A DNA stretch of 50,632 bases from Pleurocapsa sp. MO_226.B13 (GTDB taxonomy: Bacteria; Cyanobacteriota; Cyanobacteriia; Cyanobacteriales; Xenococcaceae). The notes under the pieces are model-generated. The model was not told where the DNA came from and searched no databases. It saw only the letters and a program-made list of their open reading frames with translations. The stretch is from positions 1 through 50,632 of the forward strand of contig JASJEI010000019.1 in the NCBI GenBank assembly GCA_030064795.1, given 5' to 3'. Within the stretch, counting starts at the first letter, position 1. Each line of letters starts with the position of its first letter. A program made the position numbers and the translations under genes. Shown in pieces: positions 1 to 50,632 of the stretch.

Positions 1-206
1 TGGGAGTTAGCAATACAAGGAATAAATAGTCAATCGCATTGTAGTCAGTTATTTATCAAATTGGCTATGTTGGGCGTTGATTAATTGTTGATTAATTAAT
101 AATGTTAAATTTAGCTATGAACCTTCAAAGTAATCTGCTCGTAGCTTAAAGCTCATAGCTTGAAGCCTTTTTATTAATCTATCTTTTTTAGTTTAAGCAT
201 TATTCC
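1..206. other. AT-rich intergenic edge
   Basis: No coding sequence is supported. It is AT-rich and holds short repeated AGCTT/TAGCTT words near 139-165. The last part (188-206) belongs to a 45-bp repeat that runs into the end of the neighbouring regulator gene. Confidence 0.5.
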
Positions 207-232
207 TTAATGCAGAAGTGGGATGCTCCCAT
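188..232 (-). repeat. 45-bp dispersed terminus, copy 1
   Basis: This stretch matches 39454-39498 at about 36 of 45 positions in the same orientation. It contains the hairpin GTGGGATGCTCCCAT (218-232) and the stop codon of the regulator gene. Both copies supply the last residues (GSIPLL plus one) of two unrelated proteins. The hairpin resembles subterminal hairpins of IS200/IS605 ends; that assignment is inference. Confidence 0.6.
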
Positions 233-1004
233 TACGAGCAAAATCGGGCAGGCTAAATTTCTGTCGATAGACCCCAGGAGTAATGCCAGTAAGTCGCTTG
301 AATAAGCGTCGGAAAGAAGATGGATCTTGATAACCGACACTCCAGCTAATTTTCTCAATTGAAGCATCGGTTCTCTCTAATTGACGTTTAGCCTCTTCGA
401 TACGCAGATGTTGCACGTAATCGATTGGCGAAAAACCAGTAGCTTGGCTAAAGCGACGTTTAAAAGTGCGATCTGGTATTCCCGATCGCTGCTGCATTTC
501 CTTGACTGGTGCTGGTTCTGAGAAATGTTTTTGCAGCCATAGTTGAGCATCTCTAATCGTCGCGTCTTGATGATCGAAGGATGGCTCGAAGATTAAATAG
601 GGTTTTTGACCATTGGTGTACCATTGAAAAGCATAAAATTTAGCTACGGCTTGTGCTGCGGAGGGACTGACGTGGCGAGCGATAAGATAGAGAACTAATT
701 CAGTCCACGACGAGGAAGCTCCAGACATAATAAACTGTTCGCGATCGCCAGCTATGACCAGCATTTTTTCTAGTCTAAGATGTATGTTGGGAAAATTTTG
801 GCGAAAGGTGGCAGCATAACACCAATGCATGGTTGCTTCTTTACCATCCAATAAACCCGTTTCTGCCAATAACAATACCCCCGAACAGGCAGAACACAAA
901 ACAGCACCGCGAGAGTGCATAGCCGACAACCACTCTACGATTTCAGCATTGCGTCCAGTTTGCCATTTTTGCGGTTCTACCATAACTGAAGGCACGATAT
1001 TGAC
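207..1004 (-). pseudogene. GlxA-like AraC-family regulator, N-terminus lost
   Basis: The product is a transcriptional regulator with a DJ-1/PfpI-like amidase-fold sensor domain and an AraC HTH domain. About 262 residues can be read from a GTG at 995. The remaining part of the sensor domain includes LCSACSGVLLLAETGLLDG with its nucleophile-elbow cysteine. The AraC domain lies at about residues 150-250 and ends in the usual YRQKF context. Family members are about 320-330 residues, so roughly the first 60-70 are missing. The frame stays open upstream (NIVPSVMVEP) until it meets the right end of the TnpB element near 1000, and the missing part is not present beyond that element. The cause is therefore insertion plus deletion or rearrangement. 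The last residues come from a dispersed repeat. A shortened DNA-binding product is possible but unlikely to sense normally. Confidence 0.8.
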
Positions 1005-2280
1005 ACTCCCACCAGTAAGCTCCTTACGTCGCTGTACTGGGGGATTCTTGGTTCAACGAGTCTCCGTTAGACGGCAGGATTGCTCCAACCGCCCAAGAGG
1101 GAGTCTCTCCCCAAGCGTAAGTTCCGAGATGCCCTCCCGTACTTAGTCCTTTTTTAAGGATATTGATGCTGGCTGCAATATCTCTATCTTCGATATACCC
1201 GCACTTACAAACATGAGTACGAGTTGACAGAGTTTTTTTGATTCTTGCTCCACAGGCTGGACAATCTTGTGAAGTGTAGTGTGGCGGAACAGCGATAGTT
1301 ATCTTATCGAACTTCCAGCCGTAATATTCAATCCAATTACGAAACTGAGTCCAGCCCACATCTGATATTGACTTTGACAACTTACGATTACGAACTAGAT
1401 TCTTAACGCTTAAGTCTTCATAGGCGATGCAATCATTAGAAGCACATACGCACCTTGCTAACTTCACAGCATGGTCTTTACGTTGCCTACTTACTCTTAA
1501 ATGTTGTTTGGCATATTGCCGTCTAGCTTTGTGGTAATTGTTAGACTGCCGTTTTCCTTGGCGGTATTTGACAGATTTTCTTCTGTTTAAACGATTAAGC
1601 CTTTGTTCGCTCTTGCGATAGAATCTGGGGTTTTCTTCTGTATGCCCGAATGAATCCGCATAGAAGTACTTTAATCCCATATCTAACCCAATAGCTTTAC
1701 CTGTTGGCTGCATATCTTCTTTAACCTCAATAGATATACAAAACTGACAGTAATAGCCATCAGCACGACGAACTAACCTTACTCGCTTGATTTGTTCTGG
1801 TTGATAGAAATAGATGTCACGACTGCCAACTAGCTTAACTCTACCAATATTGTTTTTATCGGTAAAAGTAATATGCTTCTTGGTTTGCTCATCTAGCTTC
1901 CACCCAGATTGTTTGTATTCAACTGAACGAGAATGTTTTTTGAATTTAGGAAAGCCTTTCTTTCCTTTAATTTTCTTTTTACAGTTATCAAAAAATCTGG
2001 CAATACTAGACCAAGCTCGTTCAGCAGATGATTGCCTAGCTGTTGAGTTTAATTTATTAGCAAAGTCATACTCTTTGGCTATAACTCGACAATACTTATT
2101 TAGGTCATATTTATTGACCCCTTTATTGTCCATCCAATAGCGCAGAGCTTTATTTCGGACAAATTGACCCGTGCGTATAGCTTCGTCAATTGCCCGATAT
2201 TGATGTTGCTTTGCCTTAATTTTATACTCAATTACAATCATATATTTATGCTACCATATTTGGTACAAAATATTGATGCT
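1002..2280 (-). mobile_element. IS200/IS605-group element (tnpB only)
   Basis: This is a single-gene element with tnpB and no tnpA, the IS1341-like arrangement. The right end (left side here) has a small hairpin GTAAG-CTC-CTTAC at 1015-1027 that overlaps the tnpB stop, followed on the minus strand by TGGGAGTGTC, where host sequence resumes. The left end carries a hairpin TACCA-TATT-TGGTA at 2252-2265. The exact ends are not certain because this group makes no target duplication. It would need a TnpA in trans to move. Confidence 0.65.
1024..2241 (-). CDS. tnpB: TnpB RNA-guided nuclease of IS200/IS605 family
   Basis: The 405-residue product is a TnpB endonuclease, the family ancestral to Cas12, in which a guide RNA from the element's right end directs cleavage beside a TAM. 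Visible parts are the N-terminal OrfB helix-rich region, the split RuvC core and a zinc ribbon. RuvC residues are Asp in GLDMG (near 187), Glu in YEDL (near 275) and Asp in EDRD (near 354). The ribbon is CPAC followed by CKCG (near 327-348). All catalytic and zinc positions look intact and the length is normal, so it may be active. The tail SLNQESPSTAT is typical of cyanobacterial copies. The stop codon falls inside the right-end hairpin, so the guide-RNA scaffold would overlap the gene's 3' end. Confidence 0.9.
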   Translation of the reverse strand: MIVIEYKIKAKQHQYRAIDEAIRTGQFVRNKALRYWMDNKGVNKYDLNKYCRVIAKEYDFANKLNSTARQSSAERAWSSIARFFDNCKKKIKGKKGFPKFKKHSRSVEYKQSGWKLDEQTKKHITFTDKNNIGRVKLVGSRDIYFYQPEQIKRVRLVRRADGYYCQFCISIEVKEDMQPTGKAIGLDMGLKYFYADSFGHTEENPRFYRKSEQRLNRLNRRKSVKYRQGKRQSNNYHKARRQYAKQHLRVSRQRKDHAVKLARCVCASNDCIAYEDLSVKNLVRNRKLSKSISDVGWTQFRNWIEYYGWKFDKITIAVPPHYTSQDCPACGARIKKTLSTRTHVCKCGYIEDRDIAASINILKKGLSTGGHLGTYAWGETPSWAVGAILPSNGDSLNQESPSTAT

Positions 2281-2311
2281 TCGCGCTGTCTTTTGGCAAA
2301 ATTCATCTCAT

Positions 2312-2369
2312 CGGTAAAGCATTGGGTGCGTATAGCTGCGCTATACTTAAATCACCCTCGCTTTTACCG
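2312..2369. repeat. Two-part imperfect inverted repeat
   Basis: Outer arms 2312-2328 and 2353-2369 pair with a few mismatches (CGGTAAAGC against GCTTTTACCG). An inner perfect hairpin GTATAGC-TGC-GCTATAC sits at 2330-2346. It lies between the TnpB element and the dehydrogenase remnant and fits neither, so it may be a small non-autonomous element or a REP-like unit. Confidence 0.55.
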
Positions 2370-2534
2370 AGAGTCTTCTTTTGCATTTAAGATAATATCT
2401 GTATGCTCGATATCGGCGATCGCTCGGTGTGCTTTCAGGGACAACCCAGCTGCCATTTCAGTGTCGGCATGACTGGAGGCAACAAACTCGACATCAAATA
2501 GAGGAGTTGCGGGAATTGCATTGTCATAAAAGCG

Positions 2535-2930
2535 GTGAAGCAGAAAACTTCTGTGGCGATGTCACATCCTATGTCCCACCATGCAGAGATCCAACATGGC
2601 ATTGCCGATATGATTCTGGAACTCGAAACCATCGAGCCTCATCTAGAAAAAATTGCCGAAGACTGGTCAAACGGTGTCGATTATGGTGCTGAGTGGTCTT
2701 CTAAGCTGGTTGCAGCTAAATATCATGCCGTTGAAAGTGCCTGGAAAATTGTCGATCGCGCTTTAGACCTCTCAGGTGGATTTGGAATGTTCAAAAAAAG
2801 TGAGTTAGAGCGTCTCTTTCGCGATGCTCGGGCGGGGCGTTTTCATCCTGCTAACTCAGCACTCACTCACGAAATTGTTGCCAAGATCGCCTTGGAAATC
2901 GATTTAGACGAACAGCCTAGATGGGGATAA
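2535..2930 (+). pseudogene. Acyl-CoA dehydrogenase C-terminal remnant
   Basis: About 131 residues match the C-terminal helical domain of acyl-CoA dehydrogenases: a substrate-proximal HHAEIQHGIADM segment, KLVAAKYHAVESAW, the flavin-contacting LSGGFGMF region, and the end LERLFRDARAGRFHPANS to PRWG. Full enzymes are about 380-400 residues, so the N-terminal and middle domains are absent. Weak traces may continue upstream in another frame (around 2395-2470), which suggests frameshift as well as truncation. Flavin and substrate sites cannot be complete, so it should be inactive. It lies just past the TnpB element and shares that element's disrupted neighbourhood. Confidence 0.75.
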
Positions 2931-2932
2931 GA

Positions 2933-2981
2933 GTCGTACAAAGTTAGATCGGGATACATAAGTTATTGGTTCGTAAGTAGC
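2933..2981 (+). repeat. 49-bp dispersed repeat, copy A
   Basis: It starts GTCGTACAA and ends TATTGGTTCGTAAGTAGC. A diverged copy in the opposite orientation is at 25884-25932. Both copies sit just downstream of genes and both continue into GTAGCA-type short repeats. Confidence 0.55.
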
Positions 2982-3000
2982 AGGTAGCAGGTAGCAAGTA
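2977..3000. repeat. Heptanucleotide tandem repeat (GTAGCAG)
   Basis: Three tandem copies of GTAGCAG/GTAGCAA plus a partial one. This is the short tandemly repeated repetitive (STRR) type common in cyanobacterial intergenic DNA. Confidence 0.75.
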
Positions 3001-3150
3001 AGAAGTTTTAGTAATGCTGTAATTACTACGAAATAGAATAATACTCTATGATGCGCACTATAGTAATGATACTTATTCTTTCTTACTTGTTTCTGGCTCG
3101 TCAAAAGCTGTAGAATTTTCTCACGATCGACAGCGTACTATTTTAATCAG

Positions 3151-6100
3151 ATGGTCATTCACAATAGCCGTAAATACATTGCTCGGACAATTTCTCAAGC
3201 CGAGCATAATCAACCTAAGAAGCTTATCTCTTTTCAAATTACTTCTTGGCTTGGATTTATTGGTAGTGTTACGGGCTGGTGTCTGATCCAAATTAGTCCC
3301 CTTCAGGCACAGATTACCAGTGACGGTACTACTGGTACGGAAGTCAATACTACAGATAACGTTACCGAAATTACGGGGGGAAGGAGGGCAGATAGTAACC
3401 TGTTTCATAGTTTCCAAGATTTTTCACTAGCAACAGGCAATACGGCATTTTTTAATAACGCGGGAGATATTAGTAATATTGTCAGTCGCGTTACGGGAAG
3501 CAATCTTTCTAATATCGACGGTTTGATTAGAGCTAATGGCAGTGCTAACCTGATTTTAATTAATCCCAACGGCATTATTTTCGGGGCAAATGCTCGCTTA
3601 GATCTTGGTGGTTCATTTCTGGGTAGCACCGCAGATAGCGTAGTTTTTGCAGACGGAACAACTTTTAGTGCTAGCGATATCCAAGTAGATCCGATTCTAA
3701 CTGTTAATGTCCCTGTAGGTCTGCAATTGGGTCAAAATTCTGCCAGCATTCAGGTACAGGGGACGGGTAATCTAGGTTCAGATCTAACAGTCAATCCAGG
3801 CTTATTTGTTACTCCAGGTAATACCTTGGCTTTGGTTGGTAATGGCATTACTTTTGATGGTGGTACGGTAGTAACCGAGTCGGGCAGAATCGAACTTGGT
3901 AGTGTTGCCCAGGGTGAGGTAAATCTGACTGATATTGCTGCTGGTTGGCAATTGGGTTATGAGGGAGTCGCCCAGTTCAGCGATCTGCAATTATTGGCAG
4001 GTTCGTCGGTGCTAAATCCCAATTCTTTGGATAATCCTGATGGTGGAATTCAACTAAGAGGACAAAATATTAACTTAGAGCGATCGCAAGTTGTAGCCCA
4101 GACATTAGGCGAAACACCAGGGGCAAACATAAATATTAATGCCGAAGCATCTTTGTCCTTGATCGGGATAGAAGACAGTACGGAATTGGGTTCTCAAATT
4201 ATTAACAATGTCGATGCCCAAGCCAGTGGTAATGGTGGTTCGATCGCGATCGCAACCGAGCAATTAAACATCAGCGATCGCTCTTTAATTTCTAGTACTA
4301 CTTTTGGTACTGGGAATAGTGGCGATGTCAATATTCTGGCAGGGGATATTAATCTTACTGGCACTGGATTTGTGGAATTTCAACAAAATTTCCAGCTAGG
4401 CGCGCTCACTGGAACTCTAACCCCAGATGTTTTAGGAACGGGAATTTTTGTCGGTACGGTAGCCACGGGTACAGCAGGAGATTTAATTATCGATACCGAG
4501 TCTTTAAGTCTCGATCGAGGAGCAATTATTTTTGGCCCTGTTTTTACTCAGGGTATAGGAGGAGATATCAACATAACTGCCGACGACATCGATATTAGTG
4601 CTTCTGCGATCCAAATGGGAACATCGGGCATCACAGAATCTTCTTCTTCGGGGGATCTTAACTTGAATACCAACCGCCTACAAATTCGTGATGGCGGAAC
4701 TATAGTCAACAGTACTGTCGGTATTGGGAACGCAGGCAATATTAATCTAACCGTCAGCGAATCGATCGAAATCAACAATACCCCCATTGAAGCGATAACA
4801 ACAACAGGTATTTACGCCAATACTTTTGGTAGTGGTGCGGGAGGCAACCTCAACATCAGCACTTCCCAGCTAAAAATAAATAATGGCTTAATTAGTAGTA
4901 ATACTGGGGGATTACTACTAGATGGCACAGTAATTTCTACTGGAGGTGAGGGAGGAAACATTGATATTCAAGCTAGTGAAAGCATTGAATCGAGGGGGGT
5001 TTCCAATAATCCAGCTTTCACTGTTGGTATTGGTACATCTAGCTATAGTGACTCCGACGCTGGTAATTTAACAATTTCTACGGGGAACTTGCTCGTTGAA
5101 GATGGAACAGATTTTTCTACCGCAACTTTGGGGGCAGGAACTGGCGGACAACTAACAATTAACGCTACCAACTCTATAGAACTGATTGGTACTACGAACA
5201 GCGACGGTTTAAGTCAAGGTGGTTTATTAGCAACCTCTGGCAGAAGAGAATTTCCCAATCTAGAAGCGACGGGTACATCGGGAGGAATTAGCATCAATAC
5301 TCCAGAATTAACCGTACGCAATGGTGCTAGCGTTGACGTACAGAGTTTAGGCATTGGCAATGCGGGAGATTTGAATATCGATGCCGATAAAATTATGCTA
5401 AGCGATCGAGCCAGCCTATCTGCTTCTACGCAAGCTGGTGAGGGGGGAGATATTCAAATTACCACCGACACTTTGCGACTCGATCGCAGTTTAATTAATG
5501 CTTCAGTCTTGGGAAATGGCACTGGAGGAGACATCAATATTACAGCCAGTGATTCTATAGAAATAGTTGGCTCTGGTTTTGAATTTTTACAAACTACTTT
5601 TTTTGAGCCTGGTGCTTTAAGTCCTGAATCATTGACAAATCTAGACTTTGGCTTGGTGGAGGAAGGTATTTTGGCAGCTACGATTGGTGAAGGTCAAGCA
5701 GGGAGGATTAATATTGCCACCCAGAATCTAGATCTCAGTGCAGGAGGCTTGATTGCTACGACTACGCTAGGAGAGGGAGCAGCTAGTTCCATCTTCTTAG
5801 ATGCAGCAGAATCAATAACAATAGATGCTTCGATCGTTTCTACCAGTACCATATTTAATGGTCAAGCTGGAGATATTAGTATTGATACTAATAGACTACA
5901 AGTCTTAGCTGGATCGCAAGTAAATACCTCAACTTTAGGTACTGGAGATGGTGGCAATGTGACCATTAATGCCGATGAATCGATAACTGTGTCGGGTGCA
6001 ACGGTTAACGAGACTTTGGCTAGTAGTATCGTAGTCGGATCCTTGCCTTTAACTGGAATGACAGGAGATGGAGGAGATTTAAAGATTACAACTTCTCAGT

Positions 6101-7668
6101 TAAATGTTAGCGATCGAGGAACAATCTCGGTTGGCTCTGTAGGTATGGGAGATGCTGGAAGTTTAGACATTACAGCTAATTCAATTTTTCTTAGTAACCA
6201 AGGAAATTTAACTGCTTCCAATGTATTTGGCCCAGGAGGCAGTATTGCGATCGAGACAGATACGATTAAGCTAGACCGAGGTTTAATTAATGCCTCCGTC
6301 TTTGGAGGAGGAATAGGAGGGGACATCCAAATCGAGGCTAGAGACTCTGTAGAAGTAATTGGTTCTGGCTTTGAATTTCTACAACAAACCTTTTTTAATC
6401 CAGGCGTTCCCGATCCTGAAGCTCTTGCCAATCTAATCGATAACATCGAATCTAACCCAATTACGGAAGGAATTCTTGCCTTTACCCTAGATGATGGGGA
6501 TGCTGGCACAATTATTATCGAAACCGAAGATCTACAAATACGTCAAGGAGGTTTGATTGCTGCCATTACAGGAGGAGATGGGGCAGGAGGTTCGATTGTT
6601 CTGAATGCTTCAGAGAATCTTGAGATCGATGCTTCGATTATCTCTTCTAGTAGCTTATTTACTGGTCTAGGTGGCGATATGACAATTAATACCAAAAATC
6701 TAGAAGTCTTAGCGGGGACGCAAATAACCACCTCAACTCTGGGTTCGGGCGATAGTGGTGACTTAATTATCAATGCTAGCGAGTCTATTACCGTAGCAGG
6801 GTCATCAACTACCAACCTTCCGACTAACATTGCTGTAGGGCCGCAACCCCTGACCACAACCACAGGAAATGGAGGAGATTTAACTATTACTACCGAGCGG
6901 CTAAATATTGACGATCGCGGTGTAATTTCGGTTAATTCTACAGGTACGGGAGATGCTGGAACGCTGAATATAAATGCTGATTCAATCTTTCTCGATCGCC
7001 AAGGTGTTATTTTCGCAGATACTCGCTCTGGAGAAGGGGGAAACATCGCGATCGATACAGACAATATTTTCTTACAGGGAAACAGTAGTGCTTCTGCTCA
7101 AGCTGTAGGAATGGGCGATGGTGGCAACATAACTATCGATACTAACAATCTAGTTCTTATCGAAAATAGTCAGATAACTGCGGATGCTATTGAAGGTATG
7201 GGTGGAAACATTCAAATCGACACTCAAGGATTGTTTATTTGCCAAGAATGTGAAATTACTGCCAGTTCCAGATTAGGAGTAGATGGAGTAATCGATATTG
7301 ACACCTTACAACCTAGTACCCAGCTAGAAGTGTTAGACATCCCACAACAGCTAACCCAACCCCAGGAAGTTGTTGCCATAGCTTGTCCTGCCAATGCCCG
7401 AGCCGATACCAGCGAGCTTACCATCACTGGTAGAGGAGGACTACCACTCCGCCCCCAAGAACCTCTAAACAGTCCATCGCTAATTACCTTTCAAGCTCCT
7501 AATTCACAAGTAGAACAGCCATCTAGTCCACCAGCACAAAACGTCACTTTGTTACCACCTCCAGCCCGTAGCTGGTATGTAGATGCTAAAGGCACAGTAG
7601 TTTTGTCCGCTCGAACTGCCGATACTACGATTGATAATCATCCTCCAACTTTCTCAGATTGTCAATAA
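3151..7668 (+). CDS. Filamentous haemagglutinin-type (TpsA) exoprotein
   Basis: The 1505-residue product is a secreted beta-helix protein of the two-partner-secretion type. A long N-terminal region ending LQAQ (cleavage after about residue 53) looks like a Sec signal. The TPS/haemagglutination domain follows, with the diagnostic NPNGIIFG near residue 139. Next come many Gly/Asn-rich beta-helix turns of the form GGDINI-SLSL-LISSTT. A CQEC pair lies near residue 1365. The C-terminus has the CPANARADTSELTITGRGGLP signature seen at the end of many cyanobacterial members. Residues from about 763 to 1027 and 1028 to 1295 are a diverged duplication. No TpsB outer-membrane partner is nearby, so secretion would rely on one encoded elsewhere. 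Adhesion or a matrix role is a family inference. Confidence 0.88.
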   Translation: MVIHNSRKYIARTISQAEHNQPKKLISFQITSWLGFIGSVTGWCLIQISPLQAQITSDGTTGTEVNTTDNVTEITGGRRADSNLFHSFQDFSLATGNTAFFNNAGDISNIVSRVTGSNLSNIDGLIRANGSANLILINPNGIIFGANARLDLGGSFLGSTADSVVFADGTTFSASDIQVDPILTVNVPVGLQLGQNSASIQVQGTGNLGSDLTVNPGLFVTPGNTLALVGNGITFDGGTVVTESGRIELGSVAQGEVNLTDIAAGWQLGYEGVAQFSDLQLLAGSSVLNPNSLDNPDGGIQLRGQNINLERSQVVAQTLGETPGANININAEASLSLIGIEDSTELGSQIINNVDAQASGNGGSIAIATEQLNISDRSLISSTTFGTGNSGDVNILAGDINLTGTGFVEFQQNFQLGALTGTLTPDVLGTGIFVGTVATGTAGDLIIDTESLSLDRGAIIFGPVFTQGIGGDINITADDIDISASAIQMGTSGITESSSSGDLNLNTNRLQIRDGGTIVNSTVGIGNAGNINLTVSESIEINNTPIEAITTTGIYANTFGSGAGGNLNISTSQLKINNGLISSNTGGLLLDGTVISTGGEGGNIDIQASESIESRGVSNNPAFTVGIGTSSYSDSDAGNLTISTGNLLVEDGTDFSTATLGAGTGGQLTINATNSIELIGTTNSDGLSQGGLLATSGRREFPNLEATGTSGGISINTPELTVRNGASVDVQSLGIGNAGDLNIDADKIMLSDRASLSASTQAGEGGDIQITTDTLRLDRSLINASVLGNGTGGDINITASDSIEIVGSGFEFLQTTFFEPGALSPESLTNLDFGLVEEGILAATIGEGQAGRINIATQNLDLSAGGLIATTTLGEGAASSIFLDAAESITIDASIVSTSTIFNGQAGDISIDTNRLQVLAGSQVNTSTLGTGDGGNVTINADESITVSGATVNETLASSIVVGSLPLTGMTGDGGDLKITTSQLNVSDRGTISVGSVGMGDAGSLDITANSIFLSNQGNLTASNVFGPGGSIAIETDTIKLDRGLINASVFGGGIGGDIQIEARDSVEVIGSGFEFLQQTFFNPGVPDPEALANLIDNIESNPITEGILAFTLDDGDAGTIIIETEDLQIRQGGLIAAITGGDGAGGSIVLNASENLEIDASIISSSSLFTGLGGDMTINTKNLEVLAGTQITTSTLGSGDSGDLIINASESITVAGSSTTNLPTNIAVGPQPLTTTTGNGGDLTITTERLNIDDRGVISVNSTGTGDAGTLNINADSIFLDRQGVIFADTRSGEGGNIAIDTDNIFLQGNSSASAQAVGMGDGGNITIDTNNLVLIENSQITADAIEGMGGNIQIDTQGLFICQECEITASSRLGVDGVIDIDTLQPSTQLEVLDIPQQLTQPQEVVAIACPANARADTSELTITGRGGLPLRPQEPLNSPSLITFQAPNSQVEQPSSPPAQNVTLLPPPARSWYVDAKGTVVLSARTADTTIDNHPPTFSDCQ

Positions 7669-7853
7669 ATTGACATCTATTGGAAGTTATTTCAGACTGA
7701 GGGTTTAAGTTTGGTGAAGAAGTTTGATTGGCGATCGCTCCCTTCGCCAGCAAATTAACTGGAATGACTATAGATTAAGTCTTCAGACTGGCAACGATCT
7801 TTGCCCGTACAGAAGCTAGTGCAGGTGGGCAGAAGTAATTGACCAGTAAGAAA

Positions 7854-8501
7854 TCAATCTTGATAGCCTTTAAATTTCCAGACAAATGGTTTACCAAAAT
7901 ATTGGTTAAAGTATTCAATAAAATCAAGCATTTTCTGTTTAAGATCTTCTGTAGACAGGAAACTACTACGTTTAATTAAACGTCTTACTAAAATGGAGAA
8001 CCAACATTCTATTTGATTTAACCAAGATGTGTGCTTAGGGACATAAACAAAACGAATTCGATGATTGTTGTCACTGAGAAATGCGGCACGAGAAGACATA
8101 GATTTGAGAATTCCTTGGTTCCCTTTTTCTCCTAAATCTACCTTAATCTCACATTGTTGAGCGACAAATCTGACCAATGACTCGGAACGATGAATATTTA
8201 ACTGATCTAAGACAAAAATCCAACCAGCTTCGGGGTCTGTAGCAACAGTTGCTCGAATATGCTCGACAAAATCTGGTTCAGTTCTGGTGGCTTGAATCGT
8301 TGGGGAAATTACTTGGCCTTGTGCCACATGCCAATTGGCAATTAAAGTTTGTGTGCCATGTCGAATGTACTCGAATTCTTGCTTTTCTACCGACCCGGGC
8401 AAGACTAGTTTTTTCGAGTTCAGTCTTTCTAATGCTTGAATTCCAGTCATTTCATCTGTACTGACTAAATGGATATTGCGGGCTAATAATTCTTGCGCCA
8501 A
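7854..8501 (-). pseudogene. IS630-family transposase, N-terminus missing
   Basis: About 215 residues cover the DDE catalytic half of an IS630 transposase: STDEMTGIQA with the first Asp, FVLDQLNIH with the second, and PKHTSWLNQIECWFS with the Glu. The N-terminal helix-turn-helix part (about 120 residues) is absent. The readable frame begins at a TTG, with a TGA four codons upstream. No matching N-terminal frame is seen just upstream, so this is a truncated relic rather than a two-frame transposase. It differs clearly from the complete IS630 element at the right edge of the window. Confidence 0.8.
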
Positions 8502-8636
8502 TTTATATCAGAGGCAAACTTGATTAACTTGTAATTTGAATTCCTCTAGCTGAATTAAACGAATTAAGATCTCAGTTAGATAAATAGTCTCAAGTAGAAT
8601 GGAAATTGTCCACTCTATCAATATCAACGTTAAATT

Positions 8637-8773
8637 TTAACCAATCAATTCTTTGGTTCGTTTAACAAAATTCTCCGCAGTAATACTGTTAAATTCCATA
8701 ATCTAATCAGAACTAGCAGTAATTTACTTGGTTTCTCAGCAAAAAAATCTCGGTTGCTGTTACTAAATACAAG
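8637..8773 (-). pseudogene. Decayed 3' end of a phosphoketolase-like gene
   Basis: On the minus strand this reads INFVKRTKELIG-stop-like sequence (NFVKRTKELIG, stop at 8637-8639), matching the end NFVKRAKELIA of the intact gene at 9005. DNA similarity runs over about 135 bp (8640-8773 against 9008-9137) with several in-frame stops in the copy. Nothing further upstream aligns. It is a partial tandem duplicate or the scar of a recombination. Confidence 0.75.
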
Positions 8774-8843
8774 TGCAATCGCAACGAATAAATATTCGAC
8801 TATAGCAATCAGGAATGATTTATCTCTTGAACCGTAACATCTT

Positions 8844-8871
8844 GTAAAAACGTAATATATTACGTCTCTAC
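8844..8871. repeat. 28-bp palindrome, degenerate copy
   Basis: The right arm is CGTAATATATTACGTCTCTAC. The left arm has GTAAAAACG in place of GTAGAGACG, so three positions are mismatched. It belongs to the same family as 13059-13086 and 28948-28975. Confidence 0.65.
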
Positions 8872-8970
8872 GATTTTTGGGAAGGTTTTGGCGATCGGAT
8901 TTCGTATTATATTAGTTACCCATATTAATACCAAAATAACATCGAGCAAAAAATCTAGAATAGATTGTAG

Positions 8971-8988
8971 GGTGGGCAAATGCCCACC
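8971..8988. repeat. GGTGGGC/GCCCACC hairpin
   Basis: A 7-bp stem with AAAT loop lies about 16 bp beyond the stop of the phosphoketolase-like gene. It may slow or end transcription, but no U-tract follows directly. It also resembles a common cyanobacterial dispersed GTAGGGTGGGCA palindrome. Confidence 0.4.
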
Positions 8989-9004
8989 TTTCTCATGTGA
9001 AACC

Positions 9005-11206
9005 TTAAGCGATCAATTCTTTTGCCCGTTTGACAAAATTCTCGGCAGTAATACCATTAAATTTCATAATTTGACCCGCACTAGAGGTAGTTTCCCCTCG
9101 TTTCCAAGCAAAAACATCCCGTTTGCTATTACTACGCAACATCACGGGTTCTAACATGGCACTAGAACCACCTGTAACTCCGATTAATGCCTCACCGTCA
9201 AACATAGCTGAGAATTCCGCATCGGAGAGGAAATCGCCATCTTTTGCTTGAGTAACAGTGTCCCAAGCAATATCAGTAGGACGATAGAGACGACGGGGGT
9301 TAATTATGGAGACAATTTTAGAACCAATACCCTGAGATTTTAACTGTTCGGCAGCTTCAAATACGGGAATCAAAGTCATATCGCCAATTACGGCAAAGAC
9401 AACGGTTTTATCTCCAGGATTTTCTTGGAGAACAATGCCACCCTTAGCTAAACCTTCTCTGGTTTGTTCTAGAGTGGTGCGAATTTCTAGGGGAGATTTA
9501 CTAGCGGTAATGGTAATGCCTTTATTACTAGTACCCAATGCCCATTCGTAACAAACCTGAATACTATTGGCATCACAAGGAAACAGAGGAAAGATATTAC
9601 CGTTACGCATCATCCCTGCAAAGTAGTTTTCCACCTCTGGGCGTTGGTGCGTCCAACCATTACGTCCCTGTTCTAACGCCCCTGCGGTAAATAAAGTAAT
9701 TGTCGAAGGAGTCAACCGTCTCAATTCTGCCATCGCTTGCGTCACCGTTTGCCAGATGGGTAAACCATTGACTGCAAAAGATTCATAGGAACACCAGAGA
9801 GTCCGCGCCCCAAATAAAGCCTGTCCTGCTGCCAAACCCGCACAAGCATCTTCGCTTAAGGGTTCGTATACCTGACCATTAGGCTGTTGAAAATAGGTTT
9901 CATCGGTAGTGGGGTGAATAATTCTTAATGCCGTATTAACATTCTTAATTCCCGATGCTGCATTACCATCGGCATTTGCGACAATAAAGTTTTTATCCTG
10001 TTGTCCCACATAAGCTGCGATCGCACCCATGGCGGTAGTGGCGACTTTCTTTTCTCCACCGACGCTGTATTCTTCTAGAGGTAGAGTACCGAGATCTGCT
10101 AAGGGATATTCTTCTTCGGTAACGGCTGTCTCTATGGCTGCACCACCATTGGAACGGACATAATTAGTACGAACTAGTTGCCAGGCTTCGGGAGTTAACG
10201 CCCTTTCTTTTAATGCCGAGACAATATAATCTTTATCTACGGTGTCTCCTGGGTAGAGGTTGTGGGACTGCGCGCCTCGTTTGTGTACTCCTGCGCCTTT
10301 GAGTTGTTTAACAATTAGTACAGTTAGCTTGCCATCTAGTGCTGACTTAGCAGCTTTATCCGTTGCTTCTAATATTGCTTGGGTAAATGCCATTCTCTTC
10401 TCAAAAGAAAATAGGGTACTATCGACATAATCACTAACTTGGTTACTGTCATCGTAATCTTTGGCATCAACCAAAATAATTTCTGTAAAACCATTACCAG
10501 CCCAATAGCCAATCATTTCCTCGTTGGTTTTAGTAGAAACCATGCTGTGATGTTCCTGAGAGTAACCATTCCAAACCAAGATCGGCAAGAAATTAGTAAC
10601 TTGAGGATAGGCGGTATTAAAGTGACCAAAGCTACTCATAATATAGGGTTCGCCCAAACCACCATCACCAATAGTCACGGGGAATAGTACCCCTGGATGG
10701 AGTTTTGCCCCGGCCATAGCAAAGTGTTGTCCTTGTCCTAGAGGCCCTGCGGGGTTAAGCAAACCAGGAATTTGTCCCGAAAGGTGTCCCAAAAGTCCGT
10801 TCATTTCCCGAAAGCGATCGCGCATATCCTGGACGTTACTGATTCCCATCGCTTCGAGAGAAGTATCTAAAAAGACATTACTATAAAACCCTGGGGCATG
10901 ATGTCCCACCTCGGTAATAATATTTTTATGTCCTAGCATCATCAAAGCAGCAATGGTATCGGCGATACTAGCAAATCCGCCTGGATGTCCCGACTGCTTA
11001 CTGGCAGTAATTTGTAGGGTAAGGTAGCGTAAGGCATCCGCTGCTAACATAGTTTGATAAACTGCGGTTTTGTCTGTGGTCGAGGCGATCGCAGTTTGCC
11101 CTTCCGCGATCGCTGCTGTTTGCCCATACTCCTCGAAACCAGGTAAGCTGTCTTTGAAATATTGAATCCCTTGACAAAAAGCGGGAATGTTAGTGGCAAC
11201 TGTCAT
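9005..11206 (-). CDS. Transketolase/phosphoketolase-like ThDP enzyme
   Basis: The 733-residue product is a thiamine-diphosphate enzyme of the transketolase superfamily. SGHPGG near the N-terminus, GPLGQGQ and IGDGGLGEPY are ThDP/Mg-binding elements like those of transketolase. The middle and C-terminal part (EPLSEDACAGLAAGQ then WCSYESFAVN) is closer to phosphoketolase (LSEH.C.G and SYEAF). It resembles the second, atypical phosphoketolase candidate of cyanobacteria (Synechocystis Sll0529 type) more than classical Xfp of about 800 residues. If it is a phosphoketolase it would make acetyl phosphate from sugar phosphates, fitting the pta gene further on; the activity is unproven. Start: ATG at 11206 has AAGGA 12 bp upstream; an upstream TTG (11230) is less likely. 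It has a decayed partial copy downstream. Confidence 0.78.
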   Translation of the reverse strand: MTVATNIPAFCQGIQYFKDSLPGFEEYGQTAAIAEGQTAIASTTDKTAVYQTMLAADALRYLTLQITASKQSGHPGGFASIADTIAALMMLGHKNIITEVGHHAPGFYSNVFLDTSLEAMGISNVQDMRDRFREMNGLLGHLSGQIPGLLNPAGPLGQGQHFAMAGAKLHPGVLFPVTIGDGGLGEPYIMSSFGHFNTAYPQVTNFLPILVWNGYSQEHHSMVSTKTNEEMIGYWAGNGFTEIILVDAKDYDDSNQVSDYVDSTLFSFEKRMAFTQAILEATDKAAKSALDGKLTVLIVKQLKGAGVHKRGAQSHNLYPGDTVDKDYIVSALKERALTPEAWQLVRTNYVRSNGGAAIETAVTEEEYPLADLGTLPLEEYSVGGEKKVATTAMGAIAAYVGQQDKNFIVANADGNAASGIKNVNTALRIIHPTTDETYFQQPNGQVYEPLSEDACAGLAAGQALFGARTLWCSYESFAVNGLPIWQTVTQAMAELRRLTPSTITLFTAGALEQGRNGWTHQRPEVENYFAGMMRNGNIFPLFPCDANSIQVCYEWALGTSNKGITITASKSPLEIRTTLEQTREGLAKGGIVLQENPGDKTVVFAVIGDMTLIPVFEAAEQLKSQGIGSKIVSIINPRRLYRPTDIAWDTVTQAKDGDFLSDAEFSAMFDGEALIGVTGGSSAMLEPVMLRSNSKRDVFAWKRGETTSSAGQIMKFNGITAENFVKRAKELIA

Positions 11207-11455
11207 AAAAATATTTCCTTCGTTTATCAAACTGCAAGTATTAAGTAAATCTTACAATTTCAGGCGGTACGAAAACGACAAGATCTTTCTATAGGTTGTA
11301 TTGGGATCTGTTTATAGGCTTGATTGTTGTTGGGAGAGACAAGGGATACTTTGTCTGTACAGGAGTTCGGAATTTGGAGTCTTGATGAAGTCAAAATTAT
11401 GAATTAGGAATTATGAAGTACATCTTCTCCCCTGCTACATGCGGAATTACGCCTT

Positions 11456-11522
11456 TGTCCTGCTTCCTTTGCTCCCCTGCTTCCTCTGCCTCCCCTGCTT
11501 CCTTTGCTCCCCTGCTTCCTAC
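11456..11522. repeat. C/T-rich tandem repeat (CTCCCCTGCTTCC)
   Basis: Three to four copies of a 17-18 bp unit built on CTCCCCTGCTTCCT lie between the phosphoketolase-like gene and the SAM-hydrolase-like gene. It reaches the stop region of the latter. Confidence 0.7.
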
Positions 11523-12323
11523 TCAGAGTGATTCTAATTGTGTATAGTTGACAACCTGATTGATTTTAGGTTTGCCAAAACGCTCCCAGGCATTACCACC
11601 ACGCAGAAATAATTCCATCCAGGCTACTTTTTGACCGTCTTTTTTTTGCCAGCCAGAACTACCAGGAGCAAAAGCTAAAGTTCTCTCTGGGACGCGAAAA
11701 CTACCGTCGGAATAAACTGCATCGCTGACTACATCGCCTACGCGCACCGTCACTTTGCCAGACAGAGGTAAATTAATGCTGTCAGCTGGTATGGTAGTTT
11801 TGATATTGCCATAACCGTCAATCCAAGCTACTCGGTCTGTAGGCAAATCGGGAATTTGACTCGGTTCAATTTTAGTTCCTAACAAACTATAATCGTCTTG
11901 TGCGATCGCTACTGCTGCCTGGGGAAAAACATCGCGAGAACGAAATTGAGAACCACCTCTAGATACTTCAATCGTCTGAATTTGTAAGGCTTCTTCTTTA
12001 ATAAACGAAAGAGTATATCCTGCTAAAACGCCGACAACCTTAACTCCATTGTGAAGTTTGACATAAGTTAAGCCTTCTCCTTCATTATCGGGTCGAGCTT
12101 CTTTATTATCTTGTCGAGGAGCGCAATTATGAAAAATTAAACGTTCGGGCGCACCAGGATTAAGACCGAGTTGGGCGATCCAAAATCCCGTCGCTAGGGT
12201 GCTAAAAGGTGGAACGCTAAGACAATAAATTTGAGCAGATGATAGCTTTTGATTCAGACGTTGGCTGACTTCAGCGAATGCGGGATCGCCAACGCCATAA
12301 TCGGCAATAAGACTGATAAACAT
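11523..12323 (-). CDS. SAM hydrolase/chlorinase-family (DUF62) protein
   Basis: The 266-residue product belongs to the S-adenosyl-L-methionine hydroxide-adenosyltransferase (DUF62) family, whose members split SAM to adenosine and methionine; a few relatives are halogenases. The N-terminal beta strand with Asp (LIADYGVGDPAFAEV), the central SRDVFPQAAVAIA (family GRDVFAPAAA) and the C-terminal VAWIDGYGNIKTTI and SSGW segments follow the family order. The usual DFG is DYG and the DxYV motif is altered, so it is a divergent member and its catalysis is uncertain. It stands alone, in the same direction as the metabolic genes on both sides, with 316 bp to the upstream neighbour's start. Confidence 0.75.
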   Translation of the reverse strand: MFISLIADYGVGDPAFAEVSQRLNQKLSSAQIYCLSVPPFSTLATGFWIAQLGLNPGAPERLIFHNCAPRQDNKEARPDNEGEGLTYVKLHNGVKVVGVLAGYTLSFIKEEALQIQTIEVSRGGSQFRSRDVFPQAAVAIAQDDYSLLGTKIEPSQIPDLPTDRVAWIDGYGNIKTTIPADSINLPLSGKVTVRVGDVVSDAVYSDGSFRVPERTLAFAPGSSGWQKKDGQKVAWMELFLRGGNAWERFGKPKINQVVNYTQLESL

Positions 12324-12413
12324 TTGGTTTTAGAGCAACAGTTTTCTTTTTACATGGTATTGCTTTTGAGCAATTATAAAACCCAATAAAATTTATTAAA
12401 AATTGACTCAGCC

Positions 12414-12453
12414 AAAAAAAAGCTAGCAGAAGGTCTACTACTTCTACTAGCTT
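12414..12453 (-). terminator. Intrinsic terminator after the 49-residue gene
   Basis: On the minus strand a 13-bp stem with one mismatch (AAGCTAGTAGAAG / CTTCTGCTAGCTT) and an 8-nt loop is followed by eight T residues. It lies about 40 bp past the stop of the small gene at 12495, which supports that gene as a transcription unit. Confidence 0.8.
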
Positions 12454-12494
12454 GCAATTGAGAAATTAATTTCTACTGGTTAAACAGCAAAACA

Positions 12495-12644
12495 TCAAGA
12501 ATATTTTTTGGGGTCATCACAAGGATCGCCACTATAAGGCTGAACTCCAGATTTAGGATAGTCATCATCTGTAGCTTTAAAGAGTCTTGAGGCTCCATCC
12601 CAAATATATTGAACTGTGTTTTGTATCCATCTGAAAATCTTCAT
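12495..12644 (-). CDS. Small conserved cyanobacterial protein, 49 aa
   Basis: This gene is too short for most gene callers. It encodes 49 residues starting MKIFRWIQNTVQYIWDGASR and containing the acidic DDDYPKSGVQPYSGDP stretch. The N-terminal half can form an amphipathic helix rich in Trp and aromatic residues; the C-terminal half is acidic with one Cys. I recall small cyanobacterial hypotheticals with the same WIQ...YIWDGA...DDDYP...GVQP layout, but no function. AGGTAG sits 7-8 bp before the ATG and a strong terminator follows, so it looks like a monocistronic gene. It is set apart from its neighbours by long non-coding stretches. Confidence 0.72.
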   Translation of the reverse strand: MKIFRWIQNTVQYIWDGASRLFKATDDDYPKSGVQPYSGDPCDDPKKYS

Positions 12645-13058
12645 ATTCTCTACCTTTTTAATTAATAATTATTGAGTAATAATTAGGTCTCAGTCGGCTG
12701 GTTTGAACCCAATAGCTAAACGATAAGTTTTTGATTCCTCCCTACTTGCTCTTGTTTGTTGATAGTTCAGTTAGTAGTTTAGGAAAACTACCTTTTCTTA
12801 TCTAGTTTCAGAATAAAGCTAAACTTTGAAGAATTTGTGAGGATGAGGAGATATTTGTGTTACTAATATGTTGGTTATTACTAGATGCTGTTAGATTCTC
12901 GATCTTGACCCCAAGAATAGCTAGTTTTTTATCGATCCTATTGCGTCGATCGCTATTGAAAATTTTCCAAGTTTATGTATATTTTAAGATTAAGTTAACA
13001 TCCTGCTAATATAGATTTTGTTTGCATGGAATATTTATCGGTTAGACCATAAAATCTT

Positions 13059-13086
13059 GTAGAGACGTAAGATCTTACGTCTCTAC
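13059..13086. repeat. 28-bp perfect palindrome (GTAGAGACGTAAGA arm)
   Basis: Fourteen-base arms pair without mismatch around AGATCT. It is a member of the dispersed GTAGAGACG palindrome family. Confidence 0.9.
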
Positions 13087-13269
13087 GATCTAGCTATTTT
13101 TTATAAATGTTGGCGACACCTAAAAATAGTCTAGTGGTCTGTCAACTTTGATTTGAGCGATAAATATTGATAAGTATCTCCTCAAGCTTTCCCAGTTTTC
13201 CCAACTTCCCCACCTTCCCTTGCTTCCAAAAGTACATGGGTTTATTTTGCCCAGGTACTGACCTTATAC

Positions 13270-13450
13270 CATTTCTCTTTAATGCGGTTACAGATAACTT
13301 GGGGTGGGGACTGAGGGATTTGCGGTGCCCCCATTCGGGGATAAACGACCCCGCGTACCACAAGGGCATAATATCGTCCGAAGGCGCAAGACAAAGGCGA
13401 TTCGGTTCACCCAAGGCAACGGGTGTAAACACCGCATGTACGCGCACCGT
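13270..13450. other. GC-rich patch of unknown origin
   Basis: This patch is noticeably more GC-rich than its surroundings and has several short hairpins (CCCC/GGGG near 13330-13355, GGTGTAAACACC near 13420-13435). It opens with ACAGATAACTTGGGGTGGGGA, similar to 35912-35940. It may be a fragment of a dispersed element; no function is visible. Confidence 0.35.
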
Positions 13451-13519
13451 TGGGGAATTAGGGCGATAGATTTGTAGCTTTATTTCTCAGAATTGGTATT
13501 ATTCCTTCTCCCGCAACGC

Positions 13520-14515
13520 CTAAAAATTAAGATGCTGGAAAACTTCTTGCAGAACTCCAGCGGAGTGACGAAGCTGTTTTTCTTCTTTGGGACTTAAGTT
13601 GAGATTAACGGTTTTGAGTATGCCTTTTTCATTAATCACTCTAGGTAAACCCAAACAAACATCATTAATATCGTAGAGTCCATCTACAAGACTACTAACA
13701 GTCAGAACTCGTTCTTGACTGCGTAAAATCGCCTTGACAATATCGGTGACAACCAAGCCGATCGCATAGGAAGTATATCCTTTACGCTGAATAATTTCAT
13801 AAGCAGCGTTTTTTACTCGATCGAATATAATTGTTAATTCTTGGCGATCGCTTGCTGAAAGATCTTCCCAGTCTTGTGTTAGTATTTTTCGACCAGCGAC
13901 ATTTGCCGTACTCCAGACGGGAACTTCACTATCTCCGTGTTCGCCGATAATATAAGCATGAACGCTGCGGGGGTCGATATCTAATTTTTTGGCGAGCAAA
14001 GAGCGAAATCGCGATGTGTCTAGTACCGTTCCCGAACCTATAACCCTAGAACTGGGAAAACCAGAAATTTTTAGGGCAACATAGGTCATAATATCCACGG
14101 GGTTGGTGACAATTAAGAGGATGGCATGGGGACAGTGTTTGACTACATCGGTCAAGATGTTCTGATAAATAGCGACGTTGCGTTCTAGTAAATTAAGACG
14201 AGTTTCTCCTGGTTTTTGCGCTGCACCAGCGGTAATAATGACAATTTCAGCATCTTTTCCCGCATCTGCTACCGTTCCAGCCATCAGATTGGTCGGAGAG
14301 ATCAAGGACATTCCGTGAGCTAAATCCATGACTTCTCCTTCAACTTTTTGGAAGTCGATATCTTGCAACACTAATTCATCAAAGCAATCTTGAATCAGTA
14401 AAGAATAAGCACAGGCTAATCCAACCTGTCCCAAGCCGATAATAACTCCTTTGCGGGGACGCAGAATATTGGTTGGTTCGGCTTCGGAGTTGAAAGTAAA
14501 AATGTTTTCAAACAT
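13520..14515 (-). CDS. ldh: L-lactate dehydrogenase
   Basis: The 331-residue product is an NAD-dependent 2-hydroxyacid dehydrogenase of the LDH/MDH family, reducing pyruvate to lactate in the cytoplasm. It has the Rossmann GLGQVG near residues 27-32, the [11 protein letters not shown] loop with Gln100 and Arg106 (Gln favours lactate over malate dehydrogenase, which has Arg), TNPVD, and catalytic His193 in GEHGDSEVP. Length is normal apart from a 20-residue N-terminal extension. It lies 50 bp upstream of nothing on its own strand, and the SpoIIAA-like gene precedes it by 50 bp, so co-transcription with that gene and uspA is likely. Beside ppsA, nifJ and pta it fits a fermentative set. No strong SD is seen before the ATG. 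Confidence 0.88.
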
Positions 14516-14565
14516 AAAGCGATTCTGAGATGAAGTTTTGAGCCTTTCCTCAATGTTTGCCTCTA

Positions 14566-14940
14566 CTAACTAATAACCCATTCCAAGGCTTTATCTTTTT
14601 CCGCTAGGGTAAAGTGTTTGACTTCAATTCCAGAAAATAAGCTATTACCAATGGCTGCTAGAGCTTCTAGCCATCGGCGATCGCTGACAATCGCTTCTTT
14701 CTCAAAATCCTTGTCTAAATCTTTGAGGTGCTGCAAACTAAATTTAAGGTCTTTAATAAAAGCTGCTAAAGACATTCCCGACCAATTATTGACCTCAGCA
14801 TAAATTTTTAACCTCTCACCAGCCTTGAGTCTGGTTTCAATTATTTCTATTACGCGATCGACATCTTCTGCTTCAATTCTGCCGTTGATATCTAAGCCGA
14901 TAATGCGATCGGGTTTATGTGGGATAAGTTTAACAGTCAT
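14566..14940 (-). CDS. SpoIIAA-like (STAS-related) protein
   Basis: The 124-residue product matches the SpoIIAA-like family: an N-terminal beta hairpin ([20 protein letters not shown]), a helix with [30 protein letters not shown] in the core, a positively charged middle, and a C-terminal helix before WVIS. Family members have a STAS/CRAL-TRIO-like fold; their ligands are mostly unknown. It lies between uspA and ldh (47 and 50 bp gaps) in the same direction, suggesting a stress-linked operon with lactate dehydrogenase. No signal or membrane segment is seen. Confidence 0.75.
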
Positions 14941-14987
14941 CTTGTTCTCCCCTTTAATGTTAAAAGTTAAGATGCAGCAGTCGAAAT

Positions 14988-15476
14988 TTACCGCTCATCT
15001 CGATTGGATGTCGATTCGGATTCAGAATCTATGTTAGAGCGCAAGATCAAAACCGAGCAGGGTGCGTGGTGGGTGACATAGTTACTGACGCTACCCAGAA
15101 ACATTTCTTTTAGTCCTTTTAATCCCCGACTACCGACTAAAATTAAATCGGCCGCCCAGGTACTGGCTAGTGTGCAGATTTCTCGTCCTGGATTCCCAGT
15201 TAACTGAACAAATTCGGTACGTACTCCTGCTTGTTTGGCTGCTTCAGCTTTCTGTTGTAGGAAATCAATTCCTTTTTGTCGATAAGCTTCAAATTGTTTC
15301 AGATACAGACTGCGATCGTAATAACTAGGTATCTCAGGATAACCTGATTCGTATTCAGCTAAAACGTTCAGAATCATTAGGGTAGCATCAGTAGTTTTTG
15401 CTAAAGACACTGCTGTATCAAAAACAAATTTACTATTTTCAGAATAGTCTACTGCTACTAGGATTTTATAGATCAT
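14988..15476 (-). CDS. uspA: Universal stress protein (UspA family)
   Basis: The 162-residue product is a single-domain universal stress protein. It starts MIYKILVAVDYSENSK, has the nucleotide-binding G-x2-G-x9-GS pattern in LVGSRGLKGLKEMFLGSVSNYV and the PCSVLIL final strand, so it probably binds ATP. The frame is open to 15587, but the extra 37 residues would be translated from a palindromic repeat. The ATG at 15476 has AGAGGT about 9 bp upstream and matches the family N-terminus, so it is chosen. The acidic Ser-rich tail (SESESTSN) is unusual. It precedes the SpoIIAA-like gene and ldh, and ppsA ends 212 bp upstream of its start, all in one direction. Confidence 0.88.
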   Translation of the reverse strand: MIYKILVAVDYSENSKFVFDTAVSLAKTTDATLMILNVLAEYESGYPEIPSYYDRSLYLKQFEAYRQKGIDFLQQKAEAAKQAGVRTEFVQLTGNPGREICTLASTWAADLILVGSRGLKGLKEMFLGSVSNYVTHHAPCSVLILRSNIDSESESTSNRDER

Positions 15477-15509
15477 CTGCAAATACCTCTTGATGAAGTC
15501 GGGAGTCAG

Positions 15510-15538
15510 GTAGAGACGTAGCATTACTACGTCTCTAC
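15510..15538. repeat. 29-bp palindrome (GTAGAGACGTAG arms)
   Basis: Two perfect 12-bp arms flank CATTA. It ends 34 bp upstream of the uspA start codon, so it would lie in the leader or promoter of uspA. It is a member of the dispersed GTAGAGACG family. Confidence 0.9.
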
Positions 15539-15688
15539 GGTAGTAGGTATGGTGGGCGACGTGTCTATCACGGATACCGTGACCCATAAAGCTAGTACTC
15601 TAGTACCAACTTCTCAAACTGACAGCGATCGATTTTCAGTTTCTGGTTTTGCCCACCTCAAAGTGAATAGAAATTAATCGCAGATTAG

Positions 15689-18196
15689 CTAACTAAGGTT
15701 CTTTTCAACTTCAGCTATTTTCAGTCTGGTTTTCAATACCGTATCGGGATTGAGACTGATCGAATTGATGCCTTGTTCGACCAAAAATTGAGCAAATTCT
15801 GGATAGTCGCTGGGTGCTTGACCGCAAATACCGATTTTGCGATTATGGCGTTTAGCTACAGAAATTGCCATCGAAAGCATCAGTTTAACCGCAGGGTTAC
15901 GTTCGTCAAATAGATGAGCAACCAAAGACGAATCGCGGTCTAGTCCTAGGGTTAGTTGGGTTAGGTCATTGGAACCAATCGAAAAACCATCAAACACTTC
16001 GCTAAATTCCTCTGCCAAGAGAACGTTACTGGGTAGTTCGCACATGACATAGACTTGCAGGTCGTTTTCGCCCTTGACTAGTCCGTGGTTCGCCATCTCG
16101 GCCAGAACCTTGCGTCCTTCATCGGGAGTACGACAGAAGGGAATCATCGGAATCACATTAGTCAAACCCATATCATCGCGGACTCGTTTAAATGCCTGAC
16201 ACTCTAGGGCAAAGGCTTGACGATATTGAGGATCGTAATAGCGAGAAGCACCCCGCCAACCAAGCATCGGGTTTTCTTCAGTTGGTTCAAATTGTTTACC
16301 ACCAACAAGATTGGCGTATTCATTACTCTTGAAATCCGACATCCGTACTACTACTGGACGGGGATAAAATGCTGCTGCGATAGTAGCAATTCCTTGGGAT
16401 AGTTTATCGACAAAGAAATCGGGTTTATGGGGATAGTGAATAGTCTGACGAGCGATCGCCATTTTGACTCGATCGTCTTCTAGTTCGTCAAATTTCAACA
16501 GGGCCAGAGGATGAACTTGGATATGGTTGGCGATAATAAATTCCAACCTTGCCAAACCTACACCATCACAGGGTAAAGCCGATAAGCTAAAAGCTTCTTC
16601 AGGATTACCGATATTCATCAGGATTTGGGTTTTGGTTGGGGGTAAATCATCTAACTGGGTTTCTTCCACAGTAAACGGAATCAAACCAGCATAAACCTTA
16701 CCTTGTTCGCCTTCGGCACAGGATATAGTTACTGCTTGTCCTGTAGGAACGCTGGCAGTCGCATCACCACAACCGACAATTGCAGGAATACCCATTTCAC
16801 GAGCGATAATTGCTGCATGACAGGTTCTACCACCCTGATTGGTAACAATAGCACTGGCTTGTTTCATAATTGGTTCCCAGTCAGGATCGGTTTTATTGGT
16901 AATTAACACTTCTCCTGGTTGGAACTTATCGATATCGCTGACGTTAAGGATAACTCTGGCTTGACCCGCGCCAATTTTTTCGCCAACGGCCCTGCCTGTA
17001 GTCAAGATATCATCGCTGGTTTCGTTTAATTTATATGTCTGTAGGATATTGTTAGTTTTTTGGGATTGAACGGTTTCGGGGCGGGCTTGTACGATATATA
17101 GTTCTCCTGTTACCCCATCTTTTGCCCATTCAATATCCATAGGGGTATAAACGCCACGTACCTGAGAATAATGTGATTCGATTTGACAGGCCCATTTGGC
17201 TAGTTGCAGAATTTCAGCATCATTAATCGCATATTCCGCTCTTTCTAAGTGCGATGTCGGTACGTTTTTGGTTAGTTTAGTTCCCCCAACATCGTAAATC
17301 ATCTTAATTTCTTTGCTGCCGAGGCGTTTGTCTAAAATTGGACGATAGCCTCGATCGAGGGTGGGTTTAAAGACAATATACTCATCAGGATTGACAGCAC
17401 CCTGAACTACATTTTCTCCCAAACCATAAGCAGCAGTAATCAAAGCTGCATCCTTAAATCCTGTTTCGGTGTCGATAGAAAACATGACCCCAGAGGTAGC
17501 CAAGTCCGATCGCACCATCTTTTGAACACCTACAGAAAGAGCCACGTCAAAGTGATCGAAACCTTTAATGGTACGATAGGAAATCGCCCTGTCTGTAAAT
17601 AAAGATGCAAAGCATTTGTGACAAGCTTCGAGAACGCATTGAAGATCGTGGACGTTGAGATAAGTTTCTTGTTGTCCTGCAAAAGAAGCATCGGGCAAAT
17701 CTTCGGCAGTTGCCGAGGAACGAACTGCTACATCAACGTTATAGGTGTACTTTTGACACTGTTCTTTTTCTTCGCCTTCAAAGCGATCGCAATATTGATA
17801 ATCAATACTGTATCTTTGGCACAGTTCGCTGTATGCCTGAGTAATTGCCGTTTCTAATTCATCTGGAAAAGGTGTATTGAGAATCAATGCCCTGGCTTGT
17901 TTGCCGCGGGATCTTAAATTACTAAGATCTTCGACATCTAAATCGGCAAATAGTTGACGCAATTTGGTTTCTAGCTGAGCCTGTTGAATAAAATAACGAT
18001 AGGCATATGCTGTAGTAGCAAAACCCAGAGGTACATTAATTCCTTGAGGCGTTAGCTGCTGAATCATTTCTCCCAACGAGGCATTTTTTCCTCCAACTAG
18101 AGAAACGTCGGACATTCCTACATCTTCAAACCAAAGAACTAAAGCTTTTTCTTTGTCTTGTAGAGATTTTAGTTGGCGGTTGGCTGTTACGACCAT
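15689..18196 (-). CDS. ppsA: Phosphoenolpyruvate synthase
   Basis: The 835-residue product converts pyruvate and ATP to PEP, AMP and phosphate, a gluconeogenic step. The N-terminal ATP-grasp region has SLVGGKNASLGEM and SSATAEDLPDASFAGQQETYLN. The swivelling domain has GGRTCHAAIIAREMGIPA with the phosphohistidine near residue 460. The C-terminal TIM barrel has LARLEF, GWRGASRYYD, GSNDLTQLTLG and ICGQAPSD with the catalytic Cys. Family length is 790-830. GAGGAA precedes the ATG by about 12 bp. Together with nifJ it controls the pyruvate node. It lies downstream of hypA-hypB with a 263-bp gap, so it probably has its own promoter. Confidence 0.94.
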   Translation of the reverse strand: MVVTANRQLKSLQDKEKALVLWFEDVGMSDVSLVGGKNASLGEMIQQLTPQGINVPLGFATTAYAYRYFIQQAQLETKLRQLFADLDVEDLSNLRSRGKQARALILNTPFPDELETAITQAYSELCQRYSIDYQYCDRFEGEEKEQCQKYTYNVDVAVRSSATAEDLPDASFAGQQETYLNVHDLQCVLEACHKCFASLFTDRAISYRTIKGFDHFDVALSVGVQKMVRSDLATSGVMFSIDTETGFKDAALITAAYGLGENVVQGAVNPDEYIVFKPTLDRGYRPILDKRLGSKEIKMIYDVGGTKLTKNVPTSHLERAEYAINDAEILQLAKWACQIESHYSQVRGVYTPMDIEWAKDGVTGELYIVQARPETVQSQKTNNILQTYKLNETSDDILTTGRAVGEKIGAGQARVILNVSDIDKFQPGEVLITNKTDPDWEPIMKQASAIVTNQGGRTCHAAIIAREMGIPAIVGCGDATASVPTGQAVTISCAEGEQGKVYAGLIPFTVEETQLDDLPPTKTQILMNIGNPEEAFSLSALPCDGVGLARLEFIIANHIQVHPLALLKFDELEDDRVKMAIARQTIHYPHKPDFFVDKLSQGIATIAAAFYPRPVVVRMSDFKSNEYANLVGGKQFEPTEENPMLGWRGASRYYDPQYRQAFALECQAFKRVRDDMGLTNVIPMIPFCRTPDEGRKVLAEMANHGLVKGENDLQVYVMCELPSNVLLAEEFSEVFDGFSIGSNDLTQLTLGLDRDSSLVAHLFDERNPAVKLMLSMAISVAKRHNRKIGICGQAPSDYPEFAQFLVEQGINSISLNPDTVLKTRLKIAEVEKNLS

Positions 18197-18340
18197 AAAT
18201 TTTAGTTCCTCATCTAGCTTCTTCCTCTTTGCACCTATGCTTCGAGTGCTGGTTAGAGGTTGATAATTCTTTTGTAGATGAATAATTTGAGGAACTTGTG
18301 AGGATCTTGTTGCTGAGATGGTTGCGTCGTCAAGACCTAT

Positions 18341-18364
18341 AGTGGTTAGTGGTTAGTGGTTAGT
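18341..18364. repeat. Heptanucleotide tandem repeat (AGTGGTT)
   Basis: Three to three and a half copies of AGTGGTT lie in the gap between hypB and ppsA. STRR type. Confidence 0.75.
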
Positions 18365-18459
18365 TGTCGGTGTTGGGTTGAAGGATGAAACCCAAGCAAA
18401 AGAGCGCGGTAATTTTGTACGGTTATATCCCCTAAATCCCTAACTTAAGCCAAATCATC

Positions 18460-19314
18460 TTATCGTAATGTAACCTCTAGCCACTCATACCAGTCATTGA
18501 GTCCCTTGCCCGTGACAGCAGATACTTGAAAAATTTGCAGACTAGGGTTGACCTGTCGGGCATATTCTAAACAGAGATCGACATTAAACTGGACATAGGG
18601 TAGTAAGTCGATTTTAGTCAAAATCATCACCTTGCTGGCTCGAAACATATGAGGATATTTAATCGGCTTGTCGTCTCCTTCGGTGACGGAGAGAATAGCT
18701 ACTTTGGCATACTCCCCCAGATCGAATAGGGCAGGACATACGAGATTGCCGACATTTTCGATCGCTACTATAGAATTAGCTGGCGGATCTAGTTCTTGGT
18801 AGCCTCTTTGAACCATATTTGCATCTAGATGACAGCCCGTTCCCGTGTTGATCTGTACTGCTTTACAGCCAGTGGCGCGAATTTTTTGAGCATCGTTAAT
18901 TGTTGCTTGATCGCCTTCAATGACGCTAAAGGTAACTTTCTGTTGTAAATCTGCGATTGTGCGGGTTAAGAGGGTAGTTTTGCCCGCACCAGGAGAACTA
19001 ACTAAATTTAACGCCAGAATATTATGGGCTTGAAACCAGTTTCGATTTCGATCGGCAATGAGGTTATTTTTTTGGAGGAGATCTGCTTCTAGACTAATCT
19101 TTCTGCCGTGCATCTGAGCATGGATCTCAGATACATTAGTCGGAGATGGGTGGGTGTGAGTTTGTTCCTGATGGGAGTGCATTATGACCGTCCCGTCAGA
19201 TAAAGTGTGGGTATGGGGTCTATTTATTTCTGTTGCGACTAATTTGGTTTTAGCTGTTTGAGAATTAGTAATAATGATGTCACCATCGCCAGAACAGCCA
19301 CAGGTTACACACAT
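18460..19314 (-). CDS. hypB: Hydrogenase nickel-incorporation GTPase HypB
   Basis: The 284-residue product is the GTPase that delivers nickel to [NiFe]-hydrogenase with HypA. It has the N-terminal CVTCGC nickel site, then a His-rich stretch (HTHT, HSHQEQTHTH) for nickel storage. The SIMIBI G domain includes SSPGAGKTTLL near residue 106, EGDQ, a Cys-His pair (TGCHLD) that binds metal at the dimer interface, and TKIDLLP. Its start overlaps the end of hypA by 10 bp, so the two are translationally coupled. Other hyp genes and hydrogenase subunits are not in this window. Confidence 0.95.
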   Translation of the reverse strand: MCVTCGCSGDGDIIITNSQTAKTKLVATEINRPHTHTLSDGTVIMHSHQEQTHTHPSPTNVSEIHAQMHGRKISLEADLLQKNNLIADRNRNWFQAHNILALNLVSSPGAGKTTLLTRTIADLQQKVTFSVIEGDQATINDAQKIRATGCKAVQINTGTGCHLDANMVQRGYQELDPPANSIVAIENVGNLVCPALFDLGEYAKVAILSVTEGDDKPIKYPHMFRASKVMILTKIDLLPYVQFNVDLCLEYARQVNPSLQIFQVSAVTGKGLNDWYEWLEVTLR

Positions 19315-19649
19315 AGTTCTTCAACCTCCATTTCTGTGATTTTTAATTCTTCACCTTGGATAATTTCTAACTCGATACTGCCACAGCGATCGCAAATACC
19401 AAAGGGTTGAGTCAGAGGTGTTTCTGTTCCACAGTGGCGACAGCGAGCTATACCAGGAACTTCAACGATGTTCAGGTTTGCTCCTGCTAGCAATGTATCT
19501 CGACAACAAACATCGAAACAAAAGCGAATGGCTTCGGGCATTACTGCCGTCAGTTGTCCTATTTCTAGGGTAACTTCTTTTACTGGCAATCCTTGGGCGT
19601 GTTCTATGGCGATCGCTACAATATTTTCCGTAATTCCTAATTCATGCAT
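19305..19649 (-). CDS. hypA: Hydrogenase nickel-incorporation protein HypA
   Basis: The 114-residue product is the nickel chaperone HypA. It starts MHELGI, whose N-terminal amine and His2 coordinate nickel. A zinc ribbon has two Cys pairs (CRHCG and CDRCG). Length is normal. It is the first gene of hypA-hypB and is divergent from nifJ across about 740 bp. A TAACTAAGTTA palindrome lies at 19660-19670, only 11 bp from its start codon, and similar heptamers recur through the gap. Confidence 0.95.
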   Translation of the reverse strand: MHELGITENIVAIAIEHAQGLPVKEVTLEIGQLTAVMPEAIRFCFDVCCRDTLLAGANLNIVEVPGIARCRHCGTETPLTQPFGICDRCGSIELEIIQGEELKITEMEVEELCV

Positions 19650-19656
19650 AATTTAG

Positions 19657-20388
19657 ACTTAACTAAGTTATTTTGTCAAAATTCTGCTCGGCGTTTGACG
19701 AACAGTATGTCTTGAGATGAGAATCTATCGATTTTTTTAGCAAATGGTAAGTATATCGCCACTACTAGATCGTGCCTTAATTTTTATCGACTCTGGTATG
19801 TATTACTGCTCTAAAAACTACAGAATGCCGCTATTATAATTTTAATTAATTTAGTTACTTTTTTTGAAGATTTTATTGAAAAAATTAATTTATTTATAGA
19901 CTAATCAGCTGGTAACTAACAGACAAATATAGTATTTTTAGGGTTTGAATTAATTATACTCAAGCAATTATCGTCTTTTTTTAGTTAGGATAATCTGACA
20001 TTTATTGAGCTAAATCTTAAAACAATCAAAAAGTTGCCAAAGTATTAAGTTAAAAAATCTAAATAATGTAAAATAAACGAAGGTTTTTATTAGATTATAT
20101 AGATATAAGCTCTAAATAATTATGATTAATACTTAGAGTAAATTTAAAATAACCAACAAGACGAAATTTATTAGCTAACTATTAGCAAAAAACAACCTTA
20201 AAGTTGTAAAACTCAAGCAATTCTTAGCCAAGCTTTTAGTTAAATACGGTAACTTCTGTTACCTAACTAAATAAATCGTTAGTCTGAAGTCAGAGATTAC
20301 TCCGCCACGTCCGTCATCAATGCCTTTTCGGGCAGTTCAAAGCAACATTGACGGCACTTGTAAAAACAATATCAAAGGTTTAACCATC
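19657..20388. promoter_or_regulatory. Divergent hypA-nifJ control region
   Basis: No gene is seen in this AT-rich stretch of about 730 bp. It contains six exact TTAGTTA or TAACTAA heptamers, at 19660, 19851, 19913, 19981, 20236 and 20264. The last two flank a GGTAAC-TTCT-GTTACC dyad, making a larger imperfect palindrome (20235-20271). Its length and repeated words suggest a regulated promoter pair, possibly with a long nifJ leader. The regulator is not known. Confidence 0.5.
20249..20262 (+). promoter_or_regulatory. Candidate NtcA-type site GTA-N8-TAC
   Basis: A perfect GTA-N8-TAC inside a 16-bp dyad (20248-20263) lies 126 bp before the nifJ ATG. A TAGTCT hexamer fitting TAN3T starts 17 bp downstream, shorter than the usual 22-23 bp. 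It may therefore be NtcA-like or belong to another CRP-family or dimeric regulator. Confidence 0.45.
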
Positions 20389-23300
20389 ATGAAGAGGAAA
20401 ACCGTTGCTACCATAGATGCCAATGAAGCAGTCGCCAGAGTAGCATATAAGCTGAATGAGGCGATCGCCATTTATCCGATCACTCCCGCTTCGCCGATGG
20501 GAGAATGGGCAGATGCTTGGTCATCCCAAGGTATTCCTAACCTGTGGGGTACGGTACCGAGTGTAGTTGAAATGCAGTCAGAAGGGGGAGCAGCAGGAGC
20601 GGTACACGGAGCATTACAAACTGGCTCTTTGACGACTACCTTTACTGCTTCCCAGGGTTTGCTATTAATGATTCCCAACCTCTATAAAATTGCGGGGGAA
20701 CTGACTAGTGCGGTGATTCACGTTGCTGCCCGCTCTTTAGCAGCCCAAGCTCTTTCGATTTTTGGCGATCATAGTGATGTGATGGCAGCCAGAGCTACAG
20801 GTTTTGCCTTTTTGTGTTCGGCTTCAGTCCAAGAAGCCCATGACTTTGCTTTAATTGCCCAAGCAGCTACTTTGCGATCGCGAGTTCCTTTTATTCACTT
20901 CTTTGATGGTTTTCGTACTTCTCACGAAATTCAAAAGATCGAACTGTTAGAAGAAAGCGATTTGCGATCGCTGATTGATGACGAGTTAGTTTTAGCTCAT
21001 CGTGCCAGAGGACTAACCCCAGATCGTCCCGTACTGAGGGGAACAGCCCAAAACCCAGATGTTTACTTCCAAGCCCGCGAAAGCGTCAATCCTTATTATG
21101 ATGCCTGTCCTGAAATCGTGCAGCAGATAATGGACAAATTTGGCGAACTAACTGAAAGATACTATCGCTTATACGAATACCACGGTGCAGAAGATGCCGA
21201 AAGAGTTATCGTGCTGATGGGTTCTGGCTGCGAAGCCGTCCACGAAACTGTAGATTATCTTAACAAACGAGGAGAAAAAGTCGGCGTACTCAAAGTCCGC
21301 TTATATCGTCCTTTTGATGCTCGAAGTTTAGCTGCTGCTTTACCCAAAACCGTCCAGAAAATTGCCGTCCTCGATCGCACTAAAGAACCAGGTTCTAATG
21401 GCGAACCCCTATACCTAGATGTCGTCAATGCCACGCTGGAAATGTTTTTAGGAATGTCTTTATCGAAGATCGTGGGCGGAAGATACGGTCTTTCCTCGAA
21501 AGAATTCAATCCAGCGATGATTAAGGGCATTTTTGATAATTTAAAACAAGATAAGCCCAAAAATCATTTTACCGTCGGAATTAACGACGACCTGAGCCAC
21601 ACATCCCTAGCCCACGATCCCGACTTTTCCACCGAACCCGATAACGTAGTCAGAGCAATGTTTTACGGTTTGGGTTCTGATGGTACGGTAGGCGCGAACA
21701 AAAACTCGATTAAGATTATTGGCGAAGAAACCGAAAATTACGCTCAAGGCTATTTCGTATACGACTCGAAAAAATCTGGGGCAGTTACCGTTTCCCACCT
21801 ACGGTTTGGAGAACATCCGATACGTTCTACTTATCTAATAAATCGAGCCAACTTTATCGGTTGTCATCAGTGGCATTTCCTGGAAAAACTCGATGTCCTC
21901 AAAGCTGCTGCCCCTGGTGCTACCTTTTTGCTCAATAGTCCTTATCATGCCGATGAAGTCTGGGAAAGGCTGCCGATAGAAATTCAAGAGCAAATTATTC
22001 GTCAAGGACTCAAATTTTATGTCATCAATGCCGATCGAGTAGCTCGCGAAAGTGGTATGGGTGGCAGAATCAATACCGTAATGCAGACTTGCTTCTTTGC
22101 TCTAGCGGGAGTGTTACCCCAAGAACAAGCGATCGCCCAAATCAAGCAAGCGATCCACAAGACTTATGGCAAGAAAGGAGCTAAAATTGTCCAAATGAAC
22201 CTACAAGCGGTGGATAATACCTTGGATAATCTCTATGAAGTCCGAGTTCCCACCCAAGTTACGAGCCAGATTCATCAACAAGCACCTATTCCCGACACTG
22301 CACCCGAATTCGTGCGTCAAGTATTGGGCAAGATGGTAAGCAGAGAAGGAGATGAACTTCCCGTCAGTGCTTTACCTTGTGATGGTAGCTATCCTACGGG
22401 TACATCTAAATGGGAAAAACGTAACATTGCCCAATTTATTCCTGTTTGGGACCCCGATGTTTGCGTTCAGTGTGGCAAGTGTGTTATGGTCTGTCCCCAC
22501 GGAGTCATTCGGGGGAAAGCCTATGATGCCGAGGAATTAAACAACGCCCCTGCCAGCTTCAAATCTACTGAGGTGAGAGATAAAGATTTTGCAGGTCAAA
22601 AATTCACCATCCAAGTCGCACCAGAAGACTGTACTGGTTGTGGCATCTGTGTCGATATTTGTCCCGCCAAAAATAAATCCCAGCCTTCCCGTAAAGCGAT
22701 TAATATGGAAGCCCAACCGCCCCTACGGGAGCAAGAGCGAGCTAATTGGGATTTCTTCCTCAATTTAGCCAATCCCGATCGCCGTCAACTAAAACTAGAC
22801 CGAGTTCGACAACAGCAACTACAAGAGCCTTTATTTGAATTCTCTGGTGCTTGTGCGGGTTGTGGAGAAACTCCCTACATTAAATTAATGACCCAGTTAT
22901 TTGGCGATCGCGCTGTAGTGGCAAACGCCACTGGTTGTTCCTCGATCTATGGCGGTAACTTACCGACTACTCCCTGGGCGCAAAATGCCGAAGGAAGAGG
23001 CCCCGCTTGGTCGAATAGTTTGTTTGAAGATAATGCCGAATTTGGTTTGGGCTTTCGCATCGCGATCGATAAACACGCCCAATTTGCTGCTGAGTTACTT
23101 AAATCTTTAGCCAGTCAAGTAGGAGCAGAATTAGCCGAGAGTATCTTAACCGCCGAACAAAAAGACGAAGCAGATATCTACGAACAACGCGATCGCGTTA
23201 CCCAATTAAAAAATAAACTCCAAACAATTGTAGAGGTCAACGACCGTTCGTCCCTACCAGAAACCAACAAAATCAAACAACTTTTAAGTCTTGCCGACTA

Positions 23301-23970
23301 TCTAGTCAAAAAAAGCGTCTGGATTATTGGCGGAGATGGTTGGGCATACGATATCGGTTTTGGCGGGCTAGATCACGTAATTGCTAGCGGGCGCAACGTC
23401 AATATTTTAGTAATGGATACTGAGGTCTACTCCAACACTGGCGGTCAATCCTCCAAAGCCACCCCCAGGGCTGCGGTAGCCAAATTTGCTGCGGGAGGCA
23501 AACCAGCACCCAAAAAAGACCTGGGTTTAATTGCCATGACCTATGGTAACGTCTATGTAGCCAGCGTAGCAATGGGAGCGCGGGACGAACATACCCTCAA
23601 AGCCTTTATCGAAGCAGAAGCCTACGATGGGCCTTCCCTAATCATTGCCTACAGCCACTGTATTGCCCACGGCATCAATATGACCACCGCCATGAGCCAT
23701 CAAAAAGAGCTAGTAGATAGCGGACGTTGGCTGCTCTATCGTTATAACCCTCAACTGAAACAAGAGGGAAAAAATCCTTTACAGATAGATATGCGATCGC
23801 CCAAAAAACCCGTTAACCAGTCGATGTATGCGGAAAATCGCTTTAAAATGCTCACCAAAAGCAACCCCGACGCTGCCAAAAGACTCCTCCAAGAAGCACA
23901 ACAAGATGTCAATACTCGCTGGCAGATGTATGAATATCTTGCTGCACAGCAAATGAACTCAGATTCTTAA
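20389..23970 (+). CDS. nifJ: Pyruvate:ferredoxin (flavodoxin) oxidoreductase
   Basis: The 1193-residue single-chain PFOR decarboxylates pyruvate to acetyl-CoA and reduces ferredoxin or flavodoxin. The N-terminal pyrimidine domain starts TVATIDANEAVARVAYKLNE with YPITPASPMGE. Two 4Fe-4S clusters are CVQCGKCVMVCPHG (near 692) and CTGCGICVDICPAK (near 748). The proximal cluster and ThDP domain has CAGCGETPY (near 822), GDGWAYDIG (near 982) and NTGGQSSKATPRAA. The open frame begins at 20320, but the ATG at 20389 gives the normal family N-terminus MKRKTVATID and has AAAGG upstream. With hypA-hypB divergent and a DHOD-like gene 75 bp downstream, it probably feeds electrons to hydrogenase or other ferredoxin sinks in dark anoxia. 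Confidence 0.95.
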   Translation: MKRKTVATIDANEAVARVAYKLNEAIAIYPITPASPMGEWADAWSSQGIPNLWGTVPSVVEMQSEGGAAGAVHGALQTGSLTTTFTASQGLLLMIPNLYKIAGELTSAVIHVAARSLAAQALSIFGDHSDVMAARATGFAFLCSASVQEAHDFALIAQAATLRSRVPFIHFFDGFRTSHEIQKIELLEESDLRSLIDDELVLAHRARGLTPDRPVLRGTAQNPDVYFQARESVNPYYDACPEIVQQIMDKFGELTERYYRLYEYHGAEDAERVIVLMGSGCEAVHETVDYLNKRGEKVGVLKVRLYRPFDARSLAAALPKTVQKIAVLDRTKEPGSNGEPLYLDVVNATLEMFLGMSLSKIVGGRYGLSSKEFNPAMIKGIFDNLKQDKPKNHFTVGINDDLSHTSLAHDPDFSTEPDNVVRAMFYGLGSDGTVGANKNSIKIIGEETENYAQGYFVYDSKKSGAVTVSHLRFGEHPIRSTYLINRANFIGCHQWHFLEKLDVLKAAAPGATFLLNSPYHADEVWERLPIEIQEQIIRQGLKFYVINADRVARESGMGGRINTVMQTCFFALAGVLPQEQAIAQIKQAIHKTYGKKGAKIVQMNLQAVDNTLDNLYEVRVPTQVTSQIHQQAPIPDTAPEFVRQVLGKMVSREGDELPVSALPCDGSYPTGTSKWEKRNIAQFIPVWDPDVCVQCGKCVMVCPHGVIRGKAYDAEELNNAPASFKSTEVRDKDFAGQKFTIQVAPEDCTGCGICVDICPAKNKSQPSRKAINMEAQPPLREQERANWDFFLNLANPDRRQLKLDRVRQQQLQEPLFEFSGACAGCGETPYIKLMTQLFGDRAVVANATGCSSIYGGNLPTTPWAQNAEGRGPAWSNSLFEDNAEFGLGFRIAIDKHAQFAAELLKSLASQVGAELAESILTAEQKDEADIYEQRDRVTQLKNKLQTIVEVNDRSSLPETNKIKQLLSLADYLVKKSVWIIGGDGWAYDIGFGGLDHVIASGRNVNILVMDTEVYSNTGGQSSKATPRAAVAKFAAGGKPAPKKDLGLIAMTYGNVYVASVAMGARDEHTLKAFIEAEAYDGPSLIIAYSHCIAHGINMTTAMSHQKELVDSGRWLLYRYNPQLKQEGKNPLQIDMRSPKKPVNQSMYAENRFKMLTKSNPDAAKRLLQEAQQDVNTRWQMYEYLAAQQMNSDS

Positions 23971-23998
23971 CTGATATCTAGATAAACGCACAATTCTT

Positions 23999-24026
23999 GT
24001 AAGGGCGAACGGTCGTTCGCCCCTAC
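23999..24026. repeat. 28-bp palindrome (GGGCGAAC type) in nifJ-DHOD gap
   Basis: Arms GTAAGGGCGAAC and GTTCGCCCCTAC with one mismatch flank GGTC. It occupies most of the 75-bp gap between nifJ and the DHOD-like gene, so it could weaken read-through or stabilise the nifJ 3' end. Confidence 0.85.
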
Positions 24027-24045
24027 GTCGAACTCCGAACTAATT

Positions 24046-25056
24046 ATGAATTTAACCACTACCTATCTCGGTTTAAACTTGCGATCGCCCTTGGTCGTTG
24101 GTGCTGCTACTCCTTTAACAGAAGATATCGACAATATCAAACGCATCGAAGATGCAGGTGCTGCTGCTGTCGTTTTACATTCCCTGTTTGAAGAACAGCT
24201 AACTCAAGAACAGTATGAGTTGCATCATCATACAACAGTCCACAATGAAAGCTTTGCCGAAGCCCTGACCTATTTCCCAGAGCCAGAAGTCTTCCACGTT
24301 GGGCCAGAAGCGTATCTCAACCAGATTCGTCAGGCAAAAGAAATGGTTGACATTCCCATTATTGCTAGTCTCAATGGCTCGACTTTGGGGGGTTGGACTG
24401 ATTACGCTCGACAAATCGAACAAGCAGGAGCAGATGCCCTGGAATTAAATATCTACTACGTACCGACAGATTTTGACTTGACAGCAAGCCAAATAGAGGC
24501 AAACTATCTCAATATTCTCCGCTCGGTTAAATCGGCAGTGACTATTCCCGTCGCCATCAAGCTCAGTCCCTTCTTTAACAACATGGCAAACATGGCAAAA
24601 CAGTTAACCGAAGCAGGAGCAGATGGATTAGTCTTATTCAATCGCTTTTACCAACCCGATATTAATATCGAGACTTTGGAAGTACAACCCAATGTGCTGT
24701 TGAGTACGCCCCAAGCGATGCGTTTACCGATGCGCTGGATTGCTATCCTCTATGGTCGCCTCCAGGTTGACTTAGCAGCAACTAGCGGTATCCATAAACC
24801 CCAAGATGTCCTCAAAATGTTAATGGCGGGAGCAAATGTCACTATGTTGGTAAGCGTACTCTTGCGCCATGGCATCGAACATATCCAGGTAATTGAAGCG
24901 GGAATGCGTCAGTGGATGGAAGAACACGAATACGAGTCAGTAAAACAAATGCAGGGCAGCATGAGTCAAATTAATTGCCCTGACGAAAGTGCTTTTGAAA
25001 GAGCGCAGTACATGAAAGCAATCCAATCCTATCAACCAGAACGAATGTTCGTGTAA
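24046..25056 (+). CDS. Dihydroorotate dehydrogenase-like FMN protein
   Basis: The 336-residue product is a TIM-barrel FMN protein of the DHOD family: NLRSPLVVGAATPLTE at the start, PIIASLNG, ADALELNIYY, VAIKLSPF with the FMN-contacting Lys, ADGLVLFNRFYQPDI, and LAATSGIHKPQDVLKMLMAGA. The pattern matches the DHOD-like proteins often found beside nifJ in cyanobacteria rather than the biosynthetic class 1 or 2 PyrD, so the true substrate is uncertain. Because it follows nifJ on the same strand, a redox role tied to ferredoxin metabolism is a reasonable guess. Its stop TAA overlaps the first base of the xisH reading frame. Confidence 0.8.
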   Translation: MNLTTTYLGLNLRSPLVVGAATPLTEDIDNIKRIEDAGAAAVVLHSLFEEQLTQEQYELHHHTTVHNESFAEALTYFPEPEVFHVGPEAYLNQIRQAKEMVDIPIIASLNGSTLGGWTDYARQIEQAGADALELNIYYVPTDFDLTASQIEANYLNILRSVKSAVTIPVAIKLSPFFNNMANMAKQLTEAGADGLVLFNRFYQPDINIETLEVQPNVLLSTPQAMRLPMRWIAILYGRLQVDLAATSGIHKPQDVLKMLMAGANVTMLVSVLLRHGIEHIQVIEAGMRQWMEEHEYESVKQMQGSMSQINCPDESAFERAQYMKAIQSYQPERMFV

Positions 25057-25469
25057 TTAAAGAGAAATTTTATGATTTAGTCAAAACAGCATTACAAGCT
25101 GAAGGTTGGACGATAACTCACGACCCATATTTTTTAAGTGCAGGTGGAACAGAACTATATATCGACTTAGGAGCAGAAAAGCTAATCGCTGCTGTTAAAC
25201 AAAATCAAAAAATAGCGGTCGAAGTTAAAAGCTTTACTGGTAAATCACAAATTACTGAGTTTTATAGTGCATTGGGGCAATATCTTACTTATCAACAAGG
25301 GCTAAAAATAGCTGAACCCGATCGCTTACTGTATCTAGCAATTCCTAAAACAGCCAAAGATGAAGTGTTTTCTCTCATTCTAACTCAGCAGTTAGTTGCC
25401 GAATTAAAGATTAAATTGCTTGTCTATTCTCTTTCAGGAGAAATTATCTCATGGGAACAGAAGAATTAG
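25056..25469 (+). CDS. xisH: XisH-family protein without a standard start codon
   Basis: About 137 residues match XisH, named from the fdxN-element excision control factors of Anabaena: FYDLVKTALQAEGWTITHDP, YIDLGAEKLIAA, IAVEVKSFTG, FYSALGQYLTY and LLYLAIPK. The family has a nuclease-like fold; Asp37 and the E-V-K at 56-58 fit a PD-(D/E)xK core. The family N-terminus M-P-A-K-D aligns with R-V-I-K-E here, and no ATG, GTG or TTG is available in frame. The junction with the upstream gene is TAATT where TAATG would be expected, so the start has either mutated to ATT or the gene is silent. An internal ATG-like start at 25272 would remove the catalytic half. It overlaps xisI by 19 bp. Confidence 0.75.
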   Translation: MKEKFYDLVKTALQAEGWTITHDPYFLSAGGTELYIDLGAEKLIAAVKQNQKIAVEVKSFTGKSQITEFYSALGQYLTYQQGLKIAEPDRLLYLAIPKTAKDEVFSLILTQQLVAELKIKLLVYSLSGEIISWEQKN

Positions 25470-25783
25470 CCACTATCATCAAGGAAGGTTTAACCCAAAA
25501 AGTTAAACTGACTAAATCCAATAACACTGTAGAAGCTCAAACTGTTTTCGATTCTCTGTCTCATCGCTATAGCCTCTTTCATGTTGGTTGGATTAACGAC
25601 CATCGAGTCTTTGGATGTGTTTTGCATATTGAAATCAAACAGGATAAAGTTTGGATTCATTGGGACGGGACAGAAGATGGTTTTATTATCTATTTAGAAG
25701 AACATGGCGTACCCCCCTCTCAAATAGTACAAGGTTGGCTACCTCCAGAAATGAGACAACATACTCCCTATGCAATAAATTAA
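25451..25783 (+). CDS. xisI: XisI-family protein
   Basis: The 110-residue product matches XisI: an N-terminal helix, QTVFDSLSHRYSLFHVGW, RVFGCVLHIEIKQDKVWIHWDGTEDG, then the VPPSQIVQGWLPPEMRQHTPYA tail. XisI is the constant partner of XisH. No catalytic motif is evident. AGGAGA sits about 9 bp before the ATG, inside the end of xisH, so translation can be coupled but need not depend on it. If xisH is untranslated, xisI could still be made. Pairs like this are widespread outside nitrogen-fixation elements, so a role in excision is not implied here. Confidence 0.85.
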   Translation: MGTEELATIIKEGLTQKVKLTKSNNTVEAQTVFDSLSHRYSLFHVGWINDHRVFGCVLHIEIKQDKVWIHWDGTEDGFIIYLEEHGVPPSQIVQGWLPPEMRQHTPYAIN

Positions 25784-26209
25784 TCGACCATAAAAAATGA
25801 TTTTTATAACGCATTGCGTTAGAAGCTTAGGACATTTTGCTAGTTATTATTTGCTATTTGCTACTTGTTTATCCCCAAAGGGGGCTACTTACAAACCAAT
25901 AGCTTTTTTCTCCTAACCTAATCTTGTACGACTATATCGCTGATTTTAAGTTATATGGAGCATTTCCTATCATCAATTTATTTTGAATTATTATGCTCTT
26001 AAGGGGAGCTAAAAAAGAGGAAGAAAAGCGTAGGTAGTTTCTATCCTTCCGAAACAGAACCAGCTCTGGCTCAAACCAAATCTCTCTTATGCTTGTCTAA
26101 TAATTTTGAATTGGAGCAAAGTGACTTGATGGTCTTCATGAGGAATGACTGAGTTAACATAACTTAATCTTACATCCTCTTTTTTACTGATTTCGGCATC
26201 GCCCCAGAT
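25784..26209. other. Intergenic region between xisI and the TPR gene
   Basis: No gene is supported in this 426-bp stretch. It holds copy B of the 49-bp dispersed repeat (25884-25932), flanked by short GCTATTTGCTACTTG-type repeats, and then the presumed promoter of the TPR gene. Confidence 0.5.
25884..25932 (-). repeat. 49-bp dispersed repeat, copy B
   Basis: On the minus strand it begins GTCGTACAA and ends CTATTGGTTTGTAAGTAGC, a diverged copy of 2933-2981 in opposite orientation. Confidence 0.55.
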
Positions 26210-28900
26210 ATGGGTCGGATGAGTAACAACAACGGTGCTAATAATAATTTAAGAGCGTTTCTCGGGCAAATTTGGGGCGGGATTAGTTTTGCGATCGCAG
26301 TTGTCACCTCTTTGCTCGGTTGGATTCAAGTAGCACGGGGCGATCTAGGACTCTTTACGCTGATTCTGCTGTTGGTGGGTATTTCAGCTTTGTTTTTAGC
26401 TTGTGTTTACTACGTTTGGTTCTGGAAACCAGAGTCAGAAGATGGAAGCTCAATAATCTTGATTCCAGATTCAGACAAAGCAATTAAAATTCAAAGAGTC
26501 AAACAACAGCGCAGAAAAAGAATACGTTGTTTAGCACGGTTGGGACTTTTTATTATTCCCATCCTAACGGTGGCTGGAATTGCAGGCTGGCAGTACTATA
26601 TATCCCTTCCGACTCAAGATTTTATTATCCTGGTTGCCAAATTTGATGGACCAAAACCACAGGAATATCGCGTCACAGAAACAATAGTTGAAAATATAGA
26701 AAATGCAACTGAAGAATATGACCATGTCAAGATCGAGGCTCTAGAGAAATCTTTAACTAAAAGTAACGCCAGACAAGAAGGGCAACGACAAAAAGCAGCG
26801 ATCGTCATTTGGGGCTGGTATGGAAAGACAGAAGAAAAAGTGCCGATTAGCGTTAACTTTGAGATTCTCAAGTCACTTCCTGAGCTAGCAAAACCGGGAC
26901 CTGAAGCTAGAGGACAAGTACAGACTCTAGCGGTTGCCCAACTGGAAAGCTTTAAACTACAAACTCGTCTTTCTCACGAAATGACTTATCTGAGTTTGTT
27001 TACTCTGGGAATGTATCGCTATTTAGAAGAGGATTGGGATAAGGCGATCGAGCGATTCAATAAGGCATTGGAAGTATTGGAGTCAGCAGAAGAACCTGTA
27101 ACTGCTTTAGGGCAGGAGGTGGTCTATTTTTATCTGGGAAACTCTTATGGCTCAAAAAAAGATTACAAGAATGCTATTAATTATTTTGCTCGAGCTATAA
27201 AGTTTAAACCCGAATATGCCGAGGCATACAACAACCGAGGAGTAGTTTACGACGACCAGGGAAACTACCACCAAGCCATCTCTGACTATGATCGGGCAAT
27301 TAAAATCAATCCTCAAGATGCTAAGGCATACAACAACCGAGGAAATGCTTACTACAAGCAAGGAAACTACCAGCAGGCCATCTCTGACCTTAACCAAGCC
27401 ATTGAAATCTTTAATCGGGCAGTTAAAATCAATCCCGATAAAATCAATCCCGGAGCTGCGATAGCATACTACAACCGAGGAATTGTTTATTCTAACCAGG
27501 GAAACTACCAGCAAGCCATCTCTGACTACGGTCGGGCAATTGAAATCAATTCCCAATATGCATCAGCATACCATAACCGAGGATTAGCTTATCGCGACCA
27601 GGGAAACTACCAGCAAGCCATCTCCGACTTTAACCAGGCAATTAAAATCAATCCCCAATCTGCTAATGTATACATCGGCCGAGGATTAGCTTATCGCGAC
27701 CAGGGGAACTACCAGCAAGCCATCTCTGACTATAATCGAGCCATTGACATCAATCCTCAATCTGCTGAGGCATACCTCAGCCGAGGATTAGCTTACGCTG
27801 ACCAGGAAAACTACCAGCAAGCCATCTCTGACTATAATCGAGCCATTGAAATCAATCCCCAATCTGCTAATGTATACATCGGCCGAGGATTAGCTTATCG
27901 CAACCAGGGGAAATACCAGCAAGCCATCTCTGACTTTAACCAGGTAATTAAAATCAATCCCCAATCTGCCTTGGCATACAGCAGCCGAGGAGTAGTTTAC
28001 GACGAGCAGGGGAACTACAAGCAAGCCATCTCTGACTATAGCCAGGCAATTAAAATCAATCCTCAAGATGCTAGTGTATACATCGGCCGAGGATTAGCTT
28101 ATGACAAGCAGGGGAACTACGAGCAAGCCATCTCTGACTATAGCCAGGCAATTAAAATCAATCCTCAATCTGCCTTGGCATACATCGGCCGAGGATTAGC
28201 TTACGCTGACCAGGAAAACTACCAGCAAGCCATCTCTGACTATAATCGAGCCATTGACATCAATCCCCAAGATGCCGAGATATACTACAATCGAGGTAAT
28301 GCCCAAGTTGGCTTAGAGAAATATCAAGCAGCCGTTGCTGATTATACCAAAGCAATCCAAATCAATTCTGATTATGTATATGCCTATTGGGGACGGGGAA
28401 TAGTTCACCATAGAAATTTGAATAAATACCAAGAAGCGATCGCCGATTTAACCAAAGTCATCGAACTAGCTCCATCCTTTGCCGATGCTTATTCCGAAAG
28501 AGGTATTGTTTATCATATACTAGATAACTACACTGGCGCACTTTCAGACTACCAAAAGGTGCTGGCATTAGATGAAAAACACTTGCTAGCTATGGGCAAT
28601 ATAGGCTTAATCAAATACGAACGGGGTTCTATAGATGAAGCAATGACACAATGGCAGCAAGCAGTTAAGATCGATCCTGATTTACCCGAACCAAAACTAG
28701 CACTCGCTGTAGCTTTGTATGTTAGGGGAGAGGAAGAAAAAGCCTTCAAGATGGCAGAAGCAGCTTTGAAGTTAGATAGGCAATTTGCCGAGTTAGAACA
28801 TCTTAAAAAAAATCTTTGGGGCAAACGTATGCTAGCAGACGCGGAAAAACTCTTTTCAGAACCTAGAATTCAAAGCTTTCTTGACTCTATTCAGCCTTAG
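26210..28900 (+). CDS. Membrane-anchored TPR protein, 896 aa
   Basis: Two hydrophobic segments at about residues 20-40 and 46-68 and a third at about 110-132 anchor the N-terminus. A globular domain of about 130 residues follows (FIILVAKFDGPKPQEYRV ... AIVIWGWYG), a type seen ahead of TPRs in other cyanobacterial proteins. About 16-17 TPR units then run to the end, most of the form AYxNRGxxYxxQGNYQQAISDYxxAIxINPQ. The third unit contains a 12-residue partial duplication (EIFNRAVKINPDKINP). The repeats are nearly identical at DNA level. Such proteins are protein-protein scaffolds; partners are unknown. Start could be 26210 or the nearby ATG at 26219; neither has a strong SD. It converges with glgB. 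Confidence 0.85.
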   Translation: MGRMSNNNGANNNLRAFLGQIWGGISFAIAVVTSLLGWIQVARGDLGLFTLILLLVGISALFLACVYYVWFWKPESEDGSSIILIPDSDKAIKIQRVKQQRRKRIRCLARLGLFIIPILTVAGIAGWQYYISLPTQDFIILVAKFDGPKPQEYRVTETIVENIENATEEYDHVKIEALEKSLTKSNARQEGQRQKAAIVIWGWYGKTEEKVPISVNFEILKSLPELAKPGPEARGQVQTLAVAQLESFKLQTRLSHEMTYLSLFTLGMYRYLEEDWDKAIERFNKALEVLESAEEPVTALGQEVVYFYLGNSYGSKKDYKNAINYFARAIKFKPEYAEAYNNRGVVYDDQGNYHQAISDYDRAIKINPQDAKAYNNRGNAYYKQGNYQQAISDLNQAIEIFNRAVKINPDKINPGAAIAYYNRGIVYSNQGNYQQAISDYGRAIEINSQYASAYHNRGLAYRDQGNYQQAISDFNQAIKINPQSANVYIGRGLAYRDQGNYQQAISDYNRAIDINPQSAEAYLSRGLAYADQENYQQAISDYNRAIEINPQSANVYIGRGLAYRNQGKYQQAISDFNQVIKINPQSALAYSSRGVVYDEQGNYKQAISDYSQAIKINPQDASVYIGRGLAYDKQGNYEQAISDYSQAIKINPQSALAYIGRGLAYADQENYQQAISDYNRAIDINPQDAEIYYNRGNAQVGLEKYQAAVADYTKAIQINSDYVYAYWGRGIVHHRNLNKYQEAIADLTKVIELAPSFADAYSERGIVYHILDNYTGALSDYQKVLALDEKHLLAMGNIGLIKYERGSIDEAMTQWQQAVKIDPDLPEPKLALAVALYVRGEEEKAFKMAEAALKLDRQFAELEHLKKNLWGKRMLADAEKLFSEPRIQSFLDSIQP
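27220..28290 (+). repeat. Tandem 102-bp coding repeats (TPR array)
   Basis: About ten 102-bp units share long identical blocks such as CAAGCCATCTCTGACTATAA and GGCCGAGGATTAGCTTA. The high DNA identity implies recent expansion or gene conversion and makes copy number prone to change and to assembly error. Confidence 0.85.
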
Positions 28901-28947
28901 TAGTTAATCTCAAATCCGTTTATGAAAACCCCTGATGAAAATCGATC

Positions 28948-28975
28948 GTAGAGACGCGATATATCGCGTCTCTAC
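28948..28975. repeat. 28-bp perfect palindrome (GTAGAGACGCGATA arm)
   Basis: Perfect 14-base arms. It lies between the convergent ends of the TPR gene and glgB, so it could act as a two-way terminator-like structure. Confidence 0.92.
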
Positions 28976-29012
28976 AGGGTTTAACGATTTTACCGATAAT
29001 TACATTTTGTAA

Positions 29013-30962
29013 TTATGATTTTCTTTTAAAGGTCATAACGGAAAGTGGAGGTACATTAATCTCTAGGGCATGGGGCCAGGGAGATGAGTTCCACTGTCGG
29101 GTTTCCAGATTGGGATTGACCATTCCATTGCCTCCATATTTTTTATCGTCTGTATTCATTAACTCCTGATAAGACCCTGGTTCTTTCACTCCTAACCAAT
29201 AGTTTTGATAGACATTGGGCTTGAAATTACAAACCACAATCAGAACCTCATCAGAATGTTTATCCCTCCGCAGATAAGTAATCATGCCACGGGGCATATC
29301 ATGACAATCAATCCACTCGAATCCTTCATTGCTAAAGTCATCACTGTAGAGTGCTGGTTCGGCATGGTAAATTTGATGCCAATCTTTGACCAGCTGGTGT
29401 AGTTGCTGATGGGGTTCGGATTCGAGCAACCACCAGTCTAAGTCCGCATTGACGTTCCATTCCCGCGTCTGACCAAACTCCATACCCATAAACAAGGTTT
29501 TCTTGCCAGGATGAGTAAACATATAGCCAAACAGCGCGCGCAGATTTGCTATTTTCTGCGAATCATCTCCTGACATTTTTTGCCATAGATGTCCTTTACC
29601 GTGTACTACCTCGTCGTGGGAGAGGGCAAGCATGAATTTTTCAGTAAAAGCGTACCAAATACTAAAGGTCAGCTTGCCGTGAACGTTGGAACGATCCTGG
29701 GGATGAACCTGAAAATAGCTTAGAGTATCGTTCATCCAGCCCATGTTCCATTTAAAATTAAATCCCAAACCGCCTACATCTAGGGGATGGGATACTTTTT
29801 CCCAGGTGGTAGATTCTTCGGCTATGGAAAGAACCCCAGGATAATTTTGAAAAATTGCTTCGTTTAATTGGCGCAAAAACTCGACTGCTTCTAAATTTTC
29901 TCGACCACCGTAGGCATTAGTTACCCATTCTTGGCGTTCGTAATCTAGATAGAGCATGGAAGCAACGGCATCTACCCTAATTCCGTCGATATGATATTTC
30001 TCGAACCAGAATAAGGCACTGGCAATCAGAAAATTGCGGACTTCATGGCGTTCGTAATTAAATACCATGGTTCCCCAGCCTTTATGCTCTCCTTTACGCC
30101 AATCAGCGTATTCATAAAGATGAGTGCCATCAAATGAAGCCAAACCATGAGCATCTTTGGGAAAATGCCCAGGTACCCAATCGATCAGCACTCCGATCCC
30201 CGCTTGGTGACAGCGATCGACAAAGTACATAAAATCTTGAGGAGTACCATAACGGGAGGTGGGTGCATAGTAACCGACTACTTGATAACCCCAAGAACCA
30301 TCAAAGGGATGTTCGGTAACGGGCAATAATTCAATGTGAGTGTAGCCGACTTCCTGAACATAGGGGATCAGTTTGTCAGCTAATTCTCGATAAGTCAGAA
30401 ACCGCGCCCCAGGCTTGTGAGGAACTGGTACTGCTTGACCGCTTTCGGGAGGGCTTTCCAGACTAGAATGCAGCCAAGAACCAAGATGGACTTCATAGAC
30501 AGAAATTGGTATGTCATGAGGATCGGTTTGGCAACGTTTAGTTAACCAAGATTCATCTTGCCAAGAGTAGGACAAGTCGGTAACAATCGAAGCGGTAGCT
30601 GGACGCAACTCTTGTTGATAGCCATAGGGATCGGTTTTTAAACAGCAATGACCCTGGGCGTTTTTGATGGCATATTTATATTTTTCTCCCGCTTGAAGAC
30701 TGGGAACAAATACCTCCCAAATTCCCATCTGGTTGCGTGTCATCGGACACTGATTGGTATCCCAGTCGTTAAAATCTCCTACTACTGAAACTTCTTGGGC
30801 GTTAGGAGCCCAAACGGCAAAATAGACTCCCCGTTGTCCTTCTCTTTCGGTTAGATGCGCTCCCAGTTTTTCATAGATGTTGTAATGTTTTCCTTCTCCG
30901 AATAAGTGAAAATCAAAATCGGTTAACCAATCTGCTTGTTTAACTGCTGTCATCTCTATCAA
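29013..30962 (-). CDS. glgB: 1,4-alpha-glucan branching enzyme
   Basis: The 649-residue GH13 enzyme adds alpha-1,6 branches to glycogen. The N-terminal CBM48 (VYFAVWAPNAQEVSVVGDFNDW) comes first. The TIM barrel has GYTHIELLPVTEHPFDGSWGYQ, nucleophile Asp331 (GIRVDAV), acid/base Glu382 (AEES) and Asp450 (LSHDEVVHGK). The C-terminal beta domain ends VPPLSVMTFKRK. Many cyanobacterial GlgB proteins are 750-770 residues with an extra N-terminal domain; this one lacks it. It also has a Pro-rich insertion near residues 166-186. A 236-residue gene of unknown function ends 41 bp upstream on the same strand and may be co-transcribed. Confidence 0.93.
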   Translation of the reverse strand: MIEMTAVKQADWLTDFDFHLFGEGKHYNIYEKLGAHLTEREGQRGVYFAVWAPNAQEVSVVGDFNDWDTNQCPMTRNQMGIWEVFVPSLQAGEKYKYAIKNAQGHCCLKTDPYGYQQELRPATASIVTDLSYSWQDESWLTKRCQTDPHDIPISVYEVHLGSWLHSSLESPPESGQAVPVPHKPGARFLTYRELADKLIPYVQEVGYTHIELLPVTEHPFDGSWGYQVVGYYAPTSRYGTPQDFMYFVDRCHQAGIGVLIDWVPGHFPKDAHGLASFDGTHLYEYADWRKGEHKGWGTMVFNYERHEVRNFLIASALFWFEKYHIDGIRVDAVASMLYLDYERQEWVTNAYGGRENLEAVEFLRQLNEAIFQNYPGVLSIAEESTTWEKVSHPLDVGGLGFNFKWNMGWMNDTLSYFQVHPQDRSNVHGKLTFSIWYAFTEKFMLALSHDEVVHGKGHLWQKMSGDDSQKIANLRALFGYMFTHPGKKTLFMGMEFGQTREWNVNADLDWWLLESEPHQQLHQLVKDWHQIYHAEPALYSDDFSNEGFEWIDCHDMPRGMITYLRRDKHSDEVLIVVCNFKPNVYQNYWLGVKEPGSYQELMNTDDKKYGGNGMVNPNLETRQWNSSPWPHALEINVPPLSVMTFKRKS

Positions 30963-31003
30963 AAAATATTATGGTTTTAAATTTTTGAGGATTATTACAA
31001 CTA

Positions 31004-31714
31004 CTAAAATTTCATTCCGCTTTCTACGAACAGTTGACTGAGGTCTTTATTCATCAATTGATCTTGACGCAACATAGCTAGACAACGCTTGGCAAATTCA
31101 TCATCTTTTTGAATCTTGTCGATCAAGAAAGCTTTTATAGATTTTGGAGTAACCTCTTTAGGGGCATATAACTTCTCAATCTCTTCAAAAGACCTCACCA
31201 GACTAAGATCCCGTTCTTGGACTTCATCTTCGTAGACCACCTCTTTACTCATCCACTCCCAATCAACTCGCTGAATCCAGAGTTTTTCCCCTGAATAAAT
31301 CGAATTGATATTTAGGGTCAGATCGTCAGTTACATACCAGTAGGTTTCCGAGTCGTCATACATCTCACCATGTAAGCTGTTGGGTAAAGTTACATGATTG
31401 CCTGAAAAATTGCGGATGTTGACGTTGGCATTTGCTGTTGTCCGATAAGCTAATTTCAACCGCAGATACAATCCTTCTTGTTCGTATTTATTTTTTCTAG
31501 GCAGGAGATGACGAAACTCAACTGCTACACCAGCTTCATAAATTTCAATCAATCCCTGGTTTCGATCCAAATAATAGTTATCTCCATAGATAGCAGCATC
31601 TACAGCCCAAGCCGTTCCAGTTTGACCTAAAATGTCATGTTCTTCGGCAACATAAGGGCGTGGCATTACTGTTTTGGGTACGCGGTCGAAAAATTCTCTT
31701 TGAAATTTCATCAT
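31004..31714 (-). CDS. Hypothetical protein, 236 aa
   Basis: Not recognised. It is a soluble, acidic protein with no signal or membrane segment. The first 150 residues are beta-rich with many aromatic residues (GDNYYLDRNQGLIEIYEAG, DSETYWYVTDDLTL). The last 70 residues are helical and charged (SFEEIEKLYAPKE, KSIKAFLIDKIQKDDEFAKR). It lies 41 bp upstream of glgB on the same strand and is divergent from pta, so the likely operon is this gene plus glgB. A link to glycogen metabolism is only positional. Confidence 0.65.
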   Translation of the reverse strand: MMKFQREFFDRVPKTVMPRPYVAEEHDILGQTGTAWAVDAAIYGDNYYLDRNQGLIEIYEAGVAVEFRHLLPRKNKYEQEGLYLRLKLAYRTTANANVNIRNFSGNHVTLPNSLHGEMYDDSETYWYVTDDLTLNINSIYSGEKLWIQRVDWEWMSKEVVYEDEVQERDLSLVRSFEEIEKLYAPKEVTPKSIKAFLIDKIQKDDEFAKRCLAMLRQDQLMNKDLSQLFVESGMKF

Positions 31715-31851
31715 TCTAATTAAGTTGCTAAATTTATCTCGGTTTATTACATTTCTTAATATAGAGATCGAGTGTAATTTTTGAGAAGATATGTGTCAAG
31801 CAGTTTTAAAGTATTATTTCGTAATCTTTAGTTAATACCTATTTGTGGATC

Positions 31852-33957
31852 GTGACTAGTTCTCTTTACATTAGTACCACTGAAGCAGGAAGTGGAAAAG
31901 CTTTGATTTCCTTGGGGATTATCGAACTAATTCTCAGAAAAACTAGTAAGGTGGCTTTCTTTCGACCAGTCATTAGAAAACAACCCCATGGCAAGCAAGA
32001 TGAAGATATTGAGTTGATTCTGACTTATTTTGCTTTAAATCAAACCTACGAGCAAGCCTTTGGCTTATATGTCGAGGAAGTTGAAGAATTAATCAGCCGT
32101 AGCAACTACGATGAAATTTTAGACCAAATCATTGGCAAATATAAAAATTTAGAGCAAAACTATGACTTTATCTTATGTGAGAGTTCTGATTATCTAGGGC
32201 AAGTCTCAGCTTTTGAATTTAATTTAAATACGGAAATTGCTAAAAACTTGGGCTGCCCTATTCTGATTTTAGGCAACGCCGATCGCCGCAGCATCCCAGA
32301 AGCGATCGCACCTGTCAAAATATCTCTCAAATCTTATCTGGCTAAAGAATGTCAGGTTGTGGGGATGGTATTTAATAAAGCTAATCCCGAACTACTAGCA
32401 CAACTGCCTCTTGCCTTAGAAAAACAGTTCGGCAGTACTAATTATTTACTTGCCGTTATTCCCTACGAACCCAAACTCAGTAGTCCGAGAGTCAGAGAAA
32501 TTGCCCAACAGCTAAATGCAGCAGTTCTTTATGGTCAGAAGCGACTAGATAACTTGGTATTGGGTTATGTCATTGCTGCCATGCGCTTAGAACACGCCAT
32601 TACCAGACTCAAAGAAGACAGTTTAGTCATTACCCCAGGCGATCGCAGCGATTTAATCGTGGGACTGTTGCAAACCCATCAATCAGTTAACTATCCTCAT
32701 TTATCGGGCATTTTACTCACGGGAGACTTGCAGCCAGATGCCTCGATTTGCAAATTAATTGAGGGTCTTTACGATCCCCTGCCTATTTTATCTGTGACTA
32801 CCAATACCTACGAAACCTCCGAGTTAGTCAAGCAGGTTAATACTGCCTTAGAAGCTAGCGATCGCCAAAAAATTACTCTGGGCATCCATCTATTCGATGA
32901 GTATGTCAACTTAAACCAACTAGAACAGCAAATTAGTAACATCAAAGTCAAGGGAATAACTCCCAAGATGTTTACCTACAATCTGTTACAGCAAGCTAAG
33001 TCCCAAAAACGACATATCGTGCTTCCAGAGGGCAAAGAAATCCGAATTTTAAAGGCAGCAACGTTCCTGCTGAATCGAGATCTCGTAGATCTGACTCTTT
33101 TGGGTCAACCAGCAAAAATCGAGCAGATTATCAAGCAAAACGGCATTTCATTAGATACTAGCCGACTAAAAATAGTCGATCCTGCTAATGCCGATAAATT
33201 TCAGACCTATGCCGAGCAATTTTATCAATTAAGGAAACACAAAGGTGCAACTCCAGAAATTGCCCGCGAATATTTACTTGATGTCTCTTACTTTGGGACG
33301 ATGATGGTTTATGCTGGAGATGCAGATGGGATGGTATCTGGTGCGGTTCATGCCACTCCCCACGTTCTCAGACCAGCCTTGCAGTTAATTAAAACCAAAC
33401 CAGGCTTTTCTCTGGTATCTTCTGTCTTCTTTATGTGCCTAGAAGATCGAGTCCTCGTCTATGGTGATTGTGCGATTAATCCCAATCCTAACGCAGAACA
33501 ATTAGCAGAAATTGCGATCGCTTCGGCAGATACCGCTGTAGCCTTTGGCATTGAACCTAAAATTGCTCTCCTTTCCTACTCCTCTGGTACTTCAGGTACG
33601 GGAGAACAAGTAGAAAAAGTCAGAACTGCTACCGCGATCGCTCGCCAACGGCGATCCGATTTAAAAATAGAGGGGCCAATTCAGTATGACGCTGCGGTAG
33701 ATTTAACCGTTGGTTTGCAGAAAATGCCCGACTCCCAGGTTGCAGGACAAGCCTCAGTTTTGATCTTTCCCGACCTAAATACAGGCAACAACACCTACAA
33801 AGCCGTCCAAAGAGAAACTGGCGCACTGGCAATTGGGCCAATTCTTCAAGGACTGAAAAAACCAGTCAACGATCTCAGTCGTGGTTGTACTGTTGATGAC
33901 ATTATCAATACCGTAGCGATTACTGCCATTCAAACTCAAAGTCAAAATTATGAATGA
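31852..33957 (+). CDS. pta: Phosphate acetyltransferase
   Basis: The 701-residue long-form Pta interconverts acetyl-CoA and acetyl phosphate. It has an N-terminal AAA_26/BioD-like domain with a degenerate P-loop (TTEAGSGKALISLG), a central DRTGG domain (about 205-320), and the C-terminal PTA_PTB catalytic domain from about residue 380 (HIVLPEGKEIRILKAA ... VSGAVHATPHVLRPALQ ... SYSSGTSGTGEQVEKV ... AGQASVLIFPDLNTGN). The GTG at 31852 gives VTSSLYISTTEAGSGK, which fits family N-termini; a TTG at 31843 is possible. No ack gene is adjacent. It would use acetyl-CoA from NifJ, or handle acetyl phosphate from the phosphoketolase-like enzyme. Confidence 0.92.
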   Translation: MTSSLYISTTEAGSGKALISLGIIELILRKTSKVAFFRPVIRKQPHGKQDEDIELILTYFALNQTYEQAFGLYVEEVEELISRSNYDEILDQIIGKYKNLEQNYDFILCESSDYLGQVSAFEFNLNTEIAKNLGCPILILGNADRRSIPEAIAPVKISLKSYLAKECQVVGMVFNKANPELLAQLPLALEKQFGSTNYLLAVIPYEPKLSSPRVREIAQQLNAAVLYGQKRLDNLVLGYVIAAMRLEHAITRLKEDSLVITPGDRSDLIVGLLQTHQSVNYPHLSGILLTGDLQPDASICKLIEGLYDPLPILSVTTNTYETSELVKQVNTALEASDRQKITLGIHLFDEYVNLNQLEQQISNIKVKGITPKMFTYNLLQQAKSQKRHIVLPEGKEIRILKAATFLLNRDLVDLTLLGQPAKIEQIIKQNGISLDTSRLKIVDPANADKFQTYAEQFYQLRKHKGATPEIAREYLLDVSYFGTMMVYAGDADGMVSGAVHATPHVLRPALQLIKTKPGFSLVSSVFFMCLEDRVLVYGDCAINPNPNAEQLAEIAIASADTAVAFGIEPKIALLSYSSGTSGTGEQVEKVRTATAIARQRRSDLKIEGPIQYDAAVDLTVGLQKMPDSQVAGQASVLIFPDLNTGNNTYKAVQRETGALAIGPILQGLKKPVNDLSRGCTVDDIINTVAITAIQTQSQNYE

Positions 33958-34051
33958 TCGACGGAAGAGTTGCCCACCAGAATCATAGACTCTTAGAGAA
34001 TATTTCTTTGTTTATCAAGATTTCAAGATATTGCGCTCTCAATTAAATCAA

Positions 34052-34414
34052 TTAAACTCTATTACCTCTGACAATCCAACCCAAAAAAGCACTAACAACT
34101 CCAGCAATAATCACAAAAGCTGTTTGCCTCCAATTTTTCAGTTCTCCAAACTTTTCTGTAATTTCAGGTATTTTAGTTACAGAATTTTCTACGTTAGATA
34201 ATCTTTTTTCTATCCCTTTACCTTCAACTTGAAGAGCTTTAATCTCACCCTTAACATCACTAATATCCTGTTTTAGTTCGGCTTTAACTTCTGTAAGATC
34301 TTGCTTGAGTTCCGCTTTAGTCGCATCAAGCTTGCAATCTAACTGATTAAAGCGATCGTTAATTAATTCTTTTAATTCTAATAATTCTGTATTTGGTTTT
34401 GGTTTACCTGCCAT
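34052..34414 (-). CDS. Coiled-coil protein with C-terminal membrane anchor
   Basis: The 120-residue product has an N-terminal segment followed by a heptad-rich coiled coil (about residues 15-90; repeats of KAELKQD, VKAELKQDI, VKGEIKALQ). One hydrophobic helix lies near the end (TAFVIIAGVVSAFLGWIV), followed by Arg/Asn, suggesting a tail-anchored membrane protein with a cytoplasmic coiled coil. Similar small proteins are common in cyanobacteria and have no settled function. It is transcribed towards pta, which it meets with a 94-bp gap. Confidence 0.7.
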   Translation of the reverse strand: MAGKPKPNTELLELKELINDRFNQLDCKLDATKAELKQDLTEVKAELKQDISDVKGEIKALQVEGKGIEKRLSNVENSVTKIPEITEKFGELKNWRQTAFVIIAGVVSAFLGWIVRGNRV

Positions 34415-34543
34415 CTTTATAGTTTTTAAGCAAGTTACTGACTGTTTTGTTACTTTGTCTAGTCAACTGCGTTTGAATATTGCTTGAAAATATCTTTAAT
34501 TAAATCTAGAAAAGTATGTTAATTTTTTTTTCTGTATTATAGT

Positions 34544-34708
34544 CTATTTATTAGAACGAATAAGAGGCTTGCTGAGTATCAATTCCCCTCGACCTAGAGA
34601 CTCTAAAATTTCAGAAACTGATAGTCCAAGATCTTGGCTTAACTTTTTGCATCCCTCCCATCCTTCATTGGTAACGCTTAACCTTATGGTCTTTTTCGCC
34701 GAAGCATC
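34544..34708 (-). pseudogene. Small RHH-like DNA-binding protein, frameshifted
   Basis: From the ATG at 34708 the frame reads MLRRKRP and stops. One base shift in the A5 run (near 34692-34696) opens the frame to KTIRLSVTNEGWEGCKKL SQDLGLSVSEILESLGRGE and a stop at 34544. The corrected product of about 54 residues has the beta strand-helix-helix layout (KKTIRLSV ... GLSVSEILE) of small ribbon-helix-helix or Arc-like proteins that are common in cyanobacteria. Either the gene is broken by a homopolymer deletion, or the base call is wrong, or slippage restores it. Without a toxin-like partner beside it, its role is unclear. Confidence 0.6.
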
Positions 34709-34809
34709 CCAAAAGCGATCGCACCTCTCAAGATATCTCTTAACTCTTAGCTCACTAAAGACTGATAATAGAATAAATAAATAAATAAACAGCTTTGGTA
34801 ATTAAACTG

Positions 34810-35778
34810 ATGAACAAAATCTTTTTCTTGTGGGAAATTCTCTTGGCTTTGTTATCGTTTGTGTTTTACAAAGTCATGAAGTTTATTATTGGTAATTTAT
34901 TTACAGTTTATTTACTGCTGAATAAAACCAAAGCTTCTCAATGGCGTGTCCTATCACAAAAAACGATTAATGCCCCTTTAGTATTACCTGTTTTGATGAC
35001 CAAAGGACCGCGTTGGAATACTCATGCAGTTATTGGTACTTTAGGGCCGTTTGCAGTCAAGGAAGCTATAGCCATAGATCTGGTGACAGCTAATAAATCT
35101 TCTCGTTCTTGGATTGCAGTAGTTTATAGTTTTCCTGGTTATAAAACCATTACCAGTATCGAATCAGAAAAAATCGACTCCGAGCAACCTTGGCATGAAA
35201 TCCAAATGCCTGCTGGTAAATATTCTTTGGGAGTTCGCTATTACAATCGCACTGAGGCGATCGCCTATCCTGTAATTAAGGTTGATGGAAAACTCTATGT
35301 AGAGTCCTATAGCGTCCCCAATAATATTAACGATTACTATAACAATTTAATCGAGGCAAAAAATTGGTTTTATTCTAGTCTACATTACTATATCTTTACT
35401 ATCCTCAAATTACGCAACTATTTACCAGAATCTTTTGTACGCCGAGAATATTTACCTGTAGGCGCACCTGCAACCCACTTTGCTTATAACTATTTAGAAT
35501 CGCCACAAACTTTACAGATTGAGGTCGAACCTGAGATTATTCAGCAGTTTGATGTCTATTTTACTTTCTACGATCGCTCTAGCTTACCGTTAAGTTGGTG
35601 CATAATTACCGATTCAGAATATCTTTTGCCACCACAAAATAGAAAAGGTTATTTTCTGCTGCGAGTTCGACCAAAACCAGAGTATTCTGACACTAATATT
35701 AAAGTAGAATCACAGTTAGTTGAAATAAATAATACAATTCAACATTGGCAGGTTTCTGGAGTTGTCACGCCTGAGTAA
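34810..35778 (+). CDS. DUF6208-like membrane-associated protein
   Basis: The 322-residue product has an N-terminal hydrophobic region of about 45 residues (FFLWEILLALLSFVFYKVMKF then IIGNLFTVYLLL), then QWRVLSQKTINAPLVLPVLM and a beta-rich domain (GPRWNTHAVIGTLGPF, WIAVVYSFPGYKT, PAGKYSLGVRYYN). I believe it belongs to a cyanobacterial family listed as DUF6208; this is from memory of the pattern. No catalytic motif is seen. The ATG at 34810 is preferred over the upstream TTG. It stands alone between intergenic stretches. Confidence 0.6.
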   Translation: MNKIFFLWEILLALLSFVFYKVMKFIIGNLFTVYLLLNKTKASQWRVLSQKTINAPLVLPVLMTKGPRWNTHAVIGTLGPFAVKEAIAIDLVTANKSSRSWIAVVYSFPGYKTITSIESEKIDSEQPWHEIQMPAGKYSLGVRYYNRTEAIAYPVIKVDGKLYVESYSVPNNINDYYNNLIEAKNWFYSSLHYYIFTILKLRNYLPESFVRREYLPVGAPATHFAYNYLESPQTLQIEVEPEIIQQFDVYFTFYDRSSLPLSWCIITDSEYLLPPQNRKGYFLLRVRPKPEYSDTNIKVESQLVEINNTIQHWQVSGVVTPE

Positions 35779-36095
35779 TGGGTAGTTAGTAGCAAGTAGC
35801 TAGAGACAAGCGGTGCGCGGGGATGGGGGACTTTTAACTAAGAACAGTTAACTATTGTGCATTACTATTCAGCAATGCCCGATCTTTTTAGCAACTGAAC
35901 AGATCTACTACAGATAATCTGGGGATGGGGAGACGATAAGAGAAGGAGACTGAGAGAGAAATTTTTAGCCTTATTTTGGAGAATTGGTATAAAAACTAAC
36001 AACTAACTACTCGTACAGACGCGAAATTTCGCGTCTGTACTTACTAATTGCTACATAATTATGTATGCCCATCTACTTAATAGTCTTCTGGTTTT
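35779..36095. other. Intergenic region before the lipoprotein gene
   Basis: No gene in this 317-bp stretch. It contains GTAGC-type short repeats, a GGGGATGGGG stretch similar to the start of the 13270 patch, and the palindrome at 36013-36040. Confidence 0.5.
36013..36040. repeat. 28-bp perfect palindrome (GTACAGACGCGAAA arm)
   Basis: Perfect 14-base arms; a variant of the GTAGAGACG family with GTACAGACG, where both arms changed together and pairing was kept. It lies 55 bp upstream of the lipoprotein start codon. Confidence 0.92.
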
Positions 36096-37547
36096 ATGAT
36101 CGCAGGTACAAAAACAAAGGTGGTTCTATTAGCTTCAATAGTAAGTCTGGGTTGGCTTGGTGGGGGATGTAGCAACTCGGCTTTCGATCCTGTTGCCAAT
36201 TCTGGAAATAATTCTAGTAGCAAAACATCTAATTCAGTTACTAGCGATGACTTGGATAATAAAATTAGTGCGGGAGAAAAAATACTTTTCAATCCAGATT
36301 CTAATACCTACAAGCAGGCTGCTGCTGCTGCTTATGCCTATGGTGATTATCAACAAGCAGGATCTCAGTGGGAGAGTAGCCTCAAACTACAGCGCAACGA
36401 TCCCGAGACTCTAATTTATTTAAACAACGCTCGTATTGACAATAGTCCCTCCTATAGTATCGCCGTACCAGTCCCGATTAGCGCGGAAATTAACGCAGCC
36501 AAAGAAATATTACGAGGTGCTGCTCAAGCACAACAGCAAATTAATCGTCAGGGTGGTATTAATGACAAGCCAATCAAATTAATTATCGCCGACGACGGCA
36601 ACGATCCTAACCTGGCTAAAAAACTAGCCAGTCGTTTTATTCAAAATTCGGAAATTTTGGGTATAGTAGGTCATTTTTCTAGTGATGTCACCTTAGAAGC
36701 AGCCCAAGTATATCAAAGCGAAGGTTTAGTGGTTATTTCTCCTACTAGTAGCTCTACCGTAATTTCTAACGTCGGTAGTTATATCTTTCGCACCGTATCT
36801 AGTGATTGTTTTGCAGGAAAGGCTTTGGCAGAATATCTGGTCGATCGCATCCAAGTCAAACAAGCTGCCGTATTATACAATTCTGCCAGTAACTATAGTA
36901 CTTCGATGCGGGATGTCTTTAAAACCAATTTAGAACAACAAGGTGGTGCGGTAGTTGCCGAGTTTAACTTTAGTCAGCCAAACTTTGATATTGTCGATGT
37001 TTTAAAAAAGATTAAAAACAAAGAAGCAAAAGCAATAGTTTTGTTTCCCAACTCATCGGGAATGAACGCTTTAGAAACTCTAGACAAAACCTTTTTAATT
37101 GCTTTAGTCAATCAAGGAGAACTTCCTCTACTGGGTGGAGATAGCTTATATAAGCCTCGTACTCTGCAATTAGGTAGACAAAATGTAGTTGACATGGTTT
37201 TATCTGTACCGTGGCATACCCAGAATACCAACTCGGAATTCGCTGCTACGGCAAAAAAACTTTGGGGTGGTAAGGTCAACTGGCGTACTATTCTAACCTA
37301 CGATGCAACTATGGCTTTAGCTAAAGCGATCGAGACTAACCCGACTCGCACGGGTATCCAGCAAACCCTTCTTTCTCCTGAATTTACCGCTGAGGGAGCA
37401 TCAGAATCAATTAAATTTTTGCCCACAGGCGATCGCGCTGCGGAAATAGAATTAGTTAAGGTGGTAGCTGGTAATAATTCTGGCTTTGGCTACGATTTTG
37501 TCCCCGTTACCGATACTTCTTATTCTACTAATGGCATATGTGAATAA
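36096..37547 (+). CDS. ABC-type substrate-binding lipoprotein (BCAA-like)
   Basis: The 483-residue product has a signal peptide with lipobox LGGGC, giving Cys25 as the lipidated residue. A low-complexity Asn/Ser linker and a short TPR-like helical pair (residues about 60-105: YKQAAAAAYAYGDYQQAGSQWE) follow. The type I periplasmic-binding fold of the branched-chain amino-acid class (Peripla_BP_6) begins near 120: GGINDKPIKLIIADDGNDPNLAKK, GIVGHFSSD, VVISPTSSST, LVDRIQVKQAAVLYN. No permease or ATPase genes adjoin, so it may be an orphan binding protein or sensor component. Ligand unknown. Confidence 0.87.
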   Translation: MIAGTKTKVVLLASIVSLGWLGGGCSNSAFDPVANSGNNSSSKTSNSVTSDDLDNKISAGEKILFNPDSNTYKQAAAAAYAYGDYQQAGSQWESSLKLQRNDPETLIYLNNARIDNSPSYSIAVPVPISAEINAAKEILRGAAQAQQQINRQGGINDKPIKLIIADDGNDPNLAKKLASRFIQNSEILGIVGHFSSDVTLEAAQVYQSEGLVVISPTSSSTVISNVGSYIFRTVSSDCFAGKALAEYLVDRIQVKQAAVLYNSASNYSTSMRDVFKTNLEQQGGAVVAEFNFSQPNFDIVDVLKKIKNKEAKAIVLFPNSSGMNALETLDKTFLIALVNQGELPLLGGDSLYKPRTLQLGRQNVVDMVLSVPWHTQNTNSEFAATAKKLWGGKVNWRTILTYDATMALAKAIETNPTRTGIQQTLLSPEFTAEGASESIKFLPTGDRAAEIELVKVVAGNNSGFGYDFVPVTDTSYSTNGICE

Positions 37548-37654
37548 TATCGCATTTTCTCTTACCCCTATTTGTTTGGGTTTGATCTTCAGTTCTTTTT
37601 ATAGGGGGAGTGAACGGTTACTTTTTTGCCTGTTCAACATTACACAAAAATTAT

Positions 37655-38284
37655 TTATGACAAAAGCTGACTAAATTCTCTTAAAGCTACACTAGAACCT
37701 ACTGACCAAGCTCGATTAACATAGTTAGGAATAGTTTGTTTGACTGGGAAGTTAGGGAAAATTTGACTGGTATCAGTTACTAAATAGCTATTATTGGCAA
37801 ACTGATATATATTCAATTCACCTTGTTTGTAAATCCAAACTTCAGGAATAGCTAAAGGGATATAGTCTTCAATGCGAGTAAACGAGGTGACATCAATCTC
37901 TATGGCTAAATCTGGTGGTGGATCGATACTTAAATCTAACTCACGTTTTCCTAATATTGCTTGGTAATTCTTGATATAAAAGCAAGCATCGGGTTCTAAT
38001 CCTGGTTCTCTTGCGCATCTTAATGTTATTGGATGAAAGCTTTGCCAGTCTTTTCCTTGATGACGTAGTAGTGCTTTAATTAAATCGGATATTACATCTA
38101 TTTCATTGCCATGTTCGGGTAAAGGACTCATTAGTAAAATATAATTATCTCGGAAACGAATACGAGGAATAGCGCGATCGCCCAATCGAGCTAAAAGCTG
38201 TTCGTAATCGGCTATAGTACCAGGAAACTGTAAGATCGTTCCTGCGGTCAGATCGATTTTATCTGGGGTGATGGTAGGCAACAT
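37655..38284 (-). CDS. Uma2-family (DUF820) putative endonuclease
   Basis: The 209-residue product is of the Uma2/DUF820 family, very numerous in cyanobacteria, with a PD-(D/E)xK restriction-like fold. Visible are the N-terminal ERxRxxDNYILLMSP-type hairpin, HGNEIDVISDLIKALL, LEPDACFYI (Asp99), and PDLAIEIDVTS with Glu129 and Asp131; the usual Lys after the second acidic pair is replaced by a different arrangement, as in much of the family. Function is unknown; many copies are thought to be mobile-associated. It converges with the lipoprotein gene and is followed upstream by the ArsR-type gene. Confidence 0.82.
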   Translation of the reverse strand: MLPTITPDKIDLTAGTILQFPGTIADYEQLLARLGDRAIPRIRFRDNYILLMSPLPEHGNEIDVISDLIKALLRHQGKDWQSFHPITLRCAREPGLEPDACFYIKNYQAILGKRELDLSIDPPPDLAIEIDVTSFTRIEDYIPLAIPEVWIYKQGELNIYQFANNSYLVTDTSQIFPNFPVKQTIPNYVNRAWSVGSSVALREFSQLLS

Positions 38285-38319
38285 TTTTTTACTTTAAAAT
38301 TACTATTTGTTTGTTCCAA

Positions 38320-38925
38320 CTAATTTTTGGCTTTCATGATTTCTCGTTCATCTTGCCAGAGATTTTCTGGTAAACGTTCGTAGATTCCTCTCTCTCTGGT
38401 CATCATGTTATAACCAATAAATTCTCGTCGTAAAGTGGCACTATCTGGATGATGGCGTTGAATAATTTGATTGACTTCTTTTTCGCTATAAACTCGTTCC
38501 AAATCGAATTTATTTATTAACCACTTGAGAATTACCAAACGCTTTTTACGGGAAGCTGGTATTTTGGTAATGCGATCGCTTTCTAAATAATTTCTTAAAA
38601 CTTTTTTCGACCAAGCTTCTACTGGTATATCTTCAGTCCAGTTTGCCATTTGCTCGGAGGTAAACAGAGATTTATTCAAACTAGATAAAGTATCGCTATT
38701 GAGTCTATATAAATGCGTATTACCGAGCGATCGCATTTCGACTAAATTTAATTCCTTTAACTTCATCAAATGATGCGATACTGTTGGCTCTTTTAACTGC
38801 AACCGTGCAGCTAAATCTTCGACACTACATTCAGCTTGGGACAAAATACCCACCAGTTTTAAGCGATTTTCGTTGGCTAATGCTTTAAAAAAATTGAGTA
38901 GGGTATCAAAATCTAGAGGATTCAT
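38320..38925 (-). CDS. ArsR-family repressor with DUF2087
   Basis: The 201-residue product has an N-terminal ArsR/SmtB winged helix (residues about 5-85: FFKALANENRLKLVGILSQAECSVEDLAARL, PTVSHHLMKLKELNLVEMR) and a C-terminal DUF2087 domain (about 120-195: RKKRLVILKWLINKF ... ATLRREFIGYNMMTRERGIYERL). The ArsR metal-site CVC is not present; a single Cys remains in AECSVED, so the signal need not be a metal. A 42-bp nested palindrome begins 4 bp upstream of the ATG, a typical place for autorepression. DUF2087 regulators often control adjacent methyltransferase genes, but none is found here. Confidence 0.87.
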   Translation of the reverse strand: MNPLDFDTLLNFFKALANENRLKLVGILSQAECSVEDLAARLQLKEPTVSHHLMKLKELNLVEMRSLGNTHLYRLNSDTLSSLNKSLFTSEQMANWTEDIPVEAWSKKVLRNYLESDRITKIPASRKKRLVILKWLINKFDLERVYSEKEVNQIIQRHHPDSATLRREFIGYNMMTRERGIYERLPENLWQDEREIMKAKN

Positions 38926-38928
38926 TAT

Positions 38929-38970
38929 ACTAATTCGATGTTTTTCTAATTAGAATTGTATCGAATTAGT
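38929..38970. promoter_or_regulatory. Nested dyad, likely ArsR operator
   Basis: Outer arms ACTAATTCGAT (38929-38939) and ATCGAATTAGT (38960-38970) are a perfect inverted repeat. A perfect inner palindrome TTCTAATTAGAA (38944-38955) has exactly the same centre. It abuts the repressor start codon, so repressor binding would block its own transcription or translation initiation. Confidence 0.8.
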
Positions 38971-39197
38971 TATGCAAGTAGCAGTAAAAGCGATCGCCTG
39001 GGGGGAAAATTATATTTAGAATCTTTGAGTGATGTTTTGGCAATTCATCTCTTACGCAACTATTGTGTTTTCGATCCAGTATTGCGTCAGTCTACCAAAG
39101 GGTAGCACCAGCCAAGCTTCGTCAAACCATGGGACTGATGCCGACTAATACTATTTTTAGTTGGGATGTGACGGGTGGGTTTGACTCTGGCATGAGT

Positions 39198-39335
39198 TCA
39201 TTTTAAGCGATCTCCTCCACTTTTTTTCGCTCTCCTATACAGGATCTCTGCTACCTCTCTCAGCCTATCTTTTACTACTGCTTGCTCTTCTGGTGTCATC
39301 TTTGATTGAACAAAATCTTTTTCTTTAAACACCAT
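39198..39335 (-). CDS. Possible small helical protein, 45 aa
   Basis: The reading frame encodes MVFKEKDFVQSKMTPEEQAV followed by VKDRLREVAEILYRRAKKSG and a short basic tail. The composition (acidic, then basic amphipathic helix) looks protein-like. The TPEEQ...RLREVAEILY pattern recalls small cyanobacterial or transposon-associated N-terminal segments, and it may be the start of a once longer gene. No good SD is seen. Function unknown. Confidence 0.4.
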   Translation of the reverse strand: MVFKEKDFVQSKMTPEEQAVVKDRLREVAEILYRRAKKSGGDRLK

Positions 39336-39380
39336 AATAAGTAGGTGGGTGAAATTAAATATAAAATAGCTGTGACAGAG

Positions 39381-39408
39381 ATTAGGGATTGGGGATTGGG
39401 GAATGGGG
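39381..39408. repeat. Heptanucleotide tandem repeat (ATTGGGG)
   Basis: Four copies of a 7-bp unit near GGATTGGGG/GAATGGGG. STRR type. Confidence 0.7.
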
Positions 39409-39453
39409 AAAAAATTAATTAGTTGGGTTTTATAAATTATTCTGCCTACCTAC

Positions 39454-39498
39454 TTACTCTAAGCATTTTTATTTATTGCAAAAGTGGGATACTCCCAC
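39454..39498 (-). repeat. 45-bp dispersed terminus, copy 2
   Basis: It matches 188-232 in the same orientation, with the hairpin GTGGGATACTCCCAC perfect at 39484-39498. It encodes the end GSIPLLQ and stop of the 732-residue protein, just as copy 1 encodes GSIPLLH and stop of the regulator. Confidence 0.6.
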
Positions 39499-41671
39499 TG
39501 ATAAATCTAACTTTCTCTGCACCTTGAATCATTTGTAAGGCAAATTGAGCTGAAGTAAAACAAGTTGTCTTCTCAATTTCATTTTTGTTTGTCAACTCAT
39601 TCTTAATTTCATCGACTAGATTATTAATGTTAACTACTTTTCTAGTCTCATCTTTCCAGTGAATAGGTTGAACTTTCCAATCACTCCTTTCCGTTCCATC
39701 TAGCTTTCTTAACTCTCGCTCCAGATTGCCATTCTCATCATTATTGAAACCAAAATGCAGTCCCTCTGGCTTGAGAGAGATATCAACTGTCAGAATTTCT
39801 CCATCAAACAGACAAATTAATACATTTTCTGAAAGGCGATCGCAACGTAAAATTTTTGCTTTCTGATTTTCGAGCATTGGTAGATCGCCAGTTATGGAAG
39901 ATTCAGAGCCATCTATTTGTAAATCTGACCAACCTGAAACTACTTCCGATCGCATTATAAAACCAGTGATTTTTTTGGCTTCACCTGTTAGAGGATTATT
40001 GGTACTATCTTGTTGCGCGCTAGATACTTGCACTCTACCAATGCTAAAGGCACCATCTAGCAGAGATTCTACCCAAAACCAATCTAACCAGAAAAAACGA
40101 ATTGATTCTGGGGGTAGCATCTGTTCTTCTGGTACTAGATAGTTAAAAGGAACATCGTATAAGAGTCCTAGTTGCTCGAACCAGGTTTTTAGATCTTCAG
40201 GGAGATCGTTATTAATAGAGTCACTACCAGAATTGTCAGGAAAGATATGAGGAAAAAGAGCTTGTTGATTATTTTGGGCTATTTTTTGGGCTTTGTTACG
40301 TTTCCAGTTAAAGAGGCTGGTGGCAAATTGTTTATCTTGTAGAGCTAATAGTTGACCGAGTTGCCAAGCTGCTGCATAGGAAATATCAAATAAACCAGTA
40401 TTAGAATTATAGGAAATAAGTTGGTCTGCACTGCGAACCGAAAGTTGAGACAGTTTTAAATCTGTCTGATTTTGACCTGGTATGAGAGGACTATGATACC
40501 AAGAAAAGGTTTTACCTCCCTGGCGGAGATAATGGGGTAAGGGAATATATCCTTTGGTAAGGTACTGTTTAGTATCAGCATTTATATTTTTAGGAAGCCT
40601 TAAAATTCCATCTCGATCATAAACACTTAGCCTATTATTTTTGCTGACAATGGAGTAATGCTTATTTTCATCTGTGATATCCCATCCCTCGCTATTGGGA
40701 ACAACAGAATAATTCTCTGAAAGGGGATTGTTGTTTTTTTTGAACTCAGTTTTTAAGCTATCTGATATCTCCCCTTGATTGAGCGTTTGTTCATCTGTAT
40801 CTGATAAGTCTATGCTAAATAATAGATTAAAATTTTCAAGCAATCCCATAAAACTTTGTTCGGGTTCAGTACAAGAAAAGCTCCAATTTTTTAGGACAAC
40901 TAGACGAATATAATTTTCATTTGTGGCATTTTGATAATTAAATTCACCATTATCGTTATATCGTTCTTCTAAGGAAACTAAATAGGCTGTGCTGATTCCC
41001 TCTTTTTTGGGAAGCCGATTGCTAATAACTAAGGATAAAGATTCGCTATTTTCTGTATCTCCTGTTGTAACTTGACGAACATGAGCTAGATATTCTAAGT
41101 CATTAATGGTTGGTAAAATAGCTTCCAGTAGCCCTCTTTTGAGATCCAAAACTGTCACTCTATCCGTTATATTATGTCCAGTAAGAACTTGAAATTTTTC
41201 CAGATCTTCAATACCAATACCTGGAAATCGAGGCTGATCGACTGCTTCAACTCTTTCGTTTAGATCTTCTAATTGTAGAACTGTTAATGGAAGAACTGAC
41301 GGCGTTTCTCCTTGTGTCTCTTCTTCATAGATAATCAATAATCCTAACCACGGGGCATTTTGGTTTCCAGATTGTGCTAATCTTTCCCAAGGTAAGGTAC
41401 TGCTTTTCAGGGCAATGTGCGGTAGGATATGGGAATGATCGCCGAGGCTACCTGATGGGGGAAAAACAGCATGAATCTCTTGGGGGTTTAATGCAAAGCG
41501 ATTTCCTCGAACTGCAAAAGTAAGATCAGAACTAAATGTTTCCTTGATATCGTCAATTTTGATAGTTTGCTCGATCTCAATTTTATATTCTCCAGCATCT
41601 AAAGGTGTTTGATGGTTTTGAATGAATTGAATTTGACCCTTGGCTGTTGTATCGCTAACTTTAACACTCAT
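39473..41671 (-). CDS. Unknown 732-aa protein of the DUF6603-type cluster
   Basis: I do not recognise a named domain. The N-terminal 100 residues are beta-rich (GEYKIEIEQTIKI, LTFAVRGNRFALNPQEIHAVFPP). The middle has LGLLIIYEEE and ISNRLPKKE-type strands and KNWSFSCTE. A conserved-looking C-terminal half includes GYIPLPHYLRQGGKTFSWYH, FDISYAAAWQLGQLLALQDK, PFNYLVPEEQMLPPESIRFF and GFIMRSEVVSGWSDLQIDG. These segments look like real conserved blocks, rich in Trp and Tyr. No signal peptide, membrane helix or catalytic motif is evident. It is the last gene of the minus-strand cluster, 23 bp after the 943-residue gene, so probably co-translated with it. Its last residues come from a dispersed repeat. 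Confidence 0.75.
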   Translation of the reverse strand: MSVKVSDTTAKGQIQFIQNHQTPLDAGEYKIEIEQTIKIDDIKETFSSDLTFAVRGNRFALNPQEIHAVFPPSGSLGDHSHILPHIALKSSTLPWERLAQSGNQNAPWLGLLIIYEEETQGETPSVLPLTVLQLEDLNERVEAVDQPRFPGIGIEDLEKFQVLTGHNITDRVTVLDLKRGLLEAILPTINDLEYLAHVRQVTTGDTENSESLSLVISNRLPKKEGISTAYLVSLEERYNDNGEFNYQNATNENYIRLVVLKNWSFSCTEPEQSFMGLLENFNLLFSIDLSDTDEQTLNQGEISDSLKTEFKKNNNPLSENYSVVPNSEGWDITDENKHYSIVSKNNRLSVYDRDGILRLPKNINADTKQYLTKGYIPLPHYLRQGGKTFSWYHSPLIPGQNQTDLKLSQLSVRSADQLISYNSNTGLFDISYAAAWQLGQLLALQDKQFATSLFNWKRNKAQKIAQNNQQALFPHIFPDNSGSDSINNDLPEDLKTWFEQLGLLYDVPFNYLVPEEQMLPPESIRFFWLDWFWVESLLDGAFSIGRVQVSSAQQDSTNNPLTGEAKKITGFIMRSEVVSGWSDLQIDGSESSITGDLPMLENQKAKILRCDRLSENVLICLFDGEILTVDISLKPEGLHFGFNNDENGNLERELRKLDGTERSDWKVQPIHWKDETRKVVNINNLVDEIKNELTNKNEIEKTTCFTSAQFALQMIQGAEKVRFISGSIPLLQ

Positions 41672-41694
41672 AATTTAAACTAAAAATAATAGGA

Positions 41695-44526
41695 TTAAAT
41701 AATTGCAGCTTCAAGTTGAGGTGCAATGATAAATGCTTGCTCTATTCCTTTGTCTGTTGTAAATTCTTCTAAATCGATCTCGATATCGGATAATCCCAAG
41801 CTTTGTTGCAAGCTATGCCTAGCATTCTTAACAGCTTCAGAAGTTATACTTTGAGCAATATTTCTTTCTCTTATATCTTCGTCTGTTTCTTCACTGGCTG
41901 AAAAAGTAGCAAACGAATTCCATTGATAGGCATTACTTACAGGTTGTGTATCGTAAGCTAGATTCTTACGCTCAATAGCTTGGGGTTCCCCAGGAGTTGG
42001 AGGATTGGCAGGCTTAATTTTATATCCAGATAATACATTGTCGATAAGTCTTGGTTGATTGGGATTGTTGCTATTGGATTCTCCCCATAATCCTGTCGGA
42101 ATATTTTTAGCAATCGGAATACATTCAAAATTACTTCCCTGGCTTTTTTCCCTACCGTCTGCTTGGATTTTTACCAGAGAAATACTATATTTCGATTCAG
42201 TAAATTTCTGGTTATTGACATTCATAGGTGCGACACCAAAGCTAGTCTCCGGCGTAATCCCAGATTCAGTCTGTTGTTTGATTAAAATTTGCCCAGTTTC
42301 AGCATCTTTAAGGGGAATTATAGAGGTAGCGGTAAAAGCAAATTCTTGAGGATTGACAATAAAGATTTCTTCTTGGTTTGCTGTTTCTAGTTTTCGCAGC
42401 AGTCCACTTGCAACATCAATGGTGCAAATTTTGTTATCAGCAGGTAAGAAAGATGTTTTGAATTCTGACCACTTAATTGGCTTGGGTTTCTGACCAGAGC
42501 GATCGCCAAAGCGAATTGTAAAAGAGACTACCGAAAGATTAATCGTGGCTGTACCTGAGAATTGTGGTCCCCAAATATGTAAGCTTGCTCCTACCTGTAC
42601 TTTAATAGTTTTACGCCAACCAAATATTTTAAAAGTGTAGGACGCACCAAGACTCAAGGAAATTCGAGCATCATAAAAATAGGGCTTCCAAGCGACGATA
42701 AAATGAGCCTTAGCAATAAACCAGGCTTTGATACTTCCCGACTGCCAAACCGCTTCTAAGCTGCCTCCTGCCATAATTGCTGAAGCAGTCAGAGCAAAGT
42801 ACATACTACCTTTGACACTCAGTTGATTACTAATGCGCCAATTGAGAGCGAGGGGATCTACCCTAGGATAGTGAGCGGGAATCTGGAAACTGGGATGGTA
42901 GCCCCCAACTGTTAGAACAAAATCGTCTTGATATCGACCAGAAAACCAACTGTAGAAGGCAAATCCCCCACTGAGATGACAGTTGCGATCGAAGAGATAA
43001 GAATCGGGCAGAATTTTGCCCTCGACTTTGAGCGTACCTTCAGAGGGAACAAAGCTAGCAAGAATAGCAAAGCGGACTTGAGCCAGAGGCGGAGGGAGAG
43101 TATCTGGGTTGACACCTGGGGGGATGGGTGGAGAAATTAAGGTTGAGATACCAAGTAGATCTAGGGCAAAGCGATCGCCGAAAGTGGCAACGAGAAGCAC
43201 AAAAGACTCAATCAGCTTAAAGGAAGTAAACTTAATTCCTACCATTAACACCACCTGTCCAACCTTGGGGGGAATGTATGGTCGTAAGTCTTGCTGAATC
43301 CCTATGAGTTCATCTACATTCGCTTGTGCGCCACTTAGCGCAGCTTGCACTAAGGGAAAATTAGGAATATCGTCAAGGGTGGGTAAAATTAAACTGCGGT
43401 TGTAGGCGAAACCCAGGGCAAGTCCAGTAACGAAGAAAAATGGAGGTCCGCCAATTGGTTTGTCTAGTACACCATAAATAAAGAGGGAGGGATGACCTTC
43501 AGTGGTAGTATACGAGCCGAATGCGAATAGAGTAAATGCTTCAGTCTTGACAATGACAGTTCCAGAGTACTCGTCTTTGCCATCAATTGTAGTTCTGAGG
43601 AAAGAACCGCCAATGGAAACTGCTCCTTCACTTTCGTAGTCGATGCCAATACCATGAAGGTTGAACTTCGGTTTAAATTGTTTGATAGATGAACCAACAG
43701 ATAATCCATCTAGGGTTAAGGTAAGCCCAGCAGAAGAAATGGAAGCGTCTAGGAGAAACCAGACTTCTGAATTTTGATATTGTACGCCAACCCGCTTGAA
43801 GTAGACAGGGCCAAAGTTCTTTTTGAGGTCAAACCATTTAGTAGTTTCAGATTTTTGTGGAGAAGTTGTTTCTGTTGTTTCTATACTGGTTTTGGCTAAT
43901 AAAACATTTGAGTTATTTTTGTTTTTACTATTGCTAGAGTCTTCTTGCCGATCGCTTTTCGTAATGGGAATATCTAAAGTTTCTAGGCGATCGCCAAATT
44001 GCATTGATGCAGATAAACCCAGTCCTCGATCGATATCTTGTTGTTCGAGAATTCCTGCGATTTTGTTAAATTTGGCGGAGGCGTAGAGAAGTTTAAAATT
44101 TTTAATCGCAATGGTTCGATCTGAGGCAAATTCCTTTCCAATTAAGGGAAGGCTAGATAAGTTAATTTCTGTACCCAGATTTAAGCTAATTAAATATTGT
44201 GTTTTTTTATCTTTTTGTCTAATAATTAATAATAGTTCGTTTAAAGCAATTTCTATATCGTCAGGTATTGAATCTCCTAATTCCTTTTCCAAGGCGTTAA
44301 CAAGATTTTTTAGTTTGATAGATTCTTGAGTAGAAATAGTTCCCTTAAGTAAAGAGGTTTCATTTGCTATTTTTTCTAGCTTAATCTCTATTGGTTGCTC
44401 GGAAACATTTAGTTCAGCTATAAATCCAAAATTAAGCTTAGCTTTTTTTTTAGTTTGATTCATTACTTCTCTAATAAGCTGTTGATGCTGATGAACTGAC
44501 AAAAGATAGTAAGGGAGAACAGCCAT
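41695..44526 (-). CDS. DUF6603-like large beta-rich protein, 943 aa
   Basis: The first 230 residues are charged and partly helical, with a low-complexity Ser/Asn/Lys linker near 190-230. From about residue 233 to 680 there is a long array of alternating hydrophobic-polar beta strands with Gly turns (FGPVYFKRVGVQYQ, GLSVGSS, GGPPFFFVTGLALGFAYNR, GGFAFYSWFSGRYQDDFVLTVGGYHP, GGSLEAVWQSG, IHIWGPQFSG-like). I assign this to DUF6603 from the GGPPFFFVTGL and LTVGGYHP patterns. The strands suggest a beta barrel, beta roll or lipid-groove protein; this is inference. The last 250 residues are hydrophilic. There is no signal peptide. The ATG and its AAGGG SD lie inside a 28-bp palindromic repeat; a later ATG at codon 22 (MNQTKKK) is an alternative start. 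Confidence 0.75.
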   Translation of the reverse strand: MAVLPYYLLSVHQHQQLIREVMNQTKKKAKLNFGFIAELNVSEQPIEIKLEKIANETSLLKGTISTQESIKLKNLVNALEKELGDSIPDDIEIALNELLLIIRQKDKKTQYLISLNLGTEINLSSLPLIGKEFASDRTIAIKNFKLLYASAKFNKIAGILEQQDIDRGLGLSASMQFGDRLETLDIPITKSDRQEDSSNSKNKNNSNVLLAKTSIETTETTSPQKSETTKWFDLKKNFGPVYFKRVGVQYQNSEVWFLLDASISSAGLTLTLDGLSVGSSIKQFKPKFNLHGIGIDYESEGAVSIGGSFLRTTIDGKDEYSGTVIVKTEAFTLFAFGSYTTTEGHPSLFIYGVLDKPIGGPPFFFVTGLALGFAYNRSLILPTLDDIPNFPLVQAALSGAQANVDELIGIQQDLRPYIPPKVGQVVLMVGIKFTSFKLIESFVLLVATFGDRFALDLLGISTLISPPIPPGVNPDTLPPPLAQVRFAILASFVPSEGTLKVEGKILPDSYLFDRNCHLSGGFAFYSWFSGRYQDDFVLTVGGYHPSFQIPAHYPRVDPLALNWRISNQLSVKGSMYFALTASAIMAGGSLEAVWQSGSIKAWFIAKAHFIVAWKPYFYDARISLSLGASYTFKIFGWRKTIKVQVGASLHIWGPQFSGTATINLSVVSFTIRFGDRSGQKPKPIKWSEFKTSFLPADNKICTIDVASGLLRKLETANQEEIFIVNPQEFAFTATSIIPLKDAETGQILIKQQTESGITPETSFGVAPMNVNNQKFTESKYSISLVKIQADGREKSQGSNFECIPIAKNIPTGLWGESNSNNPNQPRLIDNVLSGYKIKPANPPTPGEPQAIERKNLAYDTQPVSNAYQWNSFATFSASEETDEDIRERNIAQSITSEAVKNARHSLQQSLGLSDIEIDLEEFTTDKGIEQAFIIAPQLEAAII

Positions 44527-44536
44527 TCGCCCTTAC
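44509..44536. repeat. 28-bp degenerate palindrome overlapping a start codon
   Basis: Left end GTAAGGGAGAAC, right end ATTCGCCCTTAC, matching the GGGCGAAC-type repeat at 23999-24026 with changes. On the minus strand it supplies AAGGGCGAATG, that is both an SD-like AAGGG and the ATG, and the first codons of the 943-residue gene. Confidence 0.7.
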
Positions 44537-44610
44537 AATTAATGTTTAATCAAAGCTATTAAATTTAGTATGAGTTCGGGATAATCTTGTTAACTCGAAC
44601 TCACTTTATC

Positions 44611-45120
44611 TTATTTTTCGTTGCTAACTGTCAGGTAAATTCCCTTCAAAGCCAGACTTCCAACTCCTGTATCACCTGCATCGGCTGCTGTATCGGGTAT
44701 TTCTGGCCAAGTTGCTGATAAGCCTATGGTATAAAGAGTGGACGAATTAGGATTAATTGCTTTAGCTTTGCTACCAGGAATTTTAACGTGAAAATCTTCA
44801 ATGGTTAGCACAGCATCTACTACTTTTTTATAAGCTGTTTTAAGAGCGTCAATCTCTGGTAATGTTTCATTAATTTCCTCGTCTGTGGTTGGTATTGTCG
44901 AATCCGTACCAAAAGTTTTTAAAATTCCATTAATTCTATCCCCTGCTCGACCTAACGAAACTTTCGTATTGTCAGGCAAACCACATTCAATGCCATTTTC
45001 TTTAATTTCATTAATTGCAGTTGTTGGTTCGAGAGAAACTTCTTTGCCATCAACATCAAATACAAGACCAAAATAGACTTTAGTCTGATTTGTGGTTGCC
45101 AGATTTGCTGTGTTAACCAT
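44611..45120 (-). CDS. Hypothetical protein of the cluster, 169 aa
   Basis: Not recognised. Beta-rich ends (KVYFGLVFDVDGKEVSL and GSLALKGIYLTVSNEK) enclose a helical middle (INETLPEIDALKTAYKKVVDAVLTIEDFHVKIPG). The LYTIGLSATWPEI segment and the overall size suggest a compact structural or assembly protein. No signal or membrane segment. It lies 84 bp upstream of the 943-residue gene and 62 bp downstream of the 112-residue gene; a TGAGTTCG/CGAACTCA inverted repeat (44571-44603) lies in the downstream gap and could modulate expression between them. Confidence 0.65.
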   Translation of the reverse strand: MVNTANLATTNQTKVYFGLVFDVDGKEVSLEPTTAINEIKENGIECGLPDNTKVSLGRAGDRINGILKTFGTDSTIPTTDEEINETLPEIDALKTAYKKVVDAVLTIEDFHVKIPGSKAKAINPNSSTLYTIGLSATWPEIPDTAADAGDTGVGSLALKGIYLTVSNEK

Positions 45121-45182
45121 AATATTTTTCTGTTTTTCTATTGTTTAGTAAATAATTAGCGATCGCAAAATCCGTGATTTTG

Positions 45183-45521
45183 CTAGGTACTATTGACCGC
45201 GGAAGGCGGTGAACCTATGATCTCAAAAACAGTTATTGATAGTCTAAGCTTCAGATCGTCGGAAAAGTTAAAAGGAGTAGAATCTAAAGTCATCGATTTT
45301 CCTATAGCAGTATATAGCTGACCTTCAAGATTATGGAGTTCAGTTCTACATCCTTCTCCCGATTGGATCTCTTGAATCTCAGTTTGTAGTTGCAAAATTA
45401 TTTGTGAAATAGGAGTATTTTCTGAAAAATCAGTTGGTAATTCTAACTGATATCTTTTGTTAACAAGCTTTAAAAAATCTGCAATATTATTAGCTTCTAG
45501 AATTGGATTATTATTGTCCAT
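45183..45521 (-). CDS. Hypothetical protein of the cluster, 112 aa
   Basis: Not recognised. A soluble protein with an N-terminal helix (ILEANNIADFLKLVNKRYQL), a Gln/Ile-rich helix (ISQIILQLQTEIQEIQSG) and a C-terminal amphipathic strand (LKLRLSITVFEIIGSPPS). One Cys is in GEGCRTEL. It is the first gene after a 188-bp gap that separates it from the tail-fibre-like gene, and begins the 112-169-943-732 subset. Confidence 0.6.
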   Translation of the reverse strand: MDNNNPILEANNIADFLKLVNKRYQLELPTDFSENTPISQIILQLQTEIQEIQSGEGCRTELHNLEGQLYTAIGKSMTLDSTPFNFSDDLKLRLSITVFEIIGSPPSAVNST

Positions 45522-45598
45522 AATTTTTTTTAGATAGAGCTTTGATAGATAATATAGCCTTTCTAACTCTTTATAAGATACGTTTCTATTAGCTATAT

Positions 45599-45629
45599 GC
45601 GAAGCGGTATGCTAAAGCACTAGCTTCGC
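45599..45629. repeat. GCGAAGC/GCTTCGC dispersed hairpin
   Basis: Seven-base arms enclose a smaller TGCT/AGCA pair. Outer AGCTAT and ATTAGCTA words extend the symmetry over about 45585-45660. This resembles a common cyanobacterial dispersed repeat. It fills the gap upstream of the 112-residue gene. Confidence 0.6.
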
Positions 45630-45709
45630 GTCGTCCTTTAGGATTAGCTATTAGCTAAAGTTTGTAACCGTAGCAGATCGTAAATGAGAACTGCTAGATC
45701 GTAATCTCA

Positions 45710-48304
45710 TTACCAACTCCCTTCTCTTCGAGCTAACTTATTGCTAACAAACATTACATCTACATACCATGTCTCATTATGATTATGAGTTGCTATATCT
45801 GCACGAATATACCATTTACCTTGATTGACATACATATAAACTTGCACAAGGTTCTGTGCTCCTTTTTCATTTATATCTCCATTTAAAGCTCTAAAGCCAA
45901 CGATTGCTGCTGAATATTCATTGGCTGAATAATTTGTATTGTATCTTATACTATCCCCCAAATTTGTGTATCTTTTGAGAATAATAGGTTTTGTTTCAAC
46001 TTGGATATTTTGAACCTTGAGAGTCCCATTATTTGTATTAAAGTGCATTTTGACATTATCATCTGTGCCTCCCGAATCTCTGATATAAAAATTGTCATCA
46101 ACAGTTAGATAAACTTGTCCACTTTTTCGATAGATTGCCCCATCTACATTTAAGTGTGAAGAACGATTCAAGCCATCAACTCTTAGCGTTTGCGTACTTG
46201 TTGTACCATTAACTTTTAAGTCATTTACGATTTCTGCATTTCCCTCTACTTTTAATTTATTACTGCCTATATTCTTTGTTCCGATACCAATATTTCCACC
46301 TTGCTGAATAAATAATCTAAAATCTGCTACGTCAGTTTCTACAAAATTTAAACCTGGTGTATTTCCACCATAATTTTGTTCAATATGCCATTTCTTTTTG
46401 CCATTGGGATCTTCAAAAGCAATTAGCCCTTCTTGTTTACCTTGCGCTCGAATTACTAGAGGTTCTTTTGATAAATTGGACGAGCCAATTCCCAGTCTTC
46501 CGTTCGTGACAGAGAGATTACCTGCGATCGCTGTATTTCCCTTTACTTTTAACTTATTATCCCCTGGAGCAGTTGTGCCGATACCAACATTATTACTGAT
46601 TGAATTAATGGCTAATGGCTTATTGCCATGAGATTGAATCCAGCTATAATTTTGGTGATACCCCAATCGGAGGTTTGATTGATTAGTGGGACCGAGAATT
46701 AAGGTATTGCCATTAGCATCTTGATCGGTATTTTTTATATGAAGCTTGGCTTGTGGTTCGTCAGTGCCAATTCCTACACAACCGATCTTGACATTATCAG
46801 AGGTTTTATATTCTCGATATACTAAAGGCCCTTTATGAATCGGAACGTTAATATATCCATCCCAGTAACCTGGAATATTCTCATAATGAACATAAAGATT
46901 GGCATAACCAGAAAGGAGTTGAGTTTTAAGATTGCTAATATTGAGTCTTAGGATTTCTTCGCGATCTTTGAGTTCCAATCCCTCTTTACTTTGACAAATA
47001 AAACTCCACCGTGGCGTTATTCCCTGTTTTTCTTTACCGCCAAAAACCCAATTGTCTTGACCATACTCAATAATTATTTGAATATCATCTGCATCTGTTT
47101 TTTCGACTAAAGCCCAGTGTTGTGTATGATTTTCTGTTGTTTCAACATCAAAAGAAATTGTGAACTTAGCAGCTTGATCTAGAGTACTTTCGCTATCAAC
47201 AACTCCACGTAAGTTTAATGATCCTTTCTTATTCAATTCAAATTTAATTACTTGTAAGATTGGCGATCGCTTTATTATTGCCTCTATATGTGTAAGTTCT
47301 AAAGAGAGTAACTTATTCAACTTGCTTGTAATAGCATTTAGGTCATCCTGAGAGACAATACCCAAATTAGCGATCAAAATCGTCACAATTTCTTGTTTAT
47401 CGGCATCTTTTAATTGTAAAGTTGAATTTGAATTTTCCAATTTACCCTGTAGATTTTGGAAAGAATCATTTGATTCTATTGATGTCTGCAACAAAGTAAA
47501 AAATTGTTTTGTGGCATCTGATATGTTTGGGTTTTGTTGAATTTCTTCTATAGCTTGAACAAAGTTGGGAATTTTTTCTCGAACAAATTTAAGTAGATTT
47601 CCATCCCACCTAGTTGTATTTACTTTTGTTATTTCAGGAGATTCTAAAACAGTTAAGGAAACACTTTGATTGGGCAAACTTTGAATTGTTAGAGTTAATT
47701 CATTTTCAGTTCCATCATTGAGAATGGTATTAGAACCCAAAAATCCTGCATATAATGGAACTTGTTTTTTGCCTCGCTGATTAACGATATTGAGATATTG
47801 TAATTTGTTGCCACTAATCGGTTCGCTAGAACCTTGATACTGAAGATAATTATATTTAATTTCTACCCTTGTTCCCCGCGCTCCTCCTTCTGGCGCAGCC
47901 CCAATATTTTCTAGAGTTAAAGTAATCCTTGCTCCATTTTCTATTGTTCTTGGTTCGGGATTGCTTGACAGTAGATAAAATGTATTATTTTGCTCTATTA
48001 TTTGCCAACCTTCTTCTTTTTCCTTGAGAGTAATTTCTCGATCTTCGCCACTGTTAGATAGTAAAGTACCAGGTCGAAATGAAATACAAAAATGATAGTT
48101 ATTTAAGGAGAGTCGGTCGTCAATTGACTGAAACTCAATCGTTCTGCCAGAGGTATTTACAATCTCAATTGATAGAGACTGTCTCAATGAACCATCATCA
48201 ATACTGAGAATATTTTGTCCGTCTTCATCCTGTAATAAAATCTGAAAAATATCGGAACGAGTTGTAGTTGTAAATTTACCATTATTTGTAGTAGCGATCA
48301 TCAA
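45710..48304 (-). CDS. Tail-fibre-like protein, 864 aa
   Basis: The N-terminal 200 residues form a beta-sandwich-like region (QSLSIEIVNTSGRTIEFQ, NYHFCISFRPGTL, ARITLTLENIGAAPEGGARGTRVEIKYNYLQY). A helical middle of about residues 240-340 follows, then a second beta domain with WDGYINVPIHKGPL. From about residue 500 to 700 there are shaft-type repeats of the form VGIGTxxP..KLxVxGN (four or more copies), as in trimeric phage tail fibres and related adhesins. The end (SAAIVGFRALNGD ... YVDVMFVSNKLARR) would be the distal tip. No signal peptide, so export would be by lysis or a dedicated machine. A receptor-binding or target-recognition part is the likely role. Confidence 0.78.
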   Translation of the reverse strand: MMIATTNNGKFTTTTRSDIFQILLQDEDGQNILSIDDGSLRQSLSIEIVNTSGRTIEFQSIDDRLSLNNYHFCISFRPGTLLSNSGEDREITLKEKEEGWQIIEQNNTFYLLSSNPEPRTIENGARITLTLENIGAAPEGGARGTRVEIKYNYLQYQGSSEPISGNKLQYLNIVNQRGKKQVPLYAGFLGSNTILNDGTENELTLTIQSLPNQSVSLTVLESPEITKVNTTRWDGNLLKFVREKIPNFVQAIEEIQQNPNISDATKQFFTLLQTSIESNDSFQNLQGKLENSNSTLQLKDADKQEIVTILIANLGIVSQDDLNAITSKLNKLLSLELTHIEAIIKRSPILQVIKFELNKKGSLNLRGVVDSESTLDQAAKFTISFDVETTENHTQHWALVEKTDADDIQIIIEYGQDNWVFGGKEKQGITPRWSFICQSKEGLELKDREEILRLNISNLKTQLLSGYANLYVHYENIPGYWDGYINVPIHKGPLVYREYKTSDNVKIGCVGIGTDEPQAKLHIKNTDQDANGNTLILGPTNQSNLRLGYHQNYSWIQSHGNKPLAINSISNNVGIGTTAPGDNKLKVKGNTAIAGNLSVTNGRLGIGSSNLSKEPLVIRAQGKQEGLIAFEDPNGKKKWHIEQNYGGNTPGLNFVETDVADFRLFIQQGGNIGIGTKNIGSNKLKVEGNAEIVNDLKVNGTTSTQTLRVDGLNRSSHLNVDGAIYRKSGQVYLTVDDNFYIRDSGGTDDNVKMHFNTNNGTLKVQNIQVETKPIILKRYTNLGDSIRYNTNYSANEYSAAIVGFRALNGDINEKGAQNLVQVYMYVNQGKWYIRADIATHNHNETWYVDVMFVSNKLARREGSW

Positions 48305-48358
48305 AATTTCTCCGACTTGTAAACAATTTTTGAGATGTAACAGATAAATGAAGATGTT

Positions 48359-48556
48359 TTATGTTTGACTAGGTTTCGTATTAGTTTCTCCAGCATTTAG
48401 TTTTTGCTGGCGCATTTTGTTAGCTTGTACTTGGGCTTCAGCCTGAGCTTGAATTTTATTAATTAATTGAAAAACTTCGATATAGGGACGCTGCCCTAAA
48501 GAATCCAGAATTAGATTTACTTCTTCTATAGTTAGATTAATACTTATTTGTTCCAT
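48359..48556 (-). CDS. Small helical protein of the cluster, 65 aa
   Basis: It begins MEQISINLTIEEVNLILDSL, then GQRPYIEVFQLINKIQAQAE and a Gln-rich basic tail. The pattern LTIEEVNLILDxLGQxPYxxVFxLI resembles small hypotheticals found next to phage structural genes, probably helical and oligomeric. It lies between the disrupted upstream gene (27-bp gap) and the tail-fibre-like gene (54-bp gap), so it belongs to the same unit. Confidence 0.65.
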   Translation of the reverse strand: MEQISINLTIEEVNLILDSLGQRPYIEVFQLINKIQAQAEAQVQANKMRQQKLNAGETNTKPSQT

Positions 48557-48583
48557 CGTTGTTATTTTAAATAATAAATACTG

Positions 48584-49475
48584 TTAAGATATATCATTTG
48601 TATTTGTATCTAATAAGTTTGCATCTTCGGGTTTACTTAAGACTAGCCAGCCTTCTCGAATTTCTTGAGATCCTGAAAAAGTTGCTTTTGAAGATACTGG
48701 ATCGAGCCTAATTTCATTTAAATCGAATATCTGATTAATAAGATTGTCTAGATTTTTCAAATCGCCTACCAGCACTTTTCTTTCATCTTTGGCAATAATT
48801 TTAGCTTTATTTTGGAATTCTTCGTTGACATTTTCAGTAAAGGCTGTTAGCCATTTTTGATTGAATAACTCTTGCCAAACTCGATCGGTATCTTCTGGAT
48901 TTGCTGCTAACTTACGCTCAGAATAAGATCGAACGAAAGCTGCTTTTTCAATTACTGGAGTCGTCAAAATTTCCGACCAATTTTCTCTGCCTTTTTTCTC
49001 TAACCAAACCCAATCGTAATCTGGAGCTGTTGGTAAAGGAAGATTGAGACTACCTTGATTGGTCCGTTCTGTCAAAATAGGAGAGGTCAGGAATGTCACC
49101 TTGATATTGGCTAATGCCTCTGTATAATGGTCGGGAGGAATATTAATAACCTTAGTGGGCAAAATACCTGATGTCGCATGAAATACTCCTCGCGGATCGA
49201 CTAACATCGTTAAAGTTTGAGGAGCGCTACTAATAGACTGGATAATATTGATTGGTCCTTCCTCCACTTCTGGATTGATATCTGGATCTATAAATTGAGT
49301 TTCAATTTTTTCAGATTCATTAAGCTCGCTTTGTTGAGCATAAAAAATATTGTTTTCATACTCGTAGTCTTCTCCAGCTATGGTCTGTTCTTTCCAATAA
49401 CCAATAATTCCATCATTAAGCTGTCGATATTCCCCGATGCGAATTGGAACCTTAACATCGATCGAGTCATCAGTA
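48584..49475 (-). pseudogene. C-terminal part of a cluster gene cut by an IS630 element
   Basis: The conventional frame of 227 residues starts at a GTG (49267), but the same frame is open and protein-like for 69 further codons up to the IS630 element: TDDSIDVKVPIRIGEYRQLN DG... then IIGYWKEQTIAGEDYEYEN. The recognisable VPIRIGEYRQLNDG block shows that the gene once continued upstream, through the position of the insertion and beyond the window edge. The rest includes ISSAPQTLTMLVDPRGVFHATSGILP and PDYDWVWLEKKGRENW; function unknown. It lies 27 bp upstream of the 65-residue gene and is likely the 3' end of the cluster's large first gene. A short C-terminal product may still be made. Confidence 0.75.
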
Positions 49476-50632
49476 AGCTGTCGCGCATTTAAATTGCATC
49501 AACAGCATTGCCTTTGTTTTTCAATTTCCTGTCCCAATTAATAATTAACTCTCCCTGATTCAGAAGTTGATGTAAAAGAGATTCTAGTTGCTCAATAGAT
49601 TTAAAAAGGCGATGAGCCAAAAATTCCTTGGCTGAATGCCAAACTAACTCAGCAATATTATAATCTGGACTATAGGGAGGTAAAAATTCTAGAATCAAGT
49701 TAGGCATTTCTCGTGTAATTTGTTTGAGAATATCTTCTTTCTTATGAAAGCTTGCATTATCTAAAATAACCAGGATTTTTGTCCCCTTAGTCTCAAAATC
49801 TTCTGAAGCATTGCCTTGCTGTATCCACTCATTTATTACTTCTTGATAAAGTACCTTTAAAGTTAAATAAAAATTATTTCCATCTCCTTTTGGCACAAAA
49901 TCTACCACTCTTTTCTTGTCCGAATAGCGAACTGCACCCATCACATTGACTCTGCCTTTTCGTCTTTGACCAGTTATCTTTTTTCGAGAACCTTTTTTAC
50001 TCCACAGCTTCCTTCTCAAAACTCTCAAACTAAATCCGCTTTCATCCCAAAACCATATCTGTAAGAGCTTTGGCTTCTCCCGACTAATTTTTATATATTC
50101 TTCTAATTTCTTTTTGAAAAGTTTTCTTTTTTCTGGTTCTTGTTTATCCTCTAAACTATATTTTGCCCAAAGGTAAACGTACTTTTTTTGGGCTAATATC
50201 CTTCTAATTTGCGAACTACTCAACTTAATGCCTGTTTTCTCTTCTAAATAAGTGGCGAGCCTTTTTGCCGTCCATCTTCCAAATTCATATCCTAATTCTT
50301 CAGGATCTTGGTCTACTATTTTTAACAAGAGCTCAATATATTCTTCTGTCGCCTTACGATAATTTCCTGACATTCTCTTATCTTCGAGACTCTCAAGATT
50401 TTCTGGGTCTCCATGAACACACCAATATGCTATTTTTCTTAACGAACAACCCAGAAAATTAGCAATTTCTCTCTGAGTTTTACCGTCATTGAGCAATAGT
50501 AAAATTAAGATTCTTTCTCTAATTTCTGGATGTTCGTGCTCTTTTAACGTTTTTTGCAGTTTTTTTTGTTGCTCTTGACTTAGAAACCCTTTGACTGGCA
50601 TTACTCACAACTATTGATTCTATTTCCTATTT
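49475..50632 (-). mobile_element. IS630-family element, complete gene, right edge
   Basis: The transposase fills almost all of it and its stop codon lies within about 20 bp of the inner end, as in compact IS630 elements. The likely inner end is after the TA at 49474-49475, followed by AGCTGTCGCGCATTTAAATT; IS630 elements target TA. The other end is at or beyond 50632, so inverted repeats cannot be confirmed here. Confidence 0.7.
49489..50601 (-). CDS. IS630-family transposase
   Basis: The 370-residue transposase is full length. The N-terminal helix-turn-helix (ERILILLLLNDGKTQREIANFLGCSLRKIAYW) is followed by a second HTH/winged-helix region (GRWTAKRLATYLEEKTGIKLSSSQIRRIL). The DDE core has FWDESGFSL, VILDNASFHKK and LPPYSPDYNIAELVW. 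All catalytic positions look intact, so it may be mobile. It lies in the same direction as the cluster it interrupts. It is unrelated in detail to the truncated IS630 copy at 7854. Confidence 0.92.
   Translation of the reverse strand: MPVKGFLSQEQQKKLQKTLKEHEHPEIRERILILLLLNDGKTQREIANFLGCSLRKIAYWCVHGDPENLESLEDKRMSGNYRKATEEYIELLLKIVDQDPEELGYEFGRWTAKRLATYLEEKTGIKLSSSQIRRILAQKKYVYLWAKYSLEDKQEPEKRKLFKKKLEEYIKISREKPKLLQIWFWDESGFSLRVLRRKLWSKKGSRKKITGQRRKGRVNVMGAVRYSDKKRVVDFVPKGDGNNFYLTLKVLYQEVINEWIQQGNASEDFETKGTKILVILDNASFHKKEDILKQITREMPNLILEFLPPYSPDYNIAELVWHSAKEFLAHRLFKSIEQLESLLHQLLNQGELIINWDRKLKNKGNAVDAI

What the first reader, a model, noticed from the sequence alone, without database searches (positions are those of the whole stretch)
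39473..49475. Undescribed-looking cluster: DUF6603-like giant, 732-aa unknown, tail-fibre-like protein and small partners
Seven minus-strand genes with mostly 23-84 bp gaps encode a large beta-strand protein (943 aa), a 732-aa protein with conserved Trp/Tyr-rich blocks, an 864-aa protein with VGIGT-type fibre repeats, and 65-, 112-, 169-aa and interrupted unknowns. Seen: shared direction, tight spacing, fibre repeats, absence of signal peptides. Known: VGIGTxxP repeats occur in phage fibre shafts. Inference: a particle or surface-delivery system that pairs a recognition fibre with a beta-rich pore, shell or lipid-binding protein. Sheath, tube, baseplate, capsid, portal and terminase genes are all absent here.
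Basis: partly seen in the sequence, partly recalled or inferred. Interest (0 to 1): 0.82.

Follow-up and report, generated by a model that had tools for sequence, protein, structure and literature searches.

The report
Undescribed modular enzyme-carrying gene cassette
A conserved bacterial gene set, with no description found in the papers searched, keeps the same large core proteins but swaps its enzyme and its fibre or lectin from locus to locus, as toxin-delivery systems do; the copy in this window looks damaged by a jumping gene.

Summary
In detail: seven tightly spaced minus-strand genes at 39473-49475, beside an IS630 transposase (49489-50601). The 943-aa protein is DUF6603. The 227-aa ORF is the C-terminal part of a ~1300-aa protein whose frame stops matching at the IS. 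Eighty relatives from at least eight named phyla show a real module: of 53 loci of 20 kb or more, 45 carry DUF6603, the 732 family, the giant and a fibre-type protein. In 52 of 80 a further gene, X, lies within 600 bp upstream of DUF6603. X belongs to unrelated families (metallo-beta-lactamase fold, nuclease/phosphatase fold, lipases, trypsin, unknowns), and the first ~400 residues of DUF6603 are exchanged with it (core identity 70% or more: same X 14/14 pairs share that part, different X 1/20). The window has neither; 112- and 169-aa genes occupy the slot. The DUF6603 core is predicted as an amphipathic beta sheet resembling porins, LptD and ApoB; the 732-aa protein is a confident model without a clear PDB match. 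Best reading: a leaderless, modular effector-carrying complex with exchangeable enzyme and lectin/fibre. Delivery itself is inferred.

The parts
39473..41671 (-). 732-aa conserved protein; chassis component, family of unknown function
41695..44526 (-). 943-aa DUF6603 protein; constant core only, without the ~550-residue N-terminal region of the usual ~1450-aa form
   Evidence: PF20248 E 1e-138; alignment to long forms; AF2 pLDDT 83.4, pTM 0.69
44611..45120 (-). 169-aa protein in the slot where relatives carry X and the DUF6603 N-terminus
   Evidence: homologues in 3 of 80 loci: L001, L006, L024
45183..45521 (-). 112-aa protein in the same slot
   Evidence: homologues in 2 of 80 loci: L001, L006
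45710..48304 (-). 864-aa fibre-type protein: conserved N-terminal part, GIGT-type repeats from residue 510 to about 676
   Evidence: its own profile matches in 42 of 80 loci, a second, distantly related fibre-type profile in 17 (59 loci together)
48359..48556 (-). 65-aa protein between giant and fibre genes
   Evidence: homologues in 12 of 80 loci; 78% identical over 54 aa to L001
48584..49475 (-). C-terminal part (~297 codons) of the ~1300-aa 'giant' protein; the listed ORF starts at GTG 49267 but the homologous frame is open up to the IS
   Evidence: relative of 1378 aa in L001
49489..50601 (-). IS630-family transposase next to the giant gene's break; the 5' part of the giant is outside the window
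   Evidence: NF033545 E 4.2e-83; PF13358

Best explanation
A self-contained, leaderless, modular effector complex. Shown: a constant chassis (DUF6603 core, 732-family protein, ~1300-aa giant), a fibre-type protein that varies more and carries lectin-type, propeller or fibre-tip domains in relatives, and an exchangeable cassette made of a gene X (often an enzyme) plus the first ~400 residues of DUF6603. Inferred: the DUF6603 N-terminus holds its own X; the amphipathic beta core contacts or enters a membrane; the fibre binds a target surface; 732 and the giant form the body; and the whole releases or delivers X to another cell. In the window the cassette is replaced by the 112- and 169-aa genes on a bare DUF6603 core, and the giant gene is interrupted, so this copy is probably not functional as it stands.
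For: Co-occurrence: of 53 loci of 20 kb or more, 45 have all four families, 732 in 52, giant in 52, fibre-type in 46. DUF6603 and 732 form 69 adjacent pairs, 60 with a gap between -60 and 60 bp. X (180 aa or more, same strand, within 600 bp upstream of DUF6603) in 52 of 80 loci, 19 blastp groups, 43 of 52 with a gap of -200 to 100 bp. Of 27 X proteins scanned, 11 have a Pfam match over its cut-off: Lactamase_B 3, Exo_endo_phos 3, DUF4135, Lipase_3, LCAT, Trypsin, PhoD; 18 of 52 have an MBL-type motif. X type changes at least 25 times over 50 labelled loci on the DUF6603-core tree, 15 states, minimum 14. X and the first ~400 residues of DUF6603 go together: core identity 70% or more, same X 14/14, different X 1/20; 55-70%: 11/17 vs 8/103; 45-55%: 7/24 vs 0/144; 30-45%: 12/30 vs 17/683; permutation 0 of 5000 (46 of 49 loci). 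Example: L007/L034, core 92-95%, giant 88%, 732 85% identical, unrelated X. Of 10 fibre-type proteins, 6 have Laminin_G_3, 1 Gp10_C and 1 a lactonase-type propeller over cut-off. Core strands alternate hydrophobic/polar (0 of 2000 shuffles reach the observed value) and match porins, LptD and ApoB100.
Against: No experiment. No export gene, lysis gene or NTPase was seen in the module, and no immunity gene was recognised; but flank genes were only compared with each other. 16 of 27 scanned X have no Pfam match over a cut-off. The barrel-like matches have 12.6-23.4 A rmsd in the 50 rows listed and TM-scores of 0.17 or less on the query, so barrel, groove and other sheet are not separated. The 20 different-X pairs at 70% or more come from only 9 cyanobacterial loci, so they are few independent events. 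X and the N-terminus lie side by side, so joint exchange could be linkage in recombination and not physical fit. When the compared N-terminal piece is extended up to the core the contrast vanishes (19/20 different-X pairs match), so only the first ~400 residues are exchanged. The MBL-type X of L014 also resembles anti-phage MBL effectors. The window's own copy has no X.
Confidence: 0.5

Rival explanations
1. An intracellular conflict (for example anti-phage) system: X is the effector enzyme, the DUF6603 N-terminus controls it, and the fibre/lectin-type and giant proteins sense an invader inside the producing cell.
For: No leader-like N-termini; the X of L014 resembles MBL effectors listed as LmuA, RTasMBL and Avs1a; other X are trypsin-like or lipase-like; a Streptomyces plasmid copy lies near CATRA/CHAT conflict genes; sporadic distribution, 3 of 194 genomes sampled from one phylum, the centre genome being one of the 3.
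Against: No NTPase or other recognised sensor/signalling domain in the window genes; lectin-type and fibre-tip domains point outwards; five of the seven window proteins and the L001 giant match no PADLOC family at E 0.01 (the 65- and 227-aa proteins were not scanned).
Confidence: 0.2
2. An extracellular or surface complex that displays an enzyme or carries lipid: DUF6603 is a lipid-binding groove (ApoB/LptD-like), the lectin/fibre anchors it, and X modifies polymers or lipids in the surroundings; no cell is attacked.
For: Top Foldseek matches are ApoB100, then outer-membrane proteins including LptD; X includes lipases and a PhoD-like phosphatase.
Against: Nuclease- and protease-type X and frequent exchange of X on near-identical chassis look like conflict, not housekeeping; no leader-like N-terminus.
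Confidence: 0.17
3. A remnant of a phage tail or contractile injection system whose fibre gene survives beside unrelated genes.
For: GIGT repeats; Gp10_C (one over, one below cut-off) and Collar (two, below cut-off) in fibre-type relatives; a Paenibacillus polymyxa plasmid copy lies about 9 kb from VgrG-like genes.
Against: No relative in 50,697 phage records or among viral contigs; no PHROG match below E 0.046 in the window genes; no recurrent flank family beyond X and fibre-type groups in more than 5 of 80 loci; a sheath family anywhere in 3 of 7 carrier genomes, nearest about 67 kb from a copy.
Confidence: 0.04

Closest known systems
Polymorphic toxin systems (PMC3482391; search listing with start of abstract seen)
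   Same: Constant carrier part with frequently exchanged enzyme part
   Different: Here X is a separate gene upstream, exchanged together with the N-terminus of another protein; no recognised immunity gene or trafficking domain
Streptomyces umbrella toxin particles (PMC11062931; abstract and section list seen)
   Same: Multi-protein particle combining a polymorphic toxin with variable lectins; three versions in one genome (abstract)
   Different: Pfam scans of the window genes and of two giants (L001, L003) list no family that I would expect from such a particle (component names recalled); the module occurs far outside Actinobacteria
Extracellular contractile injection systems such as PVCs (PMC6748792; search listing with start of abstract seen)
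   Same: Self-contained delivery of diverse protein effectors (abstract start); fibre tip and lack of leader are recalled
   Different: No sheath, tube, baseplate or ATPase in the module
Tc toxins (from memory)
   Same: Multi-component idea: pore part, cargo-holding part, variable enzyme
   Different: No TcA, TcB or Rhs/YD-type family in the window genes or in the L001/L003 giants
DUF6603 (PF20248)
   Same: The 943-aa protein is a full member
   Different: Pfam gives no function; no paper in the library holds 'DUF6603' or 'PF20248'

Membership tests
DUF6603 (PF20248) | Pfam model over its curated cut-off | tested here: met
   463.6 bits against cut-off 27, positions 1-501 of 502
Polymorphic toxin system | Exchange of enzyme part on a constant carrier | tested here: met
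   25 changes over 50 labelled loci; pairs of near-identical chassis with unrelated X; met by the relatives, not by the window's own copy, which has no X
Polymorphic toxin system | Adjacent immunity gene | tested here: inconclusive
   No recurrent small gene beside X among the flank clusters; in L014 fibre, X, DUF6603 and 732 follow each other without room for one; no functional test
Polymorphic toxin system | Toxicity of X | not testable with these tools
   needs experiment
Contractile injection system / tailocin | Sheath, tube, baseplate and ATPase genes in the locus | tested here: not met
   none in the window genes; nearest sheath gene about 67 kb from a copy in the 3 of 7 carrier genomes that have one; flank ORFs of the 80 loci were not annotated by Pfam
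Tailed phage / prophage | Capsid, portal, terminase; presence in phages | tested here: not met
Tc toxin | TcA/TcB/TcC (Rhs) domains (recalled) | tested here: not met
   Pfam scans of window genes and of two giants (L001, L003) list none; sequence-level test only
Umbrella particle | Umb components (ALF-repeat toxin protein; recalled) | tested here: not met
   no such Pfam match in window genes or the two giants; sequence-level test only
Outer-membrane beta-barrel | Closed barrel fold with signal peptide | tested here: inconclusive

The most novel reading that the evidence does not exclude
A new class of self-assembling, leaderless protein-delivery complex, unrelated to Tc toxins, contractile systems and umbrella particles, in which DUF6603 is both the cargo holder (exchangeable N-terminus matched to its X) and the membrane-active part (constant amphipathic beta core), with an interchangeable lectin/fibre for targeting; spread by horizontal transfer over at least eight phyla.
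Probability: 0.33. Interest if true: 0.93.

Novelty: categorically new. Interest (0 to 1): 0.8.

Why it matters
A gene module found in at least eight named phyla, in several copies in some genomes, exchanges enzymes and fibre-type proteins around a constant core, one part of which is a confidently modelled protein without a clear structural match, and no paper in the library searched names its central family. If it delivers its enzymes it is a new class of delivery complex; if it works inside the cell it is a new conflict system. Either way the exchange pattern gives DUF6603, a Pfam family of unknown function, a directly testable role as a carrier matched to its cargo.

Tried and rejected

Results that went against the reading: with the N-terminal piece extended to the core boundary the X/N-terminus contrast disappears at high identity; a first version used 39 loci, the final one 46 of 49, with L030, L049 and L050 dropped for short N-termini and L067, L070 and L072 dropped before as doubtful ORF calls in high-GC DNA. 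X labels come partly from motif or by eye (for example L062 as nuclease/phosphatase fold), and unknowns are blastp groups; the tree has long branches. Short DUF6603 proteins also occur without a 169-family gene (for example L030, L049, L080). A below-cut-off match of the L014 fibre to a clostridial toxin receptor-binding domain overlaps its Laminin_G_3 match and I read it as the same lectin-like fold.

My ORF maps are greedy longest-ORF calls; high-GC loci hid some genes behind antisense ORFs (six-frame search instead, which gave 732 in 47, fibre in 41 and all in 36 of 53). The giant's 5' part in the window could not be examined.
Full report
What is there. Seven minus-strand ORFs fill 39473-49267, with the reading frame of the last continuing to about 49475. 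The 943-aa protein is a clear DUF6603 member. The 732-, 864-, 169-, 112-, 65- and 227-aa proteins have no Pfam or NCBIfam match over a cut-off, and the best PHROG match of any is E 0.046. An IS630 transposase gene (49489-50601) follows immediately. The fibre repeats are real.

It is a conserved module. A scan of one genome per species for DUF6603 kept the best 80 of 132 confirmed loci. They come from Cyanobacteriota, Acidobacteriota, Chlorobiota, Bacillota, Actinomycetota, Bacteroidota, Pseudomonadota and Chloroflexota, plus candidate groups. In a six-frame search, 77 of 80 loci hold a 732-family protein, 68 a giant and 59 a fibre-type protein; of the 53 loci of at least 20 kb the numbers are 52, 52 and 46, and 45 have all of them with DUF6603. 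Two gene orders exist: giant-fibre-X-DUF6603-732 (giant upstream of DUF6603 in 31 loci) and X-DUF6603-732-giant-fibre (giant downstream in 37). The fibre-type proteins of the two groups are distantly related at their N-termini (hhalign E 1.2e-4, probability 55). Apart from X groups and the second fibre-type group, no unassigned flank family recurs in more than 5 of 80 loci; the flank genes were compared with each other by blastp, not annotated. In a sample of 194 genomes of one phylum, which includes the known carrier used as its centre, DUF6603 occurs in 3, the 732 family in the same 3 and the giant in 2 of them. Five carrier genomes hold 1 to 3 DUF6603 copies, and extra copies have other neighbours.

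The window's 227-aa ORF is the end of the giant. Its relatives are C-terminal parts of proteins of 1296 aa (cut by the contig stretch) and 1378 aa in L003 and L001. The homologous frame runs up to the IS630 gene and then stops matching. The rest of the giant is outside the window, so it cannot be said whether it survives.

The exchangeable cassette. In 52 of 80 loci an ORF of 180 aa or more, X, lies on the same strand within 600 bp upstream of DUF6603; they fall into 19 blastp groups, and 43 of 52 are within -200 to 100 bp. Of 30 upstream proteins scanned (27 X, two genes lying further upstream, one doubtful call), 11 of the 27 X have a Pfam match over its cut-off: Lactamase_B (L014, L033, L095), Exo_endo_phos (L045, L015, L017), DUF4135 (L035; a LanM-dehydratase-like family as I recall it), Lipase_3 (L007), LCAT (L046), Trypsin (L078) and PhoD (L093); the two genes further upstream match DUF4135 (L037) and methyltransferase/TPR families (L004); 16 X have none. 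Eighteen of 52 carry an MBL-type motif. On a FastTree tree of the DUF6603 core, X type changes at least 25 times over 50 labelled loci with 15 states; the tree has long branches and the labels are partly by motif.

X travels with the beginning of DUF6603. L007 and L034 have giants 88%, 732 proteins 85% and DUF6603 cores 92-95% identical, but unrelated X and a DUF6603 beginning that is unrelated up to residue ~250 and only ~27% alike to ~416; L009/L012, L008/L010 and L019/L053 behave likewise. Sliding identity shows the change at about residues 550-600 of L007 and L010 and 650-850 of L009 and L019. Over all pairs of 46 loci (of 49 after dropping three doubtful X calls; three more dropped for short N-termini), the first 400 residues match at E 1e-5 in 14 of 14 same-X pairs and 1 of 20 different-X pairs when cores are 70% or more identical; 11/17 against 8/103 at 55-70%; 7/24 against 0/144 at 45-55%; 12/30 against 17/683 at 30-45%; shuffling X among loci never reached the observed count in 5000 draws. 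Pairs are not independent: the 20 different-X pairs come from 9 loci, all cyanobacterial, the 14 same-X pairs from 17 loci. If the piece is extended to the core boundary, 19 of 20 different-X pairs at 70% or more also match, so the exchanged part is the first ~400 residues and a transitional stretch belongs to the chassis. Window residue 20 corresponds to residue 587 of L007: the window's DUF6603 is the bare constant part. In its place stand the 112- and 169-aa genes, shared with L001 and L006 (169 also with L024), which sit on three separate branches of the tree counting window and L001 as one, and have short DUF6603 proteins of 901-994 aa; short forms also occur without them. Against L001 the 169- and 112-aa proteins are 41% and 35% identical, the fibre 46%, the 732 protein 49-58%, DUF6603 61%, the giant's end 65% and the 65-aa protein 78%.

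The binding side. Of 10 fibre-type proteins scanned, six have Laminin_G_3 over cut-off, two Gp10_C (one over cut-off), two Collar (both below), one a lactonase-type propeller, and three have nothing at E 0.01.

Mobility and setting. No relative was found in phage records or viral contigs; 8 plasmid records have a match. One on a Paenibacillus polymyxa plasmid lies about 9 kb from VgrG-like and nuclease genes, one on a Streptomyces plasmid near CATRA/CHAT conflict genes. A sheath family occurs somewhere in 3 of 7 carrier genomes, at the nearest about 67 kb from a DUF6603 copy.

Mechanism. The pattern (constant chassis, exchanged X with a matched holder, varied lectin/fibre, no leader, sporadic distribution) is that of a conflict system that carries an effector. 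I hold delivery to another cell most likely (0.5), because lectin-type and fibre-tip domains face outwards and the core looks membrane-active; every step from assembly to delivery is inferred. An intracellular conflict system (0.2) is the main rival, supported by the likeness of the MBL-type X of L014 to anti-phage MBL effectors. No paper in the library holds 'DUF6603' or 'PF20248', and in five further searches by feature no listed paper describes this module as far as title and start of abstract tell (two of them listed only part of their finds); most subscription papers and bioRxiv preprints are not covered.

Noticed in passing
window 3151-7668, +: 1505-aa protein with a TPS secretion domain (two-partner secretion exoprotein), E 1.5e-59.
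   Followed up: no
window 9005-33957: Central-carbon genes close together: phosphoketolase-like, PPDK/PEP-synthase-like, pyruvate:ferredoxin oxidoreductase (1216 aa), phosphotransacetylase.
   Followed up: no
L056, L057, L058, L063: DUF6603 proteins of 3622-3723 aa with the 732 family split over two ORFs and X of 257-301 aa.
   Followed up: partly
L093, L094: Two extra DUF6603 copies in one genome whose neighbours are not recognised by the 732 and giant profiles (ORFs of 1069 and 2045 aa beside one; PhoD-like X beside the other).
   Followed up: partly
L099, L101: Paenibacillus polymyxa plasmid: a DUF6603 module about 9 kb downstream of a cassette with two baseplate-V (VgrG-like), a DUF4280 and a GH-E nuclease gene.
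   Followed up: partly
L024: The 169-family gene lies upstream of the giant and not before DUF6603, so it seems movable.
   Followed up: no
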